IMG/VR virus record: IMGVR_UViG_3300040806_002192
Coordinates: 1-53,922 of that record
DNA length: 53,922 nucleotides
Strand: one strand, 5' to 3'
Origin: a virus
The notes under the pieces: generated by a model
Database searches by the model: none
Told to the model about the DNA's origin: nothing
What the model saw: the letters and a program-made list of their open reading frames with translations, nothing else
Shown: piece by piece, positions 1 through 53,922 of the stretch
Numbering within the stretch: position 1 is the first letter of the stretch
Layout of the letters: every line of letters starts with the position of its first letter
Translations under genes and position numbers: made by a program

Positions 1-2
1 AG

Positions 3-1325
3 GGCTCTGAAGATACGCCATTACACCGTATTTCACATGTGATTAACTCGCCTTTTGTTAAAACTGATAAAGTGGGTTATAGATATATGAAACGTGCAGT
101 AATTCCTGAATATGCTCAAGGAAGTTTAGGCAGTGCGGCGGCGGAAGGGTATAATTTAGCTATTGATAAATATAATTATAATGAAGCTGTTAAAGAAGAC
201 TTTGACAATTTACTAGAGGAAGAAACAGAAGGTTTAATTATAGAACAAGACTTTACAGGAAAAGAATTTCAACAAGATTTTTTAGAGTTTGGTCAAAGAG
301 AAAAGTTAAAAGTAGCTAATGCGGTTGCTGAATACGCTAAAGGTAATATAAGCAAAATTGAATTAGAAAATATAAAGTTAGAAGCAAAAAGTGCTGTAGA
401 TAATTTTGCTGCAGCGGGTAATAACTTAAAAGTGCTTAGATCAGATTTTTTAAAGCAAGTTGAAAATGGAACTATTGATATAGGCGCATCAAAAAAACAA
501 CATGCAGATTTTTTAAATACATTATTAAAATCACCTGACAATTTAACAATAAAAAATATTAATGGTGCAGATTATGTTGTGGGAAAAACAATGAAAGGCG
601 AAAATTTACAAATACCCATTTCAAAGTTAGCCGATGGAACTGCTAGTTTTGGTTTAAACCCAAAAGCTGATTTGTCTTCAATATCATCTAATGCGCTAAA
701 AATAGTACAAAATTTACCAAAGAAAGAAGGTAGAACCCAGTTTGGCGTAGGTACATCTACTGCTAGCCTTGAAGACGCAGAAAAGGCATCTATGTCATAT
801 TTTAAAAATCTTTTAAGTAAGGATGAAAACTTACTGAGATCTGTTGTTTCTCAAACTGCTGGTTTGGGTTATGATCAATTTGAAGAAGCTATGGGTGAGG
901 ACAAGCAAGCTGATATGACAGAAATGATTAATGATGCCAGCTCATATCTTTTTAAAAATTACATTGCTCCTGTTTATGGGCAAGAAACAACAACTAGAAA
1001 GTTTGATACTACTGAAAAACAATACAGACCTACAGCTGGAGAAAGGGAAGTACAAAGAATAAAAGCTTTATTTGACTCTAAAGGTAACATTACTAAAAAT
1101 AATTATAAAGAATTTTTAACTTTAGTGCCGGGTTTTGAAAAAAATTACAGATCAATAATAAAAGATGGCAAATTGCAAATTGGTAAGGGAAAAGATTTGG
1201 TTGCTAACATTGACCTATCAAATCCAACTTTAGCAAAACAACAATTAGCAAATTTAGCCGGAGTAACTGGCTATTCTGGACCTACATATGATGCTACATC
1301 ATTAATACAAAAATATTCAAAATAA
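3..1325 (+). CDS. Putative internal virion protein, 5'-truncated by the window edge
   Basis: The frame is open from base 3 to the stop at 1325, with no stop before the edge. The first possible start is a GTG at 39, but the codons upstream of it read as ordinary protein, so the gene very probably begins outside the window. The visible part is at least 440 residues, rich in Lys, Asn, Glu and Ala, with mostly helical character and no membrane segment. I recognise no enzymatic motif. It lies four bases upstream of the giant 2498-residue gene and runs in the same direction, the position where podovirus and crAss-like phages keep proteins packed inside the head or ejected with the DNA. That role is inferred from position only. 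Confidence 0.75.
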   Translation, partial: GSEDTPLHRISHVINSPFVKTDKVGYRYMKRAVIPEYAQGSLGSAAAEGYNLAIDKYNYNEAVKEDFDNLLEEETEGLIIEQDFTGKEFQQDFLEFGQREKLKVANAVAEYAKGNISKIELENIKLEAKSAVDNFAAAGNNLKVLRSDFLKQVENGTIDIGASKKQHADFLNTLLKSPDNLTIKNINGADYVVGKTMKGENLQIPISKLADGTASFGLNPKADLSSISSNALKIVQNLPKKEGRTQFGVGTSTASLEDAEKASMSYFKNLLSKDENLLRSVVSQTAGLGYDQFEEAMGEDKQADMTEMINDASSYLFKNYIAPVYGQETTTRKFDTTEKQYRPTAGEREVQRIKALFDSKGNITKNNYKEFLTLVPGFEKNYRSIIKDGKLQIGKGKDLVANIDLSNPTLAKQQLANLAGVTGYSGPTYDATSLIQKYSK

Positions 1326-1329
1326 TTTT

Positions 1330-4300
1330 ATGAACGAGCTAGAACAAATCGTACAAAGAATGATTGACGCAGGAGAGCCCGAAGCGGCTATTGCTGCAGT
1401 TATACAAGAGTATAATCAATCTGTAGGTTCGGGAAAGACGGATGCCGCTGCGGAGGAGACTGCGACTGTAGTGGCAGATCAACCAAGCGAATTGGGTTTG
1501 CAGTCGGGAAATGGTTTATCGGAGCAACGTTACAGCCACCCAGATGAAGATAGAGGGTTTTTTGATGCTTTAATTTTTGAGCCATTAAGTAAAGGTATAG
1601 CTCAGGGAGGCTCTAGTGATGAAACCTATGATGTATTTTTAGGTGGGGATTTTTCTCCGGAAGCTTTAAAAACCTTAAGAGAGGCTGACAGAAAAGTAAT
1701 GGAGTCTGGAATGACGAAAGAGGGTATGGCTTATGAAGCTGCCGTTAATAAAAGAATAGAAGACGGCGAAAACCCTATACTTGCTTATTTTAAAGAATTG
1801 CCTAATAATAAAATGGGAGCTGCCCAATATATGATACAGTCCCAGACCGCGGCAGCAACTGCGGGTTTAGAAAATCCTGAAATATCACTTACTGCAGCTG
1901 GAGCTGGTGCTTTGGCAACAGGAGCTATTGGGTCAGCCGCTAGCCCCGTTGGAACAGCTATTGGTGCTGGAATTGGTGGAGTTAGAGGCTTTATGTCTGG
2001 ATCAATGCTTGCTTTAGAGGGTGCATCAAGAATGAGCGAATTAGCCAAAGAATGGTTTGAAGAAAATAATTTAGATTGGAATAAAGATAGTGATTGGCAA
2101 AAGCTTAAAAACGATGAATCTGCCTTGCGCGAGATACAGCTAAGAGGAATGGGGGCAGGCCTTACTATCGGAGCTGCTGAGTACTTTGGTGGTAAGCTAG
2201 GCGGAAAGCTAGTATCAAAAGCAGTAGGTGCGGTCGGCGGTAAAGTGGCGAAAGCAGCTACTAAAACGGTTGGATCATTAGCTTCTGAGGCTACAGTCGG
2301 CGGCTTGGGCGAAGCCGGTGCATTGGGGGTTATGGGAAGAGACATAACCAGTACCGAAAGCTTAAAAGAAATTGGTATGGAATCTGTTATAGGTATGGTT
2401 GGGGCACCAATTACTGCGGCCCAAGCTACTCTTGAGCAGGTGAAAGCTAAAAACAAATATATTGTTAATGGCGGTAAAACAACAGATAAGTCAAAAGTAA
2501 ACAATATAATAAATAATGCAAGTGATAAAGACTTTGTAAATATAAAAATAAAATCTGACGATAAAAAAGTTAATCAAAAAATTAAAAGTCGCAGAGAAAA
2601 AATTATAAAAGAAGATAAAAACCTTATAAAAAACAAAGTTGAGCCGCAAACCATTACTGACCAAAAGAAAAAGCTTGATTCAGATATTCAGCAAACTGAA
2701 ATTGATATTGCTAATGTAAAAGAACAGGGCGACAATCTATCAGCATTGCCTTTTGAAACAAGGCTTAAAGATTTAAAAGACAAAAGAGCTGCGCTTGATA
2801 AAATTGTTCAATACCAATTAGACGAGTTAAGTGAACAAGAATCTATGGATTTAATGGATATGGATGATGACATATCTCTGTACCAGTCTATAGTAAATGA
2901 TCCCCTGTCAACTGAGGCAGCTAAAAAAGAAGCACAAAAGCAATTAGACTTGCTAAAAGTACAACAGGTTCAAACTTTTATGAATCCTAATACTATAGAC
3001 TCGCGTAACCCTGATGGTCCTAAAAGTCAAAAAAATATTGATCTTTCTAGAAAAACTCAAGAAGCTTACGAAAGAGGTGATATTGACGGGGTTATTGAAG
3101 CACAGCAGGGCCTTATATCCTCTATTGCAACGTCTTTATGGTCTAGAGTGCCGAAAGAAAAACAAGTTGGTACATACGAAGGGTTTAAAGCGGCTCTTGT
3201 TACATCTAAAAGCGGGATGTTAGACATGCTTGCATCTTATAAATCTGAAACAGGCGTTCCTTTAGCGGCTTATCTTGGAGACAGGCAAAAAGGGTTAAGA
3301 GTTAGAGCTAATCGTATAATAAAAGAACTAACTAAACAAGACTTTGAAGTTAGCACTGATTCAACAGAAGTATTAAACTCTTTTTCTGATAGTGAAACAA
3401 ATATTGATGACATAGATATTTATGGTCCTAAATATAATTCACAAAAATTAGGTTTAGGAACTAACCTACTAGAAGAAGCTTCTAAAGATGTTGAATTAGC
3501 TACTCAAAAAATAGAAAATGAATTAGCTAAAGCTGATGAAAAAGCTAAACCTTTAACCCAAAAACAAAGACAATCTAAAGCTGAAAAAGCTTTTAACAGT
3601 GTTTTTAAAAATAAATATGCAAAAAGAGTTAAAGATAAAATTGGTAAAAAACTAGACAAAGAAAAGTACATTAGAGATAATGTTACTACTTTGAAAAAAA
3701 TAGTTTTAGCTAATCGTGATTTTCAAAAGGGTAATCAAGGGTTGGCTAAGGACTGGAATAAATATCCACCATCTGACCAAGCTTTTGTAGATTATTATAT
3801 GGGTACTGACACTAGCAACGCTCAGGCTATTAGCGATAGAAAAAAATCGTTAGCGGAAGCTGTATCCGATCAAATAGGCAAGGACGCTAGAAATAACTAT
3901 TTTGAAGGTAAAGAAGCCGAACGTGCAGAAATAGGCGAAAGATTAGGTATAGCTTATTCAGAAGACCTTGAGGTTAAAAAAATAAGAATATTTGATTTTG
4001 ATGATACTTTGGCGCAGAGTAATTCACAAGTGCTATACACGCTACCTGATGGAACTACTGGAAAGCTCAATGCAACCGAGTTTGCAAAACAATATGAAAA
4101 GCTAAATAATGAGGGCGCTACATTTGATTTTTCTGAATTTAGTAAAGTTATAGACGGTAAGAAAGGGCCTTTGTTTGAAGTAGCGCAAAAAATAAATGCG
4201 GCTAGGGGTAATGAAGACTTATTTGTTCTTACAGCTAGACCGGAAGATTCAGCTGGGGCTATACAAGAATTTTTAAAAGCAGCAGGTTTAGATTTTAGAA

Positions 4301-7300
4301 AAGAAAACATTATTGGTTTAGGCGATGGAACCGCACAGGCTAAAGCTGATTGGGTACAAAGCAAGATTAACGAAGGTTATAATGACTTTTACTTTGCAGA
4401 TGATGCTATTAAAAATGTAGAAGCTGTAAAACAAGTTCTTGATAATGCCGATGTTAAAGGCAAGGTCCAACAAGCTAAAGTATACCAAGAAGTTATTGAA
4501 GAGATAACCGGCGATAATCAAGTTTCCGAACAAGAATACCAATCCCGGCTTGAAGAATATAATAAATTAACCACATCTATAGCTAATCAAATAGCAAAAT
4601 TAACCGGGAAAGACCCTAAGGATGTCAAAAAAGAGTTAAGTAGCCGGAGAGGACAACTAAGAAGTGATTCTAGCAAAACAATAAAATTTATTGAAAAAGT
4701 ATTACCAAAATTCATGAGTCGCGGAACAATGGAATACCTACGCAATACTTTTACAACGTCTAGTTCTAATAGGTTGCAATACCCTTCTTCAGGAGCTTAC
4801 CAAGAGGCTTTGGCAATTATGGAATTTATTAACCCCGAATTGCTTACAAAAGAAGATAAAAAAGCTTTAAGTAAAATTAAATTTAGACCATCACCTGTAA
4901 GTAAGGACATGAGAGCTAAAATGTCTCAGGAAGAATTAGCTGAAAGAATGCTAAAAGATTATAAAAAATTATACGATTCTATTTTTTCAGATCCTAAAGC
5001 TTATGCTAATAAAAGAAAAGCACAAGAAAAAATGCTTTACAATTTATTAAAAGGCTTTGAAAAAGCTTATTCTAACGATAATGCTTTTGAGTTGGCCGCT
5101 ATATTTTTAGGGCAAAGCGAAAGCATGCAACATTTCATACGGTCCTTAGCTATACCTAAAGTTTTTGCAGATCCAAGCACGCTAACGGCCAAAGATATTA
5201 TATTCAATAAAGATGGTGTTCCTAAACTAATAGAAGAAGAGCATTCTTTTAAAGCTGTTTTAGCTGCGAATACTATGTTTAACATGGTTTCAAACGGCAC
5301 GGTTGATGCAAATTTTGATAAATTAATGACTTTATACTTTCAAACAGGTTTATTAGTTAATGATAATAACAAACTAAACGCTAAATATAAAGACACTATG
5401 GCCCCAGGTACTATTTTTGGGGACCCATTAATAACATTAAAAACATATCAAGAAGTAGGTATTGATTTAACTAGATACACGTCTCTAATAAATGAAGTTG
5501 CAGAAAAATTAAACATAGATTCCAAAGGTGCACTAAAGCTAGTAGAGGTTGAGGAGTTAGCTAAAGACGAGATACCAGATAAATTACAGTCTGCTGTACA
5601 AATGCAAGAAGATCTTAATCCTAATCCCGAATTATCTAATAATGAAGCTGTAGAAGCTTTAAGTGATATGTTGGGTACTATTTATGGTATGGATGTGATC
5701 ACAACTAAAAAGGCTCTAGAAGAGGCTGGCTATAGCGAAGCAGATGTAAAAAAGGCTTTAAGAAGCTTTGGCTTTGAGGATTCTGAAAATGGTTATGTTT
5801 TTATAAATTCAGAAAAAGCAGGGCTAGATACAGCAATGCATGAGTTCACTCATGTTTGGGCTAACCTTGTTTTTGCAAAAGATCCCGAGCTATTTAATGC
5901 CATATATGATAAATTAAAATCTCACCCTAGGTATGCTGAGGCTATATCGAGAATGAGTAAAGGTGGATATGCAAATATTCCCGTTGACTCGTTTGGTTAT
6001 AAAAACGAAGTGATGGCTTACATACTCGGTGAAGAAGGTAAATCTCTTTATGAGGTATTTGCAGGAGATGCAGAGGCCAAAAGTTTAATTGATAAATTCT
6101 TTGACTATGTTAGAGAAGCTTTAGGATTTGATCCTACGGTAAAAAACTTTGCTGATTTAAATGTAGACCAAGTTGTTAAACTTGCTGTTAAAGATATGAT
6201 GGAGGGCAATCCTTCTGCTAACTTTAATAAGCTACAAAACGTTGCTGAAGGAAAAAGTTGGTATGCTAAGTCAGAAGCAGCACAAAGCCCTAGTGCTAAA
6301 GCTAAGGCTGACCCTTTAGTAAGGGCATTTAATAAACTAAAACTTTCATATAGAGCTAATAAAGATTTGGCACGCGCTATTAACGATGCTTATGCTGAGG
6401 TAGAAGGCTTAATGAGTTTTATGGATTTTGTTAAAATTGTATCTAAAAATACAAAAGAAATAAAAACCGGTAAAACAAATCAACTTCTTATAGCTAAAGC
6501 TGAAATAATTAAAGCTGATAAAATAGCTGAAGAAAGTGCTAAGAAACAAGCTGAAGATAAAGTAAATGAGGAGCAGGCTTCTAAGCTACAATCTATGTTT
6601 AGAAGAATTATTTATCAAGCAAAAGGTGAGGGAGCTAAGGCGTCAAGATGGTTTATTCCACCTAACGCTGAAGACTTCAAAGGTTTGCTATACGCATTCT
6701 TGCCTAAAGGTCAATTAGGTGTTGATGCACGCAAGTGGATGGAAGAGCATTTAATTAAGCCTTATTCTAATGGCATTGCTACTCTTGACACTGAAATACT
6801 TCATAAGTCTAAGGCTTGGACTGATATGTCTAAAGGCTTTAACTTTGAAGAAAAAGTTGGCGGTACACCATATACTTTAGGTGATGCTATTAAAGTTTAC
6901 AATGCGCTTAAAGAAGGTGTTGATCCAGGCATTGCTAAGAAAAAACATTTAGACGCACTTATACACGCTGTAGAAAGTAATTCTGAAGTATTAGATCTGG
7001 CCAATGAAGTTGCTGAATCATTCCCGATTAAACTTGAATCAGGTTGGCAAACAAGAGCGTTTGCTAAAGAAATTTATGATTCTATAAATAATGGTGCACG
7101 TAAAAGACATCTTGAAACATTTAGTAATAATGTTGATGCTGTATTTACAGATGCAACTCTTGATTTAATTGCAGACCAATATGGCGAAAAGTATAGACAA
7201 GCAATAGTATCTACACTGCGTAGAATGAAAAGCGGTAGAAATAGAGTATCTACTGATGCTAATGCAAACTCTTACATGAACTGGCTAAACAGAGCGGTAG

Positions 7301-8826
7301 GAACAACAATGTTCTTAAACACCCGTTCTGCTATATTGCAGTTGCTATCTACATTAAACTTTTTAGGGAAACCTGGTAATAATATATTCCAAGCTACTGC
7401 AGCATTTGCAAATCAAAAGCAATGGAAAGCAGATTATAATAAACTATGGAATAGTGATTATCTATCTAATAGACGTGATGGCGCGAAGTTTGATGTATTA
7501 GCAGATGAGATTGCAGAAGGACCGCAAGGTTTAAACAAGATACTTAAGTTTGGCTTTTTACCAACAAGGTATGCGGATAGCTTTGCTATTGCTCTTGGGG
7601 GTGCTGCATACTATAGGAATAGAGTTAATATGCTAATGAAGGAAGGAATGAGTGAGGCTGACGCTGAAGCTCAAGCTATGATTGATTGGAGAAATACTGC
7701 GGAAGAATCTCAGCAGTCTTCTGATCCATCTAAAATTTCTGAAATACAAGCATCGTCAATTGGTAAAATAATATATGCATTTGCTAATACACCGTTTCAG
7801 TACGCAAGGATAACAAAAAGAAAACTACAAGATATTACATCAGGTAGATCCGCAGCCGCTGGTACGGTGAGAACAGATATGCAATCTATATTGTACTATT
7901 CTGTTGGGCAAGCTATAATGTTTAACGCTCTACAAAGTGGCTTAGTGGCTTTATTAAATTCAGATGATCCTGAGGATGATGAAATGAAAAAAGAAAAGTA
8001 TGCATTATTAATAGAGCGTACTTTAACGTCTTTTGCTAAGTCCACAGGTAATCCTGGGGCTGTTGCTTCAACTTTATATGCAATGATGAAAGAAGGCTAT
8101 ATGCAGCAGACTGGTAAGAAAAGACCTGATGCAAATGCTTTTGCAATTACCGCTACATCTATATCTCCACCTTTAAATTCTAAGATGCGTGATTTAGCTG
8201 GTGCTTATAGAGCTTTTAATAAGATAGAAGAGGGTGATACATTTACACCGTCTTTAGACAATGAAGCTTTAACCATGGCGGGTGAAGTTGCATCATTTGG
8301 CGGTGTACCTTTAGATAGAGTAATTAGGAAAGCAAGACATTTGGCGGCAATTAAAAACGAAGAAGCCGAACTATGGCAAAAAATTTGGATGCTTGCTGGC
8401 TGGAGTAGCTGGGAGCTTGGTGTTAAAGAAAGTAAAGATACTGAGTTTAAAGCTATGGATTTTAAAGATGTAGATTTTAAAGAAGTTGAGTTTAAAGAAT
8501 CCGCATTTAAGAAATTAGAAAACGGCATAGCCGGAAGAGCAAACAATGATGGCACTATAGAGATAGACCCTAACCTATCTCCCGTCGAACGCGAAAAAAC
8601 TATTGCTCATGAAGAACAACACATGAAAGATATGGAAGCTGGAAAGCTTAATTATGATGATAATTATGTGTATTGGAATGACAGTAAGTATGAGCGCAAA
8701 AATGGTAAGATTATTTATAAAGGGAAATCTTATATAGAAGGCCATTCTAGTTTACCTTGGGAAAAGAAAGCATATGATGCTGAACCGAGTACCAAAGAAA
8801 TTAAGCGTAAAAAGTTATATGCTTAA
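1330..8826 (+). CDS. Giant multidomain virion/ejection protein (polyvalent-type) with HAD phosphatase-like and two HExxH metallopeptidase-like motifs
   Basis: This is a 2498-residue open frame. Seen in order: Gly/Ala-rich hydrophobic segments at about 195-385, typical of membrane-penetrating ejection proteins; Lys/Glu coiled coil at about 435-500; a complete haloacid dehalogenase-like set at about 885-1030 (DFDDT with D889/D891, LTAR at 967-970, ADD at 1023-1025); HEFTH at 1504-1508 with a possible third zinc ligand E1560 in NEVMAY; a helical domain at about 1980-2190 that resembles the large polyvalent-protein-associated domains of phage proteins; a five-unit FKxx[DE] repeat at about 2372-2396; and a second zinc motif HEEQH at 2427-2431 near the C terminus. 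Large phage polyvalent proteins are thought to be injected with DNA and to combine peptidase and other effector domains. I looked for the DxDxD motif of virion RNA polymerase and did not see it. Enzymatic activity and ejection are inferences. Confidence 0.85.
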   Translation: MNELEQIVQRMIDAGEPEAAIAAVIQEYNQSVGSGKTDAAAEETATVVADQPSELGLQSGNGLSEQRYSHPDEDRGFFDALIFEPLSKGIAQGGSSDETYDVFLGGDFSPEALKTLREADRKVMESGMTKEGMAYEAAVNKRIEDGENPILAYFKELPNNKMGAAQYMIQSQTAAATAGLENPEISLTAAGAGALATGAIGSAASPVGTAIGAGIGGVRGFMSGSMLALEGASRMSELAKEWFEENNLDWNKDSDWQKLKNDESALREIQLRGMGAGLTIGAAEYFGGKLGGKLVSKAVGAVGGKVAKAATKTVGSLASEATVGGLGEAGALGVMGRDITSTESLKEIGMESVIGMVGAPITAAQATLEQVKAKNKYIVNGGKTTDKSKVNNIINNASDKDFVNIKIKSDDKKVNQKIKSRREKIIKEDKNLIKNKVEPQTITDQKKKLDSDIQQTEIDIANVKEQGDNLSALPFETRLKDLKDKRAALDKIVQYQLDELSEQESMDLMDMDDDISLYQSIVNDPLSTEAAKKEAQKQLDLLKVQQVQTFMNPNTIDSRNPDGPKSQKNIDLSRKTQEAYERGDIDGVIEAQQGLISSIATSLWSRVPKEKQVGTYEGFKAALVTSKSGMLDMLASYKSETGVPLAAYLGDRQKGLRVRANRIIKELTKQDFEVSTDSTEVLNSFSDSETNIDDIDIYGPKYNSQKLGLGTNLLEEASKDVELATQKIENELAKADEKAKPLTQKQRQSKAEKAFNSVFKNKYAKRVKDKIGKKLDKEKYIRDNVTTLKKIVLANRDFQKGNQGLAKDWNKYPPSDQAFVDYYMGTDTSNAQAISDRKKSLAEAVSDQIGKDARNNYFEGKEAERAEIGERLGIAYSEDLEVKKIRIFDFDDTLAQSNSQVLYTLPDGTTGKLNATEFAKQYEKLNNEGATFDFSEFSKVIDGKKGPLFEVAQKINAARGNEDLFVLTARPEDSAGAIQEFLKAAGLDFRKENIIGLGDGTAQAKADWVQSKINEGYNDFYFADDAIKNVEAVKQVLDNADVKGKVQQAKVYQEVIEEITGDNQVSEQEYQSRLEEYNKLTTSIANQIAKLTGKDPKDVKKELSSRRGQLRSDSSKTIKFIEKVLPKFMSRGTMEYLRNTFTTSSSNRLQYPSSGAYQEALAIMEFINPELLTKEDKKALSKIKFRPSPVSKDMRAKMSQEELAERMLKDYKKLYDSIFSDPKAYANKRKAQEKMLYNLLKGFEKAYSNDNAFELAAIFLGQSESMQHFIRSLAIPKVFADPSTLTAKDIIFNKDGVPKLIEEEHSFKAVLAANTMFNMVSNGTVDANFDKLMTLYFQTGLLVNDNNKLNAKYKDTMAPGTIFGDPLITLKTYQEVGIDLTRYTSLINEVAEKLNIDSKGALKLVEVEELAKDEIPDKLQSAVQMQEDLNPNPELSNNEAVEALSDMLGTIYGMDVITTKKALEEAGYSEADVKKALRSFGFEDSENGYVFINSEKAGLDTAMHEFTHVWANLVFAKDPELFNAIYDKLKSHPRYAEAISRMSKGGYANIPVDSFGYKNEVMAYILGEEGKSLYEVFAGDAEAKSLIDKFFDYVREALGFDPTVKNFADLNVDQVVKLAVKDMMEGNPSANFNKLQNVAEGKSWYAKSEAAQSPSAKAKADPLVRAFNKLKLSYRANKDLARAINDAYAEVEGLMSFMDFVKIVSKNTKEIKTGKTNQLLIAKAEIIKADKIAEESAKKQAEDKVNEEQASKLQSMFRRIIYQAKGEGAKASRWFIPPNAEDFKGLLYAFLPKGQLGVDARKWMEEHLIKPYSNGIATLDTEILHKSKAWTDMSKGFNFEEKVGGTPYTLGDAIKVYNALKEGVDPGIAKKKHLDALIHAVESNSEVLDLANEVAESFPIKLESGWQTRAFAKEIYDSINNGARKRHLETFSNNVDAVFTDATLDLIADQYGEKYRQAIVSTLRRMKSGRNRVSTDANANSYMNWLNRAVGTTMFLNTRSAILQLLSTLNFLGKPGNNIFQATAAFANQKQWKADYNKLWNSDYLSNRRDGAKFDVLADEIAEGPQGLNKILKFGFLPTRYADSFAIALGGAAYYRNRVNMLMKEGMSEADAEAQAMIDWRNTAEESQQSSDPSKISEIQASSIGKIIYAFANTPFQYARITKRKLQDITSGRSAAAGTVRTDMQSILYYSVGQAIMFNALQSGLVALLNSDDPEDDEMKKEKYALLIERTLTSFAKSTGNPGAVASTLYAMMKEGYMQQTGKKRPDANAFAITATSISPPLNSKMRDLAGAYRAFNKIEEGDTFTPSLDNEALTMAGEVASFGGVPLDRVIRKARHLAAIKNEEAELWQKIWMLAGWSSWELGVKESKDTEFKAMDFKDVDFKEVEFKESAFKKLENGIAGRANNDGTIEIDPNLSPVEREKTIAHEEQHMKDMEAGKLNYDDNYVYWNDSKYERKNGKIIYKGKSYIEGHSSLPWEKKAYDAEPSTKEIKRKKLYA
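8443..8517 (+). repeat. Five tandem 15-base units encoding FKxx(D/E)
   Basis: Within the giant gene, units start at 8443, 8458, 8473, 8488 and 8503. The first four share the core (g)a(g/t)TTTAAAG and encode FKAMD, FKDVD, FKEVE and FKESA. The last unit is degenerate. The repeat joins the main body to the C-terminal HEEQH domain, so it probably encodes a charged linker or short amphipathic helix. Confidence 0.8.
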
Positions 8827-8833
8827 ATAAAAA

Positions 8834-8869
8834 AAAGGGGATGATACCAATTACGGCGTCATCCCCTTT
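8834..8869. terminator. Bidirectional intrinsic terminator between convergent blocks
   Basis: There is a perfect 11-bp stem, AAAGGGGATGA (8834-8844) with TCATCCCCTTT (8859-8869), and a 14-base loop. Read leftward, the stem is followed by a long T tract (complement of the A run at 8827-8836). Read rightward, the tail is T-rich but weaker. It sits between the stop of the giant gene and the stop of the convergent 62-residue gene, as expected for a shared terminator. Confidence 0.8.
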
Positions 8870-8875
8870 AATTAT

Positions 8876-9064
8876 TTAAAATAGTAATCCAATACCTAAA
8901 CCTACAATAGGTCCGATTATTGACCAACCTTCTAAAAACCTAATTTTATTAAGTTCTTTTTGCGTAAACACGTTGTCATTCGTATCAAGAATAACATTAG
9001 CTGCTTTTTGCTTGGCTTCAAGCAATTCAGCTTCTAACTTTTTTACTTTTTCTTTTAAAGTCAT
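8876..9064 (-). CDS. Small tail-anchored coiled-coil membrane protein
   Basis: 62 residues. The N-terminal half is a Lys/Glu/Leu coiled coil. The C terminus (about 46-62, GWSIIGPIVGLGIGLLF) is a Gly-rich hydrophobic segment that would anchor the protein in the membrane. It is the last gene of the leftward block, just ahead of the shared terminator and 15 bases after nrdA. The architecture resembles small holin/spanin-like or envelope-modifying phage proteins, but no family is recognised and the lysis genes are elsewhere. Confidence 0.65.
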   Translation of the reverse strand: MTLKEKVKKLEAELLEAKQKAANVILDTNDNVFTQKELNKIRFLEGWSIIGPIVGLGIGLLF

Positions 9065-9079
9065 AATATATAATTTAAA

Positions 9080-10822
9080 TTATCCATCGCAGCTTAAACA
9101 ATCAGGATCCATAGCCGCTGCTGCTATATCTCCCCTTAATACAGATTCTGTACGTGTATAATACAAAGTTTTAATACCACGTTTCCACGCTTCAATATGC
9201 ACCTGATTCAACCATCTAGGCGGTGCTTCTGATGGAAATGCTAGATTTAAACTAACAGACTGGTCTATATAATCTTGTCTTATACCCGCTTGTTTTACTA
9301 GTTCTAATTGATTAATTTCTTTAAATGTTTTAAATACATTTTTTACAGGTTCTCCTTCTTCTTGAGTAAGTCTTCCTCCGTGATCGTAAAACCATCCATT
9401 AAGTTGTTTAATTCCTTGAATGGATCCACCATCTTCCAAAATTTTGTCCCAAGTTTCTTTATTATTGATTCCAACTTTTCTTAATACTTTTTCTAATTCT
9501 TTATTTTTTCTAATAAATGTTCCTTTAGCAGATTGTTCAGTGAACACATTTGCAGCCCATGGCTCAATTCCTGGCGAAACATTACCAGAAAGTTTTGAGT
9601 TCGATACGGTTGGCGCAACAGCTCTTAAATGCGTATTGCGGAAGCCTGTACCGACGCACCAAAGTGGTTCGCCATATGTTTCAGCTAATGCTCTTGAAGC
9701 TCTTTCTGTTTCAATTTTTATTTTGCTAAATATCTCGCGAGTTTTAAATTGAGCTAACAAGCCTTCAAAGGCAATACCGTTTCTTTGTAGTAAACTATGC
9801 CAGCCTAGAACTCCCAGCCCAAGAGCCCGTCCCTTCACAGCTGACCTTACAGAATTTTCGAACCCTCGCATGTTCTTTGCTCTCTGTATGAATTCTTCCA
9901 GGACACCGTCCAGGAACCAAGTAGCATCGTACACTAGATTTGTATTTTTCCATTCGTCGTATTTTTCTAAATTAAGTGATGATAAGCAGCAAACAAAACT
10001 ATGCGATTCATCTGTATGTAGTGTTATTTCACTACATATATTAGTCATGTGCACCTTTAGGCTATTTTTCTTATATGCTTCTGGATTAGACTTGTTCGTG
10101 TTGCCTTTAAAAAGGATATATGGTTCCCCAGTTGCTTTACGTTTTTGGAGTAGCTTCGACCATCTTTGCCTAGCGTCTTGATTTCCCGCTTCAAGTCTTC
10201 GCATAAACTTATCGCCAACGACAACACACTGGTGTAAGTTAAGAGATTGTCTATTGACGTCTCCTTTAGGTTCCCTAATTTCAAGCCAATCGAGGAAGTC
10301 ATCGTGTTCAATATTGATATTAACTGAAGCAGCTCCTCTTCTAACGCTACCTTGGTTGGTTGCGAGTATAGTTGAGTCGTAGATTTTGCAAAAAGGGACA
10401 ACGCCGTCTGAAGTTCCATTACCTGTTATTTTAGCACCAGCGGGACGTATCATATTAATTCCGATACCAACACCCCCGCCGTGTTTTGCTAGTAACATCA
10501 TTTCTAAATTTTTAGCTCCAATATCCTGTATACTATCTGCTACGTCAATACCAAAGCAACTAATAGGTAAACCCCTGTCTGTGCCTGTATTAGACAGCAC
10601 AGGAGAAGCTAAACATAACCAACCCTGCCATATATACTCAAAAAACTTTTCAGCTAATTCTGGCTTGTATAATCGTCTCGCGACTGCGTTGCAGACTCTC
10701 CAGTACGCTTCTTTAGGGGTTTCTCCGTTAAGTAAATATCCCCCGGATATAGTCTTTTTGTAAACTTCTGTGTCTCCCCAGTTTGGATAGTCAACACCTT
10801 TTTTCCATTCATTGTTCCACAT
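9080..10822 (-). CDS. nrdA: Ribonucleoside-diphosphate reductase, large (alpha) subunit, class I
   Basis: 580 residues. The catalytic subunit reduces ribonucleotides to deoxyribonucleotides in the cytoplasm. The active-site loop reads NICSE (N261, C263, E265), matching the class I NxCxE thiyl-radical motif. An early Cys in SCFGI and a later VCC are the candidate redox pair. The C-terminal tail DCLSC (C575, C578) is the swinging arm that relays electrons from thioredoxin or glutaredoxin, and LYYT contains the radical-transfer tyrosines. The protein is short for NrdA (E. coli about 760) and starts close to the catalytic barrel, so the N-terminal ATP-cone is missing and overall activity control by dATP is probably lost. 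Its partner nrdB lies upstream in the same block, with one small membrane-protein gene between. Confidence 0.95.
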   Translation of the reverse strand: MWNNEWKKGVDYPNWGDTEVYKKTISGGYLLNGETPKEAYWRVCNAVARRLYKPELAEKFFEYIWQGWLCLASPVLSNTGTDRGLPISCFGIDVADSIQDIGAKNLEMMLLAKHGGGVGIGINMIRPAGAKITGNGTSDGVVPFCKIYDSTILATNQGSVRRGAASVNINIEHDDFLDWLEIREPKGDVNRQSLNLHQCVVVGDKFMRRLEAGNQDARQRWSKLLQKRKATGEPYILFKGNTNKSNPEAYKKNSLKVHMTNICSEITLHTDESHSFVCCLSSLNLEKYDEWKNTNLVYDATWFLDGVLEEFIQRAKNMRGFENSVRSAVKGRALGLGVLGWHSLLQRNGIAFEGLLAQFKTREIFSKIKIETERASRALAETYGEPLWCVGTGFRNTHLRAVAPTVSNSKLSGNVSPGIEPWAANVFTEQSAKGTFIRKNKELEKVLRKVGINNKETWDKILEDGGSIQGIKQLNGWFYDHGGRLTQEEGEPVKNVFKTFKEINQLELVKQAGIRQDYIDQSVSLNLAFPSEAPPRWLNQVHIEAWKRGIKTLYYTRTESVLRGDIAAAAMDPDCLSCDG

Positions 10823-11185
10823 TTATATATTGTATAAATAAATTAAATAACCTATTACAAGGTTTATGTTAATAATAACTAAGTTCCACTGTTTAGCTAC
10901 CCATACTTGGGGGATTAATAATAACCCTCCAACTATATAAGTTAGAGCACCCATTATACCATAATTAAGTAAGTAAGGTGAAATCATTATGAAAGCTGAG
11001 CCCATATATCCTAATCTAGAAGACAATCTTTCAACTGGAGTTAGTCTTCTTTCTTTAACTAATGATCTAAGCCATCTTTGTTTGAAACGGTATTCGCATT
11101 TTATGCATGTTTTTTTACCTTTTCTAAACTTTATTGGTAATTTACTTTTTTCACATTTATTACATGTTATTTTAATTTCTGCCAT
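10823..11185 (-). CDS. Zinc-ribbon membrane protein between nrdB and nrdA
   Basis: 120 residues. Two CxxC knuckles (C8/C11 and C27/C30) form a probable N-terminal zinc ribbon, followed by a basic linker and about three hydrophobic segments between 60 and 120. The segment around PQVWVAKQWNLVI loosely recalls PQ-loop or PnuC-like small transporters, but this is weak. The stop codon abuts the nrdA start (10823/10822), so the genes are probably translationally coupled. The function is unknown. A membrane protein locked between the two RNR subunits could act in precursor uptake or in anchoring, but nothing in the sequence proves it. Confidence 0.7.
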   Translation of the reverse strand: MAEIKITCNKCEKSKLPIKFRKGKKTCIKCEYRFKQRWLRSLVKERRLTPVERLSSRLGYMGSAFIMISPYLLNYGIMGALTYIVGGLLLIPQVWVAKQWNLVIININLVIGYLIYLYNI

Positions 11186-11257
11186 AGCTCATTTATATTG
11201 TAGTTTACAAGCGAAAATAAAAATATAATTTTTTTTATTGTCATTTATTTAAATATA

Positions 11258-12226
11258 TTACCAAATATCCTCAAAGTCTTCTCCCTCATTCGCTTTGGAA
11301 TAATCAGTCGGGCGAACAGCAAAAAAATCAGTATGAGTATGCCCCCCGGTAAGATGATAGAACCAATCAAGATTTTCTGATGCGCTTTCGTCAAACGCAA
11401 AGTACTCCCCGAGGTCGAAGTAACCAAGTTCTTGCAATTTTTCATTGAGACGTTTTCTAATGAATTGTTTAAGGTCGTAAGCTCTAAGGTTTTCAATGTC
11501 CCCGAGTTCGAACATTTTGTCAATATACTTTTCTTCTGATTCAAGCATTGTTTTTGCTGCTGTAATAACGTCATCTCTACAATCTTCTAGTAAGTTAGGT
11601 CTTTCTTTACACATATGTCTAAATAATTGACAGCCCATCTTACTGTGCAATGATTCGTCTCTAACAGACCATTTCATCTGTTGTCCAATGCCTTTAAGAA
11701 GGTTTCTAAGCTGAAAAGAATAAAGCACAGCAAAAGCGGAATATAAAGATACTCCTTCAGCAAAAGCACTAAATATAGCCAAAGACTTTCCAATTCCCAC
11801 AGGGTCAATACCGTCATAGGCAACAAGGTTTTCGAATCGCTCTGCAGTAGCAGGTTCATGCAAAAATGCTTCAAAGTCTTCAAGCCCTAGTGTTTCGTTT
11901 AAATATGAATATGCTACAGCGTGAATTGTTTCTTGGCTACCAAACATCATAGCCATTTGCTGGATTTCGTGCTTGGGAAACCAATTAACAACTTTTTGTG
12001 TCCAGTAATCAGATACCGCACATTCTGTTTGAGCAAAACCTAAAAGAATATTTCCTACTAAATTTTTTTCAGCACTAGTTAATTTTTCGTTCCAGTCTTT
12101 AACGTCTCCCGACATAGGTATTTCGGTATGTAACCAAAATGCTTGTGCTTGTTTTAACCATCCGTCATTATAGTATTCAGGATATTCAAAAGGTTTATAT
12201 GCTATACGCGGTTCAAATAGACCCAT
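11258..12226 (-). CDS. nrdB: Ribonucleoside-diphosphate reductase, small (beta) subunit, probably class Id-like
   Basis: 322 residues. This ferritin-like subunit generates the radical or oxidised metal centre used by NrdA. All six metal ligands are visible: E68, E99, H102, E157, E191 and H194. A tyrosine (Y106) sits four residues after H102, where the E. coli radical Tyr122 lies. The first ligand is Glu rather than the Asp of E. coli NrdB (same 31-residue spacing to the next ligand). As I recall, an all-Glu set plus this Tyr matches the dimanganese class Id group described from Flavobacterium johnsoniae, which would fit the presumed host lineage. The subclass is an inference. The gene is followed by the zinc-ribbon membrane gene and nrdA. 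Confidence 0.95.
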   Translation of the reverse strand: MGLFEPRIAYKPFEYPEYYNDGWLKQAQAFWLHTEIPMSGDVKDWNEKLTSAEKNLVGNILLGFAQTECAVSDYWTQKVVNWFPKHEIQQMAMMFGSQETIHAVAYSYLNETLGLEDFEAFLHEPATAERFENLVAYDGIDPVGIGKSLAIFSAFAEGVSLYSAFAVLYSFQLRNLLKGIGQQMKWSVRDESLHSKMGCQLFRHMCKERPNLLEDCRDDVITAAKTMLESEEKYIDKMFELGDIENLRAYDLKQFIRKRLNEKLQELGYFDLGEYFAFDESASENLDWFYHLTGGHTHTDFFAVRPTDYSKANEGEDFEDIW

Positions 12227-12436
12227 TTATATTTCTAATTTTTTTTCGTTATTATTTTGTTTTGCTTTTTCTTTTAGCTGTTCTACCATTTCATCATAAT
12301 TAGGAAGCTGTTGTATAAAAGCGTATAGTCCAGAAACACGCTCATCTAACATTTTCATTTCCATAATTATTTGTTCTGATATGGTTTTTAGCTGTATAAT
12401 TTTGCCAGCAAGCTCAGCTCTGGTTGGTGTGCTCAT
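12227..12436 (-). CDS. Small coiled-coil protein upstream of nrdB
   Basis: 69 residues, predicted almost wholly helical with heptad-like Leu/Ile/Met spacing and a Lys/Asn/Glu-rich tail. Its stop abuts the nrdB start (12227/12226), and its start is overlapped by the end of the next upstream small gene, so it belongs to the same transcription unit. No family recognised. Confidence 0.65.
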   Translation of the reverse strand: MSTPTRAELAGKIIQLKTISEQIIMEMKMLDERVSGLYAFIQQLPNYDEMVEQLKEKAKQNNNEKKLEI

Positions 12437-12581
12437 ATTTAAAATTTTTACTTAATATTAAAGGACTTTCATCTTTATTAGATTGTATTTCAAAATGACT
12501 GTCTTTTTCTTTTATAATTATTTTTTTATTCTTAAATCTATTAGGATATTTTTTTAATAAGTATTCGTATAAATCATTCAT
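12414..12581 (-). CDS. Hypothetical 55-residue protein
   Basis: The start MNDLYEYLLKKYPNRF is well formed, and the body is Lys/Ile-rich and charged. The frame overlaps the next gene by 23 bases. Its ATG overlaps the stop of the upstream 45-residue gene (bases 12574-12581, ATGAATGA arrangement), the junction type used throughout this block. No recognised domain. Confidence 0.5.
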   Translation of the reverse strand: MNDLYEYLLKKYPNRFKNKKIIIKEKDSHFEIQSNKDESPLILSKNFKYEHTNQS

Positions 12582-12711
12582 TATATATTGCTAAACAAAG
12601 TTCTACAAAAGGTATATATATTACGTGCTCATTGTATCCGTCGTTAATATAAGTTCTCGCTCCAATAACAACACCAGGATATAGTCCTATGCTAAGTTCC
12701 CATGGCTTCAT
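12574..12711 (-). CDS. Hypothetical 45-residue protein
   Basis: The product begins MKPWELSIGLYPGVVIGART. It is balanced in composition, with alternating hydrophobic residues suggesting a small beta-rich fold. It fills the gap between the 89-residue gene and the next small gene and overlaps the latter by 8 bases. The codon pattern looks protein-like, but no family is recognised. Confidence 0.55.
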   Translation of the reverse strand: MKPWELSIGLYPGVVIGARTYINDGYNEHVIYIPFVELCLAIYNE

Positions 12712-12734
12712 ATTGTTGTTCTTTTAAATAATAA

Positions 12735-13004
12735 TTAAGCATTTTCATGTGGTGGGTTATCCTCTCTGAATAATGACTCCTCAATGTAAAATCCATATCG
12801 TCCTGCGATTTCGTCAATTGTTCTTGAGTTAATTCGCTTGCTATTTCTTGCATATTTTTTAATATCTTTTTCTAGTTTACGTCTTTTATAATGTAAAGAA
12901 GCTAATTTTTTCTGCTTTCTTTTATTAATTGAATCGTCCTGTCCACTTCTCTCTGATTTTGCGGTTTGTAAAGCGTCTTTCCAATATTGTTTTTTGTCAG
13001 CCAT
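12735..13004 (-). CDS. Small basic protein overlapping the endonuclease gene
   Basis: 89 residues, very Lys/Arg-rich in its first two thirds (helical, KKLASLHYKRRKLEKDIKKY) with an acidic C terminus. The only ATG in frame gives a 103-base overlap with the upstream endonuclease gene, far longer than other overlaps here. Both ends look protein-like, so I keep both genes. Possibly nucleic-acid binding, from charge only. Confidence 0.55.
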   Translation of the reverse strand: MADKKQYWKDALQTAKSERSGQDDSINKRKQKKLASLHYKRRKLEKDIKKYARNSKRINSRTIDEIAGRYGFYIEESLFREDNPPHENA

Positions 13005-13351
13005 AATTTAAATAATTTCCAACGCAAGGGAAAAGACTCATTAGCTCTTCCCTTACATTCTATTATGTAATCTTTTCCAGTAAAGTCAGGTGTATATTTA
13101 ATCCCCAGCACTTTCTTGCTCCCCCTGTTAGTGTAGTCACCTTTTCCATTTGATTGTTTTTCGTAAGATTCATTTTTAAAATCAAAACTTTCGACAAGCT
13201 GGAAAACTTCACCTTCATAATATTCAAATAATTTTTCTTTCTTTAAAGCCATATAAGTATAACGTTCTAAACCTGACGCAAAATTAATACCATCATATGT
13301 TATTTTCTTTGCTGTTACAGGCCCTCGCTTTTTACTTTTTTTTCGTTTCAT
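12902..13351 (-). CDS. PD-(D/E)XK endonuclease (DUF1064 / T7 endonuclease I-like)
   Basis: 149 residues. The motifs SGLER (E29), YTPDF (D89) and IIECKG (E98, K100) reproduce the E...D...ExK metal-binding active site of the PD-(D/E)XK nucleases, arranged as in T7 gp3 endonuclease I and the DUF1064 phage proteins. The N terminus is strongly basic. The C terminus QNQREVDRTIQ resembles the end of those families. A Holliday-junction resolving or host-DNA-degrading role fits its place among recombination and replication genes. The choice between these is not settled by sequence. The gene overlaps its upstream neighbour by 4 bases (ATGA). Confidence 0.8.
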   Translation of the reverse strand: MKRKKSKKRGPVTAKKITYDGINFASGLERYTYMALKKEKLFEYYEGEVFQLVESFDFKNESYEKQSNGKGDYTNRGSKKVLGIKYTPDFTGKDYIIECKGRANESFPLRWKLFKLWLTKNNIGKTLYKPQNQREVDRTIQLIKESRKN

Positions 13352-13662
13352 GTATTATTAGTTGTCCAGGTTTTATCAATATTATATCCCAATTGATCTG
13401 GTGGGCCAGGCTCAGGATATGATGACATAAGTTCTGCATCTACATCAATATCTTTAATATAGCAGTCTTCAATTTCTTCTCGCAAAGACATTCTTGCTTT
13501 TTCAATATAATTAACCGCATCCATTAATTCTTCTTGTAAATGATTAAGCCAGGCATCTAATGGTTGATCGTCATCATTAAGAGTCACGCCATATTTCTTA
13601 AAGCCTACATCAGATCGTTTCTGTATTTTGCTTATTACTTGTTGTATAATTTTATCACGCAT
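13348..13662 (-). CDS. MazG-like/all-alpha NTP pyrophosphohydrolase-like phage protein
   Basis: 104 residues. The segment from KKYG (23-26) through WLNHLQEELMDAVNYIEK (39-56) matches the small all-alpha phage family related to MazG, dUTPase and dCTPase pyrophosphohydrolases. E44, E45 and D48 would be the first half of the Mg2+-binding acidic set. The second half is not clear, so activity is uncertain. It overlaps the fused GIY-YIG/MazG gene by 8 bases and is two genes downstream of the ThyA-family gene, suggesting a nucleotide-pool role. Confidence 0.6.
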   Translation of the reverse strand: MRDKIIQQVISKIQKRSDVGFKKYGVTLNDDDQPLDAWLNHLQEELMDAVNYIEKARMSLREEIEDCYIKDIDVDAELMSSYPEPGPPDQLGYNIDKTWTTNNT

Positions 13663-14446
13663 CTTTTACAAATGTTCCATTAATCATTCTACCAGTTCTA
13701 TTAGATATTTCATCATAAGCAGACTGAATGCAGTCTTCAATATTGACACCGACAAGGTGGGCAAGATTAGTAAGAACAACAACACTATCACCAATAGCAT
13801 CAATAATACCCTCTTTGTCGTTTTTAAGTATAGCTTGGGATAGCTCTCCTGATTCTTCATATAGTTTAATTAATTGTGTTTTTGCGTCGCCCTTATCATA
13901 TATACCTCTGATTTTAGCCCATTCTCTAATTAATTCAAATTGGTCATTGTGCGAATATAGTTTTTCTTCGCTTAGTTTTTGGAACTCACCCGCTTCAGCC
14001 ATGGCTTTATTATAAATATAACAGGAGTTAGGGCCAAATTGACTATTATGTACATTAGATATAACCCAATCAATTTTATCAGTTGAATCAAGTTTAAACG
14101 TTCCATACTGTGTTTTAATTTCTAAGTCCGCTAAAAATGCTGTATCTAATTCTTTAGAAGATATTTTAAATGTAGTAGTTGCCGCGGATGAGCTGTGTTT
14201 ATTCATAGTCTTTTTAAATAAGTCTTTATAAGGTCTCCTATCTATTTTGTAGCCTAAATCCTCTTGAAGTGTTCTTTCAACTTTGGAAGCTTCAGCCACG
14301 TCATCGGTTTCAAATAATATTTCGTATTCGCCATTTTTATAACCTTGAGCTTCAATCACTCGCTTTTGTATATTGCTTGTGCACCCAACTTTAACTCCTG
14401 GTATATGGTAAATTTTATATTTACCTTTGCTTATTGTTGCTTCCAT
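13655..14446 (-). CDS. Fusion protein: GIY-YIG-like domain plus MazG-like NTP pyrophosphohydrolase
   Basis: 263 residues. At the N terminus (about 10-75), KIYHIPGVKVGCTSN then QKRV and a later conserved-looking Glu in KVERTL recall a degenerate GIY-YIG nuclease domain of the T5orf172 kind. The middle (85-165) is unassigned. The C terminus (165-262) is a clear MazG-like all-alpha domain with KLYEESGE (E197/E198/E201) and DAIGD (D216/D220). All-alpha pyrophosphohydrolases hydrolyse (d)NTPs to (d)NMPs. T4 dCTPase belongs to this fold. Sitting directly downstream of a ThyA-family enzyme with a dCMP-type active site, it is a candidate for supplying dCMP and depleting dCTP. That link is an inference. 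Confidence 0.8.
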   Translation of the reverse strand: MEATISKGKYKIYHIPGVKVGCTSNIQKRVIEAQGYKNGEYEILFETDDVAEASKVERTLQEDLGYKIDRRPYKDLFKKTMNKHSSSAATTTFKISSKELDTAFLADLEIKTQYGTFKLDSTDKIDWVISNVHNSQFGPNSCYIYNKAMAEAGEFQKLSEEKLYSHNDQFELIREWAKIRGIYDKGDAKTQLIKLYEESGELSQAILKNDKEGIIDAIGDSVVVLTNLAHLVGVNIEDCIQSAYDEISNRTGRMINGTFVKDA

Positions 14447-14565
14447 TTCTTTTTTAATGATTTAATTATATTTAAACTTTCTTCGCTAAGAAATTGACCC
14501 ATATAGTTGTTTTTTTCAAACCAGTATTTAAATTCCGACGTTGAGTTTTGCTTTGATTGGCTCAT
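14431..14565 (-). CDS. Hypothetical 44-residue protein between the ThyA-family and GIY-YIG/MazG genes
   Basis: It begins MSQSKQNSTSEFKYWFEKNN and ends in a Lys/Trp-rich tail. It overlaps the 3' end of the ThyA-family gene by 38 bases and the next gene by 16 bases, exactly bridging the gap. The composition is protein-like and helical. No family recognised. Confidence 0.5.
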   Translation of the reverse strand: MSQSKQNSTSEFKYWFEKNNYMGQFLSEESLNIIKSLKKKWKQQ

Positions 14566-15358
14566 GAGGATTATAATCTTTTAAATGAATCATATTATGT
14601 GTTGGTATCATTATGAAATTTCCAGCACCCTGTTCAATACGTAGTCCGTAGTCAATTTCCACGTTAGGCAATTCCCTAAAATCACGAGATAATTGCTTTC
14701 TAGCTTGGTCGATATGGTTGTTGTAAAGATGACAATCACCAAGTGAAGCAGTAAGCCTCCCAGGTTTATAACCCGATCCTTTTGCCAACATAAGTAAAAG
14801 TAAACCATACATGGCAATATCATAAGGCAAACCAAGAAAAACATCAACGGATCGCTGATTCCATAATAAGTCAAGTTTTCCATTATTTATATATATTTGA
14901 AAACCATAATGACAAGGAGGAAGTGCCATGTCATCCACATCATTGGGATTCCATAAGCTTGCCATAATACGCCTCGATGTTGGCTCCTGTTTAATTTGCT
15001 TGAGTATTTTTTCAAGCTGATCAACACCATTAAAGTTCCTAAGCTGGCGCCCATAAACAGGACCAAGCGTACCATCAGTTCTACCTGACCGCTCATAATC
15101 AGCATTCCAGTAAGTAAGGCCATTATTGTTAAGGAAAGCAATGTCAGTACGTCCCTGTAAAATCCATAATAATTCTGTAACCGCATGTTTAAAAAATATT
15201 TTTTTAGTAGTTAGCAATGGAAACCCAAGCTCCATATCATGTCTAAGCATTCTTCCAAAGACAGATTGCGTCCCAGTTTTTGTTCTATCCTCTTTTTGTG
15301 CTCCGCCGTGGAGTACTCCTGATAATAGTCCTCTGTATTCATCTTGTACGTTTATCAT
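14528..15358 (-). CDS. Thymidylate-synthase-family enzyme, probably dCMP (hydroxy)methylase
   Basis: 276 residues with the full ThyA fold: ELLWILQGRTD (62-72), SRRI (128-131), catalytic C149 in LPPCH, QRSVD (168-172), and HLY (H210/Y212). The spacing C149 to H210 is the same 61 residues as C146 to H207 in E. coli ThyA. The key position equivalent to E. coli Asn177, which selects dUMP, is Asp180 (LPYDIAMY). Asp at this site is the hallmark of T4 dCMP hydroxymethylase (Asp179). The L. casei N229D mutant of thymidylate synthase is known to methylate dCMP. The likely reaction is therefore methylene-tetrahydrofolate-dependent 5-hydroxymethylation or methylation of dCMP, giving modified cytosine for phage DNA. 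MazG-like genes lie just downstream. No hydroxymethyl-dCMP kinase is seen in this window. Ordinary TS activity cannot be excluded. Confidence 0.9.
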   Translation of the reverse strand: MINVQDEYRGLLSGVLHGGAQKEDRTKTGTQSVFGRMLRHDMELGFPLLTTKKIFFKHAVTELLWILQGRTDIAFLNNNGLTYWNADYERSGRTDGTLGPVYGRQLRNFNGVDQLEKILKQIKQEPTSRRIMASLWNPNDVDDMALPPCHYGFQIYINNGKLDLLWNQRSVDVFLGLPYDIAMYGLLLLMLAKGSGYKPGRLTASLGDCHLYNNHIDQARKQLSRDFRELPNVEIDYGLRIEQGAGNFIMIPTHNMIHLKDYNPHEPIKAKLNVGI

Positions 15359-15605
15359 AATAATATTTACACATTTCGTAATAGCTAGGCCATATGGTAT
15401 TTTTGTCGTATATATGTGGTGCTATATTAGCTTTTTCACCTTTTATATATGGCCCAATATTTATACCAATCTTCCATTTACCAATTTCACCGTTTATACC
15501 TAAAGGCGATATTCTTATGTTGTTTCTAACACAGTAATCACGCGCTTTGGTTTCTTCGATAGTAGGATTATATGCTGGCATCCAGTTTTCTTTTTTCTTA
15601 GCCAT
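15339..15605 (-). CDS. Hypothetical 88-residue protein
   Basis: A compact, basic, aromatic-rich product (MAKKKENWMPAYNP at the start) with several Gly/Ile/Pro turns and no membrane segment. It overlaps the ThyA-family gene start by 20 bases and the stop of the primase-helicase gene by one base, so it is co-translated with both. No family recognised. Confidence 0.65.
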   Translation of the reverse strand: MAKKKENWMPAYNPTIEETKARDYCVRNNIRISPLGINGEIGKWKIGINIGPYIKGEKANIAPHIYDKNTIWPSYYEMCKYYYDKRTR

Positions 15606-17308
15606 TATTCCCAGGGCATTGATTCGTTACTAAAGGTAGTTAAAGGCATATAATCTCCTGAAGCATGATTCCATTTAAAATGTGCTTCCGCTTGATTTTC
15701 TCCTAAGTTTTGAAATTTTACTTTAAGTACTTTGACTTTCACTGAATTATTAGTATAGTCTCTATGTACTAGTAACCCGTGATAAGACGCATCATACCAT
15801 TCTCCCCCTCCTTTGATATTATACATAGTGGGTTCGTCCATAGTACCATCGTCTTTTTTGTACATTTTAGTTGGGTGTGCTACAACAACCACTAGAACGT
15901 CATACTTTTTTGCAAAAGCTTCTATTCTAGCTAAATATTCCATTGTTGCGTCTGGTATAGACATATCAGAAGCACCTTTCATTTTAACTTTATTGTAAGG
16001 ATCAATTACTAAACATTTAATGCCTTTTCTTTTAACTAATTCCGCACCTTTTTTAAGAACTGTATCTAAGTCATATCGTTCCGCTTCTATAAAATAAAAA
16101 TTATCATTTACAACTTCAAAGCAACGATTCCACTTTTCAGAGCCTAAATCGCTTTCTTTAGGCATCCAACCGCCAATCTTTCTAATTAATTTATGCGCAT
16201 GTAAAAACGTGGGTTTATTTTCCGGTGAAGCAAAAGCTGTTTTCCAACCATATTTCATTTGGTAACCCACAGCCATTCGATCAACAAAATCAGACTTGCC
16301 AGAGCTAGGCACACCTGTAACGGTGATGAATTGTCCTGTGTAAGTACTGAATATGCTATCAAAGTTATCAAGACCGATTTGATACCCAGGTTTAAAACCT
16401 TCATAAATAAATTCTTCAAGTTCTTCATTTATATCTCCTACTGTTACAACGTTCTCTAAAGGAACGGGTTGTGCATTATGTATAGCATCGCGAACAGCGT
16501 TCCTACCATTAGCAATAATAAGCTCATTAGCATCTTTATACTCTCCGAAACTTGCCAGCCAGCATACCTCCGCCCCAAAGCGACGTATAAGTTCTTGTTG
16601 TAAATTTTGACCAGCTTCATCAGAGTCCGTAGCGAGTATGATTTTTGATTTATTTTCAAAATACTCAATACAGTTATCAAGGTAATCAAGATTAAGCCGG
16701 TTAAGTGTAGCACCATTTGGTACGGAAACAACATTATGTATGCCAGCTTCATATAAAGATAAAGCATCCATTTCACCTTCCACAATAACGCACCAGTCGT
16801 GGCCAACAATATTATCGAGATTATAAAAGATTTTTTCGGCGTCCTTAACAAGTTTGAAATTTTTCCTACCATCTCTATATTTTATATTTATTAATTCTTT
16901 ATTTATAAAATAATTAAATTGGATTGTATTTTCATTCTTTCCCGTTTGAGGCATCCATTCTATACCTTCAGATACTTTTAAATGTTTAAGGGTAGATTGT
17001 GATATTCCTCTACCCTCAAACCATTTAATTGCTTTGTCAGACAGATTAGTAGTGTTTTTCCATTCAGGTCTAACATAAACTTTATCGCTGCCGCCTTTTC
17101 TTTTAAAGGTATGCAATTGAAATACTTCATCGCAATTCATACAAGTACCGAGACCACGTTCCCAATCATACATAGCGCATTTTGCCTTACGATTTTCAGG
17201 TTTCCTATCATGTGAACATTTAGGGCATACACCTTCCTTCTTGCCAACTTCAAGGTCATATTGATTGAACTGGTCAATCGTAAATCCATTGATCTCTGTT
17301 GTATTCAT
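15605..17308 (-). CDS. T7 gp4-type DNA primase-helicase
   Basis: 567 residues. An N-terminal zinc-binding primase domain (C28/C31 and C56/C59) is followed by a TOPRIM domain with EGE at 177-179 and ATDSDEAG at 226-233, then a DnaB/RecA-like hexameric helicase with Walker A GVPSSGKS (332-339) and Walker B LVIDP (D436). The length equals that of T7 gp4 (566). It unwinds DNA and makes primers at the fork. It is the central replication gene of this leftward block, and SSB-like, exonuclease and annealing genes lie upstream. The start follows a stop codon directly (TAAATG), without a Shine-Dalgarno sequence. Confidence 0.95.
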   Translation of the reverse strand: MNTTEINGFTIDQFNQYDLEVGKKEGVCPKCSHDRKPENRKAKCAMYDWERGLGTCMNCDEVFQLHTFKRKGGSDKVYVRPEWKNTTNLSDKAIKWFEGRGISQSTLKHLKVSEGIEWMPQTGKNENTIQFNYFINKELINIKYRDGRKNFKLVKDAEKIFYNLDNIVGHDWCVIVEGEMDALSLYEAGIHNVVSVPNGATLNRLNLDYLDNCIEYFENKSKIILATDSDEAGQNLQQELIRRFGAEVCWLASFGEYKDANELIIANGRNAVRDAIHNAQPVPLENVVTVGDINEELEEFIYEGFKPGYQIGLDNFDSIFSTYTGQFITVTGVPSSGKSDFVDRMAVGYQMKYGWKTAFASPENKPTFLHAHKLIRKIGGWMPKESDLGSEKWNRCFEVVNDNFYFIEAERYDLDTVLKKGAELVKRKGIKCLVIDPYNKVKMKGASDMSIPDATMEYLARIEAFAKKYDVLVVVVAHPTKMYKKDDGTMDEPTMYNIKGGGEWYDASYHGLLVHRDYTNNSVKVKVLKVKFQNLGENQAEAHFKWNHASGDYMPLTTFSNESMPWE

Positions 17309-17377
17309 TTAATCTTCAATTAAAGTTATTTCACCGTCTTCGTTATACTCTGCGTACAAATAATCTTCTTCGTACAT
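17309..17377 (-). CDS. Acidic 22-residue microprotein (tentative)
   Basis: This tiny frame (MYEEDYLYAEYNEDGE at the start) exactly fills the gap between the SSB-like gene and the primase gene. Its ATG overlaps the SSB stop as TAATG and its stop abuts the primase ATG. The junctions suggest translation, at least as a coupling device, but the length gives little statistical support. Confidence 0.35.
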   Translation of the reverse strand: MYEEDYLYAEYNEDGEITLIED

Positions 17378-17691
17378 TAGAAAGGTAAATCAGGTTCTGC
17401 TGGCGCTTGCATTTGCACGGATGCTTGCTGAGGTGTATTTTCTCTAGCAGCTGTTGCAACATTTTCACCATTAGTCCAAACTACTTTAACATTACCAAGA
17501 TATTGCTTTTGCATTTTAGCATCTCTCTCTTCTTTAGTTTGTTCTGTCATAATATAACCAGAGTCGCCATATTGTCCTGGTTCATCGTTTAAAACGATAC
17601 TTACAGGATAATACTTTCCTTTTTTACCTTCGTAAATTTTTGACTTATCAATTTTTGTTAAGTCAATGTTTGCTGAAATAATACTTGCCAT
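17377..17691 (-). CDS. Single-stranded-DNA-binding-like protein with SSB-type C-terminal tip
   Basis: 104 residues. The N-terminal two thirds is compact with beta-strand-like alternation (an OB fold is plausible), followed by a low-complexity Gln/Pro/Ala linker and the acidic-aromatic end EPDLPF. A flexible linker ending in an acidic tip with a terminal Phe (E. coli DDIPF) is the hallmark by which bacterial SSB recruits partner proteins. The context between primase-helicase and recombination exonuclease supports a ssDNA-binding role. The OB fold itself was not verified. It is linked by TAATG overlaps on both sides. Confidence 0.7.
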   Translation of the reverse strand: MASIISANIDLTKIDKSKIYEGKKGKYYPVSIVLNDEPGQYGDSGYIMTEQTKEERDAKMQKQYLGNVKVVWTNGENVATAARENTPQQASVQMQAPAEPDLPF

Positions 17692-17858
17692 TAGTATGTA
17701 GCTAATTGATTAAACATTCTTCTTAACTGGTCTTTGTTAGCTCCAGTAACTCTACGTAAATTATCCACAGCCTTAACATGATTTTGTTTGCTGTAAAAAT
17801 TGTTAATACTAGTTGTTACTCCTGTAACATCACAAGTTCTTTTTCTTGTTCTTGCCAT
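17691..17858 (-). CDS. Hypothetical basic 55-residue protein
   Basis: Begins MARTRKRTCDVTGVTTSINN and continues with a helical Arg/Asn/Gln-rich part. The stop overlaps the SSB-like start as TAATG. The start is 16 bases after the exonuclease stop. The basic N terminus and short helices suggest nucleic-acid binding, but no family is recognised. Confidence 0.65.
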   Translation of the reverse strand: MARTRKRTCDVTGVTTSINNFYSKQNHVKAVDNLRRVTGANKDQLRRMFNQLATY

Positions 17859-17873
17859 AATAAATAAATTAAA

Positions 17874-18605
17874 TTAAAGTGTTTTGGAGATATAATATTG
17901 GCTAAAATCTCCTTCGCCATTTACAAAAAATTCGTTATAAGCCTGTACGGCTCTAGCAACTTTATTTGAACCTGAATGCATGAATTTATCACTACAATCA
18001 AATAAACCAAGTTGCTTAGTGTTTTTATCAATTACAATAAAAACAAGTTCGTAGCCAAACATTTTTGAATAAATGTATGCCTGACTGTCGTAATTATATT
18101 TATAAGCGCTACTTTGAAAAGCATTTATATTTCCAGTAGTTTTTAAATCAACTACTAATTGATGCGAATGGTTTATAATATCCGCTTTGCCTTTCCACAT
18201 CATGCCCTCGAGCTCTACCAAACCAGGTACCTCATATTCAACTTTGCCCTCTTGAATTAAATCTTTAAATAATTCATTGTCTAACACTGTTTCCCTCATT
18301 AGTTCAATATCATCGGCTTCTTTTTCTAACAAACAAATATCTCCGCCTGATAATTCTTTATAAAGTTTAGTGTTGCGCGTACTCGATTTAATTATTTTGT
18401 ACTTATCAAGTTTGTGAGGCTCAAGGATGCACGTGTGAAAATAACCACCAATAACCAGTGCGGGAGATGGTGGTGTTTGCTTCTTAAAATCAAGAGGATT
18501 ATTTAATAATGCTGATATATCAGAATTACTTAGGTATTGTTTTCCAAACTCACCGTAATAATTCTCATCATCACGCAGATTATTTAATATCTCTTGTTTA
18601 TCCAT
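17874..18605 (-). CDS. RecE/exodeoxyribonuclease VIII-like PD-(D/E)XK exonuclease
   Basis: 243 residues. ALVIGGYFHTCILEP (about 49-63) is the conserved N-terminal motif of the RecE/YqaJ-like exonuclease families. GKADIINH supplies the active-site Asp and VVDLKTT the (D/E)xK. SQAYIYSKMFGYE is the trailing Gln/Tyr motif. Such enzymes resect dsDNA ends 5' to 3' and work with a single-strand annealing protein. The ERF-family gene immediately upstream overlaps it by 8 bases, giving a phage recombination pair comparable to RecE/RecT or lambda Exo/Beta. It probably acts in concatemer formation and repair. Confidence 0.88.
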   Translation of the reverse strand: MDKQEILNNLRDDENYYGEFGKQYLSNSDISALLNNPLDFKKQTPPSPALVIGGYFHTCILEPHKLDKYKIIKSSTRNTKLYKELSGGDICLLEKEADDIELMRETVLDNELFKDLIQEGKVEYEVPGLVELEGMMWKGKADIINHSHQLVVDLKTTGNINAFQSSAYKYNYDSQAYIYSKMFGYELVFIVIDKNTKQLGLFDCSDKFMHSGSNKVARAVQAYNEFFVNGEGDFSQYYISKTL

Positions 18606-19131
18606 TCTGTAATTGTTTAAGAGCAGTTGGCTCTATGTCATATTTATCTTGCAACGTTTTTAATAATCCCCCATTTGATAAAAACTTTTTAGCTTTGTCA
18701 AGATTATCAGATGTTATTTTGGGTTTACGTGTAGCCCCGTGGTCATTTGTAGCGTCCGCATCTGCAGTATCATCTATTAATAGTAAATTACCAAGCGCAT
18801 ATTTTTTAGCGTAACTAGAAGCACTCCCAAACTGCTGAGGTGTGGCCATACCTTTTTGGTGTAGATCAACACCCACAATAGCTGTAGAGTGTATTGCGCT
18901 GTTATCTTCTATATCAAACATAGTTGCTTTCGTTTCTATTATAGGCAATTGATCTGTATGTATATACTTTTCATCAATAGTAAAATACACACGGTATTTT
19001 TCGTTCATTGGTTTCAATGCCTCCAGTATATCTTCAGCTGATCTGAAGTTGTACTTGCCAAAAGAATTGAATCTAGATTTTTTGGCTTTAAACTCAATTT
19101 GAATTTTACTTAATTTTTCTGCTGTTGTCAT
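18598..19131 (-). CDS. erf: ERF-family single-strand annealing protein
   Basis: About 177 residues. FGKYNFRSAEDILEALKP near the N terminus and PQQFGSASSYAKKYALGNLL in the middle are the signature segments of the ERF annealing-protein superfamily. An acidic DDTADADA stretch follows. The protein anneals complementary single strands exposed by the RecE-like exonuclease encoded next to it. I chose the ATG at 19131 because it overlaps the upstream stop as ATGA, the junction common in this operon. An ATG at 19152 would add seven residues. Confidence 0.88.
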   Translation of the reverse strand: MTTAEKLSKIQIEFKAKKSRFNSFGKYNFRSAEDILEALKPMNEKYRVYFTIDEKYIHTDQLPIIETKATMFDIEDNSAIHSTAIVGVDLHQKGMATPQQFGSASSYAKKYALGNLLLIDDTADADATNDHGATRKPKITSDNLDKAKKFLSNGGLLKTLQDKYDIEPTALKQLQNG

Positions 19132-19364
19132 ATTATATTTAATTTGTGCCATTTCACATTATCCATTCTAAGTGCTCTAGTCATATACTTACCTTTAATA
19201 TAATAAGTATTGTGATAATCAGCTTCAATTTTCTGATTTAAATTAATGTCCGAAGGACTATTATCAATGTTGTAATAACTAAGCTCTTCAGATAAATTAG
19301 ATGCGTCGCCTCTATCAATTATGTCGTCTTCGATGTCGTATAATCTATTAATGTTATTATTCAT
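19128..19364 (-). CDS. Hypothetical acidic 78-residue protein
   Basis: Asn/Asp/Tyr-rich, starting MNNNINRLYDIEDDIIDRGD, with no recognisable fold. It lies between the sigma-factor gene and the ERF gene and ends in an ATGA overlap with the latter, so it is part of the recombination operon. Confidence 0.6.
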   Translation of the reverse strand: MNNNINRLYDIEDDIIDRGDASNLSEELSYYNIDNSPSDINLNQKIEADYHNTYYIKGKYMTRALRMDNVKWHKLNII

Positions 19365-19387
19365 AGGTATAATATATATTACATAAA

Positions 19388-19408
19388 AATAGTATTAAGT
19401 ATACTATT
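19388..19408 (-). terminator. Hairpin at the end of the sigma-factor gene (possible attenuator)
   Basis: AATAGTAT (19388-19395) and ATACTATT (19401-19408) are perfect 8-bp arms around a 5-base loop. Read leftward the stem is followed by TTT and A/T-rich sequence. The sigma-factor stop codon (19404-19406) lies inside the stem. The stem is weak because it is AT-rich, so it may be only a partial terminator before the recombination genes. Confidence 0.4.
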
Positions 19409-20135
19409 CTTGTAGATAATTTTGAATTATTTCTTTAACTTCTTCATTTTGTAACTTTTTTAAAGCTTCCGCTTTTTTCTTTTTAACCCATATTTCAGAT
19501 TTGTTAGCCCATTCAGCTATTTTAGCAACACTGAGCTTTTTGTCATAAGGCTCATCAATACCATAATATTTACATATGATACCTTTTTCCATGGGTGTTA
19601 AATATTTATCCATAACTTTATTTAAAAAGTCATTTAATAAATCATTATCATAACTGGAAACTTCGTTTGCAATATCTAAATAATAATCATTAAAGAAAGA
19701 AGAAAACGTTCTTGTTAAGAATATATCGGTTTGATAATTCATATCGTATTTTCCTCCGTGTGTGGTTCCGTGAGGCTTTTCTGTGTAATATGCCTCTGGA
19801 ATTCTAATAGTGTCTCTATCGCGAGCTATGGCTCTTCTAATACCGTTTTTTATGTTCAATTTTAAATAATTTGTTATAACAGCGGGTTTTTCATCGTCAT
19901 CTGCTTTATCTATTATATCCCAGTTTAATTTTTTCCATGCTTTATAAAAAGAACAATAACCTTCTTGTAATAAATCTGTAAGATCAAGTACGCCTATTCG
20001 AGGGTATGATCTTTCAAAGATATTAGCTAAAGATTTTGGCCATTCTATATAAGGAGACCTTAATGGGTCAATTCTGTGATATGATTTTAGATTATTTAGA
20101 TGCGATTTATATGTAGCGTGGCTGTACCATTTCAT
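19404..20135 (-). CDS. Phage-encoded sigma-70-like RNA polymerase sigma factor
   Basis: 243 residues. The N-terminal half matches sigma region 2: LTDLLQEGYCSFYKAWKKLN (53-72), then a TNYLKLNIKNGIRRAIARDR stretch leading to DTIRIPE, closely parallel to the IRRAIA...RTIRIP of primary sigma factors. The C-terminal part (about 180-235) matches region 4, with LTPMEKGIICKYYGI, a helix-turn-helix with SVAKIAEWANKSEIWVKKK and the AL..L ending. It should bind host core RNA polymerase and direct it to phage promoters. The repeated bipartite motif at 23.5-26.6 kb or unseen late promoters are candidate targets. The gene is preceded by a 70-residue gene with a 4-base ATGA overlap. Confidence 0.82.
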   Translation of the reverse strand: MKWYSHATYKSHLNNLKSYHRIDPLRSPYIEWPKSLANIFERSYPRIGVLDLTDLLQEGYCSFYKAWKKLNWDIIDKADDDEKPAVITNYLKLNIKNGIRRAIARDRDTIRIPEAYYTEKPHGTTHGGKYDMNYQTDIFLTRTFSSFFNDYYLDIANEVSSYDNDLLNDFLNKVMDKYLTPMEKGIICKYYGIDEPYDKKLSVAKIAEWANKSEIWVKKKKAEALKKLQNEEVKEIIQNYLQE

Positions 20136-20344
20136 GTATCTAGTATTCTTAATCTTCTACTATATTTTCTTATAAGCTCTGCCTTTCTTTTAAGCAGCTT
20201 TACTGGAATCCTATTTTTTATTGAGGACTCTAATACTTCTTGTATTATTTCGTTTCGTAGTTGCATTATTCTTTCAAAAAGAAAATCTTTATGATCTTTT
20301 TTTCTTGTGCAAAGAATTGTTTTGTTTCCTATTTTTATTTTCAT
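20132..20344 (-). CDS. Small very basic protein upstream of the sigma factor
   Basis: 70 residues, rich in Lys, Arg and Ile, predicted as two helices. It overlaps the sigma-factor start by 4 bases (ATGA), so the two are coupled. It might be a DNA- or RNA-polymerase-binding accessory factor, but this rests on position and charge only. Confidence 0.6.
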   Translation of the reverse strand: MKIKIGNKTILCTRKKDHKDFLFERIMQLRNEIIQEVLESSIKNRIPVKLLKRKAELIRKYSRRLRILDT

Positions 20345-20368
20345 TTTGAAAATCTTTTATTTTTTTAG

Positions 20369-20385
20369 CAACGCCGAAAGCGTTG
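20369..20385 (-). other. GC-rich hairpin in the leader of the sigma operon
   Basis: CAACGC (20369-20374), a CGAAA loop and GCGTTG (20380-20385) form a perfect 6-bp stem that stands out in AT-rich sequence. On the leftward transcript it is followed by A residues rather than T, so it is not a standard terminator. It lies 25 bases upstream of the ATG at 20344 and could be an RNA-processing or translational control element. Confidence 0.4.
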
Positions 20386-20419
20386 GTGTATAGCAAATGT
20401 CTGTATTGTTTTATTGCGC

Positions 20420-20575
20420 TCATAACCAGTTAATTATAATGTTTATAGATATTAATATATTTGTTATAACAGCCTGTGCTATTAATAACGTTCTTACAAA
20501 AGCAACAGTATCTGCGTTTTCTGCCGCTTTTTCACCTAAAGCTTTAGCCCATATTCTCCATATTTTTTTTAACAT
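20420..20575 (-). CDS. Small single-span membrane protein
   Basis: 51 residues. A basic amphipathic N terminus (MLKKIWRIWAKALGEKAAEN) is followed by a hydrophobic segment from about 27 to 51. Its ATG overlaps the stop of the upstream 53-residue gene. A positively charged head with a C-terminal membrane helix is typical of small phage membrane proteins of unknown role. Confidence 0.65.
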   Translation of the reverse strand: MLKKIWRIWAKALGEKAAENADTVAFVRTLLIAQAVITNILISINIIINWL

Positions 20576-20730
20576 ATTTCTTCAAAATCAATTATTGCTT
20601 CATTACTAAAGTATTTTAATATGCCGGCAACTGTAGCGTCTTGAACGTGATCAGCTACTTGCGTATTAATTAAAAATTCGTCGTGACCATATTTTGGACA
20701 GTCAACAATTAGCTTACATAATATACTCAT
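20569..20730 (-). CDS. Hypothetical 53-residue protein
   Basis: Begins MSILCKLIVDCPKYGHDEFL. Mixed, acidic toward the C terminus (IIDFEEIC). It overlaps both neighbours by a few bases in the ATGA style. No family recognised. Confidence 0.55.
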   Translation of the reverse strand: MSILCKLIVDCPKYGHDEFLINTQVADHVQDATVAGILKYFSNEAIIDFEEIC

Positions 20731-20900
20731 TTTAATACGTCTGACCAGTGTTCTTTTTCTTCAATATAAGTTATACCACCTTTATTAAAATATAAATCTT
20801 TATATTTATTAAAGCTATTTGGTATACTACCAATCTGATAAGGTTTAAATGTAATTGTTCGGTTGTCCATTGTACTTGTTAATTTAATTTTTTTATTCAT
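20727..20900 (-). CDS. Hypothetical 57-residue protein
   Basis: Begins MNKKIKLTSTMDNRTITFKP. Basic N terminus, aromatic-rich middle. An internal Met at residue 11 is an alternative start. It overlaps the downstream gene by 4 bases and the upstream membrane-protein gene by 8. Confidence 0.5.
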   Translation of the reverse strand: MNKKIKLTSTMDNRTITFKPYQIGSIPNSFNKYKDLYFNKGGITYIEEKEHWSDVLK

Positions 20901-21132
20901 TTGTTTTTGTTATTAATGCGAAAAATAATACTTTTAATATTGTGCCTAAAAATATGCCAATAGCAATATCGATTTTTTCTATGCCTAATTTATAAAATAA
21001 ATAAATTACAGATGCGTCAATACTTAGCATAAGTATCATTGATACCATTACAAAGATACCAAAAAAATCTTTAATATAAAAAATTAATAAAGCAATTGAT
21101 AATAATAATAAACTTAATATAACACTATTCAT
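20893..21132 (-). CDS. Small membrane protein with about three hydrophobic segments
   Basis: 79 residues from the ATG at 21132, chosen because it overlaps the ligase stop. An upstream ATG at 21171 would read through the ligase end in another frame. Almost the whole protein is hydrophobic: segments around 3-20, 24-45 and 53-74, separated by short charged turns. No catalytic motif. It may be a small transporter-like or envelope-disturbing protein. Confidence 0.6.
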   Translation of the reverse strand: MNSVILSLLLLSIALLIFYIKDFFGIFVMVSMILMLSIDASVIYLFYKLGIEKIDIAIGIFLGTILKVLFFALITKTNE

Positions 21133-21991
21133 AATTACGTAATGCTTTAGCTCGAGGGAAACGATAAGCACCGGCTGGTGTGCGCTCGAAGTACTCGAAT
21201 GTTAGTTGTTTGCCAATATAGGATGCTCTGTTGTGCCAGATGCCTTGACGATCAAGTATTGTAAGTGATGGCCAAGGTACTTCAACTACTCGATTGTCTG
21301 AATCAACACCGATGAATTTGCCAAGACCGTTTTTGAATTTGCCGCGGCCTTCAATGTAATCAGTGATCGTGATCTCGGTGTCCGACCAGTCTTTGACTTT
21401 TTGTAGTGTGTAGCTTCGTTTTTGTTCATAAGGTTTGTTTTGCCTGAGCATAGAGCCTTCGTAGCCATTTGCTTTGTTTTGTTTGTGAAATTTGTTTAGT
21501 TTAGTTTCTGAGTAAATAACTTTAGTATCAACCTCGTGGGTAAACTTAAGTTTGTATTTGCTTTTAAGACTTGTAATAGCAAGTGTACGATCAATAAAAT
21601 CAACATTAGAAAAGCCTGTTGTTTCAAATAAATCGTAGCAATGGAATTGCAAATAACTTGCTGCTTCAAATTTATCTTGTTGTGTCGGTTTTTGTTTACG
21701 AACAAGAGAAATTATTTTGTTGAAATTGTTTTTAAACCTATGATTGTAAAGCTCGCCATCAAGAATAAGATAAGGATTATCAGCAAAAAGTGGTTTAAGC
21801 TCAGTGAGTATATGTTTACAATTGTAGAATTGCTTACCGTTTCTGCTAAATGCTCCATTGGCTGTAATGTAGCAGCGAACGCCGTCGAGCTTAGGTTGAA
21901 TAAATAATGTTTGATCATAGTCAATTTGTTTTGATACTGGGTGCGCCAGCATTGGTTTAAAGTTTGTCATATTCTTTTTTAAGTTTGTCAT
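21125..21991 (-). CDS. ATP-dependent DNA ligase
   Basis: 288 residues. The adenylation motif KLDG (K34) and the nucleotidyltransferase motifs DGELY, EGSMLRQ and LQKVKDW occur in the expected order, followed by a short C-terminal OB-like domain. The size matches compact phage ligases of the T7 kind, only somewhat shorter. It seals nicks during replication and recombination using ATP. The start is ambiguous: ATGs at 21991 and 21970 lie in a direct repeat of ATGACAAACTT; the later one would give the shorter overlap with the upstream gene. Confidence 0.93.
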   Translation of the reverse strand: MTNLKKNMTNFKPMLAHPVSKQIDYDQTLFIQPKLDGVRCYITANGAFSRNGKQFYNCKHILTELKPLFADNPYLILDGELYNHRFKNNFNKIISLVRKQKPTQQDKFEAASYLQFHCYDLFETTGFSNVDFIDRTLAITSLKSKYKLKFTHEVDTKVIYSETKLNKFHKQNKANGYEGSMLRQNKPYEQKRSYTLQKVKDWSDTEITITDYIEGRGKFKNGLGKFIGVDSDNRVVEVPWPSLTILDRQGIWHNRASYIGKQLTFEYFERTPAGAYRFPRAKALRNYE

Positions 21992-22265
21992 ATATTTCTT
22001 GTAGTTCAGTTAATAATTCGTATTTTTCTTCATTTAGTAATTTTGATCTTTGATCGTCGAGTTGCTGTAATTGCATGTATAATATATCTTTACGATCAAT
22101 ATGCTTTATGTTTCCAAAGCCATCTACTTGGTGGTGAAAAAATTCTTGAGGGCTCATTGGTTCCCATGATTGTGGTGCAGGTTCTTCTTCAAAAAGTTTT
22201 TCTAATTTTTTGCTAACTTTGTCAGCAATAAGCTGAGCAAGCTTTTCTAATTCTTTGTTAGTCAT
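21957..22265 (-). CDS. Hypothetical coiled-coil protein
   Basis: 102 residues from the ATG at 22265, which overlaps the upstream stop. Longer versions would begin inside the upstream gene. The N-terminal helix (KLAQLIADKVSKKLEKLFEE) and C-terminal helix (QQLDDQRSKLLNEEKYELL region) are amphipathic, flanking a Pro/Phe/His-containing centre. No family recognised. Confidence 0.6.
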   Translation of the reverse strand: MTNKELEKLAQLIADKVSKKLEKLFEEEPAPQSWEPMSPQEFFHHQVDGFGNIKHIDRKDILYMQLQQLDDQRSKLLNEEKYELLTELQEIYDKLKKEYDKL

Positions 22266-22584
22266 CTGTATCCTCGTTATCGTTAATCCATTGCTCAATT
22301 TCATACTCAGGCATAAACTCTTCAATATCAGATATATGTACTTCTGAATTAGGGCCTAATTCCATGATACGATCCATAATATCATTAAATGATGGCGGAT
22401 AATAAAATATACTATTTTCCCAGTCAATGTCTACGTCGTGGTCATATGGTGTATCTTTCATAAGATATACGTCATATCCATCTGCTGTGGTGCGTGTACT
22501 AATTTCAAAATCATAGCTATCATGCTTATAATCTTCGGTAATTGTAATGTTTAATTTTTGTTGTAATTTTTCAATTGCAGTCAT
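22258..22584 (-). CDS. Hypothetical acidic protein
   Basis: 108 residues with a strong net negative charge, especially in the C terminus (ending DNEDTDD). Small acidic phage early proteins can mimic DNA and inhibit host DNA-binding enzymes, but there is no specific motif here. Downstream gene overlap is 8 bases. Confidence 0.6.
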   Translation of the reverse strand: MTAIEKLQQKLNITITEDYKHDSYDFEISTRTTADGYDVYLMKDTPYDHDVDIDWENSIFYYPPSFNDIMDRIMELGPNSEVHISDIEEFMPEYEIEQWINDNEDTDD

Positions 22585-22590
22585 ATATAT

Positions 22591-22833
22591 TTATTTAGTT
22601 AATTGTTTTGCATAATAAGTTTCATAAGGTATAGAATTTGTATCATCTACAAGTTCAGCAATACGTTTCCACACTCTAAGCTCATTTATATGATACATAC
22701 ATTGATGCATATTTAATTCTGGAAATGCACCTTTGCGTCGTTTTCTAAATAGATCACGCGCCATTAATCTGTGATTAGCCATTTTGGCTATCAGCTTTGA
22801 TTCAATTCTTAAGTCAATTTGTTTTTTAGTCAT
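22591..22833 (-). CDS. Hypothetical basic 80-residue protein
   Basis: Rich in Arg, Lys and Met, with helices such as MANHRLMARDLFRKRRKG. It lies between the tRNA-like element and the acidic 108-residue gene, six bases from the latter. Probably nucleic-acid binding by charge. No family recognised. Confidence 0.6.
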   Translation of the reverse strand: MTKKQIDLRIESKLIAKMANHRLMARDLFRKRRKGAFPELNMHQCMYHINELRVWKRIAELVDDTNSIPYETYYAKQLTK

Positions 22834-22846
22834 AATTTTAATTTAG

Positions 22847-22922
22847 TGGACGTGGGAGGAGTCGAACCTCCGTTTGTTGATAGTGTACTTTCGAACTTTG
22901 TCAACACTTACCCGTCACGCCC
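22847..22922 (-). tRNA. tRNA-like element with canonical acceptor and T arms but no D arm
   Basis: Read leftward from 22922: acceptor strand GGGCGTG pairs with CACGTCC (22848-22854) with one G-T pair, a discriminator A follows, and the T arm is GGAGG-TTCGACT-CCTCC. The total of 76 bases is tRNA-sized and no CCA is encoded. In the middle no D stem can be drawn. The only good helix is TGTTGA with TCAACA (5-6 bp), closing a 20-base loop instead of a 7-base anticodon loop, so no anticodon can be assigned. It could be a decayed tRNA, a tmRNA-like tRNA domain, or a tRNA mimic used as a processing or regulatory signal. The first G is the last base of the UAG stop of the upstream gene. Confidence 0.6.
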
Positions 22923-23113
22923 TATTTTCTTCGCCAAGCTCTGTGAACATTTGCACTTGTAGCTTGATCAACGATTTGTACTTCTAATACTTGTTTGTTT
23001 GCAATGATTGGCACATAACTATATAATTGTGTATCAGAGCATTGCACACATTTATTATAGCCAAGATCAATTCTTGCTTGTGGCATTACTTTGCCACATC
23101 TACAATATTTCAT
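22922..23113 (-). CDS. Small zinc-ribbon-like protein ending at the tRNA-like element
   Basis: 63 residues. Cys residues at 4 and 6 (CRC) and a CVQC pair at 22/25 suggest a small zinc ribbon, followed by a beta-like Val/Ile segment and a basic end (HRAWRRK). Its TAG stop shares a base with the 5' end of the tRNA-like element. It overlaps the upstream gene by 4 bases. No specific function recognised. Confidence 0.6.
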   Translation of the reverse strand: MKYCRCGKVMPQARIDLGYNKCVQCSDTQLYSYVPIIANKQVLEVQIVDQATSANVHRAWRRK

Positions 23114-23256
23114 AATTGTTGGTTTAGTATATAATTTAATACTTGTTTAGTTGTGCCTTGCATGCTTTGTACAACGCCATTTTGATCTTCATATTGAAGT
23201 TTATAAAATGATGGCTTGTGTATAGCAAATTCGGTATTGAATTTATTGCCCGCCAT
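23110..23256 (-). CDS. Hypothetical 48-residue protein
   Basis: I take the ATG of MAGNKFNTEF at 23256, which overlaps the upstream stop region by 14 bases. In-frame ATGs at 23262, 23280 and 23292 are alternatives. The product is short and basic-aromatic. No family recognised. Confidence 0.5.
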   Translation of the reverse strand: MAGNKFNTEFAIHKPSFYKLQYEDQNGVVQSMQGTTKQVLNYILNQQL

Positions 23257-23473
23257 TTTCATCTGTTTTCGTTGGTTCATATTTATTATCAATATAATCG
23301 ATTAATCTGATTGTAAAGTATTCAATTATATCGTTACCATCAAAGCCATCATCAAGTAAAGGCTTTAGCTCTTTAATGTTGTAGTCAATAGCAAATACGT
23401 CAACAATTAATTGCATTCTATCATGCTTTTGTTTAATTTCTAAATAGTTTTCTAGTTTTGTGTTTTTATTCAT
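23243..23473 (-). CDS. Hypothetical acidic 76-residue protein
   Basis: Helical N terminus (MNKNTKLENYLEIKQKHDRM), acidic centre with LLDDGFDGNDIIEYF, and a charged tail. It is the first clear gene downstream of promoter-like repeat copy 1 (23585-23616), about 110 bases away. No family recognised. Confidence 0.6.
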   Translation of the reverse strand: MNKNTKLENYLEIKQKHDRMQLIVDVFAIDYNIKELKPLLDDGFDGNDIIEYFTIRLIDYIDNKYEPTKTDENGGQ

Positions 23474-23501
23474 AATATTTAATTTATATTTTTGTTTTTT
23501 A

Positions 23502-23624
23502 CTAATAATGAAAATAAGATAAAGTTATATTTTCAGATTCATCAATTTGTAATTTAAGAAACATATTATTAATTTCTTCACTTATATTATCACTTTGTGT
23601 ATTAGTTTGTAACGTATTTTTCAT
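23502..23624 (-). CDS. Possible 40-residue ORF containing a promoter-like repeat
   Basis: MKNTLQTNTQSDNISEEINN starts an Asn/Ser-rich frame whose first codons coincide with promoter-like copy 1. Because the same nucleotide motif occurs elsewhere outside any frame, the coding potential may be incidental. A shorter version starting at an internal ATG downstream of the motif is possible. Confidence 0.3.
   Translation of the reverse strand: MKNTLQTNTQSDNISEEINNMFLKLQIDESENITLSYFHY
23585..23616 (-). promoter_or_regulatory. Bipartite promoter-like repeat, copy 1
   Basis: Leftward strand: TACGTTACA, 14 bases, GTGATAATA. Elements and spacing are identical to the copies at 25213, 26309 and 26568. 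GTTACA and TAATAT read as -35 and extended -10 (preceded by TGA) with an 18-base spacer. This is unlike the Bacteroidota TTTG/TAnnTTTG consensus. Confidence 0.7.
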
Positions 23625-23809
23625 AATAAATTTTTAATTATTTCATGGCGTATTTGATAAGCAAAATTAATATAATCGTCACCCTCTAAACTTTCAGCAT
23701 ATTCGTGTCCATCTGTTTGCCATGCAATTGTTTCTTGTATTTGTTCGCTGACAACAGGAGCTATTCGCTCAGCTAAATCTTGTATTGCTATTTGTCTTTC
23801 TTTTTTCAT
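23621..23809 (-). CDS. Hypothetical 62-residue helical protein
   Basis: Start taken at MKKERQIAIQDLAERI (23809). The longer frame would run through the upstream zinc-knuckle gene. It has amphipathic helices and an acidic middle (ESLEGDDYINF). Its stop overlaps the possible 40-residue ORF that carries promoter copy 1. Confidence 0.6.
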   Translation of the reverse strand: MKKERQIAIQDLAERIAPVVSEQIQETIAWQTDGHEYAESLEGDDYINFAYQIRHEIIKNLL

Positions 23810-23810
23810 A

Positions 23811-23927
23811 TTACCATAATTTAATTCCGCATTCAGTGCACAAAGGCATTGCATCTACGTTTGATTTATAAAATTCTATTTCTTCTTCTTGCAATGGTTC
23901 GTTGCAATATGTACATTTTGTTATCAT
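23811..23927 (-). CDS. 38-residue zinc-knuckle protein
   Basis: MITKCTYCNEPLQEEEIEFY and a later CTEC give two CxxC pairs about 25 residues apart, a minimal zinc ribbon. It overlaps the upstream gene by 4 bases (ATGA) and is separated by one base from the downstream start. Small zinc-ribbon proteins are common phage early proteins. The target is unknown. Confidence 0.6.
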   Translation of the reverse strand: MITKCTYCNEPLQEEEIEFYKSNVDAMPLCTECGIKLW

Positions 23928-24121
23928 GCTATTTTTATATATTGGTTTTCTTCGTTCCAAGCTTTATTTGTCATATATCCAGTTGTATAATATTCATTAA
24001 AGTCTAGTCTTCTCATCATATCTTTATATTCACCGGTCATTTCAGGTTTTTTGCATTGTTTAATATAATGTATTGTTTTAATACCTTCTTTGTTTGTTCC
24101 GTAAAATATCCAGTTATTCAT
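23924..24121 (-). CDS. Hypothetical 65-residue protein
   Basis: Begins MNNWIFYGTNKEGIKTIHYI. Aromatic and basic, no membrane segment. Joined to its neighbours by 4- and 8-base overlaps. No family recognised. Confidence 0.6.
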   Translation of the reverse strand: MNNWIFYGTNKEGIKTIHYIKQCKKPEMTGEYKDMMRRLDFNEYYTTGYMTNKAWNEENQYIKIA

Positions 24122-24311
24122 TTTTTAATAATTTAATTAGTTCTTCATTGCAGAGCATATGTCTGGTTTGATTTGCAGTGAAGTTATCAAGGTGTAGTAT
24201 TTGTTGATCGAGTGATAAACCGCCTTGCATAATTCTTTTGCTTATAAGATCCATTTTAGTTTGTGCATCGTGCGCAACATTTCTTAATTCTTTAATTCTT
24301 TTTAGATTCAT
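24114..24311 (-). CDS. Hypothetical 65-residue helical protein
   Basis: Begins MNLKRIKELRNVAHDAQTKM. Predicted entirely helical, with Leu-rich amphipathic pattern. It overlaps the upstream membrane-protein gene by 4 bases (ATGA). No family recognised. Confidence 0.6.
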   Translation of the reverse strand: MNLKRIKELRNVAHDAQTKMDLISKRIMQGGLSLDQQILHLDNFTANQTRHMLCNEELIKLLKNE

Positions 24312-24436
24312 ATTGCACCGCCGATGTTATAGGTTGTAAACTTATTTAAATATACGCCGTGGTACATAATTGCAATTATGCTTGGCAATATAAATGTTAA
24401 TGCAATAATTCTAATAGTCAATTCTAAGTTTTTCAT
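24308..24436 (-). CDS. 42-residue single-span membrane protein
   Basis: MKNLELTIRIIALTFILPSI and the following IAIM form one membrane helix, followed by a short polar tail with YHGVYLNKFTTYNIGG. Linked by 4-base overlaps at both ends. Likely a small envelope-localised early protein. Confidence 0.6.
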   Translation of the reverse strand: MKNLELTIRIIALTFILPSIIAIMYHGVYLNKFTTYNIGGAI

Positions 24437-24543
24437 TTTAATCCGTATTGTGTTTTTAATTTATTTTTTGTAATATTTAATTGTTTACTTATTTCAGTTA
24501 TGCTTTTATTATCTATAATATATAATCTCCAAACTTTATGCAT
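24433..24543 (-). CDS. 36-residue helix-turn-helix-like protein
   Basis: The sequence WRLYIIDNKSITEISKQLNI has the pattern of a helix-turn-helix (SITEISKQLNIT), as in the N-terminal part of small transcription factors. At 36 residues it would be a bare DNA-binding motif. It overlaps the upstream gene by 8 bases and the downstream by 4. Confidence 0.5.
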   Translation of the reverse strand: MHKVWRLYIIDNKSITEISKQLNITKNKLKTQYGLK

Positions 24544-24850
24544 TTGCTTCTTCTTCTTGTAATTTCATTTTATCGTAAGTTAATGTATCATTGTGATCGT
24601 TAAGCAAATCATATATTGCAGCATATGCAGCTTGAGACCAGTTTTCAGCTCTGCCATATACATCATGCTCTTCAAATATATCATAATCTAAAGCATCACA
24701 TATTTTTTTACTTTCGTGAGTATAGATAACTTTGTTGTCAATCCAATCGTGCAATTGGTCGTAAAAATCATCTTGATTGTTAATTGTACCGTCGTGGTAC
24801 ATTAGCCACATATCGTCGTTAAATTCATATACTAAATCGTTTCTAGTCAT
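24536..24850 (-). CDS. Hypothetical acidic 104-residue protein
   Basis: Strongly acidic and aromatic (Asp, Tyr, Trp throughout, e.g. YEFNDDMWLMYHDG). It could be a DNA mimic or protein-protein inhibitor, but no motif is recognised. It overlaps the upstream gene by 4 bases. Confidence 0.6.
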   Translation of the reverse strand: MTRNDLVYEFNDDMWLMYHDGTINNQDDFYDQLHDWIDNKVIYTHESKKICDALDYDIFEEHDVYGRAENWSQAAYAAIYDLLNDHNDTLTYDKMKLQEEEANA

Positions 24851-25032
24851 AATCTATAATAATTTTTAATTGTTTCTTTACTTGCTTTATTGAATGCATC
24901 AACATTTGCTCGATAGTTTGGATCGGTGCAATATTTTTTCATTGCTCTTGACGCAGTACATTCGCCATATTTTTCTTCAAATGTAGCAATTTGTTTTAAT
25001 TTATCGTCAATCATTTGTTTAGTTAATTGCAT
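24847..25032 (-). CDS. Hypothetical 61-residue protein
   Basis: Helical and charged, starting MQLTKQMIDDKLKQIATFEE, with two Cys. The start is one base from the stop of the upstream 51-residue gene. No family recognised. Confidence 0.6.
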   Translation of the reverse strand: MQLTKQMIDDKLKQIATFEEKYGECTASRAMKKYCTDPNYRANVDAFNKASKETIKNYYRL

Positions 25033-25033
25033 T

Positions 25034-25189
25034 TTATTTTATATTTTTTATTAATTTGTGTATTTCTTTTGTATCTTTTATATGATAATTAGAATGATAC
25101 TTATCATTTACTTTTATAACCGTGTCTATTAAATAATCAAATTCTTTGTCAGTGTAATAAAGTTCAATTGTGATTTTTTTAGTGTGCAT
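25034..25189 (-). CDS. Hypothetical 51-residue protein directly downstream of promoter copy 2
   Basis: MHTKKITIELYYTDKEFDYL then a basic helical C terminus. It starts 23 bases after the -10-like element of promoter copy 2 and is probably the first gene of that transcript. No family recognised. Confidence 0.6.
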   Translation of the reverse strand: MHTKKITIELYYTDKEFDYLIDTVIKVNDKYHSNYHIKDTKEIHKLIKNIK

Positions 25190-25192
25190 TTA

Positions 25193-25375
25193 TTATTTTT
25201 TATTTATATTATTATTATCACTTATTAGTGGTACTTGTAACGTATTTTTTTTATTATTTTTAATTTTATAAATTTCTTTTTCTACGTCTTTACGTGTAAT
25301 TTCACCTCTCATTTGTTTATTAATTAAACTTGTAAAGTCGTATTCTTTTCCGTTATGATTCATTACTACTATCAT
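25193..25375 (-). CDS. Hypothetical basic 60-residue protein whose 3' end contains promoter copy 2
   Basis: Begins MIVVMNHNGKEYDFTSLINK (Met5 is an alternative start). The last 17 or so codons coincide with the promoter-like repeat. The upstream gene overlaps it by 4 bases (ATGA). No family recognised. Confidence 0.5.
   Translation of the reverse strand: MIVVMNHNGKEYDFTSLINKQMRGEITRKDVEKEIYKIKNNKKNTLQVPLISDNNNINKK
25213..25244 (-). promoter_or_regulatory. Bipartite promoter-like repeat, copy 2
   Basis: TACGTTACA, 14 bases, GTGATAATA on the leftward strand, ending 23 bases before the ATG at 25189. It lies inside the 3' end of the upstream gene, so downstream genes would get an extra internal promoter. 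Confidence 0.72.
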
Positions 25376-25536
25376 AATTTACTAAATTTTTCTATTAATT
25401 CTAATTCTATTTTACATTCTTCTTTATCACTTTCGGATAATTCATTTAATCTATCAATATTATATAATACTTTTACATAATCTTTAAGATCAAAATATAA
25501 TCTATCTATTTCTTTTTGAGTTAATTCTACTTTCAT
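25372..25536 (-). CDS. Hypothetical 54-residue helical protein
   Basis: MKVELTQKEIDRLYFDLKDY and a Glu/Lys-rich remainder, helical throughout. ATGA overlap with the downstream gene. No family recognised. Confidence 0.55.
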   Translation of the reverse strand: MKVELTQKEIDRLYFDLKDYVKVLYNIDRLNELSESDKEECKIELELIEKFSKL

Positions 25537-25564
25537 ATTTTTATTTTTTTTGTGTATAGCAATT

Positions 25565-25762
25565 TTATAATATTGAATAATATATATCGTTTATATTATA
25601 TCCTTCAAATTTTAATTCTTCATCTAATAATTCTTCTTCAAATATTCTTGTAAAATCATCATTATTATCATCTAAATTTATAATATTATTTATATATAAT
25701 ATATCTAATTTATTATCACTTTCTTGATCGTACAATTGTACGGAAAAATTATTTTGTATCAT
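25565..25762 (-). CDS. Hypothetical acidic 65-residue protein
   Basis: Asp/Asn/Ile-rich, starting MIQNNFSVQLYDQESDNKLD, with a Glu-rich centre (FEEELLDEELKF). An isolated GTGATAATA -10-like element occurs at 25710-25718 without a matching upstream element at the usual spacing. No family recognised. Confidence 0.5.
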   Translation of the reverse strand: MIQNNFSVQLYDQESDNKLDILYINNIINLDDNNDDFTRIFEEELLDEELKFEGYNINDIYYSIL

Positions 25763-25853
25763 ATTTTTATTTTTTATTTATCGATTTTATTCAACAGTTT
25801 TTATAGTAGTGTCAGAAAATTGTTTACTCAAATCCTCTACTTTCATATTTTAT

Positions 25854-26015
25854 TTATAATTCTTTATATTCTACTAAATCTTCTTTATAAATTTCTTTTA
25901 TTTCATTTATATTTTTACATGTAACTATTTTAGTTAATATTCCATTAAACTTTTTATAATAACTACTATTTTTATTACTTAATCTATTTTTTAATTTTAT
26001 TTCAAAACTTTTCAT
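25854..26015 (-). CDS. Hypothetical basic 53-residue protein
   Basis: Lys/Asn/Ile-rich, starting MKSFEIKLKNRLSNKNSSYY. Its ATG overlaps the upstream stop as TAATG. Low-complexity AT-rich coding sequence, so moderate confidence only. Confidence 0.5.
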   Translation of the reverse strand: MKSFEIKLKNRLSNKNSSYYKKFNGILTKIVTCKNINEIKEIYKEDLVEYKEL

Positions 26016-26143
26016 TATAGACTATGTTTAATTATTAATCTTTCATTTTCACTTAAGTTATAATATCTTTTTAGTTTATAACTTAATAATTCTTTATTCA
26101 TATTTGAATTTTTGTAACTTTGTATTATTTTATTTAATTTCAT
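26015..26143 (-). CDS. Hypothetical basic 42-residue protein
   Basis: MKLNKIIQSYKNSNMNKELL then a Tyr/Lys-rich helix. It is coupled to the next gene by a TAATG overlap. No family recognised. Confidence 0.5.
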   Translation of the reverse strand: MKLNKIIQSYKNSNMNKELLSYKLKRYYNLSENERLIIKHSL

Positions 26144-26153
26144 ATTTTTATTT

Positions 26154-26288
26154 TTATTTATTCATTTCAATTATTTGATTATATATTTCATTTATTTCTT
26201 CTTCACTAAAAGTTAATAAATCTTTAAAATCTTTTTCATTATGAGTATTTTTAATATACTTTTTTATAAATTTTATTTTATTTTTCAT
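26154..26288 (-). CDS. Hypothetical 44-residue protein downstream of promoter copy 3
   Basis: MKNKIKFIKKYIKNTHNEKD, then an acidic helix (SEEEINEIYNQI). The ATG is 20 bases after the -10-like element of copy 3, so it is probably the first gene of that transcript. Confidence 0.55.
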   Translation of the reverse strand: MKNKIKFIKKYIKNTHNEKDFKDLLTFSEEEINEIYNQIIEMNK

Positions 26289-26308
26289 ATTTATTTTATT
26301 TACATTAT

Positions 26309-26340
26309 TATTATCACTTTATTATATATTTTGTAACGTA
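26309..26340 (-). promoter_or_regulatory. Bipartite promoter-like repeat, copy 3
   Basis: TACGTTACA, 14 bases, GTGATAATA on the leftward strand. It straddles the stop region of the 72-residue gene (26322) and ends 20 bases before the ATG at 26288. Confidence 0.72.
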
Positions 26341-26540
26341 CTTTTAAGATTATTTTTATTTATAAAACTTAAACCTTTTAAATTAAATTCTACAATGTTT
26401 TTATTTTTTATAAATTCTTTTAAAGAAAACAAATCATTTATATTAAAACCTAAATAAGTTGTATTATTAAATTTAACTTTTTTATATTTTAGTAATTTAC
26501 TTTTGTAGTGATTTGTTTTAAGATGTTTTAAATTTGACAT
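26322..26540 (-). CDS. Hypothetical basic 72-residue protein, first gene of the leftward block
   Basis: Lys/Asn/Leu-rich, starting MSNLKHLKTNHYKSKLLKYK, with a leucine-rich-like ending (NLKGLSFINKNNLKSTLQNI). Its ATG lies 27 bases after the -10-like element of copy 4. As the first gene expressed leftward it is a candidate immediate-early protein. No family recognised. Confidence 0.55.
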   Translation of the reverse strand: MSNLKHLKTNHYKSKLLKYKKVKFNNTTYLGFNINDLFSLKEFIKNKNIVEFNLKGLSFINKNNLKSTLQNI

Positions 26541-26567
26541 TGTATTTATATTTTTTAATTACACTTA

Positions 26568-26599
26568 TATTATCACATTGTTATAAGATCTGTAACGTA
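26568..26599 (-). promoter_or_regulatory. Bipartite promoter-like repeat, copy 4 (most upstream)
   Basis: TACGTTACA, 14 bases, GTGATAATA on the leftward strand in non-coding DNA, 27 bases before the first gene of the block. Because this copy is outside any gene, the conservation of the motif cannot be due to protein coding. Confidence 0.78.
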
Positions 26600-26693
26600 T
26601 ATTATATAATAAAATTAAAAAAATATACTTTTTTCTAAATTTATGTAATATATATTATATAAAGTAATTAAATACAATAACTATACAAAGATC

Positions 26694-26853
26694 TTAAGTA
26701 ATTATTAATAATAATGTGATAAATGTTATTAATTAACAATAATAATGTAAACGTGTATAAGACAATTATATAATGTGTGAATATACTTAATAAAATTCAC
26801 TAATATAATAAATATAATTAATAATGTTTACATTATATGTGGTAATTACTTAA
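26694..26853. repeat. Nested long-range inverted repeats in the divergent region
   Basis: TTAAGTAATTA (26694-26704) is the perfect complement of TAATTACTTAA (26843-26853). Inside this pair, ATAATGTAAAC (26742-26752) is the complement of GTTTACATTAT (26826-26836). The two pairs are nested and could form a cruciform or present paired protein-binding sites. Confidence 0.6.
26821..26836. promoter_or_regulatory. 16-base operator-like palindrome
   Basis: ATAATGT-TT-ACATTAT: 7-base perfect arms with a two-base centre, typical of a dimeric regulator site. One arm is also part of the longer inverted repeat with 26742-26752. Confidence 0.45.
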
Positions 26854-27018
26854 TAGTATTAACAATAATACAATGATCTGTGTAAGTAATTGAAAATTAA
26901 GCAAGTATATGCTGCAAATAATGTGTATATGCATGTAAAATACTGTAAATAATGCAATGTATAGTGGCATAGGTTGTTAATATGGCTTTAAAATATAGTT
27001 TTTATTGCTAAATATGTA

Positions 27019-27201
27019 ATGCAACCCATTGCTTCTATACATCTTAATAAAAATAAATTTGGTATGAAAAGACATACTGTGAATGGTTTATCGCCTATTA
27101 CTAGGAAGGATAAGTGTTATTATAAGGTAAAGAGACAGTATAAGGTATTCCCCTCTGCGTATGCATCTGGGGCTATCGCTAAATGTAGAAAAAATAGTTA
27201 A
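27019..27201 (+). CDS. Small basic phage protein, PSAYAS motif
   Basis: Up to 60 residues. The C-terminal part, KVKRQYKVFPSAYASGAIAK then CRK, is a conserved motif of small basic proteins in crAss-like and other phages. Met16 (27064) is an alternative start. It is the first gene of the rightward block and, like the other basic proteins nearby, may be packaged in the virion. This is inferred. Confidence 0.65.
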   Translation: MQPIASIHLNKNKFGMKRHTVNGLSPITRKDKCYYKVKRQYKVFPSAYASGAIAKCRKNS

Positions 27202-27202
27202 T

Positions 27203-27478
27203 ATGAAAAAAGGAATAGGGCCTCAGGGCTTAGGTGCTTCTAAAGCAAGTTACAAAAGTGGTAAGTCGCCACTTAAAAGAAGCGACAAGGTAGCCAGGCA
27301 GAACTACAAGCCAAGCGACCAAGATAAAGCTGACTATGCATCTTACAAAGCATCGGGAGGTAAGGGTGACATATATCAAGCCTACCGCGTAGGTTTTAAA
27401 TCACCTGATCAATCTAGAGAGGTGTTAAGTACTACTGGAAGTGGTCAGTTAGGTGGCGTTGCATCCAGAAAGGCGTAA
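27203..27478 (+). CDS. Small basic virion-associated-type protein
   Basis: 91 residues from the ATG at 27203, one base after the upstream stop. A longer in-frame version from 27161 would overlap the previous gene. Gly/Ser/Lys-rich, with MKKGIGPQGLGASKASYKSG at the start and QAYRVGFKSPDQ in the centre. Low hydrophobicity and high positive charge suggest DNA condensation or head packaging. Confidence 0.65.
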   Translation: MKKGIGPQGLGASKASYKSGKSPLKRSDKVARQNYKPSDQDKADYASYKASGGKGDIYQAYRVGFKSPDQSREVLSTTGSGQLGGVASRKA

Positions 27479-27495
27479 TATATAAAAAATAAGGT

Positions 27496-27840
27496 ATGGC
27501 AAACATAGATATTGATGGTGACGGCAAAGGCGACATACAAGTTGACATAAAAACATTGATTGGAATTGCTATGGCTTTATTTTCAATTGCTGGAGTTTAT
27601 TTCACACTTCTGTCCCAAATACAAGCATTGGAGGTTTCGGTGATGAGAATGGAGTCTGAGCTAAAAATGAATAGTGAATTTCGTATAAAATGGCCTAGAG
27701 GAGAAATGGGTGCATTACCAGAGGATGCTGAACAAAATCTAAGGATTTTATATTTAGAAAAAAACGCAGAAAAATATTTCAATGATGTTGACTATTTAAA
27801 ATTAAAAGTCAAAGAAATAGAAGAGTGCATGAATGAATAG
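27496..27840 (+). CDS. Membrane-anchored coiled-coil protein
   Basis: 114 residues. An Asp/Gly-rich N terminus (DIDGDGKGDI, calcium-loop-like) precedes one membrane helix (about 21-40, LIGIAMALFSIAGVYFTLLS). A soluble helical C terminus follows (KNAEKYFNDVDYLKLKVKEI). The layout resembles small spanin- or tail-associated membrane proteins, but the lysis cassette is 14 kb away. Function unknown. Confidence 0.7.
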   Translation: MANIDIDGDGKGDIQVDIKTLIGIAMALFSIAGVYFTLLSQIQALEVSVMRMESELKMNSEFRIKWPRGEMGALPEDAEQNLRILYLEKNAEKYFNDVDYLKLKVKEIEECMNE

Positions 27841-27857
27841 ATTAGAAAAATAATAAA

Positions 27858-27983
27858 ATGGCAACTAAGGTAACATCAGATGTAGTAGACAGTTCTATAA
27901 CTAAAACAGTATTTTTGACTCAAAGCGCATATGACGCATTAAGCTCCAAAGATACTTCTACACTATATATAATAACAGATTAA
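27858..27983 (+). CDS. Short fibre-related protein
   Basis: 41 residues. The segment VFLTQSAYDALSSKDTSTLY then IITD matches the N-terminal repeat unit found in many phage fibre proteins, and the next gene has a similar unit (EYDAIST..DYTIYFVTG). It may be a small virion surface module. It is separated by two bases from the next gene. Confidence 0.65.
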   Translation: MATKVTSDVVDSSITKTVFLTQSAYDALSSKDTSTLYIITD

Positions 27984-27985
27984 TT

Positions 27986-28819
27986 ATGGCAAACGTATAT
28001 TTAGGATCAGAATTACTAAACGGAGGTTCGGGGGGCGGCTCATTATCTGCCCAATCGGATGCTGTAGCTATTTCGGAATTAGCTATATGGTCAGGGACCT
28101 ACCAGGAATATGATGCTATCTCCACTCCGGACGATTACACAATATATTTTGTTACTGGAAAACAAACTGCTGTGGCTGCAACGGGTTTTACAATTTCACA
28201 AACTCATACACAAGCAACACCTAATACAGCAATAACATTTAGTGTAGATAGTATAACAGGGGATGCTGATGCGCAACCCGGTCAAGTAGATGCAGACGGA
28301 TATAAATGGTGGATAACCTCAACGGGCCCTACAGTCAGCGAGTTTACAACTCCATCCGGAGGAACTGGCATTGGCACCTCGCAGGCTACTGCAACAAAAA
28401 TATCAAATTCATCAATCACATTAAACTCAAGTACAGACGGTGGTATAACAGTAAATGTTGTTCCTTTTGAAGGCGACACTCAAATAGGGTCACCCCAAGC
28501 TTTTAATGTTGTTACTATTTCCTCAACGGTAGTTTTAAGGTTTAATGTTACATACACCAGTAGCGCTAGTTGGTTTTTTCAGTGTGGGGGACCAACTGTT
28601 CAAAGCACTGTAACAGCCGGTACGTCGACTACCGACGGCGGCAGTATAAGATTTGGAGGCGAAGTTGATCCTGACGATTTTGGTCCAGTGATGCAATTTC
28701 AAGGCAAAACTGGAGATGGAAGACTTGTTACTGAAATATGTAATAATTGGGATGACGGATTTGGAAAAAGAATGTATGCAAGAACTACAGATAGTACTGC
28801 AAACTATTATCTTTACTAA
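27986..28819 (+). CDS. Tail fibre / virion surface protein
   Basis: 277 residues, Ser/Thr/Gly-rich with beta-strand periodicity. N-terminal MANVYLGSELLNGG is followed by a fibre unit around 35-60 (YDAISTPDDYTIYFVTG) and a C-terminal domain with aromatic and Cys residues. It heads a cluster of fibre and fibre-assembly genes. Receptor binding is inferred from composition and context. Confidence 0.7.
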   Translation: MANVYLGSELLNGGSGGGSLSAQSDAVAISELAIWSGTYQEYDAISTPDDYTIYFVTGKQTAVAATGFTISQTHTQATPNTAITFSVDSITGDADAQPGQVDADGYKWWITSTGPTVSEFTTPSGGTGIGTSQATATKISNSSITLNSSTDGGITVNVVPFEGDTQIGSPQAFNVVTISSTVVLRFNVTYTSSASWFFQCGGPTVQSTVTAGTSTTDGGSIRFGGEVDPDDFGPVMQFQGKTGDGRLVTEICNNWDDGFGKRMYARTTDSTANYYLY

Positions 28820-28859
28820 TAGCAAAAATTTAGTTTTATAAAAATAAAATAAAAAAATT

Positions 28860-29285
28860 ATGGATATATTTTGGGGCAGCGATTTGCTTACAGAATCTAC
28901 ATATAAAAACAGAATAATTGTAAAAACCACACAAACATTATCAGCAAGTGATCTTAATTTTAGCAATGGTGATGTTATAAAGTTTATGATTGTTGCTGGA
29001 GGGACTGCTAGTTATGGAGGCAGGGTAAATATTGGAAATTTTACTGTAACAAATAACACTGTAGATTTAATATGTACTGTTGGAGGCTATAATGGAATTA
29101 GCACCATACAAGGTCTTGGGGCAAATACCATATCTTCAGAGGACACGTGGATTCCCCAAGGAGGCGGAGCATACCAAGGTATATATGGTCTTGGAGCCGG
29201 TTCTTCTTCTGGCGTTGCAAATGGTGCTAATACAGGTAAACAAGGCAATAGTGCAAATACAGGAATTATAATTTTATTTTATTAA
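28860..29285 (+). CDS. Small glycine-rich fibre protein
   Basis: 141 residues. The N terminus (IFWGSDLL) echoes the GSELL start of the preceding fibre gene. The central FMIVAGG followed by Gly-rich loops and a hydrophobic end (GIIILFY) repeats, in short form, the pattern of the Gly-rich adhesin at 39921. Probably a tail-tip or fibre protein. Confidence 0.65.
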   Translation: MDIFWGSDLLTESTYKNRIIVKTTQTLSASDLNFSNGDVIKFMIVAGGTASYGGRVNIGNFTVTNNTVDLICTVGGYNGISTIQGLGANTISSEDTWIPQGGGAYQGIYGLGAGSSSGVANGANTGKQGNSANTGIIILFY

Positions 29286-29288
29286 AAA

Positions 29289-29678
29289 ATGGAGCAATAC
29301 GCAAAAATAAAAAACAATAAAGTAGATAACATTATAGCTAGCATGTCTCATCCTGAGCCAGCAAGCGAGCATATCTATATATACGAAAACAGAAAAGGCA
29401 TTGCGATAGGAGATGCTTATGACGCTAGCGTAGGGTTTACACCTGTAAAAGGAGATGTGATAACAATAAATGATTTGCAGGATTTGACAGATGACGCTGA
29501 GGCTCTTAAAAGAAAAAAAGAAAAAGCCAGAGAAACTAGGGATAATGTTTTGAAAAAAACAGATTGGGTTATTTCCGCTACAGATCACCCCCAGCTTGAA
29601 GAGTATAAAACTTATAGGCAAGCAATGAGAGATTGGCCTTCTACAGAAGACTTCCCGCACAACCCTCCGCAGCTATGA
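29289..29678 (+). CDS. Tail fibre assembly chaperone-like protein
   Basis: 129 residues. The C-terminal half (from about 78: ARETRDNVLKKTDWV, then YRQAMRDWP and FPHNPP) matches the conserved end of phage tail-fibre assembly/chaperone proteins, which assist fibre trimerisation. Its place just after two fibre genes fits. The stop overlaps the next start as ATGA. Confidence 0.78.
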   Translation: MEQYAKIKNNKVDNIIASMSHPEPASEHIYIYENRKGIAIGDAYDASVGFTPVKGDVITINDLQDLTDDAEALKRKKEKARETRDNVLKKTDWVISATDHPQLEEYKTYRQAMRDWPSTEDFPHNPPQL

Positions 29679-29980
29679 CATTATCTCAAAAAATAGGGCG
29701 TTTGAAAGAAATTTCAAGCAAAGCAAATTTTAAGGTTTTTTCTTTTAGTCATGGCCCAGAAAATTATGTTGCGGACTTTTCAGAAAAAAATACTAAAATT
29801 TTTTTTGAAAAAGAATACCTTTCAGTAAAAAGAAAAATTAAAAAAGTAGCTAAATATAATAAATTACAAGCAGAAAAAATACTTTGGATTGATGAAGAAG
29901 ATAACGAGCTAGGCTACGGGGAAAAGGGTAGATTAAAATCCATAGAAATTGCAAAAAATAAAATTAAATTAAATGATTGA
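29675..29980 (+). CDS. Hypothetical basic protein in the fibre cluster
   Basis: 101 residues from the ATG at 29675, which overlaps the upstream stop; a longer frame from 29633 would read through the chaperone gene. Lys/Phe-rich with a compact alpha/beta pattern (ILWIDEEDNELGYGEKGRLK). No family recognised. Confidence 0.6.
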   Translation: MTLSQKIGRLKEISSKANFKVFSFSHGPENYVADFSEKNTKIFFEKEYLSVKRKIKKVAKYNKLQAEKILWIDEEDNELGYGEKGRLKSIEIAKNKIKLND

Positions 29981-30542
29981 AAATATATTTTCTGTTCCCA
30001 TATATTCCACTATAGTTAATAATTTTATTGATATTCAAACAGAAATTGAAGATGCTATTGATATTATAGATAATCAATTTTCTATGAAAAAAGAATGGGG
30101 CGATACTCACTATATATCTGATGTTACATTCACAGATAATATTATAAACGAGTGCAGCATGGATGTTTTTTTTAAAGAAATTCATGATAACATAAAAAAA
30201 TATAGAAAAGTAACTCCTTTCGGAAATAAAAATATAAGGTACTCTCTTGCTGGAGATCCTAAAATTACAGCGTCGTGGATAACTAAATTTGAAAAAAATA
30301 ATTATTCTGCTATTCATGACCATGGACCCGACGATATTTCTGGCTGCTACTATTACAAAACTAGCGGATCTGACGGCGATTTCTTTTTTGAATCACCCTC
30401 TAATTGGGGTGGCAGACACACTATAACGCCTAAAGAGGGGCAATTAATATTATTTCCATCGTGGTTAAAACATGGCGTAACTACTAATAATACTAAAAAT
30501 ACCAGAATGAGTGTTGCGTTTAATATAAAGTTTGAAAGATAA
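29973..30542 (+). CDS. 2-oxoglutarate/Fe(II)-dependent oxygenase-like protein
   Basis: 189 residues. The C-terminal half has the arrangement of phage and cyanophage 2OG-Fe(II) oxygenases: AIHDHGPDDISG (H115, H117), a Gly/Pro turn, LFPSWLKHGV (H167) and NTRMSVAFN (R178, the likely 2OG-binding Arg 11 residues after the distal His). Such enzymes hydroxylate protein or nucleic-acid substrates with oxygen and 2-oxoglutarate. Location inside the fibre cluster suggests a virion or host-surface protein as substrate, but nothing in the sequence defines it. It overlaps the upstream gene by 8 bases. Confidence 0.75.
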   Translation: MIENIFSVPIYSTIVNNFIDIQTEIEDAIDIIDNQFSMKKEWGDTHYISDVTFTDNIINECSMDVFFKEIHDNIKKYRKVTPFGNKNIRYSLAGDPKITASWITKFEKNNYSAIHDHGPDDISGCYYYKTSGSDGDFFFESPSNWGGRHTITPKEGQLILFPSWLKHGVTTNNTKNTRMSVAFNIKFER

Positions 30543-30547
30543 ATAAA

Positions 30548-30820
30548 ATGGCAGTACGCAAAACACAAAAAGGAGCAAATCTTAAACGCTGGTTTAAAGA
30601 AAAGTGGACCGACGAAAAAGGTAATCCTTGCGGTTCTGCTAAACGCAAAGGTGTAAAGAAGTGTAGACCATCTAAACGTATATCAGGAAAGACAGTTAAA
30701 ACGTGGGGCGAAATGTCGGCTTCTGAAAAACGTAAAGCTGTTGCCGAAAAAAAACGTGTAGGGATGGGTAAACGCACATCACAGATAAGAAGAAAGAAAA
30801 CAAAACGTAAAAAGAAATAA
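30548..30820 (+). CDS. Basic DUF5872-like protein
   Basis: 90 residues, about 40 percent Lys/Arg by eye. LKRWFKEKWTDEKGNPCG, then KKCRPSKRISGKT and a Lys-rich tail match the DUF5872 pattern known from phages and giant viruses. Function is not established. High charge and clustering with other basic small proteins suggest packaging with DNA. Confidence 0.75.
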   Translation: MAVRKTQKGANLKRWFKEKWTDEKGNPCGSAKRKGVKKCRPSKRISGKTVKTWGEMSASEKRKAVAEKKRVGMGKRTSQIRRKKTKRKKK

Positions 30821-30822
30821 TT

Positions 30823-30948
30823 ATGGGTAAAAAAGGAATAACTGTAATGCCTGGCGTTTACAATAAGCTAAAGGGCAGAACTGAATCATCGAAACTATTG
30901 GGTCTTAAAAAGAAGTCCCCTATTAAAAAAATGAACTATAAATATTAA
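30823..30948 (+). CDS. Small basic 41-residue protein
   Basis: MGKKGITVMPGVYNKLKGRT then a Lys-rich tail. Two bases after the DUF5872-like gene and three bases before the next. Same style as the neighbouring basic proteins. Confidence 0.55.
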   Translation: MGKKGITVMPGVYNKLKGRTESSKLLGLKKKSPIKKMNYKY

Positions 30949-30951
30949 GCT

Positions 30952-31164
30952 ATGCCGAATATAGATAGAAGTCCAGATAGCTTCCCAGCTAGCTCATTTA
31001 ATAGATTTAATTATGGAGCGCCATTAATGAAAAGAGAGGCTCCTGAAAACTTTAAAGCTGCTATAAAAGAGGCTGCAGAAGATCCGGAAAATAAAGGGGC
31101 TCAAATACTTGCTCCAACTTTAAGATTTTGTGGGGGTATGTCTAAGGCTTATAAAAGAAAATAA
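30952..31164 (+). CDS. Hypothetical 70-residue protein
   Basis: Pro/Ala/Asn-rich with MPNIDRSPDSFPASSFNRFN at the start and a basic end (CGGMSKAYKRK). The stop overlaps the next ATG as TAATG. Part of the basic-protein cluster. No family recognised. Confidence 0.6.
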   Translation: MPNIDRSPDSFPASSFNRFNYGAPLMKREAPENFKAAIKEAAEDPENKGAQILAPTLRFCGGMSKAYKRK

Positions 31165-31286
31165 TGCCCTACGTAAGTGAAGCACAGCGCAAAGCCGTAT
31201 GGGCAAGTAAAAACGAACTAAAAAACAAAAGAAATGTCAGAAGAAAAAAAAGAAGTAGTAAAAAAAGAAAAAGTACAAAAGCCTAA
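31164..31286 (+). CDS. Small basic 40-residue protein (MPYVSEAQRKAVWAS type)
   Basis: Starts with the PYVSxAQ motif seen at the start of many short phage proteins and ends in a Lys/Arg tail. It overlaps a second frame (31234-31320) by 53 bases. Both have good junctions: this one starts at a TAATG. Confidence 0.6.
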   Translation: MPYVSEAQRKAVWASKNELKNKRNVRRKKRSSKKRKSTKA

Positions 31287-31320
31287 GCCGGCACCAAAAC
31301 CTTACGTAGACGTAAGATAA
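31234..31320 (+). CDS. Overlapping 28-residue Lys/Glu/Pro-rich ORF
   Basis: MSEEKKEVVKKEKVQKPKPA then PKPYVDVR. The stop overlaps the next ATG as TAATG (31318-31322), which suggests it is translated to couple the next gene. It is nested across the end of the 40-residue gene in another frame. Confidence 0.4.
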   Translation: MSEEKKEVVKKEKVQKPKPAPKPYVDVR

Positions 31321-31559
31321 TGCCACAAAAATTATCTCCTGAGGCCCGTAAACGAAAAGCGGCCCGTGACCTTGCATATGCTAAAACTCCCCGGCGTCGA
31401 GCTATGAAGGCGGAGAATCAAAGAAAAAGACGCAGTGCACTTAAAAGGGGATTAAATATACAGGGCAAAGACTATGACCACAATAAAAAGAAGTTTGTGC
31501 CAATTAAAACAAACAGAGGTGGTTATGGCAAAGGTACTAAAAAATACAACACAAAATGA
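31320..31559 (+). CDS. Small basic protein (KLSPEARKRKAARDLAYAKTP type)
   Basis: 79 residues, highly Lys/Arg-rich, with the segment DLAYAKTPRRRAMKAENQRK typical of a small basic phage family. No enzymatic features. TAATG and 4-base overlaps link it to both neighbours. Probably virion-packaged nucleic-acid-binding protein. Confidence 0.65.
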   Translation: MPQKLSPEARKRKAARDLAYAKTPRRRAMKAENQRKRRSALKRGLNIQGKDYDHNKKKFVPIKTNRGGYGKGTKKYNTK

Positions 31560-31900
31560 AACCATTCACTAATAAATTTGCTAGCTGCAGTTGTAGTGCA
31601 ACGCCGTTGGAACGCAGGAAATCAAATGCACCTTCGCGCAAAAAGTCTAAAGGCTATTATGCGAAAGTAAAGTCCGGAAGTGGCACTGGCTCAAAAGCTG
31701 GTGGTGGTATGACTGCAAGAGGGGTTGCTAAATACCGCAAAGACAATCCGGGGTCAAAGCTTAAAACTGCTGTAACAACTCCTCCTTCAAAACTTAAAAG
31801 AGGCAGTAAAGCTTGGAAGCGAAGGAAATCATTTTGTGCTAGATCTAGAAGCTGGAAGTCAGAGCGCGGTAAAGCAGCACGCCGTAAATGGAACTGCTAA
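31556..31900 (+). CDS. Basic DUF6321-like protein
   Basis: 114 residues. GGGMTARGVAKYRKDNPGSK then LKTAVTTPPSKLK and KRRKSFCARSRSWK match the DUF6321-type phage proteins. Four Cys near the ends could bind metal or form disulphides. Last member of the basic-protein cluster, 34 bases before groEL. Confidence 0.75.
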   Translation: MKPFTNKFASCSCSATPLERRKSNAPSRKKSKGYYAKVKSGSGTGSKAGGGMTARGVAKYRKDNPGSKLKTAVTTPPSKLKRGSKAWKRRKSFCARSRSWKSERGKAARRKWNC

Positions 31901-31934
31901 TATAAATTATATAAATTAAATCAAATTAAATTAA

Positions 31935-33533
31935 ATGGCAATACAATTCGGTTCGCCTAAAATAGTTAAAGAACTAAGCTTTAAAGATGAAGCTAAGAAA
32001 AAACTTATTAAAGGCATTGATAAATTAGCGGAAGCTGTAGGCAGCACACTAGGAGCTTCCGGGAGGACAGTAGTACTTGAAGATGATTTTGGTAACCCGC
32101 ATGTTACAAAAGATGGGGTTACTGTTGCAAATTATGTTAATTTAGAAGATCCTGTTGAAAACTTAGGCGTTACTATGTTAAAGCAAGCGTCTCGCCAAAC
32201 AGCATCTAAAGCAGGAGATGGTACTACAACCTCAACAGTGCTTGCGCAAGCTATTATTCATAATTACTTTAAACAAAACGGTGAAGAATATTCATTTCGT
32301 GATGTTAAAAGCGGTATTATGGCTTTTGCGAAACATACGTTAAAACAATTGGAAAAAAGAAGTGTTTCCGTTGATGATAAAAGATTAAACCAAGTCTCAA
32401 GAATATCAGCCAATAATGACACTGAGCTTGGTGACTTTATAGCAGAAGCATTTAAATCAGCGGGAGATAACGGAGTAGTTACCATGGAGACATCTCCAAC
32501 AAACGAAACGTATATAGATGTAGTAGATGGAACACATATTAATGCTACATCAAAAAGTATACACTTCTATACTAATAGAGAAAAAGAAATAGGCGAGCTA
32601 GAGAAGCCGCTTATATTTCTATGTGCTTCTGAAGTTACAAATATTAGAAGAATACAAACAATATTAGAGCACGCGATTAAGTCCAATAGATCGTTACTGC
32701 TCATTGCCCCTTGCGAACAGCAGGTAGTGTCAGCTTTAGCAATGAATCACGTAAAGGGCAATATTAAGTGTAATATCATAGATCCTCCGTCGTTTGGGCT
32801 GAAACGTAAGGATATATTAGATGATATTGCCCTTCTAACGGGTGCTACTGTTATTGATGAAAGTCTAGGCGACTCTCTAGATAATATCACCCCAGAAGTG
32901 TTAGGACAGGCCGATAAGGCTATCATAGATAATGATGGTACTACTCTTGCTATTAAAGAGGTATCAAAAGAAGTTACAGAACGCGTTGATTATTTAAAAG
33001 CGCAGCTAGATGAAGAAGATCACCATGTGATGCGACCACATATTGAAAACCGCTTGGCTATATTATCCGGAGGTGTTTCTATAGTATATGTTGGTGGCGA
33101 TACAGATGTTGAGGTTTCAGAGAAAAAAGATCGCGTCGACGATGCTATACACGCTGTGCGTGCTGCAAAAAAAGAAGGTATACTACCAGGAGGTGGTTCA
33201 GCTTTGGCTTTTGTTGCTGGTGCGGATTGGGAAATGAAACTAAAGCCGGGTGAGCTTGTAGGTGTTAATATATTGAAAAGTTCTTTATATGCACCTTTTT
33301 TACTTATATTAAGTAACGCAGGATTAGATATATCAAACTATCCTAAACTAGATGGATGGGGTAAAGGTATTGATGTTACAGATGGTAAAATTAAAGACAT
33401 GCGTAAAGCTGGAATTATAGATCCATTATTAGTAACTAAGTCTGCTCTTCAAAACGCTATATCTGTAGCTACTACGATTCTTTCAACTGATTGTGTAATT
33501 TCAAATGTACGAGAAGGTGAAAGCAATAGGTAG
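31935..33533 (+). CDS. groEL: GroEL-type chaperonin (HSP60)
   Basis: 532 residues. The ATP-binding motif GDGTTT (94-99), KDGVTVA (59-65) and the catalytic D403 in RVDDAIHAVRAA, followed by EGILPGGGSAL, are all present in order, so ATPase activity is expected. The middle apical domain is divergent, and the C-terminal GGM tail of bacterial GroEL is absent (ends VREGESNR). The leader is AATTAAATTAAATGG without Shine-Dalgarno. It overlaps a groES gene by 29 bases. A phage-owned chaperonin probably folds capsid, fibre or other large phage proteins. Confidence 0.96.
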   Translation: MAIQFGSPKIVKELSFKDEAKKKLIKGIDKLAEAVGSTLGASGRTVVLEDDFGNPHVTKDGVTVANYVNLEDPVENLGVTMLKQASRQTASKAGDGTTTSTVLAQAIIHNYFKQNGEEYSFRDVKSGIMAFAKHTLKQLEKRSVSVDDKRLNQVSRISANNDTELGDFIAEAFKSAGDNGVVTMETSPTNETYIDVVDGTHINATSKSIHFYTNREKEIGELEKPLIFLCASEVTNIRRIQTILEHAIKSNRSLLLIAPCEQQVVSALAMNHVKGNIKCNIIDPPSFGLKRKDILDDIALLTGATVIDESLGDSLDNITPEVLGQADKAIIDNDGTTLAIKEVSKEVTERVDYLKAQLDEEDHHVMRPHIENRLAILSGGVSIVYVGGDTDVEVSEKKDRVDDAIHAVRAAKKEGILPGGGSALAFVAGADWEMKLKPGELVGVNILKSSLYAPFLLILSNAGLDISNYPKLDGWGKGIDVTDGKIKDMRKAGIIDPLLVTKSALQNAISVATTILSTDCVISNVREGESNR

Positions 33534-33777
33534 ATACATTATTATTTCTGAAATAAAAGAAGATATAAAGAAAACAGATGGTGGACTGCTACTTGCGGAA
33601 AGTCATCGCGAAGATATAAGATACCGCACTGCAGATGTTATTTCTGTGGGTACAGCGGTAGAGGGAGTAAATATAAATGACAAAATATATTATGACAGGC
33701 ATGCTGGACATAATATAGAGATTGGTAAAGATATTTATAAAGTTATACAAGAGCAAGATGTTATAATAGTGTTGTAA
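33505..33777 (+). CDS. groES: GroES-type co-chaperonin
   Basis: 90 residues. The N terminus lines up with GroES (GRYIIISEIKED), followed by the mobile loop DGGLLLAESHRED with the hydrophobic LLL contact where GroES has IVL, then a TADVISVG beta strand and the closing strand DVIIVL. It would cap the phage GroEL encoded immediately upstream with a 29-base overlap. The stop overlaps the next start by one base. Confidence 0.9.
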   Translation: MYEKVKAIGRYIIISEIKEDIKKTDGGLLLAESHREDIRYRTADVISVGTAVEGVNINDKIYYDRHAGHNIEIGKDIYKVIQEQDVIIVL

Positions 33778-34223
33778 TGGATAGAAGCGATTTTTTAGAG
33801 CGAGGCGAACTAAAAGTTGACTTTCTTAAATATTATAGACTTGTGTCTCGCTGGGCTTGTAAAGAAAACAATATATCAATATCAGATTTAGAATTGTTAT
33901 TTTATTTAGATCCAATTAAATACTTTACTATAAAAGATTTTCAAAACGGAACTATGTATTATCATTGGGATAGGCAAAGGTTCTATCGCCTGCAAAGAGA
34001 AGAGTGGATTGAAAAGATACATAAAGGTAATGGCCGTTTAGGCGATCATAATAAATACAAAGTATCTTTTAAAGGCAAGCGTCTTATTAATAGAATATAT
34101 AAAATATTAATAGGAGAAGAGGATATGCCTATTTCTGCTAAGCGGGGTTTTGGTAAACGTAAAACTTATGTAGATAAGGTATATGCTAACGCAATAGATA
34201 AATTTAACAAAGATAAACTATAA
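33777..34223 (+). CDS. Winged-helix-like DNA-binding protein
   Basis: 148 residues. Helices around 15-60 followed by WDRQRFYRLQREEWIEKIHK and a strand-turn-strand wing (NGRLGDHNKYKVSFKGKRL) match a MarR-like winged helix. A basic C-terminal extension follows. Located between the chaperonins and the large fibre gene. Possibly a late regulator, not shown by the sequence. Confidence 0.65.
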   Translation: MDRSDFLERGELKVDFLKYYRLVSRWACKENNISISDLELLFYLDPIKYFTIKDFQNGTMYYHWDRQRFYRLQREEWIEKIHKGNGRLGDHNKYKVSFKGKRLINRIYKILIGEEDMPISAKRGFGKRKTYVDKVYANAIDKFNKDKL

Positions 34224-37200
34224 ATGGCTAGAATATCAACGTACGGTCAGGACAGCACTTTAAACAAGCTAGATAAGGTATTAGGTACTGACAGTGCTAC
34301 TGGTGGAACAAAAAATTATACCATTGATTCTATAATGGGGTTAATTAATGATCAGGGCTTGGTACAAGCTTTTGATGGTTCTACTTTTAAATTTCAAAGT
34401 TATGTAGCTGGTGCCTCCGACCCTCAGGGTGTGATAAATTTAAACGCGGGAGCAGCTACTACCGCAGCTTTTTCTGCTATTAATCAAATATATATATCTA
34501 CAAAAGATTCGACCGGTCTTTCCTTAAACGAATATTTAGAAAATGCAGATAACGATTTTATAAAAATATCAAAAAAGGGTAATCTTAATCAATTTGGTAT
34601 TTTTGAAGTCACCGATATTGCTGACCATGACGGAGGTGCTTATAAGCTATTAACATTAACACCTAGAGGTACAAATGGCAATTTAGTTGTAAATGATGAC
34701 TATTTTGTATCTAATTATTCTGCTCTGTATGATATGGATTTCTCCGATGACTCCGTAACAGAGTTTGGAGATGTAACAGATGCAGGCTCAGGTGAAATTA
34801 TAACAGATGCAGAAAGAACAAGCCTAAATAACTTTACAGCTAATGGGCTTGTGCACGCTGACGTTGTAGATAACGTAACCTCAACGACTACAGACGTACC
34901 TTTATCGGCTAATCAAGGCAAAGTATTAAAAGAACTTATTGACGCTATAAATACTTTACTAACTAGTGACAATGTTGACTTAGATAGCCTTCAAGAAGTT
35001 GTAGATTTTATAGAAGCTAATAAAGATACCTTAGATAATTTAGGTATTGGCAATATAGCAGGGCTACAATCGGCTTTAAACGATAAACAAAATACAGAAG
35101 TTGGTAAAGGTTTATCGACTGAGGATTTTACTACAGCTTTACTGGCTAAATTAAATGGTATAGCTGCATCTGCTGAGGTAAATGTACAGTCTAATTGGAA
35201 TGAAGCTAATACAGGAAGCGATGCGTTTATACAAAATAAGCCTACCGATCTAACAAATTTAAGTATACATAATGTAACTGAGCTTAGTGACGTAACTTCA
35301 GCGGGCTCGGGTGATATTATAACTTCATCTGAAAGAACAAAGCTAACCGGAATTGAAACTAATGCGGATGTAACAGACACCGCAAATGTAACGGCAGCTG
35401 GAGCATTGATGGATTCAGAAGTTACTAATCTGGACGATGTTAAGTCTTTCGACCCCACGGATTATGCTACGGCAGCGCAAGGAGCGGCAGCAGATGGTGC
35501 TTTGCCGACGACGGGGGGAGCTATGACGGGAGCTATAACAACTAATAGCACATTCGACGGTAGGGATGTAGCGATAGATGGCTCTAAGCTGGATACAATT
35601 GAAAATAATGCAGATATAACAGATTTTGATAATGTTAGAGCTTCTGGCGCATTAATGGATTCAGAAGTTGCCAATTTAGCTCAGGTAAAAGCTTTTGATA
35701 CTGCTGATTACGCTACAGCTGCGCAAGGAGTAAAAGCTGATAGTGCTCAGCAGCCGCCCGCGGAAGGTCCTTTTGTAGATGGTGATAAAACTAAATTAGA
35801 CAATACAACAAGCACCACTACTACTATAGAAGTTGCTGGGACAACTAATGAAATAGAAGTTAGTCCAACAGGCCCGCAAAATTTATCAACCAATAGAACC
35901 TTTACAGTTGGTCTTCCTGATGATGTTACCATAAGCGGTGATTTAACAGTAAACGAAACAATAGAATTAGTCAACGCGCAGGCTTCAACACCTACGTTTG
36001 ATAATGGCTTATATTATAGTACAGAAGATTCCCATGACACCTTACATTTTAGGTATCATGGGCACGACATTAGTATTGATCATTTAACTGAAAATATACC
36101 AACAGGTATATTAAACGGTGGTGAACTTTCTACAAATACATCTACAACTTTTGATGTAGCTGCGGGTGACGGCGTTATTAATATTCTTAATAAAGATAAT
36201 AGCGATCCTCACCCCGAAATTAAAAAAGTTCAATGGACCGCTACAACTATAACTCATACCTTAGGCGATGCGGGTGAAACAGATCAATTAAATACATGGA
36301 TTTATGTAGATAGTACAGGCGCAATACAGCAAACACTTACAATACCAACACCATCTCTTTGGAGAAATAATATAGTATTAGGATCTGTTATACACTCTGA
36401 AAATGTAATTAGATTTGTAAAAACATTTCCTAGAACTGCTTATTCTAATGGCAATACTGTATCAGAATTTATAGAAATATTTGGTCCTCTTAAAAAATCA
36501 GGCCATTTGCTTACTGTAAATTCTAGCAATAATATGGCTCTTGATAGATCCACAGGGGTTGCTTTTGCATTGGGTAGAAATTATGCAACAGATGCAGAAG
36601 AGCCAAATCTTGTTAGCGACGGAGCTAGCACCCCTGTATTTCATAGGTACTCAAGCACCTCTGGAGGTTTTACAAAAGATGACGGAGTAGCTGGGGCTGG
36701 ATATACAAGTATTGATCCTACTAAATATGATAATAACGGTACTTTAACAAGCGTATCTGGAGGTAACTATTCAGTACAAAGATTATACTATTTTCCAAAT
36801 AACACAAGCGTAATTGTTGCTTATTACGGAAAAAATGAGTATGCCTCAATGGATGCCGCTGAACAAAATTATCTTTTAGAAAACTTTCAAGAAGCGGAAA
36901 ACACAAATAGCCAAGCTATATACTTAGGCGCTATCATATTAAAAGGTAATGTTACTAATTTAAATACAGCTGCAGATGCTAAAATATTAACAGGTGGCAT
37001 ATTTAGAAGTTTATCGGCTACTAATTTAGGTGGAGTCGCTGCGGGCGCTATATTGAATGATTTAGCTGACGTAGAAATAGTTAGTCCTTCTAATAATGAA
37101 TCTATTATTTATAATTCTTCTACAGGGCTTTTTGAAAATAAAAACCTTGAGTTTGATTATGATTTAGTAGTAGATTCTAAAATAGTTACAAAGCATAACA

Positions 37201-39056
37201 ATAACGCAAAAGTTATGGTTACTACTGTAGCTACTAAAACTGCTGCTCATCCAGCACATAATGTTGGAAGTTCATCTGGTTTTGTTATAGATGGCGTAGA
37301 GTCTCCTGAATTAACATTTGCTGTTGGGAACACTTACTATTTTGATCAATCTGACTCAAGTAATTCAAATCATCCGTTAAGATTTTATTACGACGAAAAT
37401 AAAACAACTCAATATACAGCCGGTGTAACTACAGCTGGCATTCCTGGCCAAGCCGGTGCATATACGCAAATAGTGCCGAGCCAATCAACACCTAATGTTT
37501 TATACTATCAATGTTCTTCTCATTTAAACATGGGCTGGAAAACTGTATTTAATACAAGAAATTTAACAGGTTTTTCAACAAATGATTTAACTGAAGATAC
37601 TAATTTATATTATACAGATGCAAGGTTTGATACAAGGCTTAGCTTAAAAGACACTGGTGATTTATCAGAAGGCTCTAATCTTTATTACACGGAAGCAAGA
37701 GTACTGAGCAAAATTAACTTAACGAGCGTTGATGCTCTCAGCGATGTAGACACCACAACAAGCGCGCCGTCTTCCGGACAGGCTCTTGTTTGGGATGGAA
37801 GTAATTTTGTACCAGACACTGTAGGCAGCACTTTAACAGTACAAGAAGAAGGCAGTTCGTTAACCGGTGCAGCAACTACATTAAATTTTGTAGGCCCAAG
37901 TGTTACGGCCTCAGGCTCAGGCGGCACAAAAACGATAACTATAGGGGGTAGCATTGGCGATTTATCTGATGTAGACATCACAAGTAACGCTCCTTCTACA
38001 GGACAAATATTAAAATGGAATGGAACTAATTTCGTTCCAGGTACCGATAATTCCGGATCTGCTGCATCCGATTCTTTTGCCACTATTTCTGTTTCAGGAG
38101 AAACAAACGTCGTGGCTGATTCAAGTTCAGATACGCTTACTTTTGTTGCTGGAGACGGAATAACAATAACCACTGATTCTGCAACAGATTCAATAACTTT
38201 TGAAGCTGACGGTGGATCCGGGTCTGCAACTTTTACAGTGGACAATTTTACAGGAAATGGAAGCACAGCCACTTACCAGTTGACTGCCTCTCCAACTTCT
38301 GAGAATTTTACGGATATTTATTTTGATGGTGTGTATCAACAAAAAGATACATATACTTTAAATGCTTCTACTGATCAAATAACTTTTGATGCAAACGTGG
38401 CTAATGGTGTGAGTATAGAGGTAAGGTCCTTGGCAAACTTATCAGCTGCTGATGCCGCTAAAACAAATCTAGTTTCTGATTCGTTTACCGCAACAGCTGA
38501 CCAAACAACATTCACTTTAGTTAACGGAACACCAAGCACAAAAGAACTTACAATGGTTTTTGTTCAAGGTGTATATCAGTCTAAAGCAAATTATAGCTTA
38601 ACGTCTGGAAACATAGTGTTTTCCACTGGAGTGGAAGCAGGGGATGTCGTTGAAGTAATTTCAATAAGCGGGGCTAATATAACAACAAGTCCTGTAACAA
38701 GTGTTGATGGAAACACAGGAGCTGTAACCTCTGCTGTAACAAGCGTAAACGGCCAAACAGGTGCAGTTACAGTTGCTTCTACAATGGGAGTTAATGTAAT
38801 AAGCTCAGATACAACTGCTACAGCAAATAATCTTTATGTGTTTACGGCAAATCTTACGTTAACACTTCCGACTAGTCCAAGTGCGGGCGACTCTATAAAA
38901 ATTTCAAATAGATCTGGAGTCACAACTTGCGTGCTCGCTAGAAACGGTAGTAATATAATGGGCAGCGGGTCTGATCTTACGTTAGATACGGCATCTGCAA
39001 GTTTTGAATTAATATACTCTGACGCAACAAACGGTTGGGTAATAATAGGGCAATAA
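34224..39056 (+). CDS. Large tail fibre/spike protein with cupredoxin-like module
   Basis: 1610 residues, Ser/Thr/Asn/Asp/Gly-rich, beta-rich with many short repeats. N terminus MARISTYGQDSTLNKLDKVL is a virion-attachment-type domain. There are two 47-residue repeats at about 380-508, LSDVDxTSxAPSxGQ motifs at about 1170-1275, and repeated VYQ..xYxL beta modules after 1350. At about 1020-1110 a cupredoxin-like module has H1050 and YYQCSSHLNMGW with C1097, H1100 and M1103, the ligand set of type 1 copper proteins. It is the probable receptor-binding fibre. Copper binding is an inference. It follows the winged-helix gene by one base. Confidence 0.85.
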   Translation: MARISTYGQDSTLNKLDKVLGTDSATGGTKNYTIDSIMGLINDQGLVQAFDGSTFKFQSYVAGASDPQGVINLNAGAATTAAFSAINQIYISTKDSTGLSLNEYLENADNDFIKISKKGNLNQFGIFEVTDIADHDGGAYKLLTLTPRGTNGNLVVNDDYFVSNYSALYDMDFSDDSVTEFGDVTDAGSGEIITDAERTSLNNFTANGLVHADVVDNVTSTTTDVPLSANQGKVLKELIDAINTLLTSDNVDLDSLQEVVDFIEANKDTLDNLGIGNIAGLQSALNDKQNTEVGKGLSTEDFTTALLAKLNGIAASAEVNVQSNWNEANTGSDAFIQNKPTDLTNLSIHNVTELSDVTSAGSGDIITSSERTKLTGIETNADVTDTANVTAAGALMDSEVTNLDDVKSFDPTDYATAAQGAAADGALPTTGGAMTGAITTNSTFDGRDVAIDGSKLDTIENNADITDFDNVRASGALMDSEVANLAQVKAFDTADYATAAQGVKADSAQQPPAEGPFVDGDKTKLDNTTSTTTTIEVAGTTNEIEVSPTGPQNLSTNRTFTVGLPDDVTISGDLTVNETIELVNAQASTPTFDNGLYYSTEDSHDTLHFRYHGHDISIDHLTENIPTGILNGGELSTNTSTTFDVAAGDGVINILNKDNSDPHPEIKKVQWTATTITHTLGDAGETDQLNTWIYVDSTGAIQQTLTIPTPSLWRNNIVLGSVIHSENVIRFVKTFPRTAYSNGNTVSEFIEIFGPLKKSGHLLTVNSSNNMALDRSTGVAFALGRNYATDAEEPNLVSDGASTPVFHRYSSTSGGFTKDDGVAGAGYTSIDPTKYDNNGTLTSVSGGNYSVQRLYYFPNNTSVIVAYYGKNEYASMDAAEQNYLLENFQEAENTNSQAIYLGAIILKGNVTNLNTAADAKILTGGIFRSLSATNLGGVAAGAILNDLADVEIVSPSNNESIIYNSSTGLFENKNLEFDYDLVVDSKIVTKHNNNAKVMVTTVATKTAAHPAHNVGSSSGFVIDGVESPELTFAVGNTYYFDQSDSSNSNHPLRFYYDENKTTQYTAGVTTAGIPGQAGAYTQIVPSQSTPNVLYYQCSSHLNMGWKTVFNTRNLTGFSTNDLTEDTNLYYTDARFDTRLSLKDTGDLSEGSNLYYTEARVLSKINLTSVDALSDVDTTTSAPSSGQALVWDGSNFVPDTVGSTLTVQEEGSSLTGAATTLNFVGPSVTASGSGGTKTITIGGSIGDLSDVDITSNAPSTGQILKWNGTNFVPGTDNSGSAASDSFATISVSGETNVVADSSSDTLTFVAGDGITITTDSATDSITFEADGGSGSATFTVDNFTGNGSTATYQLTASPTSENFTDIYFDGVYQQKDTYTLNASTDQITFDANVANGVSIEVRSLANLSAADAAKTNLVSDSFTATADQTTFTLVNGTPSTKELTMVFVQGVYQSKANYSLTSGNIVFSTGVEAGDVVEVISISGANITTSPVTSVDGNTGAVTSAVTSVNGQTGAVTVASTMGVNVISSDTTATANNLYVFTANLTLTLPTSPSAGDSIKISNRSGVTTCVLARNGSNIMGSGSDLTLDTASASFELIYSDATNGWVIIGQ
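35361..35747 (+). repeat. Two 141-base repeats in the fibre gene
   Basis: The segments 35361-35501 and 35607-35747 each encode 47 residues with the common frame NAD(V/I)TD..NV.A.GALMDSEV.NL..VK.FD..DYATAAQG..AD. Homologous fibre repeats of this kind can recombine, altering fibre length. Confidence 0.8.
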
Positions 39057-39057
39057 T

Positions 39058-39618
39058 ATGAGTAATCTATCAACATTTTTTCCGGCAGCTTCTAGCACAA
39101 ATGTATTAGAACATTTAATTTGGCAGCCAGACGGCAGAACTATAAAAACTGTTAATGGAGATAAAACAGCAGATAATGTAACTGCGTATGCAATCGCTCC
39201 AGCTAGTTTTACAGATTTTGGTAGCACTATTTCTTATACACCTCCTGAAGGAACTAAAAATTTATTATTTGCTATGAATTTTAATTATGTAAGGGAAGGC
39301 TCAACTAGTACCATATGGCTTACCTCTATATATGTAGATAGTACAAATGTAACTACATCCCATGATTCTATGTATGGCGGCACTACTGATTACTATAATA
39401 CAGTAAACGTACAAAGATGCCTCCAGGTAGGTGCATCTTCAGAAAATATTGCTAATGGAATAATAGGGACTTGGACTAGTGATAAAGTTTTAGAATATAG
39501 AATTGGTTCGTATAATACTAGTAGTTATAGAGTAGGGATAGGCAAAAACGTTTATAATTTTGGGGGTAGCGAAAATACTTTTCAAAGACCAACGTATCAA
39601 TTAATAGCAACAACTTAA
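39058..39618 (+). CDS. Tail fibre-associated protein
   Basis: 186 residues, beta-rich (Thr/Ser/Asn/Tyr-rich), with no membrane segment. Starts MSNLSTFFPAASSTNVLEHL. It begins one base after the large fibre stop and is probably an additional fibre tip or accessory domain. Confidence 0.65.
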   Translation: MSNLSTFFPAASSTNVLEHLIWQPDGRTIKTVNGDKTADNVTAYAIAPASFTDFGSTISYTPPEGTKNLLFAMNFNYVREGSTSTIWLTSIYVDSTNVTTSHDSMYGGTTDYYNTVNVQRCLQVGASSENIANGIIGTWTSDKVLEYRIGSYNTSSYRVGIGKNVYNFGGSENTFQRPTYQLIATT

Positions 39619-39621
39619 ATT

Positions 39622-39924
39622 ATGATTTCATATACATATCAAATATTATCATTAAGAAAGCATAACGATACTTTTTTAAATAATATAAAAAGCTTTAAAA
39701 TACGTATTACCGGTACAGAGGGTGGCGAATCATATTATGCGGATGATGAAATATTATTAGATATGCCTTCTGAAGAATCATTTATTGAATACCAAAATTT
39801 AACTGAACAAAATTTAATTGATTGGTATCAAGATGGTATAAGAGAAGAAATGGTTAAATACGATATACAACAAAAATTTAATTTAAACGTAGGTGCTGAA
39901 ACAAATAATTTTCCTTGGTTATGA
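39622..39924 (+). CDS. Small phage protein of marine fibre clusters
   Basis: 100 residues. The pattern FKIRITGTEGGES, then IEYQNLTEQNLIDWYQ and a terminal FPWL is typical of short proteins next to fibre genes of marine phages. Perhaps an assembly chaperone. It overlaps the next gene by 4 bases if that gene starts at 39921. Confidence 0.6.
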   Translation: MISYTYQILSLRKHNDTFLNNIKSFKIRITGTEGGESYYADDEILLDMPSEESFIEYQNLTEQNLIDWYQDGIREEMVKYDIQQKFNLNVGAETNNFPWL

Positions 39925-40844
39925 TAGGAGCATCGCAATTAATTAATGTATTTAGCGGCGGATCTGTGCCTGTAGCGGTGCACTTTTTAGTAGTTGCCGG
40001 GGGAGGCGCAGGTGCAGGATTAAGTTCAGGAAGTGGAGGTGGAGGAGCAGGGGGGCTTAGGACTTCTTTCGCGGCTTCAGGCGGTGGTGCATCAGCTGAA
40101 TCGCAAGTAACGTTAAACCCGGATATTACATATACCGCATCAGTTGGAAGTGGCGGAACGGGTACAAGTAGTGGAAACAAGTATGCGCAGCGCGGAGGCG
40201 GTTCTTCTTTATCAGGCTCAGATATAACAACAATAGGTTGTACGGGCGGCGGCGGGGGCGGTCCTCACAGAAGTATTCAAGGCCAATATCCATATTCAGG
40301 GCAAAGCGGAGGTTCTGGAGGTGGGGGGTGCACTATTGGCGGTACATACAGTGGTGGTGGTGGTGCTGCTAACCAAGGTTTTGCTGGTGGTTCAGGGTCT
40401 AATACAGGCGGAGGTGGAGGAGGTTCTGCCGAAGCTGGTGGGGGTAGTTGTTCAATATATACAGATACTCAAAGAGGCGGAGATGGAAATGCTGTTAACA
40501 TTATAAGCACCTCAAATGCAACAACTTCGTCAATAGGAGAAGTAATAGGTACAGATGTTTTTTTTGCAGGTGGCGGTTCGGGCAATGGATATTCTGGGGG
40601 TAACGCATCAGGTTGTGGTGGTAATGGTGGTGGAGGAGAACCCTCCGCAAGCGGAAGTGTAAATTCAGGCGGAGGAGGATCGGCACCATACAATTCAGCC
40701 GCGAGGCCTGGAGGGTCAGGAATTGTAATTTTAAGAATGCCAACTGCAAATTACTCAGGCGTAACAACAGGTTCTCCTGATGTTTATACAGAAGGAACTG
40801 ATACTGTTATTGTTTTCAAAGGAACAGGAACTTATACACATTGA
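39921..40844 (+). CDS. Glycine-rich tail tip adhesin
   Basis: About 307 residues from the ATG at 39921 (39915 is an alternative). The start VAVHFLVVAGGGAGAGLSSG and the end GGSGIVILRMP frame a long Gly/Ser-rich domain with many GGGG runs. This is the classical Gly-rich receptor-binding adhesin layout (T4 gp38-type distal tip). The Gly loops probably determine host specificity. It lies downstream of the large fibre gene. Confidence 0.8.
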   Translation: MIGASQLINVFSGGSVPVAVHFLVVAGGGAGAGLSSGSGGGGAGGLRTSFAASGGGASAESQVTLNPDITYTASVGSGGTGTSSGNKYAQRGGGSSLSGSDITTIGCTGGGGGGPHRSIQGQYPYSGQSGGSGGGGCTIGGTYSGGGGAANQGFAGGSGSNTGGGGGGSAEAGGGSCSIYTDTQRGGDGNAVNIISTSNATTSSIGEVIGTDVFFAGGGSGNGYSGGNASGCGGNGGGGEPSASGSVNSGGGGSAPYNSAARPGGSGIVILRMPTANYSGVTTGSPDVYTEGTDTVIVFKGTGTYTH

Positions 40845-40846
40845 TT

Positions 40847-41212
40847 ATGGCACACTTTGCAAGATTAAATTCAGACAATATTGTAATTGAAGTATTGGTT
40901 GTGAAAAATGAAGTTTTACTAAATGATTTAAACGAAGAACAAGAATCTTTGGGAATTGAATTTTTAAAATCAATATTTGGACAAGATACCAAATGGGTTC
41001 AAACTTCATATAATAACAATATAAGAAACAAATTTGCTGGGTTAGATGAATTTTATGATGAACAAAATGACGTATTTTATCCCCAACAACCTTTTGACTC
41101 TTGGACATTAAACACAACAAGTTGGGATTGGGAAGCTCCAGTAGCATATCCTAATGATGACAATCTATATGAGTGGGATGAAGAAGATCAAACTTGGAAT
41201 TTAATAGAATAA
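40847..41212 (+). CDS. Conserved marine-phage tail-associated protein
   Basis: 121 residues from the ATG at 40847 (40841 is an in-frame alternative). MAHFARLNSDNIVIEVLVVK, then QTSYNNNIRN and a Trp/Asp/Glu-rich tail (YEWDEEDQTWNLIE) match small tail-associated proteins of marine phages including cyanophages. Role unknown, possibly a fibre adaptor or chaperone. Confidence 0.7.
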   Translation: MAHFARLNSDNIVIEVLVVKNEVLLNDLNEEQESLGIEFLKSIFGQDTKWVQTSYNNNIRNKFAGLDEFYDEQNDVFYPQQPFDSWTLNTTSWDWEAPVAYPNDDNLYEWDEEDQTWNLIE

Positions 41213-41218
41213 CAAACA

Positions 41219-41569
41219 ATGGCTTTAACAAAAATAACTTCTGGCATAATAGCTACAGAATTTACTACTTCAGCAAATTTAGTGTCAGGCGCATCCGTAT
41301 CTGTTGATTGGAATAGTGCGCAAATATTTAGAATAACTCCTAATCATGCTATAACATTTTCTTTTACAGATTATAAAATAGGTATGGTAAAAATAATTAT
41401 TGCTACAGGAGCTGGTGGAAGCAACACGCTTACCTTTCCATCAGAGGCAATTAAATTAAGTGGAGATTACGACGACACAAGTGGTACTAAAAATTTTATA
41501 CAAATAGTGTGTACAGATGACGACGGTACTCCCGAATTTTTCTATACAATATCTCAAGAAGCCACATAA
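41219..41569 (+). CDS. Small fibre-like protein
   Basis: 116 residues, beta-rich with Thr/Ser/Ile. MALTKITSGIIATEF is a common start of marine-phage fibre proteins. Last fibre-type gene before the lysis cassette. Confidence 0.65.
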   Translation: MALTKITSGIIATEFTTSANLVSGASVSVDWNSAQIFRITPNHAITFSFTDYKIGMVKIIIATGAGGSNTLTFPSEAIKLSGDYDDTSGTKNFIQIVCTDDDGTPEFFYTISQEAT

Positions 41570-41580
41570 AATTAAATAAA

Positions 41581-41997
41581 ATGGCTAAAAAACGTTTTAA
41601 AGAAACTGCGGTTGGTAAATTTTTATTGCAAAAAATACCTTCAGTAGTTGGCGCAATAGCAGAGGATACCCCTGTTGGAAGTGTTATACAGGCTATTATA
41701 GGTGGATCCGACATGAGCGCTGAAGATAAAGATATAGCATTAAAAAAGCTTGAACTTGAAAGGGCTGAAATGGATGGCATAACTAGAAGATGGGTTGCTG
41801 ACGCAAGATCCGGATCGTGGATTGCTTCTAACGTACGGCCTTTAACTTTAGTTTTTTTAACAGTTGCTTTTGTAATTGGGTGGTATTTAGAAATAAAAGA
41901 ATTAGATACAGTTAAAGAATTATTAACTATTGTATTCATAGGATATTTTGGTTCGCGAGGAGCGGAAAAGATTATGGGCAATAATCGACACAAATGA
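41581..41997 (+). CDS. Holin
   Basis: 138 residues. A basic N terminus, an amphipathic helix, then SWIASNVRPLTLVFLTVAFV and LLTIVFIGYFG membrane helices with SRGAEK after, matching a common phage holin family with the RPLTL motif before the first transmembrane segment. It would make membrane lesions for endolysin release. It overlaps a small membrane gene by 4 bases, and the endolysin gene follows. Confidence 0.82.
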   Translation: MAKKRFKETAVGKFLLQKIPSVVGAIAEDTPVGSVIQAIIGGSDMSAEDKDIALKKLELERAEMDGITRRWVADARSGSWIASNVRPLTLVFLTVAFVIGWYLEIKELDTVKELLTIVFIGYFGSRGAEKIMGNNRHK

Positions 41998-42146
41998 CAG
42001 ATTTAAAAATATACGGAATAAACATTACAGCATTATTAGCTAGCTCGCCTATTGTGGAAGGTATAAACCCTTTGCTACAGACAATTGTACTCTTATTAAC
42101 TATAGTATATACAGCAACAAATATATATGCAAAATTTAAAAAGTAA
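41994..42146 (+). CDS. Small membrane protein in the lysis cassette
   Basis: 50 residues with one clear membrane helix (about 24-43, NPLLQTIVLLLTIVYTATNI) and a Lys-rich C terminus. Overlaps the holin by ATGA and the endolysin start by one base. Possibly a holin partner, antiholin or spanin-like protein. Confidence 0.65.
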   Translation: MTDLKIYGINITALLASSPIVEGINPLLQTIVLLLTIVYTATNIYAKFKK

Positions 42147-42478
42147 TGAAAAAATCAAATTTAAATGTTAATTTAGAAGATCTTGATCCTAAAATGATAG
42201 AATTTATAGCTAAGCTTGAAAAGGTTTTAGATAGAGAACTTGTGGCTACTTCAGGCTATAGATCGCCCGAACATCCCATTGAAGCTAAAAAAGAAAAACC
42301 AGGGGAGCATGCAGAAGGTCTCGCTGTAGACGTTATTGCGGTAGGCGGGCCGTCTGTTTACGAAATAGTTTCAAAAGCTATAAAGCTAGGCTGTAAAAGA
42401 ATAGGAATATCAAGAAAATCAAATTTTATCCACCTTGGCTTATCCCCCGATAGGGTTAATTCAATTTGGACTTATTAA
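42146..42478 (+). CDS. Endolysin, peptidase M15 type (D-alanyl-D-alanine carboxypeptidase/L-Ala-D-Glu peptidase-like)
   Basis: 110 residues. SGYRS (36-40), EHAEGLAVDV with zinc ligands H55 and D62 (HxxGxAxD), and FIHLGL with H96 complete the M15 zinc site. It should cleave peptide bonds in peptidoglycan at lysis. No signal peptide, so it depends on the holin encoded just upstream. The short length is usual for M15 phage endolysins. Confidence 0.88.
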   Translation: MKKSNLNVNLEDLDPKMIEFIAKLEKVLDRELVATSGYRSPEHPIEAKKEKPGEHAEGLAVDVIAVGGPSVYEIVSKAIKLGCKRIGISRKSNFIHLGLSPDRVNSIWTY

Positions 42479-42487
42479 AATATTACA

Positions 42488-42709
42488 ATGAAATTAATTA
42501 GAAAAATATCTATAGGCCAAGATTATAAGAATGAGGCTATGCATTATTCTGTAGGCCAAGACGTATACGGTGGGCATAAAATTTGCGACATACTGCGTAC
42601 AGAAGATGGGTCATATCAAATATACATTGAAAAGATGGGCTCACAATTACCTTGGAAGCATTTTAATAAAAACATGGCTATATCAATAGAATATAACTTA
42701 GATTATTGA
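42488..42709 (+). CDS. Hypothetical 73-residue protein
   Basis: MKLIRKISIGQDYKNEAMHY, beta-rich with a Gly/Asp turn, ending ISIEYNLDY. It is separated by 0 bases from the GroES-like gene. Located between endolysin and packaging genes. No family recognised. Confidence 0.6.
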   Translation: MKLIRKISIGQDYKNEAMHYSVGQDVYGGHKICDILRTEDGSYQIYIEKMGSQLPWKHFNKNMAISIEYNLDY

Positions 42710-43297
42710 ATGAGATCATTATACAATTATATTATATCAACAAATAACAGATACAAAAATAAAACGTCTGTTGAAGGAAAAGAGCTTATATTAAATACCG
42801 AAGTTACCGAAAGAGATTACGAATTTGTAAATAGAGTAGGCACAGTTGTAAGCGTTCCTATAAATATAAAAACCCCTATAAAACCAGGCGACCATGTTAT
42901 AATACATCATAACGTATTTAGAAGATGGTATGACATTAGAGGTAACGAGAGAAATTCAGGTAATTATATAGACGAAAACAGATACACCGTATCGCCAGAA
43001 GAATTGTTTGCTTATAAACAAAACGATAAATGGCATTGCCCTAATATGTATTGTTTTGTAGAGCCTTTACAAAACGAAGACATATGGAGCACCGAAAGCG
43101 AACAAAAACTTTTAGGAGTGCTTACATATACTAATGACTATTTAACCTCGTTAGGTGTAGTCTGTGGCGATACTGTAGGGTTTACACCCGATTCTGAATA
43201 CGAATTTAACATAGATGATAAAAAATTATATAGAATTTTATCAACAGAAATAACTATCAACTATGGACATAAAAAAGAAACGCATACTTATTCTTGA
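42710..43297 (+). CDS. GroES-like beta-barrel protein (possible second co-chaperonin)
   Basis: 195 residues. RVGTVVSVPINIKTPIKPGD, then VIIHHNVFRRWYDIRG and a second half with LGVVCGDTVGFTPDSEYEFN recall the GroES/gp31 beta-barrel (glycine turn, KPGD before a strand, and a closing strand), possibly duplicated. The mobile-loop tripeptide is not obvious. T4 gp31 is also longer than GroES and binds capsid protein folding to GroEL. The position beside the terminase and capsid genes would fit such a role. This is an inference. Confidence 0.55.
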   Translation: MRSLYNYIISTNNRYKNKTSVEGKELILNTEVTERDYEFVNRVGTVVSVPINIKTPIKPGDHVIIHHNVFRRWYDIRGNERNSGNYIDENRYTVSPEELFAYKQNDKWHCPNMYCFVEPLQNEDIWSTESEQKLLGVLTYTNDYLTSLGVVCGDTVGFTPDSEYEFNIDDKKLYRILSTEITINYGHKKETHTYS

Positions 43298-43523
43298 AGC
43301 TGCTGAAAATTCAATTAATGAATTAATAAAAGTAATGAATAAGAAAATGGATCCAGATGAACTCGATCCTGAAAAAGTAAAAATATCAGCCTCAGCTTAC
43401 AGGCTTGCAATGGAAGATGCTATTATGCTTTTACAAAAAGTAGAAGAAATAAATGAAATGATGAACGAAACGCCCAAGACTGCTAAAGATAGTTTTTACG
43501 GTGTAGAAAACAGGGTTAAATAA
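43263..43523 (+). CDS. Candidate small terminase subunit or packaging accessory protein
   Basis: 86 residues, helical, with MDIKKKRILILEAAENSINE and a predicted coiled region around LAMEDAIMLLQKVEEINEMM. It overlaps the large terminase start by one base and its upstream neighbour by 35 bases. Small terminases usually lie here, but the helix-turn-helix is not obvious. Confidence 0.45.
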   Translation: MDIKKKRILILEAAENSINELIKVMNKKMDPDELDPEKVKISASAYRLAMEDAIMLLQKVEEINEMMNETPKTAKDSFYGVENRVK

Positions 43524-45760
43524 TGTATAAACAAAATCTATATGCTATACACTCTGCGCATTTATCCACAAAAAATGTAAAAAGAAACAATAAGCTAAAA
43601 AATTATAAATACGGTTATAATGATGATCTTGATTGTGTAGTAATAAGTAAAGATGGCACTATAGGTGAAATTTTTGAAGTACAAGGATTACGTATTGCTT
43701 TACCTGCGATACCTAAAGAAGTGTATTCAAATAGCGAAAAACCTGAAGATCAAGTTTTTAAGCAAACCTTAAAGCCCGCTACGCTATCAAAGATTAAATC
43801 AATACACGATTTTCAATTATATCCAGATGACATTAAAGAAAAGTATTACGAATATATTAATTCAGAGTTTGATCGCCGCAGTGATGGTTACTGGTTTATG
43901 TGCAACGGCACAGCAACCTATCTTACAGGAACACACTATATGTACCTTAACTGGACAAAAATTGACATTGGTGCACCTGAATTTAGACAATCAAACAAAA
44001 TATTCTTTTACTTTTGGGAAGCCTGTAAAGCTGATTACAGATGTTATGGAATGTGCTATCTCAAAAATAGACGGAGTGGATTCTCGTTTATGGCTAGCGG
44101 AGAAACAGTTAATCAAGCTACAATATCAAAAGACGCAAGATTTGGGGTGCTATCAAAAAGTGGTAGCGACGCAAAAAAAATGTTTACCGATAAAATTGTA
44201 CCTATATCAATCAACTACCCGTTCTTTTTTAAGCCGATACAAGATGGGATGGAAAGACCTAAAACAGAACTTTCCTACAAAATACCATCAAAAAGACTTA
44301 CAAGAAATTCACTTAAAGTCACTGATCAAAACGAAGTTCAAGTTGGCGAGGGGCTTGACACTACAATTGACTGGAAAAATACAGGCGATAACTCCTATGA
44401 CGGTGAAAAATTAAAATTATTAGTTCACGACGAATCCGGTAAATGGGAAAAACCCGATAACATATTAAATAACTGGCGTGTTACTAAAACTTGTTTAAGA
44501 CTAGGTGCTAAAATAGTTGGTAAATGCATGATGGGGTCTACATCAAATGCTCTAGATAAAGGTGGCGAAAACTTTAAAAAATTATATAATGATTCAAAAG
44601 TTGAAAACCGAAACCGCAATGGGCAGACTGCTAGTGGACTATACTCTTTGTTCATTCCTATGGAATGGAACTATGAAGGATTCATTGACAAATATGGATT
44701 TCCTGTCTTCGATAATCCAGAAGAACCGGTTGAAGGAATCGACGGAGAACTTATCAGAAATGGAGTCATCGATCATTGGGAGAATGAAGCAGATGGACTC
44801 AAAGGGAATAATGATGCTTTAAATGAATTTTATAGACAATTCCCCAGAAGTGAGAAGCATGCATTTAGAGATGAAATAGAAAAGTCTTTATTTAATTTAA
44901 ATAAAATATACGAGCAGATAGATTTCAACGAAGAAATGACTATGAAAGGTTACATAACCCGAGGTTCTTTTCAATGGAAAAATGGTGTTAAAGATTCTGA
45001 GGTAGAATTTTATCCAAATAAAACAGGTAGATTTAAATTATCTTGGATTCCACCAGTTGAAATGCAAAATAATATAATAATAAAAAATGGTATTAAATAC
45101 CCGGGCAATAAAGATTTAGGTGCTTTTGGTTGTGATAGTTATGATATTAGCGGAACAACAGATGGCAGTGGATCTAATGGTGCGCTTCACGGGCTTACTA
45201 CATTTAGTATGCTTTCAGATGTACCGTCTAGTCAATTTTTTTTAGAATATGTTGCTAGGCCACAAACAGCTGAAATATTTTTTGAAGATGTACTTATGGC
45301 AATGATATTTTATGGAATGCCAATACTTGCTGAAAATAACAAACCTAGACTATTATATCATATCAAGAGAAGAGGCTATAGAGGGTTTTCAATGAACAGG
45401 CCTGATAAAGCATTTAGAAAATTATCTGTAACAGAAAAAGAATTAGGTGGCATACCTAATACTTCGGAGGATATAAGACAAGCTCATGCAGCTGCAATTG
45501 AAAGTTATATTGAAACCCATGTTGGGTTGAAAGAAAACGGCGATTGCGGTAGAATGTACTTTCAAAGAACATTAGAAGATTGGGCTAAATTTGATATTAA
45601 TAAAAGAACAAAATTTGATGCGTCTATAAGTTCAGGCCTTGCTATAATGGCTTGCCAAAGACATTTATATGCATCTAAAACCGTAAGAGAGGTTAAAAAA
45701 ATAGACTTTGGATTTTCAAAATATAACAACCAAGGTTCAAAAAGTCAAATAATACAATAA
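43523..45760 (+). CDS. terL: Large terminase subunit (TerL)
   Basis: 745 residues. A divergent ATPase domain has Walker-A-like KNRRSGFS (181-188) and Walker B KLLVHDES with D303/E304. The C-terminal nuclease domain has FGCDSYD (D538, D541) as the first acidic cluster and further Asp/Glu later. It packages DNA into the head through the portal, encoded next (3-base gap). The motifs are more divergent than in lambda- or T4-like enzymes. The downstream order (portal, scaffold, capsid) is that of crAss-like and N4/P22-type phages. Confidence 0.9.
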   Translation: MYKQNLYAIHSAHLSTKNVKRNNKLKNYKYGYNDDLDCVVISKDGTIGEIFEVQGLRIALPAIPKEVYSNSEKPEDQVFKQTLKPATLSKIKSIHDFQLYPDDIKEKYYEYINSEFDRRSDGYWFMCNGTATYLTGTHYMYLNWTKIDIGAPEFRQSNKIFFYFWEACKADYRCYGMCYLKNRRSGFSFMASGETVNQATISKDARFGVLSKSGSDAKKMFTDKIVPISINYPFFFKPIQDGMERPKTELSYKIPSKRLTRNSLKVTDQNEVQVGEGLDTTIDWKNTGDNSYDGEKLKLLVHDESGKWEKPDNILNNWRVTKTCLRLGAKIVGKCMMGSTSNALDKGGENFKKLYNDSKVENRNRNGQTASGLYSLFIPMEWNYEGFIDKYGFPVFDNPEEPVEGIDGELIRNGVIDHWENEADGLKGNNDALNEFYRQFPRSEKHAFRDEIEKSLFNLNKIYEQIDFNEEMTMKGYITRGSFQWKNGVKDSEVEFYPNKTGRFKLSWIPPVEMQNNIIIKNGIKYPGNKDLGAFGCDSYDISGTTDGSGSNGALHGLTTFSMLSDVPSSQFFLEYVARPQTAEIFFEDVLMAMIFYGMPILAENNKPRLLYHIKRRGYRGFSMNRPDKAFRKLSVTEKELGGIPNTSEDIRQAHAAAIESYIETHVGLKENGDCGRMYFQRTLEDWAKFDINKRTKFDASISSGLAIMACQRHLYASKTVREVKKIDFGFSKYNNQGSKSQIIQ

Positions 45761-45763
45761 AAA

Positions 45764-48124
45764 ATGGCAGAAGCTACAGGACAAGTTACCCAATTTCCCA
45801 GCCAATCGGTTGACGATGCTACAAAGGCTAGCATGGACTACGGAATGGAAGTGGCCCGCGGTATACAAAATGAATGGTTTAGAAAATCATCTGGCACAGG
45901 AAGATTCGTTCAAAATCAACGAGACTTTCATAAACTAAGATTATATGCCAGGGGTGAGCAATCTGTTCAAAAATATAAAGATGAGTTCTCTGTTAACGGA
46001 GATTTATCTTACCTTAATCTTGATTGGAAGCCGGTACCAATTATACCTAAATTCGTAGATATAGTCGTTAACGGTATGCAAGACAGGCTATTTACAATTA
46101 AAGCTTTTGCGCAAGACCCGACATCTGTTAAAGAAAGAACTAATTTTGTAGAAATGATACTTGAGGATATGAATACTCAAGATATTATAGACGAAATAGA
46201 TGACAAACTTGGAATAGATGTTAGAAACATAAAAAAAGAAGATCTACCTTCTGACAAAGATGAATTAGAGTTATATATGCAAATTGGCTACAAACAGTCT
46301 ATTGAAATAGCTCAAGAACAATCTATACATAATATTTTTGAAAGAAATAAATATTATGAAACAAAAAAACGTTTAGATTACGATCAAACTGTTTTAGGTA
46401 TTTCTGCAGCAAAACACGGCTTTAATAATACAGATGGAATAACAATAGAATATGTTGACCCAAGTAATTTAGTTTATTCTTATACAGAAGACCCTAATTT
46501 TCAAGATGTATATTATTTTGGTGAAATAAAACAAATAAAAACCAACGAGCTTAAAAAACAATTTCCAGATCTTTCTGATGATGAATTTAATGATGTTGTT
46601 AAAAAATCTAGCAATTATAACAATTATGACTACGCAACTGTAGAGAAAGATGACAATTATGATTCTAATACATTGACTGTAATGTATTTTAACTGGAAAT
46701 CTTGGGAAAAAAGCGTATATAAAATAAAAGAAACATCTACCGGTGCTAAAAAAGCTATAAAAAAAGACGACAAATTTAATCCCCCTAAGGATCAAAGAGC
46801 ACGTTTTGAAAAAGTAGCTCAAGCTAGGGAGGTAATATATGAAGGAGTAATGGTATTAGGCGCCAATAAACTTCTTAAATGGGAAAAGGCTACTAATATG
46901 GTTCGGCCTGATTCTAACGCTAATAAAGTAATGATGAATTACATTGTTAGCGCCCCTAGAATGTATAAAGGGAAAATTGAAAGCCTAGTTAGTAGAATGG
47001 TAACTTATGCTGATTTAATTCAGCTTACGCATTTAAAATTGCAGCAGGTCATACAGAGAATGACGCCATCAGGTGTTTATTTGGATGCTGATGGACTTGC
47101 GGAAATTGATTTAGGTAACGGAACAAATTATAATCCACAAGAGGCTTTAAATTTATATTTTCAAACAGGTTCCGTAATAGGAAGGTCAATGACAGTTGAC
47201 GGAGATATGAATCCTGGTAAAATACCAATACAAGAATTGCCAGGTGGGGGCGGCCAACAATCCGCACTTCTTATACAAGCGTATAATTATTATTTAAATA
47301 TGATACGCGACGTAACGGGATTAAATGAAGCAAGAGATGGATCAGATCCAGATCAATATGCTTTAGTTGGCGTACAAAAGCTTGCTGCTGCAAATTCTAA
47401 TACAGCTACAAGGCATATATTACATAGTTCTTTGTATACAACCACGTCTTTAGCGGAAGCTATATCGATAAGAATAAAAGATGTATTGGAATTTCACCCG
47501 CAAAGAGATGCTTTAATAACAGGAATCGGCAGGTTTAATGTTGGAGCATTAGCAGAAATGGAAAATTTGCATCTTCATGATTTTGGTATATTTTTAGAAT
47601 TAGACCCTGATGAAGAAGAAAAACAACTTGTAGAAAATAATATACAAGTAGCATTATCAAGAGACCAAATACATCTTGAAGATGTTATAGACATTAGGCA
47701 AGTTAAAAATATAAAATTAGCAAATCAATTATTAAAATACAGAAGAGCTAGAAAAGAAGCTGCGGACCAATTAAAAGCAGAAAGGAATATTGCAGCGCAG
47801 TCAGAGGCTAATGCGCAGGCAGCTCAAGCTGCTGAAATGGCAAAAGCACAATCTGAAATGATGAAAGTTGAGGCTAAAATGAAATTAGCAGAAGCTCAAT
47901 CAAACTTTGATATTAAAAAATTACAAAACGAAGCTGAAACTAAAAAAGGCTTAATGCAATATGAGTTTGATTTAAATATGAAACTTAAAGGTATGGAGTT
48001 GGATGCGAAAAAAGAAATAGCATTAAATAAACCAGTATCTAATCCAGAACCTAAAAAAGCTTTTGAATCTAGTGGAAATGATGTTTTAGGTGGTATAGAT
48101 CTTAGCAGGTTTGAACCTAGATAA
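45764..48124 (+). CDS. Portal protein
   Basis: 786 residues. The N-terminal segment with LYARGEQSVQKYKDEF and NLDWKPVPIIPKFVDIVVNG corresponds to crAss-like portal proteins. A long C-terminal Ala/Gln/Glu/Lys coiled coil from about 640 (many EAQ and KAE steps) is the barrel-like extension. It forms the dodecameric DNA entry vertex. Located between TerL and scaffold genes. Confidence 0.88.
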   Translation: MAEATGQVTQFPSQSVDDATKASMDYGMEVARGIQNEWFRKSSGTGRFVQNQRDFHKLRLYARGEQSVQKYKDEFSVNGDLSYLNLDWKPVPIIPKFVDIVVNGMQDRLFTIKAFAQDPTSVKERTNFVEMILEDMNTQDIIDEIDDKLGIDVRNIKKEDLPSDKDELELYMQIGYKQSIEIAQEQSIHNIFERNKYYETKKRLDYDQTVLGISAAKHGFNNTDGITIEYVDPSNLVYSYTEDPNFQDVYYFGEIKQIKTNELKKQFPDLSDDEFNDVVKKSSNYNNYDYATVEKDDNYDSNTLTVMYFNWKSWEKSVYKIKETSTGAKKAIKKDDKFNPPKDQRARFEKVAQAREVIYEGVMVLGANKLLKWEKATNMVRPDSNANKVMMNYIVSAPRMYKGKIESLVSRMVTYADLIQLTHLKLQQVIQRMTPSGVYLDADGLAEIDLGNGTNYNPQEALNLYFQTGSVIGRSMTVDGDMNPGKIPIQELPGGGGQQSALLIQAYNYYLNMIRDVTGLNEARDGSDPDQYALVGVQKLAAANSNTATRHILHSSLYTTTSLAEAISIRIKDVLEFHPQRDALITGIGRFNVGALAEMENLHLHDFGIFLELDPDEEEKQLVENNIQVALSRDQIHLEDVIDIRQVKNIKLANQLLKYRRARKEAADQLKAERNIAAQSEANAQAAQAAEMAKAQSEMMKVEAKMKLAEAQSNFDIKKLQNEAETKKGLMQYEFDLNMKLKGMELDAKKEIALNKPVSNPEPKKAFESSGNDVLGGIDLSRFEPR

Positions 48125-48155
48125 AAAATTATTAACTATTATATATTATTAAATT

Positions 48156-49379
48156 ATGGCAGAATGGAAAATTAAAGGTGCTGCTGAAGACGTTGAACAA
48201 AAGTCAGCACAAGAACAAGAACAAGCTGTTTTAGATAAAGCAGTTGAAGAAGGTAAGATTGAACCCGAAGCTGCGGGCAAAGAGGTTGATGAAATACCAA
48301 AAATTAACTTAGACGAATTAAACAAAGAAAAAGATGCCGTTCAAGAGCGAGAAACAGAGGAGGTTCCTGTGGAAGATGCACCCGGAGATAGCAAAGAAGT
48401 GGAGCAAAAAGTACAAGAACAAACCGAAGCCGAAGAAACAAAAGAGCAAGACTCGCCGCTCGAACTCGTTGAGGACGAAGAAAAAACGGTAGAAACTAAT
48501 CAGCCTAGCATAGACGAAAGAGCTGCACAAGTAAACGAACAACCAAAACCTGCAGAACCAGAAGTTGTACTTCCGGAGAACGTGGATAAGCTTGTTAAGT
48601 TTATGGAAGAAACAGGTGGTAGTGTTGAAGACTTTGTTTTATTAAATAGAGATCTATCAAAATATAATGATGGCGATCTATTGAGAGAATATTATAAACA
48701 ATCAAAACCTTGGGATTCGCAAGAAGTGTCTGAGTATATGGAAGACAATTTTTCATATGATGAAGACGATGACCCAAGAGAAATACGCTCTAAAAAAAGA
48801 GCATTTAAAGAAGAGTTATTTAATGCTAAAAAGTTTTTAGAAGGAAACAAAGAGAAATATTACGCTGACCTCAAGTTGAAGAAGCAAACAGATGTTCCTC
48901 AGGAGTACAAAGAAGCTTTGGAGTATTACAATACATACCAGCAGAACGCTGAGTCAAATAAACAACTTACAGAAAGTTTTTTACAAAAAACAGATAATGT
49001 TTTTAATCAAGATTTTAAAGGTTTTGATTTCCAAGTTGGAGACAATAAATACCGTTATAAAGTCAACAATGTTAATGATACGAAAACACAACAATCTGAT
49101 ATTAATAATTTTGTAAAACAATTTTTAGGAGAAGATGGTCAAATAAAAGATGCTAAAGGTTACCATAAGGCTTTATTTACCGCAAGAAATGCAGATAAAT
49201 TAGCCGAACATTTTTATGAGCAAGGCCGTGCCGATGCTCTTCGCCAATCCGCTAAGGAGGCTAAAAATATAAATATGGATCCAAGGCAAGAAGGTGTTAT
49301 TAAAACATCTACAGGCCAAAAGTTTAAAGTTGTTTCTGGTGATTCTAGTTCTAAACTAAAAATTAAACTAAGACAATAA
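48156..49379 (+). CDS. Scaffold protein
   Basis: 407 residues. The N-terminal 140 residues are strongly acidic, Glu/Gln/Val/Pro-rich and disordered; the middle is helical (about 150-330), and the C terminus is basic (KLKIKLRQ). Acidic-helical proteins with a basic end between portal and major capsid genes are scaffolding proteins in most tailed phages. No protease motif is seen. Confidence 0.8.
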   Translation: MAEWKIKGAAEDVEQKSAQEQEQAVLDKAVEEGKIEPEAAGKEVDEIPKINLDELNKEKDAVQERETEEVPVEDAPGDSKEVEQKVQEQTEAEETKEQDSPLELVEDEEKTVETNQPSIDERAAQVNEQPKPAEPEVVLPENVDKLVKFMEETGGSVEDFVLLNRDLSKYNDGDLLREYYKQSKPWDSQEVSEYMEDNFSYDEDDDPREIRSKKRAFKEELFNAKKFLEGNKEKYYADLKLKKQTDVPQEYKEALEYYNTYQQNAESNKQLTESFLQKTDNVFNQDFKGFDFQVGDNKYRYKVNNVNDTKTQQSDINNFVKQFLGEDGQIKDAKGYHKALFTARNADKLAEHFYEQGRADALRQSAKEAKNINMDPRQEGVIKTSTGQKFKVVSGDSSSKLKIKLRQ

Positions 49380-49396
49380 CTTAAAAATTTATTACA

Positions 49397-50851
49397 ATGG
49401 CTATTACAACTGGCATTGAACACTTAACGCCCTCTTCAACCAAGGGGTCATTATTTCAAGGTAATTATATTACCGACTTTGATTTTACAAAACAATTTTT
49501 ACCTGATGTATACGAAAAAGAAGCTGAGATTTACGGAAATCGTTCTATCTCTTCTTTTCTACGTATGGTATCAGCCGAAATGCCTTCTACTTCTGACGAA
49601 ATCAGATGGATTGAGCAAGGGAGACTACACACACGTTACGACAACGTAGCAATTGCTACTGCTAGTGGAACTGGTGAGTCTGTATTTACAGTTACTTTTG
49701 ACGCAAAAGCTGACGGTACTGCTTATGCTGCCGGAGACGCTCCTGTTGTTAGAGCTGGACAAACCATTATGGTACAGGGTTTAACCGCTGCGGGTGCCGC
49801 TACTGGACCTGTTGTTAAAGGTGTTGTTACTGTTGCCGGAGCTGCTGCAGCTGGTGATACTGGAACTTTTACTGCTGTTGCTTATACAGCCGCTAACTGG
49901 ACGGGTGTTACCGGAGCTACTGGGTATGCTAAAGCAAATGTACTAGTATATGGATCTGAGTTTGCTAAAGGAACTGACGGAATGGTTGGTTCTTTAGATT
50001 CTGACTATAGCTCTTACACTAACAAGCCTATCATTTTAAAAGACAACTACGCTATCAACGGATCTGACACTGCTCAGATTGGATGGATTGAAGTTACTTC
50101 TGAAAATGGTGCTTCTGGTTATCTATGGTACCTAAAGTCTGAGCACGAAACTAGACTAAGATTCGAAGACTATCTAGAAATGTCTATGGTAGAAGCAGTT
50201 AAGAAAACAGCTTCCGCTGGTACTGCTGCTGCAAACTATAGTGGTTCTGAAGGTTTCTTCGCTGCTCTTGAAGCAAGGGGGAATGTATATGATGGTCTAT
50301 CTACGGATTTAGCATCTAACATGACCGGCTTTGATAACATTCTTAAGCAATTAGACAAGAATGGATCTATTGAAGAAAACATGATCTATAGCAACAGAGC
50401 CTTATCTCTAGCTATTGATGATGCATTAGCTGCTAAAAATTCTTACGGATCTGGCGGTACTTCCTACGGGGTATTCAACAATTCTGAAGATATGGCGCTA
50501 AATCTAGGATTTTCTGGATTCAGAAGAGGTTCTTATGACTTCTACAAAACTGACTGGAAATATCTAAATGATTTTGCTACAAGAGGCGGATTTGGCGATG
50601 TTGAAGGAACTATTATTCCTGCAGGTACATCTACTGTATATGATCAAGATCTAGGTAAAAACATCAAAAGACCATTTTTACATGTACGTTATCGTTCTTC
50701 TGAAACTGATGACAGAAAAATGAAAACTTGGATTACTGGATCAGTAGGAGGTGCATATACTTCTAGTTTGGACGAAATGAGAGTTAACTTCTTATCTGAA
50801 AGATGTTTAATTACTCAAGGAGCCAACAACTTCTTCTTGTTGAAGTCGTAA
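49397..50851 (+). CDS. Major capsid protein
   Basis: 484 residues. MAITTGIEHLTPSSTKGSLF starts a protein whose FLPDVYEKEAEIYGNRSISS segment resembles HK97-fold capsid N-arm/E-loop regions of crAss-like phages. The Ala/Gly/Thr-rich 90-200 region may be an insertion domain on the capsid surface. A strong hairpin follows its stop, expected for a highly expressed gene. Codon use is more C/G-ending than in its neighbours (TAC, AAC, TTC), typical for abundant structural proteins. Confidence 0.85.
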   Translation: MAITTGIEHLTPSSTKGSLFQGNYITDFDFTKQFLPDVYEKEAEIYGNRSISSFLRMVSAEMPSTSDEIRWIEQGRLHTRYDNVAIATASGTGESVFTVTFDAKADGTAYAAGDAPVVRAGQTIMVQGLTAAGAATGPVVKGVVTVAGAAAAGDTGTFTAVAYTAANWTGVTGATGYAKANVLVYGSEFAKGTDGMVGSLDSDYSSYTNKPIILKDNYAINGSDTAQIGWIEVTSENGASGYLWYLKSEHETRLRFEDYLEMSMVEAVKKTASAGTAAANYSGSEGFFAALEARGNVYDGLSTDLASNMTGFDNILKQLDKNGSIEENMIYSNRALSLAIDDALAAKNSYGSGGTSYGVFNNSEDMALNLGFSGFRRGSYDFYKTDWKYLNDFATRGGFGDVEGTIIPAGTSTVYDQDLGKNIKRPFLHVRYRSSETDDRKMKTWITGSVGGAYTSSLDEMRVNFLSERCLITQGANNFFLLKS

Positions 50852-50860
50852 TTAATTAAT

Positions 50861-50894
50861 ATAGCGGGGGCAGTTACGGCTGCCCTTTAGCTAT
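50861..50894 (+). terminator. Hairpin terminator/attenuator after the major capsid gene
   Basis: GGGCAG (50868-50873), TTACGG loop, CTGCCC (50880-50885), with an outer ATAGC (50861-50865) pairing with GCTAT (50890-50894), followed by TTATTTTATT. It stands between the capsid gene and the next virion gene and probably limits readthrough to the lower-expressed connector genes. Confidence 0.7.
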
Positions 50895-50914
50895 TTATTT
50901 TATTAAATTATATT

Positions 50915-51640
50915 ATGAAAAATTGGGAAATTAAAGATAGAACATACGTTCTTACAAACGGAATGTCTCCGTTAACATACAAAATAAAAAGTACAGGTTT
51001 ATTGTACTTTGATGAAGAAAAGGGCATAAATAGAGAAATAAGATACGCTGACAATCAAAAATCATTATTTGTAGATGAACAAGATGGTTTTGCTCAGCTT
51101 AGGCATATTGTATTTCAAGATGGCATTCTTGTTGTACCAAGAAACCAACCCTTGCTTCAAAAACTATTATCAATATATCACCCAGATAGATTAAATCTAT
51201 GGGAAGAAATAGACTATGTAAAAGAAGCTGTTGATGATATTGATGTTATAGAATTAGAATTAGAAGCGTTAAAATTAGTGCAAGAACTTGATGTTGAACA
51301 TCTTGAAGCTATACTTAGAACTGAAATTGGTTCTGACGTAACAAAAATGTCTTCTAAAGAAATAAAAAGAGATTGTTATTTATTTGCTAAAAATAATCCA
51401 GAGCTATTTATTGAAGTCGCAAAGGATGAAGATATTAAACTTCGTAACTTAGCTAACCGATGCGTAGAAGCTGGAATTGTTAAATTAACAGATGACAATA
51501 CAGTATTTAAATGGAGCGCAAATGGCAAGAAAATTATGACTGTACCATTTGACGAACATCCATATGCAGCGTTTGCGCGATTCTTAAAAACAGATGAAGG
51601 CGTGGACGTTATGAAAGCTATCGAAAAGAAACTTTCATAA
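50915..51640 (+). CDS. Virion structural protein downstream of the capsid gene (crAss-like)
   Basis: 241 residues. MKNWEIKDRTYVLTNGMSPL then a mixed alpha/beta body with a long helical middle (about 110-175). A protein of this kind follows the capsid gene in crAss-like phages and is probably a head-completion or virion protein. Specific role unknown. Confidence 0.65.
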   Translation: MKNWEIKDRTYVLTNGMSPLTYKIKSTGLLYFDEEKGINREIRYADNQKSLFVDEQDGFAQLRHIVFQDGILVVPRNQPLLQKLLSIYHPDRLNLWEEIDYVKEAVDDIDVIELELEALKLVQELDVEHLEAILRTEIGSDVTKMSSKEIKRDCYLFAKNNPELFIEVAKDEDIKLRNLANRCVEAGIVKLTDDNTVFKWSANGKKIMTVPFDEHPYAAFARFLKTDEGVDVMKAIEKKLS

Positions 51641-51647
51641 AATACCA

Positions 51648-51676
51648 GGTTATAGCCATTCGCTTGGTTATAACCA
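51648..51676. promoter_or_regulatory. Inverted repeat between virion genes
   Basis: GGTTATA (51648-51654) and TATAACC (51669-51675) can form a stem, and TGGTTATAACCA (51665-51676) is itself a perfect 12-base palindrome. No T tract follows, so it is more likely an RNA-structure or binding site than a terminator. Confidence 0.4.
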
Positions 51677-51697
51677 TCTAATAAACAAAAAACAACA

Positions 51698-52402
51698 ATG
51701 GTAAGCATAGACAAAGTTTATAAAACAGTATTAAACATACTGAATAAAGAAAATAGAGGTTATATTACCCCGGCAGAAATTAACTCGCTGGCTAACCAAG
51801 CTCAAAATGAAATTTTTGAAGGTTACTTTTCTTTAAGAAATTATGTTGTATCTAATGATTCTGATTATTCAGACATTAGAAAAAACGTAGAAGAAAAAAT
51901 AGCTTTATTTGAAAACGAGGAAACAATTACTGCGGGTGCTTTTTCTAATCCAGCGGGTAATACAACTTCTAGTTATTATGCTTACCCTAGTAATTTTTTT
52001 AGGCTAGGTACTGTTTCTGTAAATGCTATACACGCTCCAGAAGCTTCTAGTCAAAAAATACTTTATTTAAATAGATCACCATTAACAAAGCCAACTGTTA
52101 AAAATCCAGTGTATGTTAGACATGAAGGTGGTATTGTTATGTATCCTACAACAGGAATAACGGATATAAATATAAATTATATAAGAAAGCCTGCAGAAGT
52201 GAAATGGGTTGGGGGCACTGCAGCTGGCCAAGTTGTTGCTAATACTAGTGCCACTGATTATAAAGATTTTGAACTGCACGCTTCTGAGCAGCATGAACTA
52301 GTTGTAAAGATATTATCATATGCTGGAGTTATTATAAGAGCTGCGGATATAACACAAGCTGCTTCAGCTAAAGAACAACAAATAACTCAATCTGAACGAT
52401 AA
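51698..52402 (+). CDS. Head-tail connector/ring-like protein
   Basis: 234 residues. The N-terminal segment MVSIDKVYKTVLNILNKENR, then ITPAEINSLANQAQNEIFEG resembles the start of crAss-like ring/connector proteins downstream of the capsid gene. The remainder is beta-rich with many Tyr/Asn. Its stop overlaps the next start by one base. Confidence 0.7.
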   Translation: MVSIDKVYKTVLNILNKENRGYITPAEINSLANQAQNEIFEGYFSLRNYVVSNDSDYSDIRKNVEEKIALFENEETITAGAFSNPAGNTTSSYYAYPSNFFRLGTVSVNAIHAPEASSQKILYLNRSPLTKPTVKNPVYVRHEGGIVMYPTTGITDININYIRKPAEVKWVGGTAAGQVVANTSATDYKDFELHASEQHELVVKILSYAGVIIRAADITQAASAKEQQITQSER

Positions 52403-53352
52403 TGGCAGAATCAAGAAAAATATACACCAGTCAAGAGTATTACGCAAAACACGAGGGGGATGCGGGTAATATACCCGCTGATTTTCAAGGCTTAGGGTAT
52501 TATAGTAGGACTAGTTTAGAAGATATTATAAACAACTTTGTAGTTGCTTATATAGGAGAAGATAAGGTTTTGCCTAAAGTTCCTAAATACGAGATTGATT
52601 TTTGGGCACAAAGAGGGATGCAAGAATTTAGTTATGACATTTTGCATAGCGAAAAAAGCGTTGAAATAGAATTAGGTTCAACCCTGCAATTTCCTTTACC
52701 TCAAGATTATGTTAACTATGTTAAAATATCACATATTGGTACAGATGGACGTAAAAATGTTTTAGTGCCTATAAGAACAGCTGGTAATCCTACAGCAATA
52801 TTACAAGACGCGGATCATACTTTTTTATACGATGGTGACGGAAATTTGCAAACAGCTGCTAAATCAAATTCCGCTACACGATTTCAAGATCCTAATAACC
52901 CGTCTAATAGGTCACAAGCCGCACAGGACTATTATAATAATAATTATAACGAAGATAATTTTTCTTATTTTAATAAAAGATACGGCAGCAACCCGGAAGA
53001 TATGTCGGGTACTGGAACATTTTTTATAGACACAGTAAGCGGAATTATATTCTTCGATGGCACCTTTGCTGGCAGATCTGACAATCTAATTGTTTTAGAC
53101 TATATTTCTGACGGCATTGCTGATAATGGAGACCTATCTAAGGTTTACGTACCAAAGCTTGCTGAAGACGCTCTATATGCTTACATGCTATATAATTTAG
53201 CTAAACTCAGGCCATCTACTGTGCAAGTTGCTACTTTATATAAAAAAGAGGCAAGCTCAAAAATGCGAAATACTAAAATAAGATTAACAAATTATAAATC
53301 CGAAGAAATGGCTCAAGTTTTAAGAGGCAAAGCTAAGTGGATTAAACATTAA
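52402..53352 (+). CDS. Tail/connector structural protein
   Basis: 316 residues. YTSQEYYAKHEGDAGN at the start, an acidic helical region with DIINNFVVAYIGEDKV, beta-rich middle (FPLPQDYVNYVKISHIG) and a helical C-terminal LAEDALYAYMLYNLAKLRPS. The order and pattern fit a T7 gp11-like adaptor or crAss-like ring protein. Asn/Tyr-rich insert around 150-185 is variable-looking. Confidence 0.68.
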   Translation: MAESRKIYTSQEYYAKHEGDAGNIPADFQGLGYYSRTSLEDIINNFVVAYIGEDKVLPKVPKYEIDFWAQRGMQEFSYDILHSEKSVEIELGSTLQFPLPQDYVNYVKISHIGTDGRKNVLVPIRTAGNPTAILQDADHTFLYDGDGNLQTAAKSNSATRFQDPNNPSNRSQAAQDYYNNNYNEDNFSYFNKRYGSNPEDMSGTGTFFIDTVSGIIFFDGTFAGRSDNLIVLDYISDGIADNGDLSKVYVPKLAEDALYAYMLYNLAKLRPSTVQVATLYKKEASSKMRNTKIRLTNYKSEEMAQVLRGKAKWIKH

Positions 53353-53362
53353 ATTAAATTAA

Positions 53363-53922
53363 ATGGCAGAAAGTAAAAGAACATTTCAGTCCGCAAAAAT
53401 GGACAAAGATGTTGATGACAGGATATTAAAACCTGGTCAATATAGAGACGCTTTAAATATTAGTGTTGATTTTTCAGAAGACGGAAATGTAGGGGCTGTT
53501 GAAAACCTTAAAGGTAATGAGCTTATTGCCAATCAAGATATATATGGCCTATCTGCCTCTTCTAACCCAAACGCTACTGTAATTGCAAGTTATCCGCATC
53601 CTGAAGAAAAAAAAATATATTATTTTGTTACAGGTGATAAAGCGGATGGTATTTTTGAATATGATATTGAAGCTAACGAAATAAACACTATAGTCATAGA
53701 AAGCATAAAAGCCTCTGTTGTAGAGACTATAAACTTAGCTTTTGAAGACGCAGGAATAACAGGTGCGGTAGCACAAGACGGGGCAATATCTTTAGCGGCT
53801 AGAATTGGAGCAAATTCTATTGAATCTTTAACCGAAAATTTTAATGCTAATGAAACAGGTAGTGCTGTTTCTAGAAAAATAACGGCAAGGCTAACAGTGC
53901 CTGCTCCTTACACTAATCAAGG
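53363..53922 (+). CDS. Tail stabilization/tubular-type protein, 3'-truncated by the window
   Basis: From the ATG at 53363 the frame stays open to the end (about 186 residues). The N-terminal KMDKDVDDRILKPGQYRDAL then SVDFSEDGNVGAVENLKGN is the typical start of the crAss-like tail stabilization/muzzle-type protein (T7 gp12-like position). The leader AAATTAAATTAAATGG has no Shine-Dalgarno. The remainder of the gene is outside the window. Confidence 0.8.
   Translation, partial: MAESKRTFQSAKMDKDVDDRILKPGQYRDALNISVDFSEDGNVGAVENLKGNELIANQDIYGLSASSNPNATVIASYPHPEEKKIYYFVTGDKADGIFEYDIEANEINTIVIESIKASVVETINLAFEDAGITGAVAQDGAISLAARIGANSIESLTENFNANETGSAVSRKITARLTVPAPYTNQ

Follow-up and report, generated by a model that had tools for sequence, protein, structure and literature searches.

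A MazG-paired thymidylate synthase homolog with a natural Asn-to-Asp switch is a proposed source of 5-methylcytosine in marine phage DNA

The window, by which we mean the whole stretch of DNA analyzed here (a 53,922-base virus record, GC 34%), derives from a marine bacterial virus and encodes a ThyA-family enzyme that we propose evolved from thymidylate synthase (TS) through replacement of Asn177 with aspartate. The explanation we favor, and consider likely as a whole, is that this enzyme is a dCMP C5-methyltransferase that works with an adjacent MazG-type enzyme to generate phage DNA containing 5-methylcytosine (5mC). The MazG-type enzyme would convert dCTP to dCMP, which would lower the level of competing normal dCTP. 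The ThyA-family enzyme would then form a bond between its Cys149 and C6 of dCMP while Asp180 orients and protonates N3, and would transfer the methylene of CH2-tetrahydrofolate and then a hydride, which would yield 5-methyl-dCMP and dihydrofolate. Kinases, presumably those of the host, would convert 5-methyl-dCMP to 5-methyl-dCTP, which the polymerase would insert in place of dCTP, so that the phage DNA would carry 5mC in every sequence context and resist restriction enzymes. A search of these phages for a dNMP kinase of the T4 gp1 type found none, which counts against this explanation and means that this step would require a host kinase or an unrecognized one.

A ThyA-family protein with aspartate at position 177

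The gene lies within a strongly conserved order (primase-helicase, 88-aa protein, ThyA, MazG, small protein, DUF1064, NrdB, NrdA), for which the window features are listed below, with counts referring to the 128 loci of the wider window-type clade.

15605 to 17308, minus strand: TOPRIM primase-helicase, the upstream anchor of the enzyme slot
15339 to 15605, minus strand: 88-aa protein between primase and ThyA, in 122/128 loci, with a 20-base overlap with the ThyA start
14528 to 15358, minus strand: ThyA-family enzyme, proposed dCMP C5-methyltransferase, with Asp180 at the position of E. coli Asn177
14912 to 14923, minus strand: Leu146-Pro-Pro-Cys149, the catalytic Cys with a TS-type Leu at -3, where hydroxymethylases have Asp/Glu (alignment; PMC6400193)
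14819 to 14821, minus strand: codon of Asp180 (E. coli Asn177, T4 gp42 Asp179), the pyrimidine specificity switch (alignment; PMC8670742, PMC6400193, PMC5175136)
13655 to 14446, minus strand: T5orf172 (GIY-YIG-like) and MazG-type pyrophosphohydrolase, proposed to supply dCMP from dCTP
13348 to 13662, minus strand: small conserved protein downstream of MazG, in 119/128 loci, MazG-like by eye only
12902 to 13351, minus strand: DUF1064/Holliday-junction-resolvase-like protein, in 122/128 loci
11258 to 12226, minus strand: NrdB, small subunit of class Ia ribonucleotide reductase
9080 to 10822, minus strand: NrdA, large subunit of class Ia ribonucleotide reductase

The window also encodes a terminase, a portal protein, an exonuclease, Erf and GroEL; the GroEL gene (31935-33533) has a counterpart in 30/30 sibling genomes examined. 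The terminases closest to that of the window are those of the Manatee Spring podovirus MW202828 and of phages that infect Flavobacterium and Cellulophaga, and Shine-Dalgarno sequences are missing before the gene starts, which together fit a Bacteroidota host. Related records extend to 60-70 kb, which suggests that the window is probably short by several kilobases. We discarded a 2OG-Fe(II) oxygenase (PF13759, 29973-30542) as a candidate TET-like partner because it sits beside tail genes and is missing from 29 sibling genomes.

The ThyA-family reading frame is intact, starts with ATG and encodes 276 aa. Its product matches Pfam Thymidylat_synt (9e-88) and scores over the cut-off of NCBIfam thym_sym (TIGR03284), which would lead to automatic naming as a thymidylate synthase, as the first-pass annotation had predicted. 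An AlphaFold model (pLDDT 90) has canonical thymidylate synthases as its top PDB fold matches. The protein contains E62, W84, Y102, C149, H150, R169, S170, D172, H210 and Y212, which include the equivalents of Glu58, Trp80, Tyr94, Cys146, Arg166, Ser167, Asp169, His207 and Tyr209 (E. coli numbering, used below for the family), but Asn177, which recognizes uracil, is replaced by Asp180. The first-pass reading of a ThyA fold with C149, an RS(V)D motif, H210/Y212 and Asp180 for Asn177 thus holds on every point that we checked, and alignment with dCMP hydroxymethylases and TS places the aspartate at T4 Asp179, as had been claimed. Identity of the protein to synthases of phages and cells is approximately 45%; among the phage isolates of the collection searched, none exceeded this level and none represents the exact lineage of the window.

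Aspartate occupies position 177 in 80/80 viral relatives of the window protein (61-100% identity) and in each of the 128 loci that make up the wider clade, and this conservation excludes an error of sequencing or assembly as the source of Asp180. Asn177 is present in 80/80 cellular relatives. In trees of 289 viral TS-family proteins, the window-type proteins form one clade (SH-aLRT of 100 in a quick tree and 100/100 in a careful tree) that is nested among Asn-type phage synthases (98 and 89/93, respectively), whereas T4 gp42 and the DLP4/Xp12-type protein branch elsewhere. Changes common to the clade are Asp177, Tyr79, Tyr176, Met180 and loss of Trp83. A second Asp-type clade carries Tyr147, and a single origin of the two clades is not rejected by the AU test (p 0.06), so we do not claim that they arose independently. 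On a 171-kb contig (L161), a T4-like td gene at approximately 144748-145602 that encodes Asp177 is the only PF00303 gene of the record and is possibly another independent dCMP-type switch.

The Asn177-to-Asp change is known to convert a dUMP-specific TS into a dCMP methylase, and it is a mark of the TS genes carried by contigs with modified cytosine (PMC8670742). The engineered variants L. casei TS N229D and E. coli TS N177D, cited there as dCMP methylases, resemble the window enzyme in being canonical synthases in which only the pyrimidine-specificity Asn is changed and the other catalytic residues are kept. The window enzyme differs from them in that it is natural, fixed across a clade and accompanied by a MazG partner, and in that its clade adds Tyr79, Tyr176 and Met180 and lacks Trp83.

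Gene pairing, slot exchange and the substrate

Local searches detected MazG within 3 kb of the ThyA-family gene in 127/128 window-type and 25/27 Tyr147-type loci and in 0/119 Asn-type loci. Whole-record searches with the independent Pfam model PF01503 gave 39/40 Asp-type versus 4/27 Asn-type records, and in the single Asp-type record without a match the ThyA gene lies at the contig end. Four Asp177 synthases of another group (L132, L143, L170 and L202; approximately 32% identity to the window protein) are also directly followed by a small MazG. The window MazG protein exceeds the cut-offs of both PF03819 and PF01503, and its fold matches are MazG, HisE and DCTPP1, with weak E-values and high probability, which do not discriminate a dCTPase from other pyrophosphohydrolases. 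MetaGPA independently reported PF01503 together with TS domains, in many cases specifically on contigs with modified cytosine (PMC8670742). We propose that the window MazG protein acts on dCTP. Its N-terminal T5orf172/GIY-YIG-like domain is kept as a fusion throughout the lineage; the 88-aa protein (15339-15605) occurs in Tyr147-type loci too.

The strongest evidence for dCMP as the substrate is exchange at the slot between primase and MazG. Searching viral contigs with the neighboring primase-helicase yielded 80 loci, in all 76 readable ones of which the slot holds an Asp177 enzyme: 39 of the window type, five of the Tyr147 type and 32 of a short gp42 type (approximately 22% identity to the window protein). 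The gp42-type proteins of these sister phages possess Cys148, Thr149, Asp145, Ser94 and Tyr96 (33/33) and Asp179 (32/32 readable), residues that identify them as true gp42-type dCMP hydroxymethylases. Terminase, portal, GroEL, primase and MazG are common to the window-, Tyr147- and gp42-type phages, which makes them one lineage that swaps its dCMP-modifying enzyme. A search for hypermodification genes that would set gp42-type phages apart from window-type ones found none.

We also surveyed these records for other enzymes of pyrimidine metabolism. In each of the 40 Asp-type records, PF00303 is represented by a single gene and ThyX is absent; dCMP deaminase was found in 0/40 Asp-type versus 5/27 Asn-type records and DHFR in 0/40 versus 7/27, and cytosine-5 DNA methylase in 0/39 records of the window, Tyr147 and gp42 types. 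The earlier proposal that the enzyme acts on dCMP rather than dUMP therefore gains strong support from the gp42 slot exchange, the near-exclusive MazG pairing and the fact that sibling genomes encode neither an Asn-type synthase nor ThyX nor dCMP deaminase, and on these genomic patterns we regard dCMP as very probably the substrate.

Two alternatives would leave the phage DNA unmodified or the enzyme ordinary. The protein could be a thymidylate synthase, possibly of dual specificity, that tolerates Asp180 and still makes dTMP for an AT-rich phage, which would agree with its approximately 45% identity to known synthases and its full catalytic set. However, the fixation of Asp across the clade, the complete lack of Asn-type enzymes in the slot (0/76 readable) and the exclusive pairing with MazG argue against this possibility, which we consider very improbable. 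Slightly more improbable still is an alternative route to dTMP, in which dCMP would be methylated and the 5-methyl-dCMP then deaminated by a host deaminase. This route agrees with dCMP as the substrate and with MazG as its supplier, and dCMP deaminases are generally known to accept 5-methyl-dCMP as a substrate, but none of the 40 records encodes a phage dCMP deaminase, and the gp42-type stand-ins would yield hydroxymethyl-dUMP.

Methyl or hydroxymethyl product

The first-pass annotation had left the product as either 5-hydroxymethyl- or 5-methyl-dCMP, and the methyl product is now favored because the hydroxymethylase signature is missing. That signature comprises Asp/Glu at -3 from the catalytic Cys, Ser/Thr at the position of T4 Ser94 and absence of the C-terminal tail (PMC6400193). 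The window protein instead has Leu146 at -3 (the position of T4 Asp145), where Leu is found in 137/137 His147/Asp177 proteins, and Val101 at the Ser94 position, and the C-terminal tail over the folate is present in 129/129 window-clade proteins. Leu143, Trp80, Val93 and the tail are retained in the clade, and Leu, Val and tail constitute the synthase set for hydride transfer, which favors 5-methyl-dCMP over 5-hydroxymethyl-dCMP. Given dCMP as the substrate, these residues suggest that a methyl product is quite probable.

A dCMP hydroxymethylase would add water rather than hydride to the methylene intermediate, which would give 5-hydroxymethyl-dCMP and 5hmC DNA as in T4. Consistent with this alternative, the slot is common to true gp42-type hydroxymethylases of sister phages, and the 40 Asp-type records have no phage DHFR, which would be expected of a reaction that releases tetrahydrofolate, although DHFR could come from the host. 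Furthermore, loss of Trp83 (129/129 window-clade proteins, and also 72/124 Asn-type synthases) and a two-residue C-terminal extension (80/129 window-clade proteins) could admit water and thereby lead to a hydroxymethyl product. Against it stand the residues just described, including the -3 position, at which the D145N substitution abolishes activity of the T4 enzyme (PMC6400193), and we consider a hydroxymethylase unlikely. T4 gp42 itself shares with the window enzyme the TS fold, the Asp179 equivalent and, in the window lineage, the same slot beside a nucleotide pyrophosphohydrolase, but the window protein is only approximately 22% identical, lacks Asp145 and Ser94 and has Leu, Val and the C-terminal tail. 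By its sequence, which departs from all three defining features, the window enzyme falls outside the gp42 family.

For the 5-methyl-dCMP reading, a close known phage parallel is Xp12, which is related to phage DLP4 and has all its C replaced by 5mC (PMC9206674). In DLP4, which we used as the Xp12-type comparison genome, an Asp177 TS-family gene lies beside a PF01503 pyrophosphohydrolase gene, an arrangement that the window shares along with the proposed 5mC product. In contrast, the DLP4-type proteins have Pro147 and Asn143, lack the TS tail, are distant in the tree and are accompanied by DHFR and dCMP deaminase, so the window enzyme matches this type in Asp177 and gene adjacency and not in sequence features. 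The Asn177-to-Asp synthases of MetaGPA show the same residue switch and co-occurrence with PRA-PH/MazG (PMC8670742). In that study, modified contigs differ from unmodified ones at position 177 as well as at position 147, the latter also being changed in the reported set, whereas the window clade retains His147, which counts against our favored explanation. The MazZ-PurZ pair of cyanophage S-2L (PMC8342488) offers a likeness in logic, as a MazG-type enzyme supplies a monophosphate to a base-modifying enzyme encoded alongside, but it operates in a purine pathway (dGMP to 2-aminoadenine) with an unrelated modifying enzyme.

Restriction palindromes and implications

We examined tetranucleotide palindromes in each genome, with an observed/expected ratio below 0.4 as the threshold for strong avoidance; this per-genome test replaced pooled counts, which were misleading. 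Strongly avoided palindromes occurred in 1/30 Asp-type or gp42-type genomes, with none in the window, versus 12/14 controls, made up of Asn-type phages (8/10) and Bacteroidota phages that lack such an enzyme (4/4). The contrast (Fisher 5e-8) had the same outcome at equal 40-kb lengths, but the 30 genomes share ancestry, so that their counts are not independent, the hosts of the controls differ, and the outcome would depend on the restriction systems of the hosts. The relative MW202828 (L083), one of these Bacteroidota controls, which lacks MazG and encodes ThyX in place of ThyA, contains zero GATC and zero CCGG sites in 50 kb, a striking case of avoidance. The lack of avoidance in Asp-type phages matches the prediction of genome-wide cytosine protection and counts against both an ordinary synthase and the alternative dTMP route. 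It lends indirect support to the earlier suggestion that modified cytosine serves against restriction, and the modification probably hides viral DNA from bacterial restriction enzymes.

That the Asn177-to-Asp change marks cytosine-modifying synthases is already published (PMC8670742). What is new here is a clade that retains His147, its fixed MazG cassette, the exchange with hydroxymethylases in the same slot and the palindrome evidence. We lean toward the view that a large lineage of marine phages makes 5mC before replication through a natural Asn177-to-Asp TS, in a cassette that swaps methylases and gp42-type hydroxymethylases. Few phages (Xp12 and probably those related to it) are documented to build 5mC into the whole genome from modified nucleotides, and in the literature accessible to our search we found no gene shown by assay to be responsible for it. 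The window clade is a well-defined candidate for this role and would be a natural counterpart of the textbook one-residue specificity switch, and its slot exchange with true hydroxymethylases is genetic evidence of a rare kind for the identity of the substrate. Asp177 together with an adjacent MazG would furthermore allow phages with modified cytosine to be predicted from sequence alone, a prediction that is directly testable.
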